Below are positions 1-43,397 of a stretch of 43,397 bases of DNA, one piece after another (position 1 is the stretch's first letter; every line of letters starts with the position of its first letter). Source of the DNA: a virus. Below the pieces are notes generated by a model, which saw only the letters and a list, made by a program, of their open reading frames with translations, searched no databases and was not told the DNA's origin. Where the stretch lies: positions 1 to 43,397 of the IMG/VR virus record IMGVR_UViG_3300030118_002379, one strand, 5' to 3'. Made by a program: the position numbers and the translations under genes.

Positions 1-430
1 ATACTTCTTGCGTGTCTTCATCCATACGCAACAACGTGTGTATGTGCGTTTGGGTGATATCATGCTTCTCAGACTCTAGTCCATTGTCTTCAAGATACTG
101 TTCAGCGTCTTTCCTAGTTGGGAAATTACCCACTAAGCCTCCACCTTCAGTTCTTTTTTTCCAGACAACATACTCTTCTTTGAAGTGTGCGTTGACTACC
201 ACTAGAGATGAACCGTAGTTTTCACCAGTTACAGTGTTTATGAAGTCGCCTTCTTTAGCTCCTTCTAAATATTCACTGTGGTTTGGATCTACTTCGTGGT
301 TCATTTTTTGAAGTAGTTTTACCCTTGGCACTGAGATATGTTCAGATGAAACATTTTCATTACCTAGTTTTGATCCCTGTTTAACATGAGCTGGGACTTT
401 GCTCGTTACTACACTAATATCGTTTGACAT
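1..430 (-). CDS. Conserved phage protein, 3'-truncated by window edge
   Basis: An open frame on the minus strand starts with ATG at 430 and runs off the left end of the window, so only about 143 N-terminal residues are visible (begins MSNDISVVTSKVPAHVKQ). A strong ribosome site (GGAGGAATAACG) precedes the start. The visible part has a central segment with EYLEGAKEGDFINTVTGENY followed by a VVWKK stretch. It looks soluble, with no membrane segment. I recognise the style of a protein common in podovirus replication arms but cannot assign a function. Some such proteins are annotated as DNA-binding, and that is not demonstrated here. It is the last visible gene of the leftward arm, downstream of a small coiled-coil protein. 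Confidence 0.75.
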   Translation of the reverse strand, partial: MSNDISVVTSKVPAHVKQGSKLGNENVSSEHISVPRVKLLQKMNHEVDPNHSEYLEGAKEGDFINTVTGENYGSSLVVVNAHFKEEYVVWKKRTEGGGLVGNFPTRKDAEQYLEDNGLESEKHDITQTHIHTLLRMDEDTQEV

Positions 431-466
431 CGTTATTCCTCCTTCGTCATTCGTTATTCGTTATTA
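431..466 (-). repeat. Intergenic ACGAATAACG repeats, copy A
   Basis: This short gap between two minus-strand genes holds iterated ACGAATAACGAATGACGA followed by AAGGAGGAATAACG and the next ATG. The 13-mer TAACGAATAACGA recurs in the gap at 2178-2235, also just before an AAGGAG ribosome site. It may be a duplicated leader or a translation-enhancer element. Confidence 0.5.
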
Positions 467-838
467 TTATGTTGACCTAAAGTTAACTTTGGTCAACTCC
501 GTACTTTCAACCCCAGGAATATCATCCCCAAGACTGATAGCTTCCCTATAGGCAGTGGCTGACATACGTTTTTGTAGTAGTTCAAACCTGCCGGTTTTTG
601 CTACGTACTCTTGTAACGCATCCCAGTCATCGACTGTAGGTACAACCTCCTTTTTAAGGGAGAGTGTTCGTCCGCCATTAGATATTTTTTCAAGACCTTC
701 GTCCTGCATTCTAATAGCTATTTGTGCTTCAAGCTCACGCTTTTCTGCATTGTATTCTTTTTCTTGTGCTTTTAGCTCTGTGATACCGTCACGCACGCGA
801 CCGTATTCAGCTAATAAGTCATTTAGTTTCTTTGCCAT
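467..838 (-). CDS. Small coiled-coil hypothetical protein
   Basis: 123 residues, ATG at 838 behind GGAGGTAGGAC. The N-terminal half (about residues 5-55) is charged and Leu/Glu/Lys-rich (LKAQEKEYNAEKRELEAQI) and should form an alpha-helical coiled coil. The C-terminal half contains a conserved-looking WDALQEYVAKTGRFELLQKRM segment. It overlaps the end of the SNF2-type helicase gene by 20 bases, so the two are probably translationally coupled. Small proteins with this layout often sit beside phage replication genes, but I do not recognise a defined family and give no function. No membrane segment or catalytic motif is visible. Confidence 0.75.
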   Translation of the reverse strand: MAKKLNDLLAEYGRVRDGITELKAQEKEYNAEKRELEAQIAIRMQDEGLEKISNGGRTLSLKKEVVPTVDDWDALQEYVAKTGRFELLQKRMSATAYREAISLGDDIPGVESTELTKVNFRST

Positions 839-2177
839 GTCCTACCTCCTGTAATATATGTAGCAAATTTTCCATTCGCCCTAACTTAGTATTAAGTTTT
901 TTATACACTTCGGGCTCCCAAGTGTTTTGTGCTTGTATAAGTATAGTTTCGGTCTTTTGTGTTTGACCAGATCTGTGTATACGTTGGTTGAATTGTTGAA
1001 AGTGTTCAGCATTGTAAGTGGGTGAACACCATATAATTGTATTAGCTTTGGTAAGTGTCAAACCATGGCCTGCTGACTGCGGATGACATAACAGCATTTT
1101 AATATGACCTGCTTGGAATCGTGCGACTATGTCTTTTCTCTTCTCAGCTTTGACCGTACCGTCGATAATTTCATAAGTTACACCTTGTTTTTCTGCTAGT
1201 TTTACTAAAGCATCACGTTCGTGCCGCCAGTTGAATGCTACCAGGGAGTGTGCACGTTGTTCTACAAGAGTCATTACAATGTCATAACGCTCTTGGTGAA
1301 TGAACTGCACTAACTTGTCTTCATCATATACTGCACCTGTAACTAGCTGCAGGAGCTTCTTGACACGGGCTCCTGCATGGACAGCATTAACGGTACCTGT
1401 CTTAGTGTATAAAACAGAATCGTTAGCAAGGAGATTATATTTTTGCTGTATCTGTTTAGACAAGTTAGTGTTGATTGTACGTGTTACATTGTCAGGTAGA
1501 TCTATACACTCTGACAGTGCGTAACGTATGGTTATATCACGCAGTCGAATAGCAACTGCATCTTCAGCATCAGGTTTATCTATCCATTCGTTGGCAAAGC
1601 CATTGAACTTGGGTGTACATACCTGAGATCTGAATTGGAAGAACCTAGCTCCTAGTCGTTCGCCGTCGTCGACTAGGAGTGTTGGGTGCCAGATATCTAG
1701 AATAGTATTACTATTAGGAGTACCAGACATGGCAATCCTATTAGTAAAATGATGGATGATATCTTTGAGATTTTTACTGCGTTTGGCCGTGCGATTTTTA
1801 AAAGCGGTAAACTCATCAATAACGATTGTATTGAATTGCTTACAATATCGTGTGTTTTTACGCAGAAAGTTAACAGCTTCGAAATTAGTGATGACCATAT
1901 CAAAGCTAGTTTCTTTAAATATTTTTTCCCTATTTTTAGCATAAGCTACTCCGTATTTAATATTGGGTTGAAACTTTTTAATGTCTTCCCCCCAAGCCGC
2001 TTCTAATATAGAAAGCGGTGCTAGGACTAAAGTCCTGCCGCCAAGTATAGCATGAGCATCTAGGACCGCACGTGTTTTACCAGTGCCTGGGTCTGAGGTA
2101 ATCATACATTTTGGATTTGCTACTATGAAGTCAGTAGTCTTTTTTTGGTGGTCGTAAGCCACAGGTATATCGTTCAT
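819..2177 (-). CDS. SNF2-type superfamily 2 DNA helicase/translocase
   Basis: 452 residues, ATG at 2177 with AAGGAG upstream. Visible superfamily 2 motifs: a Q-like YDHQ near residue 8, Walker A DPGTGKT at 29-35, motif Ia LVLAPLSIL near 50-58, a DEAH-box equivalent IDEF at 120-123, motif III SGTP at 151-154, and the SNF2-type motif V/VI near 370-410 with GHGLTL and QRIHRSGQ. The family couples ATP hydrolysis to translocation on duplex DNA. The protein is short for the family and lacks accessory chromatin domains, as is usual in phages. It lies directly downstream of a Cas4/RecB-type nuclease and the primase-helicase, which suggests replication-fork or recombination work. Family assignment is firm; the exact role is inferred. 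Confidence 0.93.
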   Translation of the reverse strand: MNDIPVAYDHQKKTTDFIVANPKCMITSDPGTGKTRAVLDAHAILGGRTLVLAPLSILEAAWGEDIKKFQPNIKYGVAYAKNREKIFKETSFDMVITNFEAVNFLRKNTRYCKQFNTIVIDEFTAFKNRTAKRSKNLKDIIHHFTNRIAMSGTPNSNTILDIWHPTLLVDDGERLGARFFQFRSQVCTPKFNGFANEWIDKPDAEDAVAIRLRDITIRYALSECIDLPDNVTRTINTNLSKQIQQKYNLLANDSVLYTKTGTVNAVHAGARVKKLLQLVTGAVYDEDKLVQFIHQERYDIVMTLVEQRAHSLVAFNWRHERDALVKLAEKQGVTYEIIDGTVKAEKRKDIVARFQAGHIKMLLCHPQSAGHGLTLTKANTIIWCSPTYNAEHFQQFNQRIHRSGQTQKTETILIQAQNTWEPEVYKKLNTKLGRMENLLHILQEVGHGKETK

Positions 2178-2235
2178 CGTTACTCCTTAATCGTCAAACG
2201 TTAATTGTTAATCGTTATTCGTTAATACTATTGTA
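2178..2235 (-). repeat. Intergenic ACGAATAACG repeats, copy B
   Basis: This 58-base gap before the SNF2 helicase gene reads, on the minus strand, TAACGAATAACGATTAAC, then a further TTAACG/TTGACGA iteration, and ends in AAGGAGTAACG before ATG. The 13-mer TAACGAATAACGA is shared with the gap at 431-466. Both downstream genes also begin with ACGATAT close after the start codon. Confidence 0.5.
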
Positions 2236-2991
2236 TCACGTCTCTGCCCATTCGCAAACTGGGTAATCACCCTTTCCGTATGAGCACCATTTACAGTTAT
2301 ATGTAGATGGATTTGGTGGGAATTTAGTTGCAGTAGTCATCGCTATTGCTCTGTCGTGCAACTTGGGCATGAAAGCCATAGCCTCATCCCGTGTATAAAC
2401 TTGTTCTAGTGTTGTGCCGTGATCAAGATACCATATTTCAGTCTTAGCAATTTGTAAGTCTGGGTATCTAAAGAAACTACCGATTGCGTAAACAAGTGCT
2501 TGTTGGCTGTGAGGAATCTCATTGCCAAAAGCTTTACCTGTTTTGTAATCAATAACTCTTGCTGATGTTTCTGTTTCGTGTACGAAAGCATCCAGCTTGA
2601 TACGGCCCCACACGTTTGGGGCTAACCAACCACAAGGTTCCCAACTTCTGGTAAACCCCCAATCACCCTCAAGTTCTACTTTAGCATCTACAAACAGTTC
2701 GCGAAGATTTTTAAACTGCGATGTAAATTTCTTGAGGGTGTCGGGCAGTTCACCTAACGCACCTGCTACATAGTCTTCAGCTTGCTTGTGGATTTCCGTG
2801 CCGCGTGCAGCCGCTGGCCCGAAGTCCTCTTGCACTTTTTTAACTTTAGCTATGTAGGAGCGATAAGCACATGATTCGAAAGTTTTTAGGGTAGAGTATG
2901 ACCAGGCTGGTATATAGCCTAACTCTATGTCCTCCGTGACCTCAACCGTTGAGATTAGGTCTGGACGCTTGGATTGTGTTAGATTCTTCAT
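2236..2991 (-). CDS. Cas4/RecB-type PD-(D/E)XK nuclease with Fe-S cysteines
   Basis: 251 residues. It shows the RecB-family nuclease pattern: GTEIH near residue 65, a GRIKLDAF strand carrying a metal-binding Asp, VIDYKTGK (the D-x-K core), then a QALVYAIG helix. One Cys near residue 37 (ESCAYR) and three at the C-terminus (CKWC and VCEW, near 234-248) match the four-cysteine arrangement that binds a 4Fe-4S cluster in Cas4 and AddB nucleases. There is no CRISPR array in the window, so this is most likely a phage recombination or end-processing exonuclease. The start at 2991 lies 50 bases inside the primase-helicase gene, with AGGA seven bases upstream. Confidence 0.9.
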   Translation of the reverse strand: MKNLTQSKRPDLISTVEVTEDIELGYIPAWSYSTLKTFESCAYRSYIAKVKKVQEDFGPAAARGTEIHKQAEDYVAGALGELPDTLKKFTSQFKNLRELFVDAKVELEGDWGFTRSWEPCGWLAPNVWGRIKLDAFVHETETSARVIDYKTGKAFGNEIPHSQQALVYAIGSFFRYPDLQIAKTEIWYLDHGTTLEQVYTRDEAMAFMPKLHDRAIAMTTATKFPPNPSTYNCKWCSYGKGDYPVCEWAET

Positions 2992-5428
2992 CTATTAGTC
3001 CTAAGTCCCTTTCATCGAAATGCTGTTCGATTAAATCCTTTCGCACATTATTATCTATTTTCCATGTCAATACAACTCCCCGGGGGATGCCAGCTGCACG
3101 ATCTTTGCTGATGCGTTTACGTGCGGTCTTTATACTGAGCCTGGACATCCGTTTAGCAAACTCACGTTGTGAGATGGTGTTACGGCTGTCCGTCATTGCA
3201 TCATGTACAACTTTGAAATGAGCAAGTGGTATGATTTGTTCGTTAGACGATTGTGCTAACCACTCTTTTACATACCTTTGTGCCGTGCTTATACCACCGG
3301 CGTCAAAGGTGTTTGTGAGTGGAATATCTAATATTTCAGTAAAGTATTCTAAGTTGCGTGTGCGTATTGCATTTGCAAACTCTTCAAGAACTGACATAGA
3401 TACTTCTTTCATTTCTTTCTTAGCATCATTTTCTAGTGCAGTATGAGCCATGCGTGCATCGACCTGGAACTTGTCCAGGATCCCTGACACGATATACAAC
3501 TCTTTATCTAACAGATCTAGGTTGTCTATTAGGTCTTTATGTTCTACTTCTAGTTTCGTTTCTTGTCGTGGGGCTACGTTGTACCTTCTGTCCGAATCTT
3601 CAATCTTAACTGCATCTGCTCTGTTAGTTAGAAATATAAAGTTCGTGTAAGAAGGCAGCTCAATCTGGTTGGTACGCATGGCTCTGATTGTTAAAGTTGG
3701 TTCTGTAATTTGATGTTTCAACTTGTCGGCCATGCGACCAACTGAGCCAGAGTCAGCCATACGGAACTCATCTACAACTAAGAACATTGCTGTACGCATA
3801 TAAAGGTTGAACTGTTCTTCTATGTTTTCTAAAGAACGCATTGGTGTTTGTTGTTCACCGAACAAAGGCTTGAGTATTTTATGTACAAACAAACCTTTAC
3901 CTGTACCAGGCACGCCCGTAAATATCCACGCTGTCATTGCTTTGCGTTTGTTTTGATATATGTAAGCTAACCAATTAACAAAGTGTTCAAACTCAGGTTT
4001 GCCGTCGCCAAGTATATGCATAACTAATTTATAAAAGTTGGGTGCAACATTCTTGATTTCGATGGCACTGCCGTACGAAAGTTCTTTTACGTTCTTTTCG
4101 GGCTGCAGCATGTAAGCTGTACGTCGAAATAAATTTACGCTATAAGGGACTGTGTCCAAGTTAATGCCTTCGTTGCTACTCGGATCAAAAACAACCCTAG
4201 CATCTGGAACGTAATCCATGGTAGGACGACCATGAGACTTAAGAAAATCATTAAGGCTGTTTTTATTGGTGGGCGTGAGTGGGTAATCTTCACTAAATTG
4301 TTGTTTGGTTTCATCGTATACTCCGTTGTAAAAAGTGTCTGTGTAAAAATCACGTAAGACGACTGGTTTCTTTTTTGTGTCTGCATCTATTTTATCTGCG
4401 AACATCTCAAATATATTGCGATAGAAATCTGCATCTGCTTTTTCTATCTCCCAAATAGGTTCTCCTTTGAAGTTGTACATGTAATGCGGGTTGGTTAATA
4501 AGAAGTAATAACCTCCGCTGTCGCCTCCGTTTACGTTGCAGTTAACGTAGGGCTCTGATACACGCGTAACTTCTATGGTCATTTTGTCTGGGTTTTGTAA
4601 CACTTCGTGCGACTCACCAGCAACATTGACCGTGGATAACTTACCAGTTCTTTTAGGAAGGTTGTTTTTCTTCCTAAGATTATCTTTAATCTGCAAACCA
4701 AGTGCATGAACCTTTTCAGGATTTACACCAATTAAAGATGAGGAGATATTAAGAACGGCTGATCCACGGTCAACCTTGACAAATCTACCATTTGGATATG
4801 GGTCTTTAACACCAATAAATTTAGGTGGTGCTATGTAAATTAGTTTGCTGTTATCTGCCACAGATGGATCTAACACGCACGAAAGACTTTGGCCGTTGGC
4901 CGATAAAGTAATCTGTTCTGCAAGAAACTCACACTCGTAGTTTAAGTTACGTAAGAAATCTTTTAGAGTTCGTGGGTGTACAGGCATGTCCATTAGAAAG
5001 AAAAGATGTAACGAAATCGTATCTTTTTTAATACCTAAAGAAGCACTGGCTTGTACTATGTACGAACAATCGTGAAAGATATCTGGTAACTGAAGCACGA
5101 TACGATCGGCCATGGTTTGTAAGTCATCCCCCGGAGTTGCACGCAACCCGTCTATATCAAGAACTAGTAGTTCAGTTGATGCTGTTCGGTCGGACATAAA
5201 AGCCCTGGGCTCATCTTTGAGTGGACGTTTTAAGGGCCCTTTGTGCATACACGCACCTGACTGTGCTGCGGCACATAATGCACGAAACATCTTATTTAGT
5301 CCCTTTGCATCAATAGAAATATCTTCTTCTGATGATGTAAAGTTTTTTACTAGTGGATATGGCTTAGTGCCGTTTTTGGTTATTTCTTTGGCTAAAGGTT
5401 TTTTAGCTTCTAAAAATACAATTTTCAT
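2942..5428 (-). CDS. Primase-polymerase fused to D5-type helicase
   Basis: 828 residues. The N-terminal third looks like an archaeo-eukaryotic-type primase: LLVLDIDG near residue 90 supplies the D-x-D metal site and SLHLFFLM near 137 the s-x-H motif. The C-terminal half is a superfamily 3/D5-like ATPase: Walker A GVPGTGKG near 503-511, Walker B MFLVVDEF near 550, and sensor-like NFIFLTNRADA near 600 (resembling DUF5906 helicases). Such fusions make primers and unwind DNA at the fork. The gene overlaps the CsrA-like gene by ATGA and the nuclease by 50 bases. Together with the family A polymerase it forms the core replisome. Helicase assignment is firm; primase assignment rests on two motifs. 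Confidence 0.9.
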   Translation of the reverse strand: MKIVFLEAKKPLAKEITKNGTKPYPLVKNFTSSEEDISIDAKGLNKMFRALCAAAQSGACMHKGPLKRPLKDEPRAFMSDRTASTELLVLDIDGLRATPGDDLQTMADRIVLQLPDIFHDCSYIVQASASLGIKKDTISLHLFFLMDMPVHPRTLKDFLRNLNYECEFLAEQITLSANGQSLSCVLDPSVADNSKLIYIAPPKFIGVKDPYPNGRFVKVDRGSAVLNISSSLIGVNPEKVHALGLQIKDNLRKKNNLPKRTGKLSTVNVAGESHEVLQNPDKMTIEVTRVSEPYVNCNVNGGDSGGYYFLLTNPHYMYNFKGEPIWEIEKADADFYRNIFEMFADKIDADTKKKPVVLRDFYTDTFYNGVYDETKQQFSEDYPLTPTNKNSLNDFLKSHGRPTMDYVPDARVVFDPSSNEGINLDTVPYSVNLFRRTAYMLQPEKNVKELSYGSAIEIKNVAPNFYKLVMHILGDGKPEFEHFVNWLAYIYQNKRKAMTAWIFTGVPGTGKGLFVHKILKPLFGEQQTPMRSLENIEEQFNLYMRTAMFLVVDEFRMADSGSVGRMADKLKHQITEPTLTIRAMRTNQIELPSYTNFIFLTNRADAVKIEDSDRRYNVAPRQETKLEVEHKDLIDNLDLLDKELYIVSGILDKFQVDARMAHTALENDAKKEMKEVSMSVLEEFANAIRTRNLEYFTEILDIPLTNTFDAGGISTAQRYVKEWLAQSSNEQIIPLAHFKVVHDAMTDSRNTISQREFAKRMSRLSIKTARKRISKDRAAGIPRGVVLTWKIDNNVRKDLIEQHFDERDLGLIDEESNTIQASRPNLNG

Positions 5429-5619
5429 TTTCTCTCCTTGATTTTATAAACCTCTTCTCTATCTATACGGACAGTTGAGTCCGCTTCGAACGCTAGTTTG
5501 CATGAGCGTTGAGAAATGTTGGTAACCGTGATCGTGCACATTTCGCCACCAGGCGTGTAAACTTTTACACGATCACCAACCTTTCTTGTTAAGATGAGGT
5601 TTGATTTTTTACTTGTCAT
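5425..5619 (-). CDS. csrA-like: CsrA-like RNA-binding regulator
   Basis: 64 residues. Residues 8-15 (LILTRKVG) match the beta-1 signature of CsrA/RsmA, and RIDREEVYKIKE at 51-62 matches the conserved V-H-R-E-E-I-Y segment, including the Arg (here R54) that contacts RNA in the family. The middle strand ITVTNISQRSCKLAFEA aligns with the CsrA beta-3/beta-4 region. There is a six-residue extension before the usual start and a short PGG insertion where beta-2 ends. CsrA dimers bind GGA in hairpin loops near ribosome sites and change translation or mRNA stability. The gene is squeezed between polymerase (overlap 11 bases) and primase-helicase (ATGA overlap), so it is expressed with the replication genes. 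Confidence 0.85.
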   Translation of the reverse strand: MTSKKSNLILTRKVGDRVKVYTPGGEMCTITVTNISQRSCKLAFEADSTVRIDREEVYKIKERK

Positions 5620-7405
5620 AAACTTGGCTTACGCCTCCCTCTGCATCAAGTGGTAAGTCTGTACACCAACTTGGTGGAGTTTTCATAATGTCTAGTATCT
5701 TATCCATTGTAACATCTGAATCAACTTTAGAACCTAATGCAATGATTTCATCGTGAACTTGTAAGACAACATCAACTTCTGGGAGTGCGTGTACCTCTAA
5801 CATCTGGTCAGTAATAACAACACGGGCAAGTGCTTGTATTACGTTTTCTGCTAGTCGGGGACCGTATGTACGCACCATACCTTTTTGGGTTGTGTATAGA
5901 AATTCACCACCTATATAACGTAAGTCAGGATAATAAAGTGACATACCATTAGGCAACTCAAGTCGTTGCGGTCCAACTGTTAGCGGCCCATAAGTAACAC
6001 CATAATCTCTAGGTGAAATCATATTGAACAACAAGTCTTTCATTCGTGCCCATAGTATGGGAATGTTGGAATAGGTACCACGGTATTGTTGTACAATCTG
6101 GGCAGCTGTGCTGTCCGTAACATCAACTGAAGGTGAACCTGTCTTGAGCGTGTCTTGGAACTTTGCATGTCCCATGCCGTACCCCAGCCCCAGGACTGCT
6201 GTTTTGCCGACATATCTTTCTAACTTATCTTCTTTGGTGATTGGTCTACCGTACACTTGTGAAGCAAATTCACAGTAGACATCACGACCATTTTCAAAGG
6301 CATCAATAAGTTCGTGCTCCTTTGCCAGCCAAGCAAGCATGCGTGCTTCGATGTTAGACAGGTCAGCAATAAACAATCGTTGGCCTTGAGGGGCTTTGAT
6401 TGCCGTACGTAGTTTTGACCCGCGTGGTAGGTTTTGTAAGTTGATTTTATCTGAGCCACCGAACCTGCCTGTATGTGCGGCGTAATATCTGAGTGGGACA
6501 CCAAAGCTGCCGTCAGGGTTGCACGAATCAATGAACCTTTGTGCTCTGGTCTCGTCGATACGTGACTTAACGACTTCCCTGGCTTCCCAGATGCACGAAT
6601 GCTCTGGATACATATTGCACATTTGTAAATACGCAGGGTCATTTTTACCAAATGCAGGTATTTGTTTACCCGTAGTTGGACTTTTTTTCGTGGGTATTGT
6701 AATGCCCAGGCTCTCCAGGTGTGCCGCAAACTTTTGCTGTGACGCAAGAACTTCGCGTGTTACACCCGATGAGCTGATGGCATCTTCTGCACGTTTTGCC
6801 ATATCTTCTTTATATTGCAACAACATAGGTTGATCCAATAGAAGTTTTGGCTCTACGAACATCCGTGTAGTTAAGTCAATCAAGTCAAGTTCTGACTTGG
6901 GAAACTTAGCTACGTAGGACTGAAAGAGTGCATACGTTAGATCCACATCTTGGATGCAGTACGAACCAATTTGTTCGTCTAGCTCTGGGTCAAGGTCGCG
7001 TATGCCTTTGGCATTTGCAAGTTCTTCTCCCTTACGCATTGCATCGTCGGACGGGAATTCACGCACGACACAGTCTTTCAGCCTAGCGGACACATTAGGG
7101 TACAAACCTCTGCTCATTGCAGCTGTATCATAATAATACAGTGGGTTGTATCCGTAGTGCCTCGTAAGAATGAAGGCATCAAACAGAGTATTGTGGCAAA
7201 CCAAAGCGGTCTCACCCCAATCAATCGCAGCTAAGATATCGTCTACCTCATCAGCGCTGTACCATTCGGTATCTCCGTCGTCAACTTTCAGTCCTACACC
7301 CCAAACTTTAAAGTCTTCGTGATTTATATATTGTGCTGTGGACATTTTAGTCAAAGTAAAATTAGTATCGTAATAAGTTTCAAAGTCTAAATATAAGTTC
7401 TTCAT
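5609..7405 (-). CDS. polA-like: DNA polymerase, family A, with 3'-5' exonuclease
   Basis: 598 residues from the ATG at 7405, which has GGAG six bases upstream and overlaps the previous stop as ATGA; a second ATG four codons earlier lacks such a site. Exonuclease motifs: Exo I D7-F-E9, Exo II HNTLFD near 78, Exo III YCIQDVDL near 150. Polymerase motifs: A DLSNIEAR near 347, B KTAVLGLGYGMG near 405, and C VLQVHDE near 549. There is no 5'-3' nuclease domain. The size and layout fit phage T7-like family A replicative polymerases. It precedes the CsrA-like and primase-helicase genes in one operon. Confidence 0.95.
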   Translation of the reverse strand: MKNLYLDFETYYDTNFTLTKMSTAQYINHEDFKVWGVGLKVDDGDTEWYSADEVDDILAAIDWGETALVCHNTLFDAFILTRHYGYNPLYYYDTAAMSRGLYPNVSARLKDCVVREFPSDDAMRKGEELANAKGIRDLDPELDEQIGSYCIQDVDLTYALFQSYVAKFPKSELDLIDLTTRMFVEPKLLLDQPMLLQYKEDMAKRAEDAISSSGVTREVLASQQKFAAHLESLGITIPTKKSPTTGKQIPAFGKNDPAYLQMCNMYPEHSCIWEAREVVKSRIDETRAQRFIDSCNPDGSFGVPLRYYAAHTGRFGGSDKINLQNLPRGSKLRTAIKAPQGQRLFIADLSNIEARMLAWLAKEHELIDAFENGRDVYCEFASQVYGRPITKEDKLERYVGKTAVLGLGYGMGHAKFQDTLKTGSPSVDVTDSTAAQIVQQYRGTYSNIPILWARMKDLLFNMISPRDYGVTYGPLTVGPQRLELPNGMSLYYPDLRYIGGEFLYTTQKGMVRTYGPRLAENVIQALARVVITDQMLEVHALPEVDVVLQVHDEIIALGSKVDSDVTMDKILDIMKTPPSWCTDLPLDAEGGVSQVYDK

Positions 7406-7599
7406 TTGATACTCCATTCTTTGATGAATTTTTCTGCTACTAAACCTTTTTTAGCAAGCAACCTAACGTCTTCCCACGCTTCTTCAATCTTATCAGCGGG
7501 TCCAAATTTACTTGGTGTAGACCTGTGGGCCCATTCAACGTTTTCTGTGACCCATTCAACAAGGTCATCAATTAAATGTATTTTGTCGGCTATGTTCAT
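7402..7599 (-). CDS. Small hypothetical protein
   Basis: 65 residues, ATG at 7599 behind GGGAGCAATC. It reads as a soluble, mostly helical protein with a Trp-rich first half (LVEWVTENVEWAHR) and WEDVRLLAKKG near the end. It overlaps a 35-residue gene upstream and the polymerase gene downstream, both by ATGA, so all three are probably translationally coupled. I do not recognise the family. The consistent frame, ribosome site and overlaps support a real gene. Confidence 0.7.
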   Translation of the reverse strand: MNIADKIHLIDDLVEWVTENVEWAHRSTPSKFGPADKIEEAWEDVRLLAKKGLVAEKFIKEWSIK

Positions 7600-7703
7600 G
7601 ATTGCTCCCTTGTTTCTTTTTGCTCTTTCATGTGGTTAATAATTTCAATTAACAAATCATCAAAGTCATCAACATGATACTTGTCTAATAATTCTTCAAT
7701 CAT
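7596..7703 (-). CDS. 35-residue hypothetical protein
   Basis: A short open frame begins with ATG at 7703 behind a near-perfect ribosome site (AAGGAGGAAC). It overlaps its neighbours on both sides by ATGA. The product (MIEELLDKYHVDDFDDLLIE onward, ending KETREQS) is very acidic in its first two thirds and probably forms a single helix. The strong ribosome site and exact coupling make a real gene likely despite its length. Function unknown. Confidence 0.65.
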   Translation of the reverse strand: MIEELLDKYHVDDFDDLLIEIINHMKEQKETREQS

Positions 7704-7912
7704 AGTTCCTCCTTGAACTTTTGCATTTTTGTACACCACTCTTGATATTCTGAACGCTTTGCACGTTCCCAACCTATTTGCTTACTGGTGTACATATTGT
7801 AAGCAACAGATAATTTGACATACTTCCATTGTATGTAAGGTAAGTCGTCTGGATTATTGTATGTATATGGATGAATCGGATTACGTTTCACATACACATG
7901 AGATGGGGGCAT
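7700..7912 (-). CDS. Small hypothetical protein
   Basis: 70 residues from ATG at 7912, chosen because AAGGAG lies seven bases upstream; a TTG nine codons earlier would place that ribosome site inside the coding sequence. The product is rich in Tyr, Pro and Lys at the start (MPPSHVYVKRNPIHPYTY) and ends in a charged helix. It is the first gene of the segment left of the plus-strand insert at 8009, so it may start a separate minus-strand transcript from the divergent region 7913-8008. No known family recognised. Confidence 0.7.
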   Translation of the reverse strand: MPPSHVYVKRNPIHPYTYNNPDDLPYIQWKYVKLSVAYNMYTSKQIGWERAKRSEYQEWCTKMQKFKEEL

Positions 7913-7932
7913 TGAATTACTCCTTAATTTGT

Positions 7933-7961
7933 TTGACAAAACTCCTTTTTGTCTTTATGAC
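7933..7961 (+). promoter_or_regulatory. Sigma70-type promoter for the 8009 gene
   Basis: TTGACA, a perfect -35 box, lies at 7933-7938, and TATGAC (four of six matches to TATAAT) at 7956-7961 after a 17-base spacer. Transcription would start near 7968, at the edge of the dyad, about 41 bases before the ATG at 8009. This is the best -35 box seen in the window. Confidence 0.65.
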
Positions 7962-7967
7962 TATAGA

Positions 7968-7990
7968 TATTACATCATGGTGATGTAATA
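7968..7990. promoter_or_regulatory. 10-bp perfect dyad between divergent genes
   Basis: TATTACATCA (7968-7977) and TGATGTAATA (7981-7990) are perfect inverted repeats around TGG. The dyad starts at the predicted plus-strand transcription start and ends just before the ribosome site AGGAGACC. On DNA it could be an operator for both divergent transcripts. On RNA it would be a 5'-terminal stem-loop that could stabilise the mRNA. Confidence 0.65.
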
Positions 7991-8008
7991 CACAAATAGG
8001 AGACCATT

Positions 8009-8416
8009 ATGGCAACATATACTTCAGATGTAGTAAGCGGAAACCAATCTTTCAAACCATTTCCTTCTGGGCAAATGGGTGTTAGATACTCAAAGTTTGA
8101 AGCTACTACAGCTTTAGCACTAAATGATGTTATCAAAATGGCTGATGTATTTTCAGGTGAAACTGTTCATGGCGTAGTCTTAAAGACTGATGACCTTGAT
8201 ACAGGTACAGCTCTTGTTCTTGATGTCGGCGACGGCAGTGACACTGACAGAATCATTGACGGTTCTACAGTTGGTCAAGCTGGTGGCGTAGACAAAGAAG
8301 ATGCAGCTTTTGCACCTTATGAGTACTCAGCAGACGATACCATTGATATCCTAGTACAAGTCGCACCTGGTGGTGGCGGTACTGGAACAATTGAACTTTG
8401 GGTATACGTATCCTAA
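8009..8416 (+). CDS. Probable virion decoration-type protein, isolated plus-strand gene
   Basis: 135 residues, ATG at 8009 behind AGGAGACC. The composition is Thr/Ser/Gly/Asp/Val-rich and beta-strand-like, with GVVLKTDDLDTG, ALVLDVGDGSDTDRIIDG and a Gly-run (APGGGGTGTIELWVYVS). This resembles small structural proteins encoded beside phage capsid genes that I know as conserved unnamed virion proteins. No enzyme motif, signal peptide or membrane segment is seen. It is the only plus-strand gene inside the minus arm and has its own promoter and dyad, with a strong hairpin shortly after the stop. That arrangement suggests a monocistronic, highly expressed mRNA. The structural role is inferred from composition only. 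Confidence 0.75.
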   Translation: MATYTSDVVSGNQSFKPFPSGQMGVRYSKFEATTALALNDVIKMADVFSGETVHGVVLKTDDLDTGTALVLDVGDGSDTDRIIDGSTVGQAGGVDKEDAAFAPYEYSADDTIDILVQVAPGGGGTGTIELWVYVS

Positions 8417-8426
8417 GTTAAATCGC

Positions 8427-8460
8427 ATAGCCCAAGCCGGGACTCCGAATCTTGGGCTAT
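8427..8460 (+). terminator. 10-bp hairpin after the plus-strand gene
   Basis: ATAGCCCAAG (8427-8436) and CTTGGGCTAT (8451-8460) pair perfectly around a 14-base loop, starting ten bases after the stop codon. No T-tract follows on either strand, so it is not a textbook intrinsic terminator. It may still end or protect the mRNA, or be the first domain of the structured stretch that continues to 8588. Confidence 0.6.
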
Positions 8461-8465
8461 ACTAA

Positions 8466-8588
8466 TGCCACTCCTTGGCATGTTCAAATGACTCTCTATC
8501 TCCTTCGCGTGTCCTAGTGGTACGACAAGTTCTCTTGCTAGGCCATGCACGTGCGAACCTCGTCGGAAGGCTTTTCGTCAAGAGAGTC
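8466..8588. ncRNA. Candidate structured RNA between convergent genes
   Basis: Two further foldable units follow the 8427 hairpin. ATGCCA/TGGCAT (8466-8471 with 8477-8482) close a five-base loop. A long arm is closed by GACTCTCT (8490-8497) with AGAGAGTC (8581-8588). Inside it, CCTTC 8502-8506 pairs with GAAGG 8566-8570, CGTGT 8508-8512 with GCACG 8547-8551 (one G-U), CCTAG 8513-8517 with CTAGG 8538-8542, and CAAG 8526-8529 with CTTG 8534-8537. The stems are nested without conflict, no open frame fits, and the stretch looks more GC-rich than its surroundings. The transcribed strand is unknown. It could be a small RNA, a 3' untranslated structure or a bidirectional transcription barrier. Confidence 0.5.
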
Positions 8589-8593
8589 AAACT

Positions 8594-8785
8594 TTAATGA
8601 ATAGTCGGTGCTTTCCAACCACCTTCTACCATGAACTGGTCCCAATCGCCGTCATAAGAATGAATAAACATAATGCAGACTTTGACGCCTTCTTCTGATT
8701 CAAAATACTTATTCATAGCGGCTTTGATACCATGGTCTGTGGCGTATTCGCCAACAGCCCACATGTAGTTTTTAATTGCACTCAT
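8594..8785 (-). CDS. Small hypothetical protein
   Basis: 63 residues, ATG at 8785 overlapping the upstream stop by ATGA. The sequence has aromatic and acidic patches (KNYMWAVGEYATDHG, FESEEGVKVCIMFIHSYDGD) and appears soluble. It is the last gene of the block 14073-8594 before the structured stretch at 8427-8588, on whose other side the convergent plus-strand gene lies. No known family recognised. Confidence 0.7.
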   Translation of the reverse strand: MSAIKNYMWAVGEYATDHGIKAAMNKYFESEEGVKVCIMFIHSYDGDWDQFMVEGGWKAPTIH

Positions 8786-8979
8786 AACGCTTCGCCTCTA
8801 CTGTAATGACCGTACTCTTTTTGAAAGATAGCTTTCGCTTCTGTATCTGTATAGTACGGTCTGTTTTCCGCTTTGGCTTCGTCATTTGCCATATGTCTCC
8901 ACTTCCAAAAGTTGTATTTGAAATCTTGACGTTCATCATAGATAAACTGTGGATATGGCATTATTGCTGGATCAGTCAT
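8782..8979 (-). CDS. Small hypothetical protein
   Basis: 65 residues, ATG at 8979 with GGGGATAATA upstream. It is rich in Tyr, Lys, Asp and Trp (FIYDERQDFKYNFWKWRHM) and has a helical, charged second half. It overlaps the gene before it by eight bases and the gene after it by ATGA, so it belongs to the same operon as the MoxR/VWA module. Family and function unknown. Confidence 0.7.
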   Translation of the reverse strand: MTDPAIMPYPQFIYDERQDFKYNFWKWRHMANDEAKAENRPYYTDTEAKAIFQKEYGHYSRGEAL

Positions 8980-9856
8980 TATTATCCCCTAGTAAAGATG
9001 ATTCTAACATAACCTCATTAAACTCTTGTTTCATAGTAGGAGTCAAGAGGTCTTCAGGAGTTACCTTTGGTTTGGTTTGTCGTTTCTGAGCTGGAGCAGC
9101 CATTGCTTGTAGCTTTTCAGCCGGCACAAGTGCTTTACCGCCAGGAAACTCATCCACGAATCTTTTGAGTGTAGTAATAGGTTCAACGAACTCTTTGAAG
9201 TTCTCAACCATGTCGCTTACTTTCTGCTCTGCCATAGGTATCTTTTCTAGTTTAGCACACATTTCTGAGTCAGTTATGATTAGACCAACGTCCACTTGTG
9301 GAGCGTAGTCTTCAACATTGTCATAAGAATCAGCGGTGCCTTTAGTACGATAAGGAAAATATACCGGCTCTACAAACTCATGAACAAAATACATATCACC
9401 CTCAACATAAGTTGCAGTAGCAGGGACTACTTTGTCTTCCCAACGACTTTTGTAACTCCCACGCCAGTCAACTACAGGCTCGTAGTTCTCTGCCGCTGGT
9501 CGATTCTTGTTGCAGACAAGATGTATTTTCTTTAGCTTTTTTAGCGGGTAAAAAGTTCTAGTTGCACCATACTCTTCAACTACATTAGATATAGAACCTC
9601 TAGTATCATTGTAGTTTTTTGTATGGACACGCTCATACTTTTTCTCGTGGTTAGCCAGTCTTGTTTCAAAATCTTTAGCTACTTGCAGTAGGGCTTCAAA
9701 ATGCCCACCTTCGTCAGCTTTATTTTGAACGTCTTGAACAATCTTGAAGATTGTTGGCGATACATCGTAATCTGTCAGGAAAGCAGTTTTACACTGCTTC
9801 CTGTAGTTTTCGATTATTTGCTCTCTGAGCTCAATTGTCATTCTTACAGATGCCAT
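8972..9856 (-). CDS. MoxR/VWA-associated protein, paralogue A
   Basis: 294 residues from ATG at 9856, which has GAGGAG eight bases upstream; 24 codons of open frame before it lack a good start. The N-terminus (RMTIELREQIIENYRKQCKTAF) and C-terminus (FVEPITTLKRFVDEFPGGKALVPAEKLQAM split over two blocks, ending VMLESSLLGDNND) resemble the same regions of the protein at 11201-11857. The middle 150 residues, with many Tyr, Pro and aromatic residues, are specific to this copy. It follows the metallopeptidase/VWA gene by 14 bases. I know of no name for the family; a role as partner or substrate of the AAA/VWA module is inference. Confidence 0.8.
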   Translation of the reverse strand: MASVRMTIELREQIIENYRKQCKTAFLTDYDVSPTIFKIVQDVQNKADEGGHFEALLQVAKDFETRLANHEKKYERVHTKNYNDTRGSISNVVEEYGATRTFYPLKKLKKIHLVCNKNRPAAENYEPVVDWRGSYKSRWEDKVVPATATYVEGDMYFVHEFVEPVYFPYRTKGTADSYDNVEDYAPQVDVGLIITDSEMCAKLEKIPMAEQKVSDMVENFKEFVEPITTLKRFVDEFPGGKALVPAEKLQAMAAPAQKRQTKPKVTPEDLLTPTMKQEFNEVMLESSLLGDNND

Positions 9857-9870
9857 AGTTTTTCTCCTCG

Positions 9871-10974
9871 TTATTGCATTTGTATGACTTCGCCATAAGG
9901 GGCGTCGCCATGAGTTGTTGTGACCCAAAGCACAGGGTAGTGTGGCTGATCGCCAAACTCACTGCACTCCAAGTCGGTTAGATATACCAGAGCAGCGGCA
10001 TTAGGATGATTCTCATTGACATAGTCAATAACAGGCTCAAACCTAGTTCCGCCTCTGCCTTCGTACGTTACCTTGAGTGGCAACGATTCACGTGTGTACT
10101 CAGTCACGCCTTGGACATCATAATCACATTGAATGAATTGAACACGCTCAGGTGCCAACTCATGCAGTATGTAAGAAGTCTCAGTTGTGAACTGTTTTAG
10201 CTCTTCATCACTGATAGAGCCAGAGGTATCAACCGCAACCACAATCTCTTCTAGACAAGGATTGTGCAAAGACGGTAGATACATGCCCCTAGAAATGAAT
10301 CGCCTGTTAGGTCTCACCCAAGTGAAGTCAGACTTGTTGTTAGCACGTAAGAAACGTGCCAACACAGACTTCCAATCCACTTTTGGGTCAGTAATATCAG
10401 AGATAATAGACTCTAGATTACCTGATAGCTTGCCTTGGGCTTTAGCGGCTTCGGCAGCCTGATGTATTGCTACAGTCAGGCCAGCCTCGATGGCACTCGT
10501 TGTACCCGGAGTGCCGTCGTTGCCAGGGTGGTCCATAACTCCACCACATTTACCAAAGTCTACAGGAACATTATCCCAACCCTGTGGGGGTTCTGGTAGT
10601 TCGTTGTAGATAGCTTCCGCAGACATATTGTCGTACTGCGGATCCACAAGGCCGCCCTTCGGTAATATAAAACCCTCTGCAACCAAATAATTGTTGATTG
10701 CATAGTCACACGCTACGTTCCACTTTGTCGCATGTCGATTGTTCCTACGCGTAATGTGCAAGAACACAACATGCAATATTTCGTGAGCTAGAAAACCAAT
10801 ACGTTCCATGTCCGTCAGCTTTTCAAACCATTTGGCGTTGTAAAACAGATGAACACCGTCTGTGGCACCGGTTTGGTCATCCCACTCAACGGGTTTGAGC
10901 CGGAGACACAAAGTGCCAAAGAACGGATTGTCAAGTATTAGTCTTGACCTAGCTTTTACAAAGATAGGATTCAT
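9871..10974 (-). CDS. DUF2201-type metallopeptidase plus VWA domain protein
   Basis: 367 residues from ATG at 10974, which overlaps the previous stop as ATGA and has GGAG eight bases upstream. Residues 64-68 are HEILH, a zincin-type H-E-x-x-H site. A later V-D-T-S-G-S-I-S near 247-254 is the metal-ion-dependent adhesion site (D-x-S-x-S) of a von Willebrand A-like fold, followed by VYLTDLE near 335. This order, peptidase-like then VWA, is typical of DUF2201 (COG3864) proteins, which are paired with MoxR AAA ATPases. The MoxR gene lies two genes upstream in the operon. The pair is thought to remodel or activate target proteins; the target here is unknown. Confidence 0.9.
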   Translation of the reverse strand: MNPIFVKARSRLILDNPFFGTLCLRLKPVEWDDQTGATDGVHLFYNAKWFEKLTDMERIGFLAHEILHVVFLHITRRNNRHATKWNVACDYAINNYLVAEGFILPKGGLVDPQYDNMSAEAIYNELPEPPQGWDNVPVDFGKCGGVMDHPGNDGTPGTTSAIEAGLTVAIHQAAEAAKAQGKLSGNLESIISDITDPKVDWKSVLARFLRANNKSDFTWVRPNRRFISRGMYLPSLHNPCLEEIVVAVDTSGSISDEELKQFTTETSYILHELAPERVQFIQCDYDVQGVTEYTRESLPLKVTYEGRGGTRFEPVIDYVNENHPNAAALVYLTDLECSEFGDQPHYPVLWVTTTHGDAPYGEVIQMQ

Positions 10975-11204
10975 TCGACTCTCCATACTCTGAAAGTACC
11001 GTCAGAAAGTTTCCTAGTCAGTGGTTTGTATCCGATACTTCTTAGGTACGAATACAAGCTGTTTCTAGACTCTACAGTAGGAACCACGACAGAATCGCCG
11101 GGTTCCATTTTTCTAGCTAGATCAGCATACTGACTTGTTTTACGTCCCGTAGGAATTGGGACGCCCTTTTCTATTTGAGGGTAACCAATTTTTGGCAGGG
11201 TCAT
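10971..11204 (-). CDS. Small conserved phage protein
   Basis: 77 residues, ATG at 11204 behind GGAGAAGACTT. It shows the pattern IEKGVPIP near residue 12, then a MEPGDSVVVP core near 33-43 and a C-terminal RKLSDGTFRVWRVE. I have seen short phage proteins with the same layout (IEKGIPIPP... MxVGDSFxVP... DGxxRVWR), usually annotated as hypothetical. A small basic nucleic-acid-binding fold is possible but unproven. It overlaps both neighbours by four bases, between paralogue B and the VWA gene. Confidence 0.8.
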   Translation of the reverse strand: MTLPKIGYPQIEKGVPIPTGRKTSQYADLARKMEPGDSVVVPTVESRNSLYSYLRSIGYKPLTRKLSDGTFRVWRVE

Positions 11205-11857
11205 AAGTCTTCTCCTAGTAATGCATCTTCAAGCAGCACTTCACGTAGTTCTGATAACTCGTTTTCCGCGATCTCTGCTTGCTCTTGACGACGACCGGTG
11301 CGGTCATCTTTCTCGTGCATTTTTTGCAGTCGATCTTGCGGCACTAAGTCTTTGACATAAGGTGCGGCTTTCATCAGCTGGTTGAGTGTTGAAAAACGAT
11401 CAAGCACTTCGCGTAAGTTACGAATGTAAGCGTTTTTCTTGTTAGTCAAGTTGTCGTTGAACATTTCGACCTCAACGCACGCAAGGAACGTTGGATTGTC
11501 GCGGTCAACCTTGACACGCATGGTATCACCGTATCTCACCAATATTGATGGAACTGGGACATCAGGTAAAGACAATGTGTACGATTTGTCATACTCGCAC
11601 TCATCACCGTCTGAGTCCTCTCTTACCACAACAGATGAGATAGCTAGATCTTTACAGGTTTCAGTTGGCATGTCATACCCCCACACACTTTTGAAGTGTT
11701 GCATGGTGGCATCTATCTTTTGCTGAAAACCCTCGTCGATAAACAACTGCATACCGTCTTGAGGATAACTCTTGTACGGGTTTGCAGATTTGTACTTGTC
11801 CTCTGCCGCACGTCGAATGTCGTGCTTGAGAGACTGGGATAGTCTAACTGTTTTCAT
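11201..11857 (-). CDS. MoxR/VWA-associated protein, paralogue B
   Basis: 218 residues, ATG at 11857 behind GGAGGGCTT. The N-terminal helix (VRLSQSLKHDIRRAAEDKYKSA) and the C-terminus (STLNQLMKAAPYVKDLVPQDRL split by other residues, then REVLLEDALLGEDL) resemble the protein at 8972-9856, while the middle is shorter and Asp/Val-rich. It sits between the MoxR ATPase (eight bases) and the small conserved protein (ATGA). The duplication around the MoxR/VWA genes suggests both copies work with that complex. Family unnamed to my knowledge. Confidence 0.8.
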   Translation of the reverse strand: MKTVRLSQSLKHDIRRAAEDKYKSANPYKSYPQDGMQLFIDEGFQQKIDATMQHFKSVWGYDMPTETCKDLAISSVVVREDSDGDECEYDKSYTLSLPDVPVPSILVRYGDTMRVKVDRDNPTFLACVEVEMFNDNLTNKKNAYIRNLREVLDRFSTLNQLMKAAPYVKDLVPQDRLQKMHEKDDRTGRRQEQAEIAENELSELREVLLEDALLGEDL

Positions 11858-11865
11858 AAGCCCTC

Positions 11866-12882
11866 CTATAGAATAACGTTAGCGTTTTTAGTAATCCAAT
11901 TACGTATTGCTACGTGTTGGCGTAAGTCTTTGTTACGGGCCAAACAGCCTTTAACTAGAACAACTTGATACTCGACAATAAGTTTGTTTGCAAGTTTCAT
12001 AATGTTGTCCATTTTAGACTCTTCAGCTCTTGCAGCGACAGCATTAGCCAAAGCATACAACAACGCAGGGTTGTCGTCGGCTTTGTACTTAGATGGGTCT
12101 GCAATGATTGCATCTATGTTAGGCAATTTGCTAGCAATCTCTTTGAACGCTACAAATTCGCCTGCTGCACCGTCACCCACTAGCGAAGCAACACCGAAGA
12201 ACAAACGGTCTGGATCGGCATTTGCTCGTTGGAGCTTTTTGCTGACCATAGACCAAGCACGCGGAGTTGGAAATGCGTACTCATCCGCATCAAAACTAGA
12301 CAAAAGTCCAGGTCTGTATTGGATGAACGATATGACATCAGTGTCGATACCGTGTTGGTGAGCCCATTGAACCCAGTCCTCAAGGATTGGCTCCAATTCG
12401 TAGTGAGCTAGTCTGTTTCTGACTGGACTTGGCATTTGATAAACAGCTGCTGAGTCAGTCAATCTGTTACCAGCACAAACTAGTGCCCAACCCACTGGGA
12501 GCTCATAATCACCCAGTTTCCTGTTGAGCAATAGTTGTAAGAACGCATTCTGCGTTGCTGGTGGTGCAGTAGGTAACTCGTCAATAAACAAGATACCTCT
12601 GTCGCCGTCGCGTTCCGCAATCGGGAACACATCAGGTACAGCCCAAGACGTGTACTTAGTTGATTCCGCACTAGCTTGTGCTAGATACGGGATACCGCGT
12701 ACGTCGACTGGGTCGAATAAGTTTGCACGAAAGTCAATAATATTCATATTGAGTTCGGCGGCTACTTGAGCTGGTATGTCAGATTTACCGATGCCTGGCC
12801 CACCCCAAATCATCGCAGGGTAACCAGCCATAACGGCATCTTTCAATTCAGCTTTAAGTGCTTGTGGATTTATGGTTTGCAT
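11866..12882 (-). CDS. MoxR-family AAA+ ATPase
   Basis: 338 residues, ATG at 12882 with GGAGATC upstream. Walker A is GGPGIGKS at 27-34, Walker B ILFIDELPTA near 95-104, and sensor 1 LVCAGNR near 137. A FPTPRAW segment near 203 matches the region after sensor 1 in MoxR proteins. These ATPases act as chaperones that insert cofactors or remodel complexes, together with a VWA partner. The partner here is the DUF2201-type protein at 9871-10974. MoxR/VWA pairs are known from N4-like and some other podoviruses, but their substrate in phage infection is not established. Confidence 0.93.
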   Translation of the reverse strand: MQTINPQALKAELKDAVMAGYPAMIWGGPGIGKSDIPAQVAAELNMNIIDFRANLFDPVDVRGIPYLAQASAESTKYTSWAVPDVFPIAERDGDRGILFIDELPTAPPATQNAFLQLLLNRKLGDYELPVGWALVCAGNRLTDSAAVYQMPSPVRNRLAHYELEPILEDWVQWAHQHGIDTDVISFIQYRPGLLSSFDADEYAFPTPRAWSMVSKKLQRANADPDRLFFGVASLVGDGAAGEFVAFKEIASKLPNIDAIIADPSKYKADDNPALLYALANAVAARAEESKMDNIMKLANKLIVEYQVVLVKGCLARNKDLRQHVAIRNWITKNANVIL

Positions 12883-12883
12883 T

Positions 12884-13216
12884 TTAAGATCTCCATTCTG
12901 GTTCTACAGTCTTCCACTTAGTTTTGACTGTAGGTATTTTAATTTGAACAGGTTTGCTCATAACAACATGTTCCCCTTTTTCGACAGTTAGTTTCTCATG
13001 CACCATTGTCTTTTTCATAACGAACAAGACCAACGACGCAGACAAACCGCCCATCATTGCTGCAGTCATGCCACTGAATGTGCCGTAAAAGCACACCATT
13101 AGCGTGACTGTAATTAGAACGTCCACAAAGATATCATGACCGATAGCTTTGCGACCGCCCGCTTTAAGCGCTAGAATTAGCAAACCTAGCGCCGACAGTA
13201 TTCCTACCATTAGCAT
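12884..13216 (-). CDS. Small membrane protein
   Basis: 110 residues, ATG at 13216 behind GGAGGAATCGTA. Hydrophobic stretches at residues 1-18 (MLMVGILSALGLLILAL) and about 29-68 (DVLITVTLMVCFYGTFSGMT then MMGGLSASLVLFVM) predict three transmembrane helices. A basic cytoplasmic-type tail of about 40 residues follows. It overlaps a 51-residue membrane protein upstream and precedes MoxR by one base. Together with the two small hydrophobic proteins upstream it forms a membrane cassette. A lysis, superinfection-exclusion or envelope role is possible; none is shown by the sequence. Confidence 0.75.
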   Translation of the reverse strand: MLMVGILSALGLLILALKAGGRKAIGHDIFVDVLITVTLMVCFYGTFSGMTAAMMGGLSASLVLFVMKKTMVHEKLTVEKGEHVVMSKPVQIKIPTVKTKWKTVEPEWRS

Positions 13217-13319
13217 TACGATTCCTCCAGGCCAAATGAGCCATGTATGCGAACTGAATCAGTTCAATTAGTATCCAAAGTGCAGTTGTAAGTGCACTAA
13301 CCAAAGTAGTTGTATTCAT
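13164..13319 (-). CDS. 51-residue single-span membrane protein
   Basis: ATG at 13319 behind TGGAGGCTACT, overlapping the previous stop by ATGA. The product has one hydrophobic segment (LVSALTTALWILIELIQFAY, residues about 6-25) and then a polar Asn/Arg/Ala tail. Its last 53 bases overlap the next gene in another frame. The good ribosome site and coupled start support translation; the exact C-terminus depends on the overlap being real. Confidence 0.6.
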   Translation of the reverse strand: MNTTTLVSALTTALWILIELIQFAYMAHLAWRNRNANGRNTVGARFANSSA

Positions 13320-13468
13320 AGTAGCCTCCATAGTAAATACAAAATTGACCCGATACCGACCCCGATACCAAGCAGTAAAAGTGAGTATTGAATACTCGTT
13401 GCAATACCAAAGAGCACGAACAGAACGCCCGTGCCCACTAGTACAGATCTAAAATAGTCTTTAATCAT
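13316..13468 (-). CDS. 50-residue two-span membrane protein
   Basis: ATG at 13468 with GGAAAACCG upstream, overlapping the previous gene by eight bases. The sequence MIKDYFRSVLVGTGVLFVLF is followed by a second Leu/Gly/Ile-rich span ending in YLLWRLL. Two transmembrane helices with a short turn are predicted, a holin-like outline, although it lies in the replication arm far from any recognised lysis gene. The stop codon overlaps the start of the next small membrane gene (ATGA). Confidence 0.6.
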   Translation of the reverse strand: MIKDYFRSVLVGTGVLFVLFGIATSIQYSLLLLGIGVGIGSILYLLWRLL

Positions 13469-13664
13469 CGGTTTTCCTCCAGCCAATAACTAGAAAATCT
13501 ATGTTTTTAAAACCATTATCTTCTAAGGCATCATCAGGTAACCAGCCAGATAATTGAACGTGAGATCTACCACCAAACCAAGCTACACTTGATTCGTTAC
13601 ACATTTCTTGCCAGTTACCTTCTTTGCGAACCTCGTCGATAGTTTTTTTACCAAGATGACTCAT
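13461..13664 (-). CDS. Small hypothetical protein
   Basis: 67 residues, ATG at 13664, overlapping the end of the 141-residue gene by 17 bases, with GAGGTGTGGT before it. It contains a polar first half (IDEVRKEGNWQEMCNE) and WLPDDALEDNGFKNIDFLVIGW near the end, split by no obvious domain boundary. Soluble. No known family recognised; its place as second gene of the operon suggests early expression. Confidence 0.65.
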   Translation of the reverse strand: MSHLGKKTIDEVRKEGNWQEMCNESSVAWFGGRSHVQLSGWLPDDALEDNGFKNIDFLVIGWRKTDD

Positions 13665-14073
13665 ACCACACCTCTTTGCCCTCTTGGAGCCATTGCAAAG
13701 CGTCCTTACAGAACTTCAAATCAAGCTCTTTGTACTCACGCATAGATTCTTCTTGGAACTGATGCCCCCAAAAGAAACCACCTGGACAAAAAGGCAAGTT
13801 GTCATCTTTCACCAACGTTTGCAATTTAAGAATGTCATCCTTAGTCAACATCAATACATCGCCACCGTTCAATCCGTCAGGTGCCATGATGTCATCCATT
13901 TGTGTGCCATTCTTTTCATGCCATAACTCCGTCATAAATTGTTGGAGCCGGGCGTGCTTACGCCAGTAATATGGAGCTTCCATTCTGTCGCTCATATCGT
14001 CTTTGATATTCACAACGTTATCTGGTTGCTCCGGTTTTGGGTGTAAAAACCCTGCATATATGTCTAATCCCAT
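13648..14073 (-). CDS. Conserved phage protein of the MGLDxY type
   Basis: 141 residues, ATG at 14073 behind AAGGAGATAACT. It begins MGLDIYAGFL, has YYWRKHARLQQFM near residue 36, then a central acidic segment and a C-terminal DALQWLQEGKEVWYESSW. Phage proteins that begin MGLDMY and carry a YWRK(A/H) helix are widespread and usually uncharacterised; some database entries call them phosphoglycerate kinase, which their size does not support. It is the first gene of the long leftward operon, 18 bases from the predicted transcription start, so it is probably made first. Confidence 0.75.
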   Translation of the reverse strand: MGLDIYAGFLHPKPEQPDNVVNIKDDMSDRMEAPYYWRKHARLQQFMTELWHEKNGTQMDDIMAPDGLNGGDVLMLTKDDILKLQTLVKDDNLPFCPGGFFWGHQFQEESMREYKELDLKFCKDALQWLQEGKEVWYESSW

Positions 14074-14097
14074 AGTTATCTCCTTGTTTGTTAGTGG

Positions 14098-14103
14098 ATT
14101 ATA
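14098..14103 (-). promoter_or_regulatory. Perfect -10 box of the leftward operon
   Basis: On the minus strand the bases read TATAAT within TTTATATAATCC. Transcription would start near 14091, leaving an 18-base leader that contains AAGGAG before the ATG at 14073. No good -35 hexamer is seen 16-18 bases upstream (about GGCAGA), so an activator or the dyad at 14148-14177 may be needed. Confidence 0.55.
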
Positions 14104-14147
14104 TAAATGGACAGCTTTTCATCTGCCCGTGGTCGTTCCGGCGACAC

Positions 14148-14177
14148 CGTCACGCACTTTAGTACGACTGCGTGACG
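14148..14177. promoter_or_regulatory. 9-bp perfect dyad upstream of the leftward promoter
   Basis: CGTCACGCA (14148-14156) and TGCGTGACG (14169-14177) are perfect inverted repeats separated by 12 bases. Their centres lie two helical turns apart and roughly 55-85 bases upstream of the predicted start of the leftward transcript. This suits a dimeric activator or repressor site; a hairpin in an upstream transcript is the alternative. Confidence 0.55.
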
Positions 14178-14289
14178 TCGTTTGTTAGAAGTGATACACA
14201 TCCAACATAAAACTATATGGAAGCACAAGAGCCCCATAGATTTTACAACGTTTTGAAATGGCTCTTGGGGGCTTCTTGTGCAAGAGCTT

Positions 14290-14572
14290 GGTTCCACGTG
14301 GTTCCACATGGTTCCATTAGTCGTGGAACACAATTGGGGCTGTAACAACAACGATTCTAGGTCGTGGTTCCATGGTTCCATGTAAAAATGATGTTCATTC
14401 ATAGTCCTTTATCCTTGGTCGGTGGTCGACCGTAAATATATAGCTTCTGATTTTCGCGGAACCGTGGAACCACAGGCAGGTATTCGCCGCCCGAATCCCA
14501 CTGTGGCAGGCTTTTCGCTGGTTCCATGAAACGGTTCCACATCGGCAAAGGTCCGTGGAACACGTGGAACCA
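14290..14572. repeat. Cluster of about eleven GGTTCCAC/GTGGAACC elements
   Basis: GGTTCCA occurs at 14290, 14300, 14310, 14366, 14374, 14520 and 14533. Its reverse form GGAACC or GTGGAAC occurs near 14323, 14458, 14464, 14555 and 14564. The first three are spaced exactly 10 bases apart, one helical turn, and several form head-to-head pairs such as GTGGAACACGTGGAACC. Chance would give about five GGTTCCA sites on both strands in the whole window. Likely roles are iterons of a replication origin or a cooperative operator array. Confidence 0.7.
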
Positions 14573-14667
14573 GATTCAAGATTGGCATATGCATGCGGGC
14601 ACACTCGCATACGCTCGTGATGATAGTAGTAATAGGCAGGCATGATAGTAGTTCTCCGGGGGTTCGA

Positions 14668-14682
14668 AGGGGGTGTCCCCCT
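14668..14682. other. GC-rich hairpin
   Basis: AGGGGG (14668-14673) pairs with CCCCCT (14677-14682) around TGT. It lies in a patch at about 14651-14712 that is far richer in G and C than the rest of the window. There is no T-tract beside it on either strand. Confidence 0.5.
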
Positions 14683-14724
14683 CGTCGGGTGGGTTCCGGG
14701 CGCGACGCGGGCGGATAGCTAGCA

Positions 14725-14755
14725 CAAAAAAAGAAGGGACGCCCGAAGACGCCCC
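14725..14755 (-). terminator. Intrinsic terminator with UUCG tetraloop
   Basis: On the minus strand the stem GGGGCGTC / GGCGTCCC (eight pairs, two G-U) closes a TTCG loop, the very stable C(UUCG)G type, and is followed by TTCTTTTTTTG. It lies just after the stop of the 14763 gene and should end the short operon 15587-14763, isolating it from the control region. Confidence 0.9.
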
Positions 14756-14762
14756 TAGATGG

Positions 14763-14933
14763 CTAACTAGTATGTAAGTTAGGATTGAATTGGTCTGAAT
14801 CGACCGATGGATTGCCAGAGTATAAATAAGCTTTGACAAAATGTAGATATATTGCGATTAGGGTTAGTTTGATAACTGCCCCGATAACCACATATATAAG
14901 AACAGCTATTGCTGTAATGGTTACGATGTCCAT
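14763..14933 (-). CDS. Small membrane protein
   Basis: 56 residues from ATG at 14933, with TTGGAG and a six-base spacer upstream; a TTG start four codons earlier is possible but would remove the ribosome site. The hydrophobic segment VTITAIAVLIYVVIGAVIKL, continuing LIAIYLHFV, spans most of residues 3-32, enough for one or two helices, and a polar tail follows. It is the last gene before the UUCG terminator. Function unknown. Confidence 0.7.
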   Translation of the reverse strand: MDIVTITAIAVLIYVVIGAVIKLTLIAIYLHFVKAYLYSGNPSVDSDQFNPNLHTS

Positions 14934-14988
14934 TAGTTTCTCCAATGTTCAACCTGAGCCCAGATAGACTCAGGTATGGTATGACTAC

Positions 14989-15279
14989 TCATGATTCCCT
15001 CGTAGGTTGTTGAAGGTTCATGCCGGGAAGCTCAGGTTGGACTTGCTCTTCAGCTAGCTCTTTTCTGATTTCTTCGTCGACAGCGTCTAGTTTCTTTTCG
15101 AAGCTAGATACATGCTCTTCGTAGCTCTCATCAGTTGCGATGATAGTAGGTTTATGAGTTACACCCCGATTGAACTCGGATACAATAGTGGATGCTTGCT
15201 GGGTCGTCCACTTAGCTACTGGAAGGACAGCTTTCACTGCCCCTCTAGTAACTCGACCAAGATAAAATGCTAGTCGCAT
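14989..15279 (-). CDS. Hypothetical protein, charged C-terminus
   Basis: 96 residues from the ATG at 15279, which overlaps the previous stop as TAATG; a GTG seven codons earlier (15300) is the alternative start. The first half is basic and helical (LAFYLGRVTRGAVKAVLPVA), possibly amphipathic. The second half is strongly acidic (DESYEEHVSSFEKKLDAVDE) and probably coiled coil, ending in a Pro/Gln-rich tail. Second gene of the short minus-strand operon. No family recognised. Confidence 0.7.
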   Translation of the reverse strand: MRLAFYLGRVTRGAVKAVLPVAKWTTQQASTIVSEFNRGVTHKPTIIATDESYEEHVSSFEKKLDAVDEEIRKELAEEQVQPELPGMNLQQPTRES

Positions 15280-15587
15280 TACTTGCTCTGTGGAGTCCAC
15301 TCTCTACCGAAAGCTGTCACTGCCGTGCCACCTTTTAGGTTGATGTGGTCTTTAAGTTGGAACGACACCGAACCGTCCTCTTTCAATAAGAAGAAGTCGA
15401 AACAGTCCCTGATGCTAGTCATTTTGTAGCTCTCAGGTGTACCCTCTTTCGCTTTCTCATCGTAATTGGGATTCGATATCTTAGCGTCCATACTAAGGTT
15501 ACCCGCTTTGGATACAGACAACGCTCTATCCTTTTGAGCTTCGATAGTGTCAATATCAAAGCTAGTTATATATTTTTCTTTAGCCAT
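15279..15587 (-). CDS. Hypothetical protein
   Basis: 102 residues, ATG at 15587 behind AATAGGAGACTAAT. It is soluble, with a Lys/Asp-rich N-terminus (KYITSFDIDTIEAQKDRALS) and a beta-like C-terminal half (GSVSFQLKDHINLKGGTAVTAFG broken into strands). It is the first gene of the short operon and diverges from the terminase operon across the region 15588-15887. Its position beside the late promoter would suit a regulator, but no DNA-binding motif is evident. Confidence 0.7.
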   Translation of the reverse strand: MAKEKYITSFDIDTIEAQKDRALSVSKAGNLSMDAKISNPNYDEKAKEGTPESYKMTSIRDCFDFFLLKEDGSVSFQLKDHINLKGGTAVTAFGREWTPQSK

Positions 15588-15613
15588 ATTAGTCTCCTAT
15601 TTAGCTAGTTACT

Positions 15614-15635
15614 GGGAATAAAGCCCTTTACTCCC
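15614..15635. promoter_or_regulatory. Dyad in the leader of the short minus operon
   Basis: GGGAATAAA and TTTACTCCC flank GCCC and pair at eight of nine positions. It lies 27 bases upstream of the ATG at 15587, so it could be an operator or a leader hairpin. Confidence 0.4.
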
Positions 15636-15808
15636 TTCACAAACCTATATGGAAAGTCAGCTTGTCTGACCTATGCTGTAACTAGAGTACATAAAACTGA
15701 TACAAGGTTCCAATAGTCGAAAACATAAATCTAGTTCTGGATGCGAATCGGAGTCGGGTATAGGTCGTGCACAACGGAGGTGGGGAATGCGAACGCGGTA
15801 TAGAAAAC

Positions 15809-15854
15809 TTTTTTCAAAAAAAATTTCTACAAAAAATTTTCCCGCAAAAAATTT
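15809..15854. repeat. Phased A-tracts, 15-base period
   Basis: CAAAAAA-type tracts begin at 15815, 15830 and 15845, exactly 15 bases apart, each followed by TTT, with a T-tract at 15809-15814 before them. The stretch is almost pure A/T. It should be bent or easily melted and lies immediately upstream of the late promoter, acting as an UP element, a DNA unwinding element, or both. Confidence 0.6.
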
Positions 15855-15881
15855 ACAAGTTATCCACAAATAAGATATGCT
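15852..15881 (+). promoter_or_regulatory. Late promoter for the terminase operon
   Basis: TTTACA (15852-15857) and TATGCT (15876-15881) are separated by 18 bases. The start of transcription would fall about seven bases after the -10 box, at the A of the ATG at 15888, predicting a leaderless mRNA. The A-tracts directly upstream would strengthen the promoter. Confidence 0.5.
15860..15868 (+). promoter_or_regulatory. DnaA-box-like site TTATCCACA
   Basis: The nine bases match the consensus bacterial DnaA box TTATNCACA exactly. The site lies in the spacer of the late promoter and beside the A-tract stretch, so host DnaA bound here could open DNA for replication or block late transcription. A single box found by eye can be chance. 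Confidence 0.45.
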
Positions 15882-15887
15882 TACGAT

Positions 15888-16406
15888 ATGAGCCTTGTAG
15901 CAGATCAAGAAATGCAAGTCACCGAAGAAGACAGAATTGAACTTCAGTCTCATTATCCATACGCTGGGGTAAAACTGTCCGAGCTTTCTGTCCAAGAAGA
16001 AAGGTTGATTTTGTTCCATTTAAGAGGACTAAGTAAAGCCGCCGCTGGACGTGCGGCAGGCTACCGTAACATGGATCATGTGTACGAGGTTTTTAAGAAA
16101 CCAAAAATTCAACAAGCAGTTGAGTATCTTAGAGAAGAGATGCGTGAAGAGGTTAAGTTCGATCGAAACACGGCCACCACCATGTATCTTGAGGCCCACC
16201 GAAAATCGGCCACCGCCACAGAAGAAAAGAACGTTGTCGACTCTCTATGTAAACTGCATGGGTTATTCGCTCCTGAACAAGCGACCCAGGTCAATATTAA
16301 TGTAGACAAGATCCAACAACTAGAACGGTTGCCGGACGCCGAGCTTCTAAAACTAGCTGGCGTAGATAAATCATATTTAGAACCCCAAGGAAATAGTAAT
16401 GACTAA
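15888..16406 (+). CDS. terS: Terminase small subunit
   Basis: 172 residues, the first gene of the rightward operon. Residues about 38-70 (QEERLILFHLRGLSKAAAGR then AAGYRNMDHVYEVFKKPKIQ) read as the helix-turn-helix DNA-binding domain common in small terminases, where KAAAGRAAGY is the HTH turn. A helical oligomerisation region and a short polar tail follow. Small terminase binds the packaging site and hands DNA to the large subunit. No ribosome site precedes the ATG, which coincides with the predicted transcript start. An internal ATG at 15912 also lacks one. TerL lies eight genes downstream, an unusually large separation. Confidence 0.82.
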   Translation: MSLVADQEMQVTEEDRIELQSHYPYAGVKLSELSVQEERLILFHLRGLSKAAAGRAAGYRNMDHVYEVFKKPKIQQAVEYLREEMREEVKFDRNTATTMYLEAHRKSATATEEKNVVDSLCKLHGLFAPEQATQVNINVDKIQQLERLPDAELLKLAGVDKSYLEPQGNSND

Positions 16407-16554
16407 ATATCACCAACAAGCAAAAGCTACTAAAAAGAAACGCAAGAAAAGTTTCCCCGATCTTAATAAAGACGGAAAAATAACCAAAGCCGATATCCTG
16501 ATGGGCAGAGGTATTATTAAAAAGAAGAAAAAGAAAAAAGGAGGCAAAAAGTAA
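16399..16554 (+). CDS. Lys-rich 51-residue protein with EF-hand-like loop
   Basis: ATG at 16399 overlaps the TerS stop by eight bases and has AAGGAAATAGT upstream. The product has a Lys/Arg block at 9-17, then D21-L-N23-K-D25-G26-K-I28-T-K-A-D32, the 12-position EF-hand calcium loop pattern, and ends in a poly-Lys block (41-51). Small marine phage proteins with the same FPDLNKDGK core exist, to my memory uncharacterised. It could bind divalent cations and DNA together. It opens a cassette of seven basic genes between TerS and TerL. Confidence 0.75.
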   Translation: MTKYHQQAKATKKKRKKSFPDLNKDGKITKADILMGRGIIKKKKKKKGGKK

Positions 16555-16634
16555 TGCATTGTATTAATCAAAAGCCCGGCAAGATGTCGATAAAAAAGGG
16601 CAAAAAGAGAAAAGTCAAAAAAGGTAAAAAGTAA
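16554..16634 (+). CDS. 26-residue Lys-rich peptide
   Basis: ATG at 16554 overlaps the previous stop as TAATG, with AAAGGAGGCAAAAAG upstream. The product MHCINQKPGKMSIKKGKKRK continues with VKKGKK. It is too short for a fold, and its charge suggests nucleic-acid binding. The next gene again starts by TAATG. The strong ribosome site and tight coupling on both sides are the reasons for calling it. Confidence 0.6.
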   Translation: MHCINQKPGKMSIKKGKKRKVKKGKK

Positions 16635-16756
16635 TGCGCACAAAAGGCATAAACGCACCGCACCCTAACATGAAAAAATTCGCGAAGAAAATGAATCGGT
16701 ATAAAAGCATACCAAAGACAGGAGGTAAAAATGCCAGCAAAAAGAAAAACTACTAG
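16634..16756 (+). CDS. 40-residue basic peptide
   Basis: ATG at 16634 overlaps the previous stop as TAATG; upstream AAAAGGTAAAAAG serves as ribosome site. The product starts MRTKGINAPHPNMKKFAKKM and ends in GGKNASKKKNY. Its last 26 bases overlap the next gene. It is Lys-rich with an N-terminal Pro/His patch. No family recognised, and being inside the basic cassette is its main clue. Confidence 0.6.
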   Translation: MRTKGINAPHPNMKKFAKKMNRYKSIPKTGGKNASKKKNY

Positions 16757-16916
16757 AAAGAAAAGTAGCAAAAGAAAAGGTGCAACACCTACTAACCCAA
16801 GTTTATATGCAAGGGTAAAAGCCGAAGCTAAACGTAAGTTTAAGGTCTATCCATCTGCATATGCCAACGGTTGGTTAGTTAGAACCTATAAAAAACGTGG
16901 TGGTGGGTATAGATAA
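16731..16916 (+). CDS. Small Lys/Arg-rich conserved protein
   Basis: 61 residues, ATG at 16731 behind AGGAGGTAAAA. The first 20 residues are almost all Lys, Arg, Thr and Ser. The rest forms a compact module (YARVKAEAKRKFKVYPSAYA, then GWLVRTYKKRGGGYR) that I have seen in small basic proteins of phages and some large eukaryotic viruses (VYPSAYANxW). The module probably folds while the tail binds DNA. It belongs to the basic cassette between TerS and TerL and overlaps the next start as TAATG. Confidence 0.78.
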   Translation: MPAKRKTTRKKSSKRKGATPTNPSLYARVKAEAKRKFKVYPSAYANGWLVRTYKKRGGGYR

Positions 16917-17239
16917 TGGCTAAGCCTACGGGTGGCTTGACCGCGTGGTTTGGTAAAGGGCCTAAAGGCGATTGGGTCGATATCGGTGCCCCAAAGAAAA
17001 AAGGTAAATATCAAGCTTGCGGTAGAAAGTCTGCTAAGAAAGGCAAAAGCAAACGTAAATATCCAAAATGTGTACCGAGATCAAAAGCTCGGAGTATGAC
17101 TGCAGCACAAAGACGAAGCGCAGTTAAAAGAAAAAGAGCAGCGGGTAATCCAGGCGGGAAGCCTCGTAACGTAAAAACTATAGTTAGGAAGAGAAAGCCT
17201 ACTACAAGAAGGAGGACTCGTGCCAAGAAAAAGAAGTAA
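16916..17239 (+). CDS. Basic protein with AWFGKG / Cys motif
   Basis: 107 residues, ATG at 16916. The N-terminus carries GGLTAWFGKGPKGDWVDIGA, then two Cys about 17 residues apart (YQACGRK ... YPKCVPRSKA) that could bind a metal, then TAAQRRSAVKRKRAAGNPGG and a 20-residue Arg/Lys tail. The AWFG(K)G and RRSAV(R/K)RKRAAGNPxGKP signatures are shared with small viral proteins I know only as uncharacterised. The likely role is DNA binding in the capsid or during packaging; that is inference. Followed by the next gene with a 20-base overlap. Confidence 0.78.
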   Translation: MAKPTGGLTAWFGKGPKGDWVDIGAPKKKGKYQACGRKSAKKGKSKRKYPKCVPRSKARSMTAAQRRSAVKRKRAAGNPGGKPRNVKTIVRKRKPTTRRRTRAKKKK

Positions 17240-17504
17240 AATGCCCGCCAGAAACAAAAAGAACTTTAGGGCAACTAAAAAAGGCGCTGGGATGACTAAA
17301 GCAGGTGTAAAAGCCTATAGAAGATTGAACCCAGGCTCTAAACTTAAGACAGCAGTAACAGGAAAAGTTAAAAAAGGATCAAAAGCGGCGAAAAGACGTA
17401 AGTCTTATTGCGCTAGAAGTGCGGGGCAAATGAAAAAGTTCCCAAAAGCAGCAAAAAATCCAAATTCAAGGTTGAGGCAAGCACGCAGAAGATGGAAGTG
17501 CTAA
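17220..17504 (+). CDS. DUF6321-like basic protein
   Basis: 94 residues from GTG at 17220 (AGGAGG four bases upstream); ATG at 17241 is the alternative start. The core AGMTKAGVKAYRRLNPGSKL, then VTGKVKKGSKAAKRRKSYCA, and the end RLRQARRRWKC match the pattern I recall for DUF6321 (GLTxKGRxxYxxxxGSNLKAPVTG, KPGSKAAKRRKSFCAR, ALRKWKC), small basic proteins found in phages and large DNA viruses. Two Cys may bind a metal. Function unknown; charge and context suggest nucleic-acid binding. Confidence 0.82.
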   Translation: MPRKRSKMPARNKKNFRATKKGAGMTKAGVKAYRRLNPGSKLKTAVTGKVKKGSKAAKRRKSYCARSAGQMKKFPKAAKNPNSRLRQARRRWKC

Positions 17505-17731
17505 ACACAGTTATCGCAGTTGTACTGTTAACTGCTGTAGCACTGTTTATTTATGTAGGTTTGCATATTAGCAAAGAGAAAAAACTGGGCAAAGACTTAC
17601 CTTTGTTCTGGGAAAAGGAGAAAGATATGGGATATGGAAAAGGATACCCTAGAAAGTCGGTAAAAAAAGCTAAAAAGCCGGCTATGAAAAAGAAAAAAGC
17701 GACTAAGAAGAAAAAAACTTACCGTTATTAA
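17492..17731 (+). CDS. Membrane-anchored protein with poly-basic tail, possible internal start
   Basis: 79 residues, ATG at 17492 overlapping the previous stop. Residues 4-25 (LNTVIAVVLLTAVALFIYVG) are a transmembrane helix. Residues 46-79 (MGYGKGYPRKSVKKAKKPAM then poly-Lys and TYRY) are very basic. An in-frame ATG at 17627 (codon 46) has AAAAGGAG seven bases upstream, a better ribosome site than that of the full gene. One locus may make both a membrane form and a free 34-residue basic peptide. It is the last gene before TerL. Confidence 0.65.
   Translation: MEVLNTVIAVVLLTAVALFIYVGLHISKEKKLGKDLPLFWEKEKDMGYGKGYPRKSVKKAKKPAMKKKKATKKKKTYRY
17615..17629 (+). promoter_or_regulatory. Internal ribosome site and start inside the 17492 gene
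   Basis: AAAAGGAG followed by AAAGAT and an in-frame ATG at 17627 could start translation at codon 46 of the 79-residue protein. MGYGKG-type starts followed by Lys-rich tails also occur as stand-alone small phage proteins. Confidence 0.5.
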
Positions 17732-17733
17732 GC

Positions 17734-19377
17734 GTGACAGAGCTTATTAAGGTCGAATGCTATAAGTGCAAGAAACTTTTAGCAGAAAACCTCGTATTAC
17801 CAAAAGGATTATGTGTTTACTGCGCGGCCGACCAAGCAGACGAACTCCCACAGCCTAAAAAACAACAAAAACAGGAAAAAGCAGCAAGTAATGCACAGTT
17901 ACGTGCAGAACAAGAGCTGGCAAAGCGTATTCTGTCACGAAAACGCATGCTACCTTTCGTAGAAAAATTTAATCCGGACTATCAAGCGGGTTGGGTACAC
18001 AAAGATATCTGTAAAAGGCTAGAAAAATTTAGTCAAGACGTAGCCAACAAAAACTCCCCTAGATTAATGTTGTTCATGCCCCCGCGGCATGGCAAATCTA
18101 CCTTGGCTAGTATTGCTTTCCCCGCTTGGCATCTTGGGCGTAACCCAGATCATGAGTTTATTAGTTGTTCCTACTCTGGATCTTTGGCTATGAGCTTTTC
18201 AAGAAAAGTTAGACAAGTTCTTAGAGAGCCTAGTTACAAAAAAGTATTTGAAGACACAAGGTTAGACAAAGATTCTCAGTCAGTAGAGTCTTGGCAAACG
18301 ACACAAGGTGGCGGTTATGTTGCAGCGGGTGTCGGTGGTGGTATCACCGGTAAAGGTGCGCATATTCTTTTGATCGACGACCCAATAAAAAACAGAGAAG
18401 ACGCAGAATCTGAAAACAATCGCGAAGCGACCTGGGACTGGTATACCTCGACAGCGTATACTCGTCTAGCACCCGGTGGCGGTATTCTGGTTATTTTAAC
18501 AAGGTGGCACGATGATGATTTGGCGGGCAGACTTTTGATGGCCAGTGAGAACGGTGCCGATGATTGGGAAGTTGTTAAGTACCCAGCACTTGCTGAAGAG
18601 GACGAAGAGTTTAGAAAAGAAGGTGATCCGCTACACCCGGAACGTTACACAATAGAATCTTTAGAAAAAATACAGAAAGCAATCGGACCTAGAGACTGGA
18701 CAGCTTTGTATCAACAAAACCCAGTGTCAGATGAAGGTGATTATTTTACTAGGGACATGATTCAATATTATGACCCACCCGACTTAGATTATGATAGACT
18801 TCGATATTATACTGCTTGGGATTTGGCTATCGGTCAAAGAGATCGGAATGACTACTCAGTAGGTATGACTGTTGGGATTGACGAGTATGACAATATGTTT
18901 GTCGTTGATGTTATCCGCGGCAGGTATGACGGTTTTGAGTTAGTTGAAAAAATTCTAGATTTTTATGAGCAATGGCGACCAGGAGTTATTGGCATAGAGA
19001 AGGGGCATATAGAAATGGCTATTGGTCCTTTTCTACAGAAGCGTGTAGCAGAACGTAATTTACATTCTGCATATTTTAAAGATTTAAAAGTAGGTAGACG
19101 TGACAAAGAGGCAAGGGCTAGGGCTATCCAAGGTAGAATGCAACAGGGAAGAGTTTTTCTTCCAGAGAACGCAGTTTGGACAGGCCCACTCGTGGCTGAG
19201 CTTTTACGTTTCCCTAACGGCGTGCACGATGACCAAGTTGATGCCTTGGCTTGGGTAGGTTTAATGATGACTGAGTACGCAACTTTTTATGAGGCGCCGG
19301 AGCATGTACCTTCGTGGCGCGATAGGTTAAGATATATAGCAAAAGGACCGAAGAAAAAGTCCGCAATGAGCGCATAG
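17734..19377 (+). CDS. terL: Terminase large subunit with N-terminal zinc-finger-like motif
   Basis: 547 residues from GTG at 17734. ATPase: Walker A MPPRHGKS near 114-121, Walker B HILLIDDP near 210-217, coupling motif ILTRWHDDDLAGRL near 251-264. RNase H-like nuclease: YTAWDLAIG near 366-374, GVIGIEKG near 425-432, and HDDQVDALAW near 500-510, giving the acidic metal site. Residues C9, C12, C27 and C30 form C-x2-C and C-x2-C pairs, a zinc-ribbon-like N-terminal addition that many terminases lack. The enzyme pumps DNA into the prohead through the portal and cuts it. It is followed one base later by the portal gene. Confidence 0.96.
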   Translation: MTELIKVECYKCKKLLAENLVLPKGLCVYCAADQADELPQPKKQQKQEKAASNAQLRAEQELAKRILSRKRMLPFVEKFNPDYQAGWVHKDICKRLEKFSQDVANKNSPRLMLFMPPRHGKSTLASIAFPAWHLGRNPDHEFISCSYSGSLAMSFSRKVRQVLREPSYKKVFEDTRLDKDSQSVESWQTTQGGGYVAAGVGGGITGKGAHILLIDDPIKNREDAESENNREATWDWYTSTAYTRLAPGGGILVILTRWHDDDLAGRLLMASENGADDWEVVKYPALAEEDEEFRKEGDPLHPERYTIESLEKIQKAIGPRDWTALYQQNPVSDEGDYFTRDMIQYYDPPDLDYDRLRYYTAWDLAIGQRDRNDYSVGMTVGIDEYDNMFVVDVIRGRYDGFELVEKILDFYEQWRPGVIGIEKGHIEMAIGPFLQKRVAERNLHSAYFKDLKVGRRDKEARARAIQGRMQQGRVFLPENAVWTGPLVAELLRFPNGVHDDQVDALAWVGLMMTEYATFYEAPEHVPSWRDRLRYIAKGPKKKSAMSA

Positions 19378-19378
19378 T

Positions 19379-21496
19379 ATGGCATACAGAAACAAAACTA
19401 AGAAAAAGTTAGATAAGGGAGAAGAACTTACACTAGCAAAAAATCAATTTAACGCTTACGTACGTGCGAGAGATAACGGCCATGATGAGTATATACAGAT
19501 GGCTAAAAAATGCGACATGTACTATCGCGGAGATCAATGGGATGAGTTCGATATGCAAGAACTCGATGATCAAGGCAGACCGGCTCTTACTATAAATACC
19601 ATCCTTCCTACAATCAATGCCGTGCTCGGGGAACAAAGCACGAAAAAAGCAGATATAACATTCAAGCCTAGGGGCGGTGGTAATCAAGAAGTAGCAGATG
19701 TCCTTACAAAAGTTTACCAACAGATAGCAGATAACAATAAGTTAGAGTGGATTGAGAACCAAGTGTTCTCTGATGGGTTGATTCAAGATCGAGGTTACTT
19801 CGATGTGCGGATAGATTTCTCTGATCATATACAAGGTGAAGTTAGAATCGAAGCGAAAGACCCACTTGATATTTTAATTGACCCAGACGCAAAACATTAC
19901 GACACAAGAACTTGGAACGAGATATTCGAAACCAAATGGATGAGTGTTGACGAGATAGAAGAAACTTACGGACAGGACAAAGCAGATAAATTAAGAATGT
20001 TAGCAGAGACAGGTACCACGTTGGGTGCTGACTCTATGGAGTTTGAAGAAGAAAGGTACGGAGATACCGACGAATATAACTACGGACAACAATACGCTGG
20101 GGATCCTGACAGTGCACGAATGCTCAGGTCAATAAGAGTTATAGAAAGACAGTATTACAAGCTCAAAGATTGTATGTATTACTTAGACCCAGTAACAGGT
20201 GACATGCGAGATGTGCCACAAAACTGGTCTAAAAAGAAAAGAGAAACCTTTGCTGATCAATACGGTTTAGACATTTTATCTAAAACAGTTAGGAAAGTAC
20301 GTTGGACTGTCACAGCTGATACAGTTGTATTGTTTGATGATTGGTCTCCATATAAACACTTTACAATCGTGCCTTATTTTCCATATTTTCGAAGAGGTAA
20401 GCCGTTCGGTATGGTCCGAAACTTATTGTCCCCGCAAGAACAGCTCAACAAGATTACTTCTCAAGAGCTGCATATAGTAAACACCACAGCAAATAGTGGA
20501 TGGATTGTAGAGAACGGCTCACTTTCGGGCATGACCGCGGATGACCTGGAAGAACACGGGGCAGAAACTGGGTTAGTATTAGAGTTTAATCGTGGTTCTA
20601 CGCCACCAGCAAAGATACCACCTAACCAAATACCTACAGGTTTAGACAGGCTAGGGCAAAAAGCCGCAGCGAACATCAAACAAATAAGTGGTATTACAGA
20701 CGCGATGTTAGGCCAAGACAGTGCTGAAGTATCAGGTGTAGCTATTCAAGCAAAACAAAACAGAGGATCTATGCTTTTGCAAGTACCTCTTACTAACTTA
20801 GCTAAGTCTAGACAGTATTTAGCAGAAGCTATTTTAGGATTAGTACAAGGATACTATACAGAAGAACGTGTTATACAAATTACTGATGAGTCTGATCCGT
20901 ACAAACCAAGAAGAGAATTAAGAGTAAATCAAATGACCCCAGAGGGACAAGTAATTAATGATTTACAATTAGGCGAGTATGATGTTGTAGTATCAAGTGC
21001 ACCTGCTAGAGATAACTTTGACGAGATGCAGTTTGCTGAAGCCATATCTTTACGTCAGGTTGGAGTACCAATACCGGATGACATGATTGTTGAGTACTCA
21101 CACTTATCACGTAAAGCAGATGTTGCTGATAGAATAAGAAAAATGCAAGGCACCGGACCTTTATCACCAGAACAAATACAGATGCAGAAGTTCCAAATGG
21201 AAGCGCAGATCAGAAGCACGCAGCTTGAGATTGCTAAACTAGAAGCAGAAGTAGCAAACATACAAACAATGGCAGCTGTGAATGTTGCTAAAGTAGATCA
21301 AATAGAAACTGAACCACAGTTGAAGATTGCAGAGTTACAGAGTAAACTGCAAACTAAACGTGAGGAACTCGATTTACGTGAGAGATTGTCAGCATTGACA
21401 AATGATATGCGTAAAGAACAGAGTGATACAGCGGCGGCATCCAAGATGGCAGTCGAAGCTCTTAGAAACTTAGACACAACAGGAGGTACTGAATAA
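19379..21496 (+). CDS. Portal protein, P22-like
   Basis: 705 residues, ATG at 19379. The N-terminal region has CDMYYRGDQWDEFDMQELDD, then RPALTINTILPTINAVLGEQ, and KDPLDILIDPDA further on, a pattern of P22-type podovirus portals. The central region carries PYFPYFRRGKPFGMVRNLLSP. The last 120 residues are a long alpha-helical coiled coil (QIRSTQLEIAKLEAEVANIQ), the barrel helix in this family. Twelve copies form the vertex channel through which TerL packages DNA and the tail attaches. It ends with TAATG overlap into the scaffold-like gene. Confidence 0.92.
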   Translation: MAYRNKTKKKLDKGEELTLAKNQFNAYVRARDNGHDEYIQMAKKCDMYYRGDQWDEFDMQELDDQGRPALTINTILPTINAVLGEQSTKKADITFKPRGGGNQEVADVLTKVYQQIADNNKLEWIENQVFSDGLIQDRGYFDVRIDFSDHIQGEVRIEAKDPLDILIDPDAKHYDTRTWNEIFETKWMSVDEIEETYGQDKADKLRMLAETGTTLGADSMEFEEERYGDTDEYNYGQQYAGDPDSARMLRSIRVIERQYYKLKDCMYYLDPVTGDMRDVPQNWSKKKRETFADQYGLDILSKTVRKVRWTVTADTVVLFDDWSPYKHFTIVPYFPYFRRGKPFGMVRNLLSPQEQLNKITSQELHIVNTTANSGWIVENGSLSGMTADDLEEHGAETGLVLEFNRGSTPPAKIPPNQIPTGLDRLGQKAAANIKQISGITDAMLGQDSAEVSGVAIQAKQNRGSMLLQVPLTNLAKSRQYLAEAILGLVQGYYTEERVIQITDESDPYKPRRELRVNQMTPEGQVINDLQLGEYDVVVSSAPARDNFDEMQFAEAISLRQVGVPIPDDMIVEYSHLSRKADVADRIRKMQGTGPLSPEQIQMQKFQMEAQIRSTQLEIAKLEAEVANIQTMAAVNVAKVDQIETEPQLKIAELQSKLQTKREELDLRERLSALTNDMRKEQSDTAAASKMAVEALRNLDTTGGTE

Positions 21497-22539
21497 TGGC
21501 TAAGAATCCCGAAACTGAAAACACTCAAGACGTCGTGCTTGACACGATGCCTGGAGCCGATCCAAAGACCGAAGAAGATACAAAAAGTTTTGAAGTTGAT
21601 TTAAACTTCGATGATCCGGTCGAGGAAGAAACAGAAGAAGAAACTGAAGAAGAAACTCAAGAGGAGGAAACCGATGAAGTCGAGGTTGAAGAGGAATCAC
21701 CTGAAGAGCCTGAAGAGGAAACAGAAGAGGAAGAAACTGAACCTGAGCCTGAAGTCGCAGAAGATACAGGAGAAGAAACAGTATTGGCAGACGATGAGGG
21801 AGATACACAACAACCTGAGAAGTCAGATGAGGGAGGACTTGCTCAAAAAGAACCGATGATTCCTAAATCTAGGTTTGATGAAGTTTTAGCCAAACAAAAA
21901 GCTCTTCAGAAAAAACTAGACGAAGCGCTAGCTCCTAAAGTAGAAGACGTAAAAGAGGCACCTGAGTTTGACTTTGATGCTAAAGAAAGCGAATACCAAA
22001 CTTTAGTTATGGAAGGCGAAAGCGAAAAAGCCACCCAACTTAGAAAAGAAATAAGAGAAGCAGAAAAACAACAAATGATGTTTGAGATGCAAACTAAGAT
22101 GGGGCAAACCGTTACTGAAAACCAAGAGATGGTAGATCTACAAACCAAAGCTGTACAACTCGAAGCTATGTACCCTATGTTAAATCAAGCAGATCCAAGC
22201 TTTGATCAAGATAAAACAAATGAAGTGCTAGAACTAAGAGATGCTTATATGACCCAAGGCTACTTAGGCGCAGACGCTTTACAAAAAGCTGTAGATTTAC
22301 TTATGGAGAAACCCGCTGTAGAAGAAGCTCCGAAGGTTGATCCTGTACAAAAAGAAATAGTTAAGAAGAAAAAGATTGCAAATACCAACAAAAAGATAGA
22401 GGCAGCGGAAAAACAACCGCCAGCTATGAAAGGTCAAAACAAAGCCGATAAGAAAGTTGATATCAATACTCTATCTAGTGAAGAATTTGCCGCATTGCCT
22501 GAAGAAACTTTAAAAAGAATGCGTGGTGATTTCGGATAA
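21496..22539 (+). CDS. Capsid scaffolding-like protein, very acidic
   Basis: 347 residues, ATG at 21496 behind GGAGG. Residues about 25-115 are an extreme Glu/Thr/Pro-rich low-complexity segment (EEETEEETEEETQEEETDEV and similar). This is followed by helical coiled-coil regions (SRFDEVLAKQKALQKKLDEA; EKATQLRKEIREAEKQQMMF), an Ala/Lys-rich linker, and a short C-terminal LSSEEFAALPEETLKRMRGD helix. The position between portal and capsid, the acidity and the helical content are the standard picture of a phage scaffolding protein. The repeated GAAGAAGAAAC codons make the DNA locally repetitive. Confidence 0.82.
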   Translation: MAKNPETENTQDVVLDTMPGADPKTEEDTKSFEVDLNFDDPVEEETEEETEEETQEEETDEVEVEEESPEEPEEETEEEETEPEPEVAEDTGEETVLADDEGDTQQPEKSDEGGLAQKEPMIPKSRFDEVLAKQKALQKKLDEALAPKVEDVKEAPEFDFDAKESEYQTLVMEGESEKATQLRKEIREAEKQQMMFEMQTKMGQTVTENQEMVDLQTKAVQLEAMYPMLNQADPSFDQDKTNEVLELRDAYMTQGYLGADALQKAVDLLMEKPAVEEAPKVDPVQKEIVKKKKIANTNKKIEAAEKQPPAMKGQNKADKKVDINTLSSEEFAALPEETLKRMRGDFG

Positions 22540-22540
22540 A

Positions 22541-22753
22541 GTGTGGTATAAATTAAACAAGTTCGCACGTAAGAGCGATATCTTACCGGGGTCGTGTCCG
22601 TAAAAAGCGTTTCTCGCCGGCACAGGGCGTAAAACTGGCCGGGTTCGTAACCCGTACCAAAACGAGAGCGTAACCCCAACGACAAAGGGTATACGGACAA
22701 ATAGTCGCTCCAATAAGTCGACTGGTTAATTAATTTTTAATGGAGACATTATT
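22541..22753 (+). other. Structured leader upstream of the major capsid gene
   Basis: This 213-base gap holds no gene. GTAAGA 22569-22574 pairs with TCTTAC 22581-22586. TGTCCGTA 22595-22602 pairs perfectly with TACGGACA 22692-22699. Inside the latter, TCTCG 22612-22616 pairs with CGAGA 22663-22667 and CGGGTT 22640-22645 with AACCCG 22649-22654 over a CGT loop. GGGGT 22588-22592 could also pair with ACCCC 22673-22677, which would be a pseudoknot. CGTAA occurs five times. A weak TATAAA at 22547 could be a -10 box. The GC content looks higher than in the flanking genes. The ribosome site TGGAGAC lies outside the fold at 22741. Confidence 0.6.
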
Positions 22754-23899
22754 ATGGCAAATACTAATTTTGCTTCTTTGACCAGTGAACAACTTACCAT
22801 CTGGTCTAGAGACTTCTGGCGTGTAGCTAGAAACATGTCCTTCATTAACCAATTCGCGGGTAGCGGATCTAACGCTATGGTTCAGAGAATATCTGAGCTT
22901 ACCCAATCAGAAAAGGGAGCAAGAGCTGTTTTAACACTTCTTGCCGACATGACTGGTGACGGTATTGTTGGAGACAACACTCTCGAAGGTAATGAAGAGG
23001 CGTTAAGAGCGTACGACATCGTCGTACAAATTGATCAATTGAGATTTGCAAACAGACTGTCTGGTAGACTGGCTGATCAAAAATCAGTTGTGAACTTCAG
23101 GGAACATTCAAGAGATGCTCTTGCTTATGCAATGGCTGACAGAATGGACCAATTAGCATTCCTTACTTTAAGTGGTATTGGATATAACCTTAAGAACAAT
23201 GGTGGTCTAAGAGCATCATTAACTTCAGGTCAAAACCTAAACGACTTAGAGTTTTCAAGTGATGTAACTGCTCCAACTTCTAATAGACATAGAAGATTTG
23301 ATGCTACAAACGGTATCGTTGCTGGTGATGTTACTGCAGTTGCTGCAGCTGACAAACTAAGCTATAGCGCTATCGTTGATCTAAAAGCTTATGCTAAAGA
23401 TCAGTACATCAGAGGACTAAGAGGTGCGGGTAATGATGAGATGTTCCATCTCTTCGTGACTCCACAAGTAATGGCTGACCTTAAACTTGATTCAGACTTC
23501 CTTGCTAACGTAAGACAAGCTGGTATCAGAGGACCTCAGTCAAGCTTGTTCTCAGGTTCTTCAAGTCTAATGGTTGATGGTGTGATGATTCATGAGTTCA
23601 GACACGTGTTTAACACAAGTGGTGCAACTTCTGGTTCATCTTCAAATGCTGGTTCATCTGGATACAAATGGGGCGCTAACGCTGATGTTAATGGTTCTGC
23701 ATGTTTATTCTGCGGTGCTCAAGCATTAGCTATGGCTGACATTGGTATCCCTGAAATAGTAGAAGACACATTCGACTATGGAAACCAAAACGGTATCTCA
23801 ATTGGTAAGATATTCGGTCTTAAGAAGCCTAAGTACAACTCAGATGTCACAGGACAGGATGAGGACTTTGGTGTTATTAGATTGGATGTAGCATACTAA
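22754..23899 (+). CDS. Major capsid protein, N4-gp56-like
   Basis: 381 residues, ATG at 22754. The pattern LTIWSRDFWRVARNMSFINQ near residue 13, ADMTGDGIVGDNTLEGNEEA near 74-93, and the central DRMDQLAFLTLSGI match the N4-gp56 family of major coat proteins (also called DUF4043/Phage_capsid_3), an HK97-fold protein. The C-terminal domain has RHVFNTSGATSGSSSNAGSS, a surface-loop-like region, and ends FGVIRLDVAY. It forms the capsid shell around the scaffold. The gene is bracketed by a structured leader and a strong hairpin downstream, so it is probably a separately controlled, highly expressed message. Confidence 0.93.
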   Translation: MANTNFASLTSEQLTIWSRDFWRVARNMSFINQFAGSGSNAMVQRISELTQSEKGARAVLTLLADMTGDGIVGDNTLEGNEEALRAYDIVVQIDQLRFANRLSGRLADQKSVVNFREHSRDALAYAMADRMDQLAFLTLSGIGYNLKNNGGLRASLTSGQNLNDLEFSSDVTAPTSNRHRRFDATNGIVAGDVTAVAAADKLSYSAIVDLKAYAKDQYIRGLRGAGNDEMFHLFVTPQVMADLKLDSDFLANVRQAGIRGPQSSLFSGSSSLMVDGVMIHEFRHVFNTSGATSGSSSNAGSSGYKWGANADVNGSACLFCGAQALAMADIGIPEIVEDTFDYGNQNGISIGKIFGLKKPKYNSDVTGQDEDFGVIRLDVAY

Positions 23900-23913
23900 T
23901 CGTGTTATTCTGT

Positions 23914-23940
23914 ATGGGTGGCTACTTAGTAGTCGCCCAT
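23914..23940 (+). terminator. Strong hairpin after the major capsid gene
   Basis: ATGGGTGGCTAC and GTAGTCGCCCAT can form twelve pairs (two G-U) around a three-base loop, 14 bases after the capsid stop. Only a weak TATTTA follows, so it may be a partial terminator or an mRNA 3'-end stabiliser that keeps capsid expression above that of the downstream connector genes. Confidence 0.65.
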
Positions 23941-23955
23941 ATTTAGGAGAAAATT

Positions 23956-24330
23956 ATGTGGATAGTATCAAACGAAGATAAGTCAATAGCCTCTACCTGG
24001 GGCGCAGTCGTACACTTAAAAGCAAACGAACCAAAACAAGTCGGTGATGACTTAGGTTTACTATGCTTGCAAGAAGGGTGTACAGAAGTGAAAGGCGGAG
24101 TTGAGAAAGCTCCAGAACCCGTAGTAGAAGAAGCTCCGGTTGTAGAAGAAGCGCCAATCACAGAAGAAATTTCAATAGAAGAAGAGGCAGTTGTAGAAGA
24201 GCCTAAGCCTGATCTTAAAAGCATGACTAAAATTCAATTAGAAGAATATGGTCGTACTATCGGAATCGAATTAGATAGACGTAAGAAAAAAGCTACTTTA
24301 ATTGAAGAAATAGAAAGCTGCCTACATTAA
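23956..24330 (+). CDS. Acidic linker protein with SAP/HeH-like C-terminus
   Basis: 124 residues, ATG at 23956 behind TTAGGAG. An N-terminal beta-like domain (about 1-45; WGAVVHLKANEPKQVGDDLG) is joined by a Val/Glu/Pro-rich acidic repeat (VEEAPVVEEAPITEE, 55-82) to a C-terminal helix-extended-loop-helix of the SAP/LEM/HeH kind (LKSMTKIQLEEYGRTIGIEL, 88-120). Such short proteins are often found just after phage capsid genes, where the helical domain may bind DNA. Its role in head completion is inferred from position. Confidence 0.75.
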   Translation: MWIVSNEDKSIASTWGAVVHLKANEPKQVGDDLGLLCLQEGCTEVKGGVEKAPEPVVEEAPVVEEAPITEEISIEEEAVVEEPKPDLKSMTKIQLEEYGRTIGIELDRRKKKATLIEEIESCLH

Positions 24331-24341
24331 TAAGGTGAAAC

Positions 24342-25061
24342 GTGGGCACGCTAACAGAGACTAATTTATTAGCTAGAATAAGAGATACTCTGCAAGATAC
24401 CACCAGTGTCCGTTGGTCAGACGCTGAATTACGTCGTTATATCAACGATGCCCAAAGAGAAATTGTTAATTTTAGGCCTGAAGCTTCTGCTAAAACAGCC
24501 AATGTAGCTTTAGTAGTAGGTACTAGGCAAACTATACCCACTGAAGGGTTGCGTTTAATAAAGATAACTAGAAACATGTCTGATGCTTCTGGCGGTGCAA
24601 CTGGTAAAAGAGCGGTTAGATTAGTAAACGTGGATATTCTAAACGCACAAGACCCGGACTGGCACGATCCTAACGCAACAGGGTCTTCTACCCACGGGAC
24701 CACTGTTAAAAATTATGTTTTCGATGACGATGACCCACGGGTTTTTTATGTTTATCCCGGAGCATCTAGCACTAGCACTTTCCTAGAAATAGTTTATTCG
24801 AAGTCGCCTACTGATTTAACTCAAGGCAGCGACACTATAGATATAGATGATACCTATGCTAATGCAATCGTAGACTTCGTGCTATACAGAGCTTACCTAA
24901 AAGATGCAGAGTACGCAGGAAATGCACAACGGGCAGGTACACATTACCAGCTTTTCCAAACAAGCGTAGGGCAAGGACTCCAGGCACAACTATTATTAGA
25001 TCCTAACAGTGACCCAATTGCTAACATAGGATCTGTATCACCTATGGTACGCGGCGCATAA
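24342..25061 (+). CDS. Head-tail connector, DUF6682-like
   Basis: 239 residues from GTG at 24342 (AAGGTGAAAC upstream). The N-terminus LLARIRDTLQDTTSVRWSDA followed by ELRRYINDAQREIVNFRPEA is the hallmark of a podovirus head-tail connector family (DUF6682, gp4/gp11-like adaptors). A beta-rich middle domain (FYVYPGASSTSTFLEIVYSK) and a helical C-terminus (AIVDFVLYRAYLKDAEYAGN) follow, as in gp4-type adaptors. Multiple copies ring the portal to receive the tail. The gene runs two bases into its partner connector. Confidence 0.87.
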   Translation: MGTLTETNLLARIRDTLQDTTSVRWSDAELRRYINDAQREIVNFRPEASAKTANVALVVGTRQTIPTEGLRLIKITRNMSDASGGATGKRAVRLVNVDILNAQDPDWHDPNATGSSTHGTTVKNYVFDDDDPRVFYVYPGASSTSTFLEIVYSKSPTDLTQGSDTIDIDDTYANAIVDFVLYRAYLKDAEYAGNAQRAGTHYQLFQTSVGQGLQAQLLLDPNSDPIANIGSVSPMVRGA

Positions 25062-25062
25062 C

Positions 25063-25737
25063 ATGGCAACTTATACTTCTTTAGTAAAAGACATCTTACC
25101 TTACGTGCCACTGTGCCCAGATGCTTTAGTTGAACAGCACATTCGATCTGCAACTATAGAATTTTGCGAAAGATCAAAGGCTTACATACTAGATATGGAC
25201 CCTTTCAACACAACTGCAGGGGTATATGAGTATGATTTTGATATCCCAGTGGCTACAGAAGTGCATCAAGTTTTATATATGACGCACGATGGGAACGACA
25301 TGGACCCCATAAGTCCACGTAGCCTAGAGTTAAATTACCCAGACTGGAGAAATAGAACAGGCAGTCCGCACGTTTACCTACAAAAATCCTCTAGTTTATT
25401 TTGGATTGTTCCTGTGCCAAGCGGAACAAAAGAAGTTATTGCTAGTGTTGCTTTAAAACCAACTAGGACCAGCAATAATATTGACAGCACAATCTCCAAC
25501 CAGTACAGGGATGCGATTGTTTATGGTGCTTTGTATAGATTACTTCGCATGCCTAACAGAGAGTGGACAGACATTGGTGCAGCTAGAGAATACCTAGCAC
25601 AATTTAATAGTGAAATAACACAAGCAGAACTTCGTGCAAGAGGCGGGGACCTGGGTGTAAAACGAACAGTAAAATACAAAGGAATAGGTAGGCCAAGGAG
25701 GCGCTATGGAAGATACGGAAAGGAGATCGACTACTAA
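25063..25737 (+). CDS. Head-tail adaptor protein
   Basis: 224 residues, ATG at 25063. It has the same general plan as the preceding connector: helical N-terminus (SLVKDILPYVPLCPDALVEQ and IEFCERSKAYILDMDPFN), beta-rich middle with HVYLQKSSSLFWIVPVPSGT, and a helical C-terminal half (YRDAIVYGALYRLLRMPNRE) ending in a basic RPRRRYGRYGKE tail. This layout is typical of podovirus adaptor or nozzle-proximal proteins such as the SU10-type adaptor. It overlaps the acetyltransferase-like gene by 32 bases. Confidence 0.82.
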   Translation: MATYTSLVKDILPYVPLCPDALVEQHIRSATIEFCERSKAYILDMDPFNTTAGVYEYDFDIPVATEVHQVLYMTHDGNDMDPISPRSLELNYPDWRNRTGSPHVYLQKSSSLFWIVPVPSGTKEVIASVALKPTRTSNNIDSTISNQYRDAIVYGALYRLLRMPNREWTDIGAAREYLAQFNSEITQAELRARGGDLGVKRTVKYKGIGRPRRRYGRYGKEIDY

Positions 25738-26155
25738 TGACTTTGTCGAACCAGTGCTTACTGATATACGTTCCACGTGGAACATTATCAAGCCTGGCAT
25801 AGAAAGTATATTAGCAGACAATCCAAGTCTAACTTTTATTCCCGAAGATGTTTATAGTGATTGTGTAAATGAAAGAGCGTTTTTATTTACCTCACCAGTC
25901 GGGTTTTTAGTACTTACTATAGACGTAGATAGGTACACAAAAGACAAGACATTGTATATGTGGTTAGCGTATACTTATGATAAGGGCGGAAATCAGTGGC
26001 TGTCTCATCAAGATTGGATTGAAGAGTTAGCTAGGAAAGCCGACTGTAAGTACATAGAAGCGCAGTCTCATGTACCTGAATTGGAACCGTATGCAATCGC
26101 AAAAGGGTGGCATACTGATACAAGGATATATAGGAGAACAGTTAAAAGTGAGTAA
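25706..26155 (+). CDS. GNAT-like protein in the morphogenesis operon
   Basis: 149 residues, ATG at 25706 behind AGGAGGCGCT. It has ESILADNPSLTFIPEDVYSD, then a hydrophobic strand pair (AFLFTSPVGFLVLTIDVD; LYMWLAYTYD), and a later YIEAQSHVPELEPYAIAKGW helix. I recognise the outline of small acetyltransferase-like phage proteins with a shared RP(D/E)DVYxxC...GFxVL pattern. A canonical acetyl-CoA loop (Q/RxxGxG/A) is not obvious, so catalytic activity is doubtful. The gene lies between adaptor and internal virion proteins, where such proteins recur in podoviruses. Confidence 0.72.
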   Translation: MEDTERRSTTNDFVEPVLTDIRSTWNIIKPGIESILADNPSLTFIPEDVYSDCVNERAFLFTSPVGFLVLTIDVDRYTKDKTLYMWLAYTYDKGGNQWLSHQDWIEELARKADCKYIEAQSHVPELEPYAIAKGWHTDTRIYRRTVKSE

Positions 26156-26816
26156 ACCTAAAAAGGCAGACTATAAAGCAAGTGATGTAGAAAAAATAAA
26201 TGCTTCTATAGCAATGGCTGATAAAAAGTTTTTTAAAGAAAATTACTTGCCTAAGCAAAAAGAGTTTGTAGAAAGATCTTTTAAAGAACAAGAGACTTTG
26301 ATGAGCTTAGGGGAAGGTAGGGCTCAGGCTGATACCATGCAAGCCCTAACTCAAAACCCGAACAGGCGTGCAGTTTCAAGGGTAGACACAGAAGCCGACT
26401 TGGCTTCAGCCGCTAGTGCACAGCAATTGCAGGGCACAGCGCAAGGCCTTACGGGGTCAAGAAGCGATCAAATTGGGGGTATAAAAAGTGCTAACCAAAT
26501 GGCATCGCAAACGGCTGCGGGGTTATCTCAAGCTTCTAAGATTGCTACGACTGATACTTTAAATAAAGCTAGAGCTAAACAAATACGTTCTGCTGGTAAT
26601 TTAAAAGCGTTCACTACTTTAGGGACTCAAGTTGGTAAAAATGTAGGCCAATACAGGGCTGCACAAGCATATAATGCGGCGAACCCAGATAACCCGATCC
26701 CTTTAAGTGATAACCCTTTCGCTATAGCTTTTGGCCGGGGTCTTACTCCAGGCAACCAGTCAGGAGACGATAGTGATAATACTATTAACAACGTGAACCC
26801 ATTTGGTAGTTATTAA
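26148..26816 (+). CDS. Internal virion / ejection protein (T7 gp14-like position)
   Basis: 222 residues from GTG at 26148, chosen because AGGAG lies upstream and the frame before it lies inside the previous gene. The protein is Ala/Gln/Ser/Lys-rich and largely helical: a charged N-terminus (FFKENYLPKQKEFVERSFKE), a long low-complexity helix (AASAQQLQGTAQGLTGSRSD), and a Gly/Asn/Pro-rich tail. This composition and the position before two very large proteins resemble podovirus ejection proteins that leave the head with the DNA. The next gene has a similar plan. Confidence 0.7.
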   Translation: MSKPKKADYKASDVEKINASIAMADKKFFKENYLPKQKEFVERSFKEQETLMSLGEGRAQADTMQALTQNPNRRAVSRVDTEADLASAASAQQLQGTAQGLTGSRSDQIGGIKSANQMASQTAAGLSQASKIATTDTLNKARAKQIRSAGNLKAFTTLGTQVGKNVGQYRAAQAYNAANPDNPIPLSDNPFAIAFGRGLTPGNQSGDDSDNTINNVNPFGSY

Positions 26817-26818
26817 TT

Positions 26819-27391
26819 ATGGCAATCATGGGACAAATACAAAGTATGGCGGAGAACATGAAGCCTAAAGATTCTGTAGGCGGTTTAGCACCTGTAGAGA
26901 ATCCCGATCAAGTTTTTGCTGATATTCTTAGAGAAGACTATAACGATTACATAGAAAATTTTAGAGACTTTGAAAAGCGTTTGTTAGGTTCAACTGACGA
27001 TACCACTCTCATAGATAGATCTAGACAAAAAGCAGCGAGGCAAAGAGAAGTTGCTGCGGGCGTACAAAGACGTAACTTAGAGCGATATGGAGGTGCGGGG
27101 TTATCTCAAGCACAACTTCAACAGCAACAACGGGCCGCTCAAAGAGGCGGAGCTTTATCTTTAGCTAACACGGTCAACAATGCTAGGATTCAACAAAGAG
27201 CCTTGAACCAAGCTACGTTGCAAGAACTAATCGGCATAGGTCAAGGCGTCAACGCTAGGGCTTTAGAAGGGCTAGGCACTGCGGCTCAAGGTGAAGTGCA
27301 AAGAAGAGGAGCATACAAAGGCGCTAAAGCTAATTATGCTTCTCAAATGACTAATATGGGAGCTTCTATATTAGCAGCGTTCCTAATTTAA
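26819..27391 (+). CDS. Internal virion protein, helical Gln/Ala/Arg-rich
   Basis: 190 residues, ATG at 26819. It is a helical, Gln/Ala/Arg-rich protein (KAARQREVAAGVQRRNLERY; GGAGLSQAQLQQQQRAAQRG) with a small hydrophobic C-terminus (MGASILAAFLI). N-terminal residues 35-75 (YNDYIENFRDFEKRLLGST) have the same charge pattern as the previous protein, and both might be distant relatives. Similar proteins occur in the ejection sets of T7-like phages. Function inferred from context. Confidence 0.7.
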   Translation: MAIMGQIQSMAENMKPKDSVGGLAPVENPDQVFADILREDYNDYIENFRDFEKRLLGSTDDTTLIDRSRQKAARQREVAAGVQRRNLERYGGAGLSQAQLQQQQRAAQRGGALSLANTVNNARIQQRALNQATLQELIGIGQGVNARALEGLGTAAQGEVQRRGAYKGAKANYASQMTNMGASILAAFLI

Positions 27392-27392
27392 T

Positions 27393-29234
27393 ATGGCAAC
27401 ATTAGCAGACATACAAAGAGCCAACAGTATTGGGGCTCAGATTACAGAACAGAACGATAGGCGAGCAGCAGAGGTTTTTGAGAGTGTAGCTCCGTATGTT
27501 GATACGTTATCGCTAGATGATAACCAAAAATACGCTCAGATAACCGAGGATAGATTTAAAGAATTGCTTGCAGAACCAGGCGGCAAAGAAGTTATATTGG
27601 GAGTAATAAACTCAAGTCCGATCGCGACTAGTTATAAAGACATCAACACACAAAAAGTAGAAAAGGGTAGAGTTATAGATTTCAAAGAGACTGATCAAGG
27701 TATTGCTTTTGAGGTGGAAACTAAACAAGGGGTATTCCCAAAGACGTTAGGGTTTAGTAATGACCCTAAAGATGTAGTTATGTTTACTGACACAGAGGGT
27801 CTTCGTGCTATGACAAACACTATTTTGCAAAGACAATCTTACAGGCTCACCGGATCTAGAAAAGGTTTTGGTAGTAGAGTACAAGCACTAACTACTCTAG
27901 GCGGAATAGAAGCAAGCCAAAACCCAATCTCACAAAAACTAGAGCAAGCAGGATCTGTCCCAGAGGCAGTAGATGTGATCGAAGGTTTGGTAGAAAGCGG
28001 CGAGTTAGATCCTGCGCAAGGTTTTGAATTGTTAATTGAGATGGGTTCAGATTTTAATGATGGCTTGGACGCATACAGAGAGAAACTTAGAAGGGATTTA
28101 GCAGAAAACAAAGGAAAAAGAACATCCTTAACAAAAAAAGCTAAACCAGTGTTTGGTACTGGTGTAAGTGGAAGCGTGGGGGACGGAACTGCAGGAAGGC
28201 TTGGTAACCCAGTGAGGATGGCTGGCGGTAACACAGAGGAAGAACGCAAGGAAATCGAAAGACTAGAGGCAGAAGCTGTAGAACTAAGAGGGCGCCTGAA
28301 GGATAGTGAACTTGTGTTTCCTATGTATTCTAGTCCAGAAGCTATGTTTAGTTTTGTGAAACAAAACGAAGACTTGATGATCGAAGTAGGTGGGGATCAA
28401 AATATTTTAGACAAAGCACGTGCTGCTTTTAATAAATATAACGTAGCCGCCCCTGAAGACCTTAACAAGCTCCCTGATTACGATAGCTCTATTGATATTA
28501 GTAAAGCAGAAATAGCTGCCGCTATAGCTGTAACCGCAGGTGGCGATTTTAGCACAGAGTTCCAAGACGCTTATAGATTGTTAGCAACTGGAGATGCTTC
28601 TACAAGTCCTATGCAAGTACAACAGTTTGATAGAGAGTCTATGAACATGAATGCAAGGCTAGATCAATACATAACTGAATCTAACGCTAGAATTAGAGAA
28701 CTGCAAGACGACAGGGCTAAAGATATTGCCACAAAACTAAATTCAGAACTAAAAGACTTTACAAGCAATATAATCGACTCTGAGTCTGGTGAGTTTAGAC
28801 CCCAGAAACTCAAAGGTGAAGCTAGCGTAAACTTCAGGAATATAATTAATTTTTATGATCAAGCGAATCAACTAGGCCTATTCAGAGGACCAGAAGGCTT
28901 AGAAATGGACGGTTACTTTAGAAATGCTTTAGGTACAACGATGTTCAATTTAATAAGGGCAGAAGGCGTTGATCCGACTGGACTTGGGCGTCTGTTTAGC
29001 TTCTTTAGGACTAAAAACCCAGATATGCCGCTTGGTGATCCAACAGCCAGCCTACGTGCTAAGTATAAAGAAAACAGAAAAGGTGAAAGGGTACTTGATG
29101 AAATTATCGCGGTAGATAGTCAAGGTAACCAAGTAGGGAAAGAATTAACGGGTGCGAAATATAGCAATATATTTAATGACGTGGTAACAGCTCAATATGT
29201 AAGTAGGTACATCCAGGAGTATCAAGGGAACTAA
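27393..29234 (+). CDS. Large internal virion protein (T7 gp15-like position)
   Basis: 613 residues, ATG at 27393. Mostly helical and charged, with no enzyme motif I recognise. Notable parts are a Gly-rich stretch near 255-285 (GTGVSGSVGDGTAGRLGNPV) and a coiled coil just after it (EERKEIERLEAEAVELRGRL). The C-terminal domain contains FRNIINFYDQANQLGLFRGP and a closing helix. Its length and place between the small ejection-type proteins and the 2718-residue protein match the middle member of the podovirus ejection trio. Confidence 0.72.
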   Translation: MATLADIQRANSIGAQITEQNDRRAAEVFESVAPYVDTLSLDDNQKYAQITEDRFKELLAEPGGKEVILGVINSSPIATSYKDINTQKVEKGRVIDFKETDQGIAFEVETKQGVFPKTLGFSNDPKDVVMFTDTEGLRAMTNTILQRQSYRLTGSRKGFGSRVQALTTLGGIEASQNPISQKLEQAGSVPEAVDVIEGLVESGELDPAQGFELLIEMGSDFNDGLDAYREKLRRDLAENKGKRTSLTKKAKPVFGTGVSGSVGDGTAGRLGNPVRMAGGNTEEERKEIERLEAEAVELRGRLKDSELVFPMYSSPEAMFSFVKQNEDLMIEVGGDQNILDKARAAFNKYNVAAPEDLNKLPDYDSSIDISKAEIAAAIAVTAGGDFSTEFQDAYRLLATGDASTSPMQVQQFDRESMNMNARLDQYITESNARIRELQDDRAKDIATKLNSELKDFTSNIIDSESGEFRPQKLKGEASVNFRNIINFYDQANQLGLFRGPEGLEMDGYFRNALGTTMFNLIRAEGVDPTGLGRLFSFFRTKNPDMPLGDPTASLRAKYKENRKGERVLDEIIAVDSQGNQVGKELTGAKYSNIFNDVVTAQYVSRYIQEYQGN

Positions 29235-29237
29235 AGT

Positions 29238-32200
29238 GTGGCTATTACTACCGACTCAATCAATAAAATAAAAGAAGGCGATTTAGCAAGAAAAACTACT
29301 GATCGCACTGACTTTAGAAGTCCCCAACAGGGCATGCTTGCCCGACCAAGCGTAGAAAGAGTAGAGCCTATAGACACTTTAGGCGAAGCTTTTCGCGCAG
29401 GTGTAGCATCTGGTTACGATAATATTAGGGCTCAAAACCAAAACTTTTTAGCTGCTATAGATACACTTAGGGGAAGAGATGTATCTGCACGTAATAGATT
29501 GCGCGAAGCAGATTTTCTAGAAGACCAAGCTAGCATACCTCTGCAAGGGCTTGAGTCAGATTTTGCTAGTGCCTTAGAAGAGGGCAACGTGCATGATTTT
29601 TTTCTAAATACTGTTGCTGCCACGGGACAATTCATACCCTCACTGGCTGCGAGTTTAGCCGAAGCTGTTGCTGTGGGGGGTGTTGTGGCTGGTGGTACGA
29701 TATTAACCGGTGGTACAGCAACACCTGCACTATTAACCGCTGCAGCTGCTGGGACAGCCGCTCGAAGGAAAGCTGTAGAAGGTGGAGTAAAAGCCCTACA
29801 AACAACTCGAGCTGGGATCGACAAAGGCGAAGTAGAAGACCTCTTAAGTAGAGCATACAAAAATCAATTTAGAGTTAACAACAAACAAAAACCTTTGCAC
29901 AAGTTTTCGAAAAAAGAACTTGAAGACCTAGACACTATTTATGGTGTTATGCGTTCTAACCTACGTGGCAAAAGATTTACCCAAGGCGCAGTTCTAGGTG
30001 CGTTTACTCAAGAGCAACGTATGGGTACCGGTATAGCTTTTAGTGACTATGTCGACCAAGGGATGGATACTAAACAAGACGCTATTAATTCTATCCTACA
30101 AGGTACAGCTTTTGGTGCTGTTGGGGTTGGGGCTGAAGCGTTAACTGTTGCAGCTACTATAGGCAGATTAAAGAGACCGGGGCGAATAAAAAGAGGCACA
30201 AGCACAGATCCATTTAGATTTGATCCTATACCCCCAGGCAGTTTATTTAAGGATTTTGCTTCAATCAGTGCGGTTACTTCTGCTTCCGAGGGCCTTGCTG
30301 AACTCTTACAGGAAGAATTATCCATACAACAGAAGTTTAGGATAGACGACACTTACACGAAAGCGCAAGCAAAAATAGACAGAGTGAATGCTTTATTTGC
30401 TGGTCTTATGGGCGGGCTTGGTGTTGGTGGTGGTTTAGGTGCAGGTACTGCAGTTATAAATAAAGCTAGAAACCTTTCACAAAGAGGTGCCGCAGAACGC
30501 GAGATGATGCGTATATTTACCGAACGAGAGAACGCAGCGAAGATAGGCGCAGTTATGGGCGAACGTGCGGGGGCTTTAGAAACACAATTCGACTTCATGA
30601 GTAATGAAAACTCAGGAGTTAATAGTGTGTTTGTTCCCATAGAGTCAAAAGCAGAGTTTGCAAAGATACAAGAAAAAATAGAAGCGATGTTCGGTGACAA
30701 TGAGTTGTTTAGTGTTTCTACACCCACAGGGGTCTTTTTTACCACAAACCAACGCGCCGCTGGTAGGTTAGCAAACATCATGGACAGCCCGTATAAATAT
30801 GATACTGGAGTATTAGAAGGCTTTTTAGCAGAAAACTTAGGGTTTAGCAGGTCTAGAGATCCCAAAGATGACATCGTAGTTGGTCTTTTTGATAACGAAA
30901 AAGGTGAGTTTGTTAAGTATCAATCCGCTAGGGAAGATGTCAAAGGTGATGCAGAGGCTGCAGAAGCTGCCATGAACAACATAAGAGCAGCTATGGATCC
31001 GAAAAGATACACCATAGAAATACAAAGTTTGGCACAACATAGACGTTTTAGACAAGAAGGGTTACCTAAAGATGCTGATGTACTAAAAGCTACTAAAGAG
31101 GCTTTTGAAACCAGCGACATGTCTGAGATGGGGACTAGTGATGATGATACTGGCGTAGAAGGGGACAGAGGCCAAATAAACATAGACGTAACTGGAGCAA
31201 ACATTGATATAAGAAAAGGTAGAGTAACCCCTGCCCAAAGACAACAGTTTGATAGTTACCTTAAAAACGAATACAAACTGCCTATTGACTTCAGTGAACT
31301 TGTTTTCTTTTTACAACAAACACGCAAAATTTTACTTGCTCGACGTCAAGGCGCACAGCCTGCCGCTGAAGCCCAGGGGCAAACAAACCCTTCAATAATC
31401 GAACAATTACAAACTGAACTAGAACGCGCAAAACAAAGGCTTGAGCAATTAAATTCTGATGAAACTATTGAATCTTATCAACAAATAGAAGATGAACAGG
31501 GCGTAGAAGCAAGGAGAGATAAGGTAAATGAAGACGCAGCTTTTGAAAATGAACTGCAAGCAAGGATAAAAGGTTTAGAAAGCACAATAAGTTACTTAAC
31601 TAGAGGAGAAGGATCAACTCTTGTTTTTACTGAACAACAAGTGCAAGAATTAAAACAAGCTGACCTAGAAGTAGCTCGGCTCGAACGAAAAAATACTCCC
31701 GAACGTGCCGCTACATTAAGCGAGGCAGAGAAGAAAACAGCATCAGCTGAAGTAAAAGCTAAATTCGCTAGGCTAGATGCCGCAAGAAGACCCGGTGCAA
31801 AACCAGCAGCTGGAAAAAACGCCGAAGCAGTATTAAGTGAAATAGGCACACCCGACTCAAACGCAAGACGCAGGTACTCACGAATTTATGGCCAACTAAT
31901 AAATGCAGAAAAAAATGCTGGGCCTCTAAGAAAAGAAGATAGAGCTTTTTTACAAAGAATGACTTCAGGGGGTTTTCAAACTATAGCCCTGGAACTAGAC
32001 GGGGTGTTACAAGAAATAGCTGAACAAGGGGCTTTGTTGCAACAACCAGACTCTATCGAGAGTAGTATAGCTAGGGATGAGTTTGGTAGTAGAGAAGCTA
32101 CTAATATACCTTTAGTAGGAGTTAGTGAGGTTTTAAGTAGGACTAATGTAGTTTTAGATTTACAAAGACCAAACCCAAAAGACTTCAAAAGGGGTAGAAA

Positions 32201-35200
32201 AGATAAAGCCTATATAAAACAACTTGCTGATTTTAGAGCCGCACAAAGAGAAGCTAAAGCCCCAATAAAAGAAGCAGATCCAGTTGTTATGTCTAAATTT
32301 GGTTCTGGTACTGTACAAAACCCGTTTGTAGACCCTAAAAGATATAAACAAAAACCAAAACCCCTAACAGAAAAAGAAAAGAACAACAAAAAGAAAGTAA
32401 AAAAATACGAGGAAGACCTAAAAGAGCATAGACTAAGTGTAGGGTTTAAGATAGATGAAAGTGATGCTAAAGCAGACGGGCGTTCTATTGCTGGGTTGAA
32501 TACGTACATACATCCGACTTTGAAAGCAGAGTTTGAAAGTCAGAAACCTTTTTTATCTAAAAGGGCAGTACAAACTTTTAGAGACAAAGCCAAGATAGAA
32601 AGAGAAGAAACAGGCGGTATTGGGTTTTTAAGGTTTGTAGACGTAGCAGATTTGCGTGAGCTTAGAACAGCAACTGCTAATAACGAGACTTTTACAATTC
32701 CAGATAGAACAGTAGCTCCTGCAGCACCTAAAGTTATTTCTGGAGGACAAACTGGAGCAGATATTATTTTTGTTCAAGCGGCGAAAGAAGCAGGGTTGGA
32801 GACGGGTGGGTTAATGCCAAGGGGTTTTGTAACAGAAGATGGACGAAAGCCAGAATATGCACAAGAATTTAACATGGAAGAAGATCCAGATACTGGTAGA
32901 GGCAGAAATTTTTTCTTATCTAGAACTAAAAAGAATGTCGCGAACTCAGACGGAACTATTATTGTAGTAAATAACCCTGAAAATCTTACACCCGGTTCTA
33001 AACAAACTGTTAATTTTGCACGTGAATTAAATAAACCTTTTCTTGTTGTTGGTCCTGATGCAACGGTTGAAAGCATTCAACAGTTTATTACAGAAAATAA
33101 CATAAAAACATTAAATGGGGCGGGATCTAGAGGTAGTAAATTAAAAAACCAAGCTAAATTAAAAGCAACCCTAGTAGAATCTTTTAAAACACTTAAACAA
33201 GGACAGCCCACAAAGGCAACTAACAGGTTCGTTATTGTAAGGATGAAACCTGACCCAGAACAGTTTAGAGAGATTACTAGAGAAAATGTTGAGACTACTA
33301 GGAACATACGTGCGGATCTCCAGATACGATTAGACCAAGCGAACGCAAGAACCAAGTCTAGTAGTTATGACACACCAATCCACTTTAAATTACAGAATCT
33401 AAACCCCGAAGCCAAAAGTAAAAAACCAATAAATGTAGATATGGCGGTTTTACTAGAGGGTATCTCTAGTCTATCTAAGATAAAACAACGCAGACAGCCC
33501 GAAGAGTACACAAACCAAGCTGGGCAAAGAGTCGCAGCTCTGTTAGATGCAGTAGATATATTACAAGAAAATAATTTCCAACTTGAGTATTACCCACAAG
33601 GCGTAAAAGAAGAAGCAGTGTTCATCATGTCTGGGCCCAAAAAGAAAAGTGACATACAACTAGGAGCAGCTCTTGATGACATAATCTCTCGGCCGGAGGG
33701 ACCTGGAGCAGGTATTCTTAGAATAAAAATACCAGAGTACATTGAGGATTTTTCAGAAGCGGTTCAATATTTAAGAAAACAATTTGGGCTTCCAAGATTA
33801 GCTAGCGGTTTTTTTACAAACGATAGGTTTGCAAAAGTAAACGTGCCTTTAAAAGATTTGGTGTACGAAACAGAGGGTACCTCTTTAGTCGCTGGTATGA
33901 GCCCTTCACATATTTTGCCTTTGATACAAAATGTTGAAGCTAATACTATGCAGGAGATGACTTTACAAGAACTAGAAGATCTTGCGGCTAGGGCCGAAGA
34001 CGCTTTGAGTGTCAGGTATGCTGCAGTAGATAAAGATTCTAAAAAGACACCAGGCGAAGTTAAGGCATTTTATGGGACAGTCAAAGCTCAAGATAGAACT
34101 ATAATGCAGTTCCTAAGTGAAATAGGTAAAGTCATAGCTGCTATAAACAGTGCGGATATAAGGAATGAACCCGGTAAATTTGATCCGCAAGCAACTACAC
34201 AAGTAACTCGTGATGTGGTCGGTGTAGATAGAGACACAAACGAACAGGTAACTTACAGACAAGACGTTGATATTATCGACCCTCAATTTAAAGGAGTGGG
34301 TGGTGCAATTGATAGAAATGTACCGATAGAAACTTACTTAGATGACCTTCAAACAATTGCTATAGAAAGAGCTACACCTTCTATAGACGAGACTGGTATG
34401 TATAACTTAGATGACCCTAGTGGTGCTTCGATAGTTGATAATTCTAGTATTAAAATGGATATTCGAGATCGAGACTTGTTCGAGACTTATCAAGAACAAC
34501 AAGGCAAAGAGTTCAGGGGCAGAGATAGGTATGCAGATCTAGCAAGAACAAGTAATACAAAACCAAAATTTAAGGACAACACAAAATACCAAAAAGTTAC
34601 AGCAGTGTACTTAGGTAAAGTGATAGCAGAAAAAATTAATAAGTTAAAAGGTATAGATACCCCAGCACCTACGACAAGGACAAGAGCAAACCTACCTTTT
34701 AGAAAACAAATAATTACTAATATGATTGGAGCGGCTAGGAACTTAGGGCTCACAACAAACTTACACATTGTAGCGGCAGAAGAAGGGTACAGCGATTCAC
34801 AGTTACCTACAAGAATTAAAAACGTGATCGACCAAAAAAACTTTGACGATAAAAGACAAGATCTTTTAGAACGATCAGATAAAGTAGCTATGACTCTGCA
34901 GTACAGAGATTTTGATATTATCTTAATGAAAACAAATCCAGACATCTCTGAAGGGCAATACTACTCTGCATTCTTAAAAGAATTAGGTAACTCTTTGACT
35001 TTCCAAGAGCTAGAAAAGAGTTTAAAAGTGCCCGCTACTAGGAAAAAAATACTGCAAGCGTACGAAGAAATACTGAAAGGTGACAACGTGCCTCCTACCT
35101 ACACAAACGATGACACGGGCATAGAGAACTTTATGGCTGATCAGTTCGGTGTAGCTATAAGAAAAGAGTTAGGTATAGAAGTAGACGGCACAGTGTTTGA

Positions 35201-37394
35201 CAGTATGAACAAACCTGCTCAAGCTTGGTTCAAACGGTTAGCTAAATCACAAAAGAAAATGTATGACCAGTCTAAGATCTTTAGAAAGCGTACAGCAGTG
35301 GACGAAACCTTCCAAGAGTATGCGGCTGAATTACAAAAAACCCTTATAAACCCAGAAAACCAGAATGTTTCTTATAAAACAAAAGCAAGCATAGAAACTA
35401 TGATTGAAAGTGTCCTCGGGCCAGAAACGTTTACTGATAAGCAGTTGCGAAAAGCTATGGAGCAGACAAGTAAACTATTTAAGACTAAGAACTTGCCTAC
35501 TTGGCTTACCAAAATACTTCTTACTTCTGATACCAGGCTTAGAAACTACGGTCCAATAGGTGTAGCTATAGCTAACTTCTTTAATCTAGACCCTAGGTCT
35601 GTTTCTGAATCAGGCAGAGCGGGTATCTTTACGTTAAAAACTAGAAGAGCGAATGCTATGTTTAATGAGGTAGCAAAGATATTAGGGGTAGAAGATGGTT
35701 GGATTTACTCTACCTTAACTACAGAACAAAAACAGCAAATAGATTTAGCTGCTGATGATACTAAAGATACAGCTGATCTACCGCCACGAGCTAAAGCAAT
35801 AAGAGAGTATCTAGTTAACAACGTGTATAAAGACCTTGGATTAGATAGATATGGAGTAGACGAAAGACAAAACTTTTTCCCTCGTGTAATCGCGATTGCA
35901 GAAATAGCGGGCAATGAAAGTTTACAAATAGTCGCTAGGCAAGTATTAGCAGAAGCTAATCCTGGGGTATCAGAAAGTAGAATAGCTGATGCTGTAAGTG
36001 GTGTAGTCAAAAAAGGGTCAGGCGAATTAGATTTCGCAGCATCCGATGAAATAGATCTTGGTATGATGAAAGAAAGAAAAGAGCTATGGAACAAGGTTAC
36101 AAATAGAAGACTTATGGACGCGGGGCTTGCTTTACCCGCAGAAGTGGGTTTAAAACAGTACCTAGATAAAGTAGCCCTTAAATACGAATTTGAACAATCA
36201 GGTGGTGTAAAAGAACTAAACGGACTAATAGAACAACTTACCCCAGAACAACAAGAAGACGCTAGAAGGATCATTGATTCTATGTTTGGTAAAACTCCAC
36301 CCATAGATAAAGGCTGGTTAAAAGTAGCTAATAACGTGTTGCTCCCTGTAAACATCATAACTCTGCTAGCCTTTACTGTATTAGCTTCTTTGCAAGATAC
36401 AGCAGGGCCAGTACTAAGATCTAGGGGCACAGCTAAGATAAGTGACGTGGCTAATGTTATTAAAACTATGATAAAGAGCCCGCAAGAGGCTGCTGAGTTA
36501 GCACGAGAGGTTGGTGTTATCGGTGTAGATGCGATGTCCAGCTTCTTTATCTTTGCTGGAGAACAGAACTTTATGAACCAAACTTCAAAAAATGTATCAG
36601 ATGTTTGGTTTAGAGTTACATTATTAGAGGCATACACTAAGTTTACTAGGGTGTTTGCTACGGGCATGGGCACAAGATTTCTGCAGAATCACGCACGAAA
36701 AGCTCAGGAAGGAGACACTACATCTCAACTTTACTTAGATGAACTAAATATCACCGCAGATGAGGTGTTGACTTGGGAAGGCGGTAAGGCAGATGATGCT
36801 ACACGTACAAAGGTCAATGAAGCGTTGGCTCAGTTTGTAGATGAATCTATTGTAAGACCTAACCCAGCACAAAGACCTACTTATGCTAATGATCCTAGGT
36901 ATGCTCTTATATGGCAGTTAAAATCATTCTTCTATGCTTACGGTAAAACAATCGTGTTCCCAACATTGAAAGAGTCACATAGAGGGTTTGTAAACCAAGG
37001 CGTAGGCGCTGGTGTGATGCCATTGTTGCTTATGGCTGGGATCTTACTGCCTATAACTATGTTAGGTTTAGAAATAAGAGAATTGACTAAGTATTTACTA
37101 GCAGAGTTGTTGCCAGGTATTGATGGCGACGACCCAGGAGTAAACTACTTTAAGAGCAACAGCATGAGTACAGGACAGTATATAACTGAGATCATAGACC
37201 GAAGTGGTATGCTAGGCCCAGCGAGTTTAGCCCTGCCTATATTCTTAGAGAGTCATAGGTATGGCAAACCATTCTGGGTACCGCCCTTGGGGCCAGCTGC
37301 AGAAAGGGTGTATGATGGCATAACTTGGGACTGGCGTGTAGCAGATTACTTGCCTGTTTATGGTCAGCTAGACACTAGAAATTTTGGAAGGTAA
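29238..37394 (+). CDS. Giant internal virion protein with embedded YpsA-like domain
   Basis: 2718 residues from GTG at 29238, the largest gene here. Segments: small hydrophobic patches at about 128-175 and 388-410; a long coiled coil near 715-800 (IIEQLQTELERAKQRLEQLN); a compact Rossmann-like insert at about 1160-1305 (KVISGGQTGAD, GLMPRGF, NSDGTIIVVN, LNKPFLVVG); then mainly helical sequence with hydrophobic segments near 2366-2386 and 2590-2615. The C-terminus (LIWQLKSFFYAYGKTIVFPT) resembles the end domains of large polyvalent phage proteins. It probably enters the host with the DNA, like T7 gp16. I found no RNA-polymerase, lytic transglycosylase or peptidase signature by eye, though such domains could be missed. 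Confidence 0.85.
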   Translation: MAITTDSINKIKEGDLARKTTDRTDFRSPQQGMLARPSVERVEPIDTLGEAFRAGVASGYDNIRAQNQNFLAAIDTLRGRDVSARNRLREADFLEDQASIPLQGLESDFASALEEGNVHDFFLNTVAATGQFIPSLAASLAEAVAVGGVVAGGTILTGGTATPALLTAAAAGTAARRKAVEGGVKALQTTRAGIDKGEVEDLLSRAYKNQFRVNNKQKPLHKFSKKELEDLDTIYGVMRSNLRGKRFTQGAVLGAFTQEQRMGTGIAFSDYVDQGMDTKQDAINSILQGTAFGAVGVGAEALTVAATIGRLKRPGRIKRGTSTDPFRFDPIPPGSLFKDFASISAVTSASEGLAELLQEELSIQQKFRIDDTYTKAQAKIDRVNALFAGLMGGLGVGGGLGAGTAVINKARNLSQRGAAEREMMRIFTERENAAKIGAVMGERAGALETQFDFMSNENSGVNSVFVPIESKAEFAKIQEKIEAMFGDNELFSVSTPTGVFFTTNQRAAGRLANIMDSPYKYDTGVLEGFLAENLGFSRSRDPKDDIVVGLFDNEKGEFVKYQSAREDVKGDAEAAEAAMNNIRAAMDPKRYTIEIQSLAQHRRFRQEGLPKDADVLKATKEAFETSDMSEMGTSDDDTGVEGDRGQINIDVTGANIDIRKGRVTPAQRQQFDSYLKNEYKLPIDFSELVFFLQQTRKILLARRQGAQPAAEAQGQTNPSIIEQLQTELERAKQRLEQLNSDETIESYQQIEDEQGVEARRDKVNEDAAFENELQARIKGLESTISYLTRGEGSTLVFTEQQVQELKQADLEVARLERKNTPERAATLSEAEKKTASAEVKAKFARLDAARRPGAKPAAGKNAEAVLSEIGTPDSNARRRYSRIYGQLINAEKNAGPLRKEDRAFLQRMTSGGFQTIALELDGVLQEIAEQGALLQQPDSIESSIARDEFGSREATNIPLVGVSEVLSRTNVVLDLQRPNPKDFKRGRKDKAYIKQLADFRAAQREAKAPIKEADPVVMSKFGSGTVQNPFVDPKRYKQKPKPLTEKEKNNKKKVKKYEEDLKEHRLSVGFKIDESDAKADGRSIAGLNTYIHPTLKAEFESQKPFLSKRAVQTFRDKAKIEREETGGIGFLRFVDVADLRELRTATANNETFTIPDRTVAPAAPKVISGGQTGADIIFVQAAKEAGLETGGLMPRGFVTEDGRKPEYAQEFNMEEDPDTGRGRNFFLSRTKKNVANSDGTIIVVNNPENLTPGSKQTVNFARELNKPFLVVGPDATVESIQQFITENNIKTLNGAGSRGSKLKNQAKLKATLVESFKTLKQGQPTKATNRFVIVRMKPDPEQFREITRENVETTRNIRADLQIRLDQANARTKSSSYDTPIHFKLQNLNPEAKSKKPINVDMAVLLEGISSLSKIKQRRQPEEYTNQAGQRVAALLDAVDILQENNFQLEYYPQGVKEEAVFIMSGPKKKSDIQLGAALDDIISRPEGPGAGILRIKIPEYIEDFSEAVQYLRKQFGLPRLASGFFTNDRFAKVNVPLKDLVYETEGTSLVAGMSPSHILPLIQNVEANTMQEMTLQELEDLAARAEDALSVRYAAVDKDSKKTPGEVKAFYGTVKAQDRTIMQFLSEIGKVIAAINSADIRNEPGKFDPQATTQVTRDVVGVDRDTNEQVTYRQDVDIIDPQFKGVGGAIDRNVPIETYLDDLQTIAIERATPSIDETGMYNLDDPSGASIVDNSSIKMDIRDRDLFETYQEQQGKEFRGRDRYADLARTSNTKPKFKDNTKYQKVTAVYLGKVIAEKINKLKGIDTPAPTTRTRANLPFRKQIITNMIGAARNLGLTTNLHIVAAEEGYSDSQLPTRIKNVIDQKNFDDKRQDLLERSDKVAMTLQYRDFDIILMKTNPDISEGQYYSAFLKELGNSLTFQELEKSLKVPATRKKILQAYEEILKGDNVPPTYTNDDTGIENFMADQFGVAIRKELGIEVDGTVFDSMNKPAQAWFKRLAKSQKKMYDQSKIFRKRTAVDETFQEYAAELQKTLINPENQNVSYKTKASIETMIESVLGPETFTDKQLRKAMEQTSKLFKTKNLPTWLTKILLTSDTRLRNYGPIGVAIANFFNLDPRSVSESGRAGIFTLKTRRANAMFNEVAKILGVEDGWIYSTLTTEQKQQIDLAADDTKDTADLPPRAKAIREYLVNNVYKDLGLDRYGVDERQNFFPRVIAIAEIAGNESLQIVARQVLAEANPGVSESRIADAVSGVVKKGSGELDFAASDEIDLGMMKERKELWNKVTNRRLMDAGLALPAEVGLKQYLDKVALKYEFEQSGGVKELNGLIEQLTPEQQEDARRIIDSMFGKTPPIDKGWLKVANNVLLPVNIITLLAFTVLASLQDTAGPVLRSRGTAKISDVANVIKTMIKSPQEAAELAREVGVIGVDAMSSFFIFAGEQNFMNQTSKNVSDVWFRVTLLEAYTKFTRVFATGMGTRFLQNHARKAQEGDTTSQLYLDELNITADEVLTWEGGKADDATRTKVNEALAQFVDESIVRPNPAQRPTYANDPRYALIWQLKSFFYAYGKTIVFPTLKESHRGFVNQGVGAGVMPLLLMAGILLPITMLGLEIRELTKYLLAELLPGIDGDDPGVNYFKSNSMSTGQYITEIIDRSGMLGPASLALPIFLESHRYGKPFWVPPLGPAAERVYDGITWDWRVADYLPVYGQLDTRNFGR
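32715..33145 (+). other. YpsA-like / putative molybdenum-carrier-type domain (within the giant gene)
   Basis: Residues 1160-1305 of the 2718-residue protein. ISGGQTGADIIFVQAAKEAG, GLMPRGF, then NVANSDGTIIVVN and PFLVVG follow the order seen in circularly permuted YpsA-family proteins annotated as putative molybdenum carrier (PF12694), a Rossmann-like nucleotide-binding fold. The first motif is the GGQTGAD phosphate loop. Such stand-alone proteins are about 150 residues, so the whole domain seems present. Their true ligand is not established. Confidence 0.8.
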
Positions 37395-37402
37395 AATTAA
37401 TT

Positions 37403-37780
37403 ATGGCATATTCAGACACAATAAAGTTAGTAGTCGGAGACACACTACCAGAACTTACTTTTAATTTAAAAGACAGTAATACAGCGGCTTCTGGAGCTAC
37501 CTTAGATGTAGAAGATAGTTCAACCTGGGCTCCTATAGATTTAAGTGGGGGTTCTGTAAAACTAAGAATTAGAAAGGTGGGTTCTTCCACTGTTTTAAGC
37601 ACCATTACTGCTTCTGTTTCTTCTCCTGCTAGTGCTGGGGTCTGTGCGTTAGTGTTCCCATCTGGGACTTGGACAGCCGCAGGTACGTACGAAGGAGAGA
37701 TTGAGTTTACTAAATCAGACGGGAATATCCAGACTGTACAAGACTTGATCAAGTTTAAAGTACGTGACGACTTTGATTAA
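37403..37780 (+). CDS. BppU-N-like fibre/baseplate attachment protein
   Basis: 125 residues, ATG at 37403. Beta-rich sequence with KLRIRKVGSSTVLSTITASV, AGTYEGEIEFTKSDGNIQTV and the closing LIKFKVRD. This is the outline of the N-terminal domain of baseplate upper proteins (BppU_N), used by phages to attach fibres to a tail. It precedes by overlap (TAATG) the Ser-rich cupredoxin-containing gene, so the two may be expressed together and bind one another. Confidence 0.78.
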   Translation: MAYSDTIKLVVGDTLPELTFNLKDSNTAASGATLDVEDSSTWAPIDLSGGSVKLRIRKVGSSTVLSTITASVSSPASAGVCALVFPSGTWTAAGTYEGEIEFTKSDGNIQTVQDLIKFKVRDDFD

Positions 37781-39240
37781 TGGCATTCAAGTTTACCGTA
37801 GACTACCAACAGCTACGGCTGATTATCCAAACAGACTCTACTGAGTCTGTAAATTTATTTCAACACTTAAAAAGCACCGTAGACTTTACGGATCTTAGAC
37901 AAGTTGTCGCTTTTCAACAACTTACCGCAGCAGACGTAAAACTAGATTCTGACAGTAAAAACCTTTACTTTATTGTTGGGCACCCAAATGCTGAGACGAT
38001 TAGCCTGACAGATGTCCCAGCTATACTTTTTGAAACAGCAAGAACAGAGACCGTTACTTTATCAGAAGAAGCGGCGCTTGCTTTTGGCAAGAACCCATCT
38101 GATACAGTAGGTATTTCCGAATCTTTAAGTAAAGTTGTTGATTTTGCTAGGTCATTTAGTGACACCCCAACTCTTAGTGATGCACCCGCACTTGCGTTTA
38201 GCACATCGTTTGCTGAAACTAGCACGCTTTCAGATGCCCCTGCATTAGGTATTGAACCAGCAAAAAGTGACACATTATCATTTTCTGATGCACAAATTCT
38301 TGGTATAAATCCGGCCAAAAGTGATACTTTGTCAGTTTCAGATACACCTGCGCTTAGTATTAGTGTGCCACATTCTGAGACAGCAACTGTATCTGAAGCA
38401 AAGGCACTATCTGTAGATAAGCCAATACCTGCGGGCGGCACCGTCACTTACACAGTAACAGTTGCTTCGGCAACAAACTCTTATGGCTCAGGGAATAAGT
38501 ACCATATTGATGGGGTCAATAGCCCAGCGTTAACGTTAGATGTAGGTAAAACATACAGATTTGACTTGTCTGATTCAAGTGTAAATGGGCACCCACTAAG
38601 GTTTTCTGAAACAGCAAATGGCAGCCACGGCGGGGGTTCTGCGTACACGACCGACGTAACTGTAAACGGTACACCAGGCTCCTCTGGTGCTTATGTAGAG
38701 ATACAAGTTACCGGGTCTACTCCTGAATCGCTGCATTATTATTGCACGAATCACAGCGGCATGGGCGGTTCAATCACCGTACAGAACGCAGAAACAGTAG
38801 CTATATCCGAAGTCTTTAGTCGTGTTGCAACTTTCTCAAGATCTTTTTCAGATAGTTACACGCTTGATGATGTAGCAAGTCCTTCAGACGATCTAAGAAC
38901 AGATGTGACTATTACCAAAGGTAATATCGTAAGCATTGGGGACAGTGCACCCACATTTGCCTTTACAACAGGCTTTTCGGATACACCTACAATCTCAGAA
39001 AGCCTTGCTTATTCGTTCTCAACATCCTTTAGTGAAACCCTAAGTTTATCGGACGTGCTTGTTTCTGGTCCTGGAAGCGTTCACACGGACACTACTTCCA
39101 TCTCGGAAAGTTTAGCACATAGTCTTGGCAAATCATTATCAGATAGTGCTACAATAACAGAGTCGATAAGTGTAGTGTTGATCTCCGGATCAAACAGTGT
39201 TCTTAACACCTCCGCACTTAACACTAGTGTATTAAATTAA
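37780..39240 (+). CDS. Repeat fibre protein with cupredoxin-like domain
   Basis: 486 residues, ATG at 37780. Residues about 85-215 hold imperfect 18-residue repeats (SDTLSFSDAQILGINPAK, SDTLSVSDTPALSISVPH and others). Residues 220-336 form a compact beta domain with YTVTVASATNSYG, YRFDLSDSSVNGHPLRFSET and YYCTNHSGMGGSITV. H271, C322, H325 and M328 are placed as type I copper ligands of cupredoxins, although the C-x2-H-x2-M loop is short. More Ser/Asp/Thr repeats follow. Probably a tail appendage; a copper-dependent or purely structural role is open. Cupredoxin-like fibre domains recur in marine phages. Confidence 0.82.
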   Translation: MAFKFTVDYQQLRLIIQTDSTESVNLFQHLKSTVDFTDLRQVVAFQQLTAADVKLDSDSKNLYFIVGHPNAETISLTDVPAILFETARTETVTLSEEAALAFGKNPSDTVGISESLSKVVDFARSFSDTPTLSDAPALAFSTSFAETSTLSDAPALGIEPAKSDTLSFSDAQILGINPAKSDTLSVSDTPALSISVPHSETATVSEAKALSVDKPIPAGGTVTYTVTVASATNSYGSGNKYHIDGVNSPALTLDVGKTYRFDLSDSSVNGHPLRFSETANGSHGGGSAYTTDVTVNGTPGSSGAYVEIQVTGSTPESLHYYCTNHSGMGGSITVQNAETVAISEVFSRVATFSRSFSDSYTLDDVASPSDDLRTDVTITKGNIVSIGDSAPTFAFTTGFSDTPTISESLAYSFSTSFSETLSLSDVLVSGPGSVHTDTTSISESLAHSLGKSLSDSATITESISVVLISGSNSVLNTSALNTSVLN

Positions 39241-39255
39241 AATTGGAGAAATTTT

Positions 39256-39681
39256 ATGATAAACGACGGTTTAAAACTTACAGGTAAGTTAAAAATTGCT
39301 CTTAATGGAGAAACTGTTCAAGAAGTCGACAACTTAGTAGTTACCGCTGGTAAAGGCTATGTTGCTTCTAGAATGAAAGATGCTTCTGCCACTGCTATGT
39401 CTCACATGGCTATTGGTAGTGGTTCTACTGCAGCTGCAGCCAGTGATACCGCTTTAGGTAATCAACTAGGCCGGGTTGCGTTAACAAGTACTGCTGTATC
39501 AGCTGCTGTTGTAACTTACACAGCTACATTTGCTGCAGGTACGGGTACAGGTGCTGTTACTGAAGCAGGTATTTTAAATGCTTCTTCAGGCGGAACTATG
39601 TTATGTAGAACTGTTTTTTCAGTAGTAAATAAGGGTGCGTCTGACTCAATGACAATTACTTGGACTGTAACAGTTAGTTAA
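39256..39681 (+). CDS. Small tail-fibre-associated protein
   Basis: 141 residues, ATG at 39256 behind TTGGAGAAATTTT. It is Ala/Thr/Ser/Gly-rich and beta-like, with DNLVVTAGKGYVASRMKDAS, MSHMAIGSGSTAAAASDTAL and TEAGILNASSGGTMLCRTVF. Small proteins with this VVTxxGKxxVAxRL...MAIGSGxTA pattern are widespread beside phage fibre genes and are probably virion components. No enzyme motif. Confidence 0.78.
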   Translation: MINDGLKLTGKLKIALNGETVQEVDNLVVTAGKGYVASRMKDASATAMSHMAIGSGSTAAAASDTALGNQLGRVALTSTAVSAAVVTYTATFAAGTGTGAVTEAGILNASSGGTMLCRTVFSVVNKGASDSMTITWTVTVS

Positions 39682-39699
39682 TTTTTAAGGAGTTAGCTA

Positions 39700-42639
39700 A
39701 TGGCTGTTAAGTTCACCAACAACGCAGCAACAACTCTTGCCGCAGGGATAAACAGTAGTGCTACTAGCATCTCTGTCACTGACGGATCTGTTTTTCCGTC
39801 ATTAAGTTCAGGAGAGCATTTTTACTGTACCTTTGACGATAGTACTAACACAGAGATTGTTAAGGTCACAGCAAGAAGTAGCAACACACTTACTGTTGTT
39901 AGAGCGCAAGATAATACAACTGCAAGGGCGTTCAGTTCTGGAGATAAAGCAGAACTACGTGTCGTTGCGGCTTTACTAGAAGATGTAAAGACCGAAGTTA
40001 CATCTACCTTAACTGTTGATACATTTACCGGCGATGATTCCACAACTGCATTTACGCTAAGCCAAGCACCTGACGGTGAAGATAATCTTATTGTATTTAT
40101 TGAAGGTGTTTATCAAAACCCCGGAGACTTTACGTTATCAGGAACTACTCTTACGCTAGACAGTGCTCCAGTAGCAGGGCGTAAAATTGTTGCTTACCAT
40201 GTAGGGGCACTAGTTTCAGGTAATAACCTTAATCACGATCAATTTACAGCTAACGGTAGTACTGCAGCATTTACGTTAAGTATTGCACCCATACACGAAA
40301 ACAACACACAGGTCTTTATTGATGGTGTGTATCAGCAAAAAGATAGCTATGCAGTATCAGGCACAACACTTACCCTAGATGCCAACCCTAGCAGTGGGGC
40401 CAAAGTAGAGGTAATGACCTTTACACAAACTGATGTAAATACCATACCTGCATCGTTTGTTGCAGGATTAACAGAAGTGTCCGCAGTAGGTGCAGACCAC
40501 CTACTAGTCTATGATGCTACTGATAATGCATTAAAAAAAGCACTAGCTTCAGATCTTATTGAAACCGTAGGTGCTACCCCTACTTTTACTACTGCTAACA
40601 TTACAAACACCACAACAGGTGATTCATTGTTGTTTACAACAACCGAAGATTCAAGCACAGCAGCACCAGTCATTACACTAAAAAGAAACTCAGGTTCACC
40701 CGCTGATGCAGATTACTTAGGACAACTTAAGTTCAAAGGTGAGAACGATGCTGACCAAGAGGTAGTTTACGCAAAGATTACAAGCAAGATACAAGATGCT
40801 TCAGACGGAAGTGAAGATGGGTTGCTTGAGTTTGCTAACATCAAAGCAGGCAGCCAAACAATTACTGCTAGGCTCAAATCAGATAAATTACAACTGCTTA
40901 ACAGCACAGGGTTAGAAGTAGCAGGTTTAACTTATCCAACTAGCGATGGATCAAACGGGCAAGCTCTTGTTACTGATGGTTCAGGTAATTTAAGTTTTTC
41001 AACAATATCAGGTGGTGCAAGTTCCATAAATGATCTATCTGACGCTAAGACCTTTGGCACTGGCTCAATAATGATGGGTGATGCAACAACAGGCACTATT
41101 GATGCTGCTAATTATAATACTGGTTTCGGTATTGATGTTTTTGAAGCCTTAACTTCAGGTGATGATAATGTTGCTATTGGATATCAAGCAGGCACAGATA
41201 TCACTACAGGCTCACAAAATGTATTTTTAGGTAAAGAAGCAGGACACAAAACTACAACTGGAACATTTAACACCGCACTAGGGCATCAAGCATACGGCCC
41301 AGGTGGTGGTTCAGCAACAACAGGTCAATTCAATACTGCTGTTGGTTATGCTGCACTATACTCAGTTACTTCGGCTAGTAATAATACAGCGATGGGTAAA
41401 TATGCTTTACTCTACAATACTACAGGGGTAGAAAATGTAGCTATAGGAGCAGGAGCATTACAAGCAAATACCACAGCTTCAAACAATGTCGCAGTCGGTG
41501 TTGAGGTTTTAGATGCTAATACCACAGGAACTCAAAATACTGCAGTGGGTAAGGCTTCAATGTCTGCTAATACAACAGGAAATTATAATGCTGCTTTTGG
41601 TGCTTACTCACTACAAAACAATACAACAGCAGAAGAGAATACCGCTATCGGATATGAAGCACTAAATGACAACACCACTGGTAACAAAAATACAGCGGTT
41701 GGATTTAGAGCTTTAGACCTTAACACTACCGCATCTGAAAATACAGCAATAGGTGGCGATGCTTTGGGAAACACAACCACAGGCGGTAATAATGTAGCTG
41801 TAGGCAGATTAGCTTTATCTCAAAACACTACAGGAGTAAGTCATACAGCAGTAGGTCACCAAGCTTTAGATGCTTGTACTACAGGCAATAATAATACTGC
41901 TTTTGGTAAAGATTCTTTAGGCTCTTGTACGACAGGTGGTCACAATGTTGCTTGTGGTCTTAATGCTTTAGCAGCACAAACAACTTCTAATAATTGTACT
42001 GCTATGGGCTCAGGTGCAGCATATGTACTCACCACATCTGATAAATCAACTTGTATAGGAAGAGAAGCGGGAGTAGCAATTACCACAGGCAGTAATAATG
42101 TTTTTCTAGGTGGTTCAGCGGGTTACAACACAACCACGGGTGATAATAATGTTGTTATTGGGACAAATGCATCTTGTGCAAACAGCACTGACTACAGGTG
42201 TTTATTTATCTCCACTGTAGGCGGTAGTGGTAAAGGGAACCATACAGGATTTCTTTCCGCAGGTGGCTCAGCTAGTATTTATCAAGGTAATAATTCATCT
42301 TCTTGGGCTACAACATCAGACAGAAGAATAAAGAAAAATATTGTAGAAAATACTGATGGTTTAAATAAAATAGAACAAATACAAGTAAAAAACTTTGAAT
42401 ACAGAACAGAAGACGAAATCACTGATTTTGATAATCCAAAAGCTGTAGCAGTAGAAAAACAAGGTGTACAGCTTGGCGTGATTGCCCAAGAGATACAAGA
42501 AGTATTACCTGATGTAGTCAAAACAGAAGATTCAGGATGTATGCGTGTAGACCCTGATAACATTACTTGGTATTTAGTAAATGCTGTAAAAGAATTATCA
42601 GCAGAAGTAAAAGCACTTAAAGAAAAACTAGGAGAATAA
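39700..42639 (+). CDS. Tail fibre with 17-residue repeats and S74 chaperone
   Basis: 979 residues, ATG at 39700 behind AAGGAGTTAGCTA. The N-terminal virion-binding domain (about 1-100) is followed by two copies of a 60-residue beta unit (TFTGDDSTTAFTLSQAPDGE, then FTANGSTAAFTLSIAPIHEN). Residues 490-831 hold about twenty 17-residue repeats (NTAVGKASMSANTTGNY type) that likely form a trimeric beta-roll. The C-terminus from S873 (SDRRIKKNIVENTDGLNKIE) is a Peptidase_S74 intramolecular chaperone, which in the family trimerises the fibre and cuts itself off just before the conserved Ser. It is the main adsorption fibre candidate. Confidence 0.9.
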   Translation: MAVKFTNNAATTLAAGINSSATSISVTDGSVFPSLSSGEHFYCTFDDSTNTEIVKVTARSSNTLTVVRAQDNTTARAFSSGDKAELRVVAALLEDVKTEVTSTLTVDTFTGDDSTTAFTLSQAPDGEDNLIVFIEGVYQNPGDFTLSGTTLTLDSAPVAGRKIVAYHVGALVSGNNLNHDQFTANGSTAAFTLSIAPIHENNTQVFIDGVYQQKDSYAVSGTTLTLDANPSSGAKVEVMTFTQTDVNTIPASFVAGLTEVSAVGADHLLVYDATDNALKKALASDLIETVGATPTFTTANITNTTTGDSLLFTTTEDSSTAAPVITLKRNSGSPADADYLGQLKFKGENDADQEVVYAKITSKIQDASDGSEDGLLEFANIKAGSQTITARLKSDKLQLLNSTGLEVAGLTYPTSDGSNGQALVTDGSGNLSFSTISGGASSINDLSDAKTFGTGSIMMGDATTGTIDAANYNTGFGIDVFEALTSGDDNVAIGYQAGTDITTGSQNVFLGKEAGHKTTTGTFNTALGHQAYGPGGGSATTGQFNTAVGYAALYSVTSASNNTAMGKYALLYNTTGVENVAIGAGALQANTTASNNVAVGVEVLDANTTGTQNTAVGKASMSANTTGNYNAAFGAYSLQNNTTAEENTAIGYEALNDNTTGNKNTAVGFRALDLNTTASENTAIGGDALGNTTTGGNNVAVGRLALSQNTTGVSHTAVGHQALDACTTGNNNTAFGKDSLGSCTTGGHNVACGLNALAAQTTSNNCTAMGSGAAYVLTTSDKSTCIGREAGVAITTGSNNVFLGGSAGYNTTTGDNNVVIGTNASCANSTDYRCLFISTVGGSGKGNHTGFLSAGGSASIYQGNNSSSWATTSDRRIKKNIVENTDGLNKIEQIQVKNFEYRTEDEITDFDNPKAVAVEKQGVQLGVIAQEIQEVLPDVVKTEDSGCMRVDPDNITWYLVNAVKELSAEVKALKEKLGE
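41167..42190 (+). repeat. About twenty tandem 51-base repeats in the fibre gene
   Basis: Each unit encodes a pattern like N-T-A-V-G-x5-A-L-x2-N-T-T-G-x2. Identity at the DNA level is moderate, so the array is old or under diversifying selection. One unit near residue 525 carries a four-residue insertion (GPGGGSATTG). Units from about residue 715 gain Cys residues (DACTTG, GSCTTG, NVACGL, NNCTAM, TCIGRE). Confidence 0.8.
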
Positions 42640-42640
42640 T

Positions 42641-42913
42641 ATGACAACTCAAACTGTAGCCCAAGTCTTAAAAGCAGGAGTTGATTCCGCAACTTTAATT
42701 AATGGTATAGATGATGGTTCAATTGTCAGAGATGATTTGACCCAAGAAGAAATAAATACTTTAGTTCAACAAAATGTTGACCACTTAGAACTTATCTTAG
42801 CTTACGATGGCACGAATGAAACACCAAATGTAGTCGGATCATCTAATAGTAAAAAAACAACTTGCTCTGATGCAGTAGCAACAGGCAAAGCATATATAGA
42901 AAGTAATACCTAA
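42641..42913 (+). CDS. Small hypothetical protein between fibre genes
   Basis: 90 residues, ATG at 42641 behind GGAGAATAAT. Soluble, acidic and largely helical (GVDSATLINGIDDGSIVRDD; LTQEEINTLVQQNVDHLELI) with a polar C-terminus. It lies one base after the S74 fibre and overlaps the next fibre-like gene as TAATG. It could be a fibre assembly chaperone or fibre tip protein; sequence alone does not decide. Confidence 0.72.
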   Translation: MTTQTVAQVLKAGVDSATLINGIDDGSIVRDDLTQEEINTLVQQNVDHLELILAYDGTNETPNVVGSSNSKKTTCSDAVATGKAYIESNT

Positions 42914-43397
42914 TGGCAAACACCAAGATACCAAGCGAATTAATAGACGGAACTTTAGGCGTTGCAGGAATTACATCTTCTGCTGATGCAACAGCGATAA
43001 CTATTGATAGCTCGGAAAATGTAACCTTTGCACAAAAGGTTGGTATTGGTGTTACACCCACACATAATTTTAATTTATCAAGCGCAGGCGCAGTAGAAGC
43101 AAGATTTGCTTCAACAGATAACGATTGTTATTTACAGATCGCTTCAGATACAGACGAAGGACAAGATTCCGTACTACAGTTTTTATCAGGCACTTCAGCT
43201 AGAGGTTCTATTACATACGACCACAACACTACAGCAGCAGACCAAAGCATGATTTTTAAAACTGCTGATAATGCTAGTGAAAAACTTCGTATTACAGGCA
43301 AAAAGATGCTTGTTACAGGTGGCGAAACACTTAATACAAATTGGGGTACAGAGTTTAATGGTATTCAGATGGGTGATACCCACATTGCAGGTTATGC
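42913..43397 (+). CDS. Second fibre-like protein, 3'-truncated by window edge
   Basis: ATG at 42913 overlaps the preceding stop (TAATG); 161 residues are visible before the window ends. The sequence begins MANTKIPSELIDGTLGVAGI, then shows VTFAQKVGIGVTPTHNFNLS, SDTDEGQDSVLQFLSGTSAR and KLRITGKKMLVTGG. This is the usual layout of trimeric beta-helical fibre shafts that end in an S74 domain, so one may lie beyond the window. It suggests a second fibre or a branched adsorption apparatus. Confidence 0.75.
   Translation, partial: MANTKIPSELIDGTLGVAGITSSADATAITIDSSENVTFAQKVGIGVTPTHNFNLSSAGAVEARFASTDNDCYLQIASDTDEGQDSVLQFLSGTSARGSITYDHNTTAADQSMIFKTADNASEKLRITGKKMLVTGGETLNTNWGTEFNGIQMGDTHIAGY

What the first reader, a model, noticed from the sequence alone, without database searches (positions are those of the whole stretch)
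22541..22753. Folded leader, possibly with pseudoknot, before the capsid gene
An 8-bp perfect closing stem, two perfect 6-bp hairpins, an inner helix, a possible pseudoknot and five CGTAA motifs sit in a capsid 5' leader. The region looks more GC-rich than its flanks. Capsid genes need high, timed expression, so this may be a cis-regulatory RNA, an mRNA stabiliser or a ribozyme-like processing element.
Basis: partly seen in the sequence, partly recalled or inferred. Interest (0 to 1): 0.75.

Follow-up and report, generated by a model that had tools for sequence, protein, structure and literature searches.

The report
Tandem-pseudoknot leader of phage capsid mRNA
The mRNA for this phage's major capsid protein appears to begin with a roughly 160-nucleotide chain of up to six small RNA knots, kept in hundreds of mostly marine viral contigs and rebuilt with different sequences in other phage lineages, which points to an undescribed RNA device that probably protects or tunes the most heavily used viral message.

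Summary
The gap 22540-22753 before the capsid gene (MCP, 22754-23899) holds a conserved structured RNA at 22563-22723: a tandem row of up to six H-type pseudoknots starting a few nucleotides after a predicted promoter -10 box. Every strong covariance-model match among 100 loci lies just upstream of an MCP gene, and all 33 contigs found with an MCP-blind DNA pattern do too. Across 56 relatives (leaders down to about 53% identity) 94% of 46 proposed pairs are kept, covariation 0.431 against 0.169±0.006 shuffled. Mutual information with no structure assumed recovers PK1, PK3, PK4, PK6 and hairpin stems; PK5 is invariant, PK2 weak. Capsid leaders of Burkholderiales prophages and phage AP1 carry a different three-pseudoknot row, with covariation in two of three. 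No Rfam family matches and no paper found describes it. Best explanation (mechanism inferred): a multi-pseudoknot 5' end that stabilises capsid mRNA and insulates its translation. Rivals: a protein-binding autoregulatory operator, or a put/EAR-like antiterminator. Structure is near certain; function is open.

The parts
22544..22552 (+). Predicted extended -10 promoter element (TGG TATAAA); predicted RNA start about 22558-22560
   Evidence: In 50 of 55 relatives the best -10 box ends 6-14 nt before the first paired base of PK1, unlike shuffled upstream sequence. No good -35 in the window itself. Transcription start not measured.
22563..22723 (+). Whole tandem-pseudoknot array
   Evidence: Covariance model R1 hit 22560-22725, 158.7 bits, only strong site in the window; 46 pairs, 93.9% kept, covariation 0.431 vs 0.169 shuffled
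22563..22586 (+). PK1: hairpin 22569-22574/22581-22586; its loop 22575-22578 pairs with 22563-22566
   Evidence: Covarying (UA/CG/GU at one pair), 97.7% paired; permutation z 7.0
22587..22609 (+). PK2: hairpin 22587-22590/22597-22600; loop 22593-22595 may pair with 22607-22609
   Evidence: Hairpin covaries strongly. Loop pairing weak: 62% paired, permutation z 0.5
22615..22640 (+). PK3: hairpin 22615-22618/22626-22629; loop 22620-22624 pairs with 22636-22639
   Evidence: All four loop pairs show double changes; permutation z 9.6
22640..22664 (+). PK4: hairpin 22640-22643/22651-22654; loop 22646-22648 pairs with 22662-22664
   Evidence: Double changes at two of three loop pairs; permutation z 8.4
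22669..22689 (+). PK5: hairpin 22675-22677/22687-22689; loop 22679-22681 can pair with 22669-22671
   Evidence: Hairpin covaries. Loop pairs all but invariant (100% paired), so neither supported nor contradicted by covariation
22695..22723 (+). PK6: hairpin 22703-22707/22719-22723; loop 22709-22711 pairs with 22695-22697
   Evidence: Hairpin covaries at all five pairs; one loop pair with many double changes; permutation z 5.1
22724..22753 (+). AU-rich spacer with Shine-Dalgarno GGAG 22742-22745
   Evidence: Read from sequence; last 47 nt before ATG 64% AT in relatives; accessibility of the SD not remarkable
22754..23899 (+). Major capsid protein gene, 381 aa
   Evidence: PHROG 334 major head protein, E 2.5e-79; 54% identical to KPP25 protein
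23912..23942 (+). 14-bp hairpin 12 nt after the MCP stop, possible terminator or 3' stabiliser
   Evidence: Strong hairpins with changing sequence at the same place in most relatives

Best explanation
SHOWN by comparison: the capsid leader encodes a + strand RNA domain of about 160 nt made of a tandem row of compact H-type pseudoknots; four of six are supported by covariation here, and two of three in an independent lineage. SUPPORTED: the transcript starts within a few nucleotides of the first pseudoknot. INFERRED mechanism: the row is a stable 5' end for the most heavily used phage mRNA. Stacked pseudoknots leave almost no single-stranded 5' end for RNase E/RppH (or a 5'-3' exonuclease such as RNase J) to enter, and keep the leader from pairing with the AU-rich ribosome-binding region, so that the message, which ends in a conserved hairpin after the stop codon, stays long-lived and translatable late in infection.
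For: Structure. Strict tie to MCP. -10 box 6-14 nt before PK1 in 50 of 55 leaders, so the array is at or next to the RNA's 5' end. Hairpin after MCP in most relatives. Different lineages keep three or six units with unrelated loop sequence, which fits a role of architecture rather than of a specific sequence. Established knowledge: 5'-terminal structure slows RNase E-dependent decay; T4 gene 32 mRNA with a leader pseudoknot is the most stable T4 mRNA (PMC3014915).
Against: No transcript, decay or probing data. A single 5' hairpin is usually enough to slow decay, so six knots need another reason. In the marine group some loop letters (ACGAUA, GUCGU) are nearly invariant, which hints at recognition by something. 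The ribosome site is not predicted to be unusually open. In T4 gene 32 the pseudoknot is mainly a protein-binding site.
Confidence: 0.5

Rival explanations
1. Autoregulatory operator: capsid (or scaffold) protein, or another phage protein, binds the pseudoknot row when in excess and blocks translation, as T4 gp32 does at its own leader pseudoknot.
For: Same layout as T4 gene 32: pseudoknot, then AU-rich stretch with the ribosome site (PMC3014915). Near-invariant loop letters in the marine group. Always in front of the same gene.
Against: Loop sequences change freely in the prophage lineage while pairing is kept; no second copy of the element elsewhere in the loci; no known RNA-binding activity of this capsid family.
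Confidence: 0.25
2. Processive antiterminator: the nascent row modifies RNA polymerase, like HK022 put RNA or the epsC/EAR element, so that it reads through terminators into the downstream late genes.
For: Position at the very start of a transcript that precedes about 19 kb of co-directional genes, with a terminator-like hairpin right after MCP.
Against: No structural match to those elements in Rfam; the hairpin after MCP would be expected to end the capsid transcript; downstream transcription is unknown.
Confidence: 0.1
3. A trans-acting or structural RNA (small RNA, packaging RNA or virion component) that happens to sit before the capsid gene.
For: Stable, highly structured domain of about 160 nt with its own predicted promoter.
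Against: No terminator between array and gene in the window; Shine-Dalgarno and start follow closely in all relatives; never found away from MCP; terminase is not of the phi29 type (phrog_38).
Confidence: 0.08
4. Ligand-sensing riboswitch or ribozyme.
For: Compact pseudoknots are used by several riboswitch and ribozyme classes.
Against: No match to any of 4227 Rfam families, even at E 10 in the window or at E 0.5 in relatives; modular repetition with freely varying loops is unlike an aptamer or an active site; no metabolic gene context.
Confidence: 0.05
5. No functional RNA: chance folding in a GC-richer intergenic stretch.
For: Nested MFE is only z -1.78; other windows of the genome score as high on single-sequence pseudoknot potential.
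Against: 395 double-changed cells against 102±14 in shuffles and no slid version comes close; mutual information with no structure assumed finds most of the same helices; an independent lineage also covaries.
Confidence: 0.01

Closest known systems
STAXI motif (RF01728)
   Same: Published as a pseudoknot repeated two or usually three times in tandem, found in bacterial and phage-related DNA (PMC2864571)
   Different: Up to six units, no UUCG-capped repeat unit, always before a capsid gene; STAXI lies near DNA-handling genes; the STAXI model does not match the window even at E 10 nor relatives at E 0.5.
T4/T2 gene 32 mRNA leader pseudoknot
   Same: H-type pseudoknot in the 5' leader of an abundant phage mRNA, followed by an AU-rich stretch with the ribosome site; very stable mRNA (PMC3014915)
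   Different: One pseudoknot against up to six; different gene (single-strand binding protein); repression by the gene product is proven there and untested here.
Tandem pseudoknots of tmRNA and of plant and animal RNA viruses (for example tobamovirus 3' region, foot-and-mouth disease virus 5' region)
   Same: Rows of consecutive H-type pseudoknots in one RNA (general knowledge; variable number in tmRNA, PMC1168896 abstract)
   Different: Those are in a stable RNA or in RNA virus genomes, not in a DNA phage mRNA leader; no tmRNA found by ARAGORN in the window.
HK022 put RNA and the epsC/EAR element
   Same: Structured RNA at the start of a long operon transcript; the epsC motif has a pseudoknot (PMC2864571; the rest general knowledge)
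   Different: Different structure and gene context; no Rfam match; antitermination untested here.
manA and wcaG marine phage RNA motifs
   Same: Structured 5' leader RNAs in marine phage sequences (PMC2864571)
   Different: Linked to metabolic genes in T4-like cyanophages; no Rfam match here.

Membership tests
Any Rfam 15 family | Score above the family's gathering cut-off | tested here: not met
   No match in the window; only one chance hit at E 9.3 elsewhere when relaxed to E 10; relatives likewise
STAXI | Match to RF01728 | tested here: not met
STAXI | Pseudoknot unit repeated in tandem | tested here: met
STAXI | Near ssDNA-binding, integrase, topoisomerase or antirestriction genes | tested here: not met
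   Always before the major capsid gene
T4 gene 32-type autoregulatory leader | Leader pseudoknot followed by AU-rich stretch covering the ribosome site | tested here: met
T4 gene 32-type autoregulatory leader | Gene product binds the pseudoknot and represses translation | not testable with these tools
   Needs binding and repression assays
H-type pseudoknot | Hairpin loop paired with a flanking strand, both helices supported | tested here: met
   PK1, PK3, PK4, PK6; PK2 and PK5 inconclusive
put/EAR-type antiterminator | Read-through of terminators dependent on the RNA | not testable with these tools
   Needs a reporter assay
5' mRNA stabiliser | Structure within a few nucleotides of the RNA 5' end | tested here: inconclusive
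   Predicted from -10 box position in 50 of 55 leaders; start site not mapped

The most novel reading that the evidence does not exclude
A new class of phage RNA device: modular rows of pseudoknots that act as a mechanical 5' cap or nuclease shield on capsid mRNAs of dsDNA phages. Selection would be on the knotted architecture rather than on sequence, so that different lineages keep three to six units of unrelated sequence.
Probability: 0.35. Interest if true: 0.85.

Novelty: new variant of a known kind. Interest (0 to 1): 0.74.

Why it matters
Capsid protein is the main product of a phage infection, and how phages set and sustain its mRNA is poorly understood outside a few model phages. A covariation-supported row of up to six pseudoknots at the start of that mRNA, present in hundreds of mostly marine viral contigs and remade in other lineages, would be a new RNA family and, to my knowledge, the longest pseudoknot row known in a bacterial or phage mRNA leader. 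It makes the question of what pseudoknots do for mRNA life in bacteria directly testable, since a three-unit version occurs in the isolated phage AP1 and in prophages of cultured Comamonadaceae.

Tried and rejected
Ribozyme, riboswitch or tmRNA: no Rfam or ARAGORN match. MFE folding as evidence: weak. Single-sequence pseudoknot scoring as genome-wide evidence: not unique. Nucleotide search of annotated phages for the leader: only chance hits. KPP25, BcepIL02 and phiA008 leaders scored by the dynamic program: KPP25 and BcepIL02 not clearly above shuffles, phiA008 modest. PK5 and PK2 as proven pseudoknots: not supported by permutation. PK-C of the prophage lineage: not significant. Shine-Dalgarno accessibility as a distinguishing feature: not remarkable. 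CsrA-type binding via ANGGA at PK6: considered, but GGA alternates with GGG in relatives. Literature: searches for tandem pseudoknots in phage capsid leaders found nothing; the library is open access only, and one likely relevant survey of structured RNAs was not held.

Full report
What the window is. The window is a 43.4-kb virus record from a KPP25-like podovirus: terminase (phrog_38), portal (phrog_156), an unassigned gene at 21496-22539 in the scaffold position, and the major capsid protein MCP at 22754-23899 (phrog_334). The MCP is 54% identical to the KPP25 protein. The leader is the 214-nt gap 22540-22753.

Checking the observation. The five CGTAA motifs, the two 6-bp hairpins, the 8-bp pairing and the higher GC all exist. 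Ordinary folding is only slightly better than shuffles (z -1.78). The 8-bp closing stem fails in relatives: 60% of cells paired, covariation score within the range of slid controls, and it overlaps the covarying hairpin P2.

Relatives. Leaders of the 80 kept loci are plainly homologous and structured. Two wider scans and one of cellular genomes extended the set; 159 of 203 distinct leaders match one profile.

The structure. Mutual information computed with no structural assumption on 130 leaders (effective number 28) puts loop pairs of PK1, PK3, PK4 and PK6 and stem pairs of P2 to P6 among the top covarying columns. A covariance model was built from 29 leaders using only the six nested hairpins, and relatives were aligned with it, so without reference to the pseudoknots. 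Counting all 46 pairs on 56 sequences gives 93.9% paired, 33 pairs with double changes, and covariation 0.431 against 0.169±0.006 shuffled and at most 0.092 slid. For the 20 pseudoknot pairs alone it is 89.2% paired and 0.275 against 0.121±0.008. A per-sequence permutation test of loop-partner complementarity on 55 leaders below 90% identity supports PK1 (z 7.0), PK3 (9.6), PK4 (8.4) and PK6 (5.1). PK2 (0.5) and the invariant PK5 are not supported by it. G-U exceeds A-C (63 to 19) in these helices, favouring + strand RNA.

Uniqueness and position. Each strong match of the model lies just upstream of MCP, one per locus, and in the window only at 22560-22725 with 158.7 bits; the next window hit, 16978-17035, has 9.4 bits and E 0.97. 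An MCP-blind DNA pattern found 33 contigs. All 33 carry an MCP start shortly downstream: 28 by a strict peptide pattern and five with diverged MCPs read from the translation.

Ends of the transcript. In 50 of 55 leaders the best -10 box ends 6-14 nt before the first paired base of PK1; shuffled upstream sequence shows no such peak. The predicted RNA start is thus at most a few nucleotides from the array. The window itself has only an extended -10 (TGGTATAAA, 22544-22552) and no good -35. After MCP a strong hairpin recurs with changing sequence in most relatives (14 bp at 23912-23942 in the window).

A second lineage. Capsid leaders of Burkholderiales prophages and Acidovorax phage AP1 do not match the first profile but show three pseudoknots in a row. 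In 37 non-redundant leaders of this lineage (most), PK-A and PK-B covary in both stem (z 6.0 and 5.6) and loop (z 6.9 and 6.0). PK-B loop/partner pairs run UGAC/GUCA, UGGC/GCCA, CGGC/GCCG, UGAU/AUCA, UGUC/GACA and UCGA/UCGA. PK-C is not significant. A third group (L189-like) shows similar units by eye and by dynamic programming in some members (L189 z 4.4), but covariation was not tested there.

How it probably works. Shown: the knotted domain and its strict tie to the capsid gene. Inferred: function. A row of stacked pseudoknots at the 5' end is best explained as a device that keeps the capsid mRNA intact and its ribosome site free. The T4 gene 32 mRNA, with one leader pseudoknot, is described as the most stable T4 mRNA, but there the pseudoknot is a protein-binding site (PMC3014915), so the operator model is the main rival. 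Antitermination is third.

Relation to what is known. No Rfam family matches. STAXI is the closest published tandem pseudoknot in this kind of DNA, but it differs in gene context and unit number and its model does not match. Searches of the open-access library found no report of such leaders; subscription papers could not be searched.

Limits. There are no transcript data; transcription start, decay and binding are predictions. The permutation controls do not fully correct for shared ancestry, although sequences were thinned to below 90% identity and slid controls keep relatedness. PK2 and PK5 rest on single examples or on invariant letters. The host is unknown.

Noticed in passing
23912-23942 and the same place in relatives: A strong hairpin (9-16 bp in many relatives, different sequences) 7-18 nt after the capsid stop codon, sometimes followed by a T run: a conserved terminator or 3' stabiliser of the capsid mRNA.
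   Followed up: partly
L177, L182, L199 and similar loci, between array and start codon: A sub-group of relatives has an extra strong hairpin between the last pseudoknot and the Shine-Dalgarno sequence; the window lacks it.
   Followed up: no
L085:2649-2971 (Manatee Spring podovirus ctwe8250): A group I intron (Rfam RF00028, 67 bits) sits right before or within the 5' part of the capsid gene, with an endonuclease-like ORF upstream.
   Followed up: partly
L088:2709-2903 (Burkholderia phage BcepIL02): A gene annotated as CsrA-like regulator lies directly upstream of the capsid gene.
   Followed up: no
L086 about 2905-2935 (Paracoccus phage KLEP18-1) and L282 (Ruegeria contig): Single units of the form UUCG-stem-loop-stem-GUUAA-loop complement, resembling PK3, before distant capsid genes.
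   Followed up: partly
L440s-L470s leaders, for example L446, L456, L470: Other capsid leaders in the wider family hold hairpins with ACGAUA-type loops preceded by UCGU, like PK1; possible further arrays.
   Followed up: no
29238-37394: A single 2718-aa ORF on the + strand in the late region; not examined.
   Followed up: no
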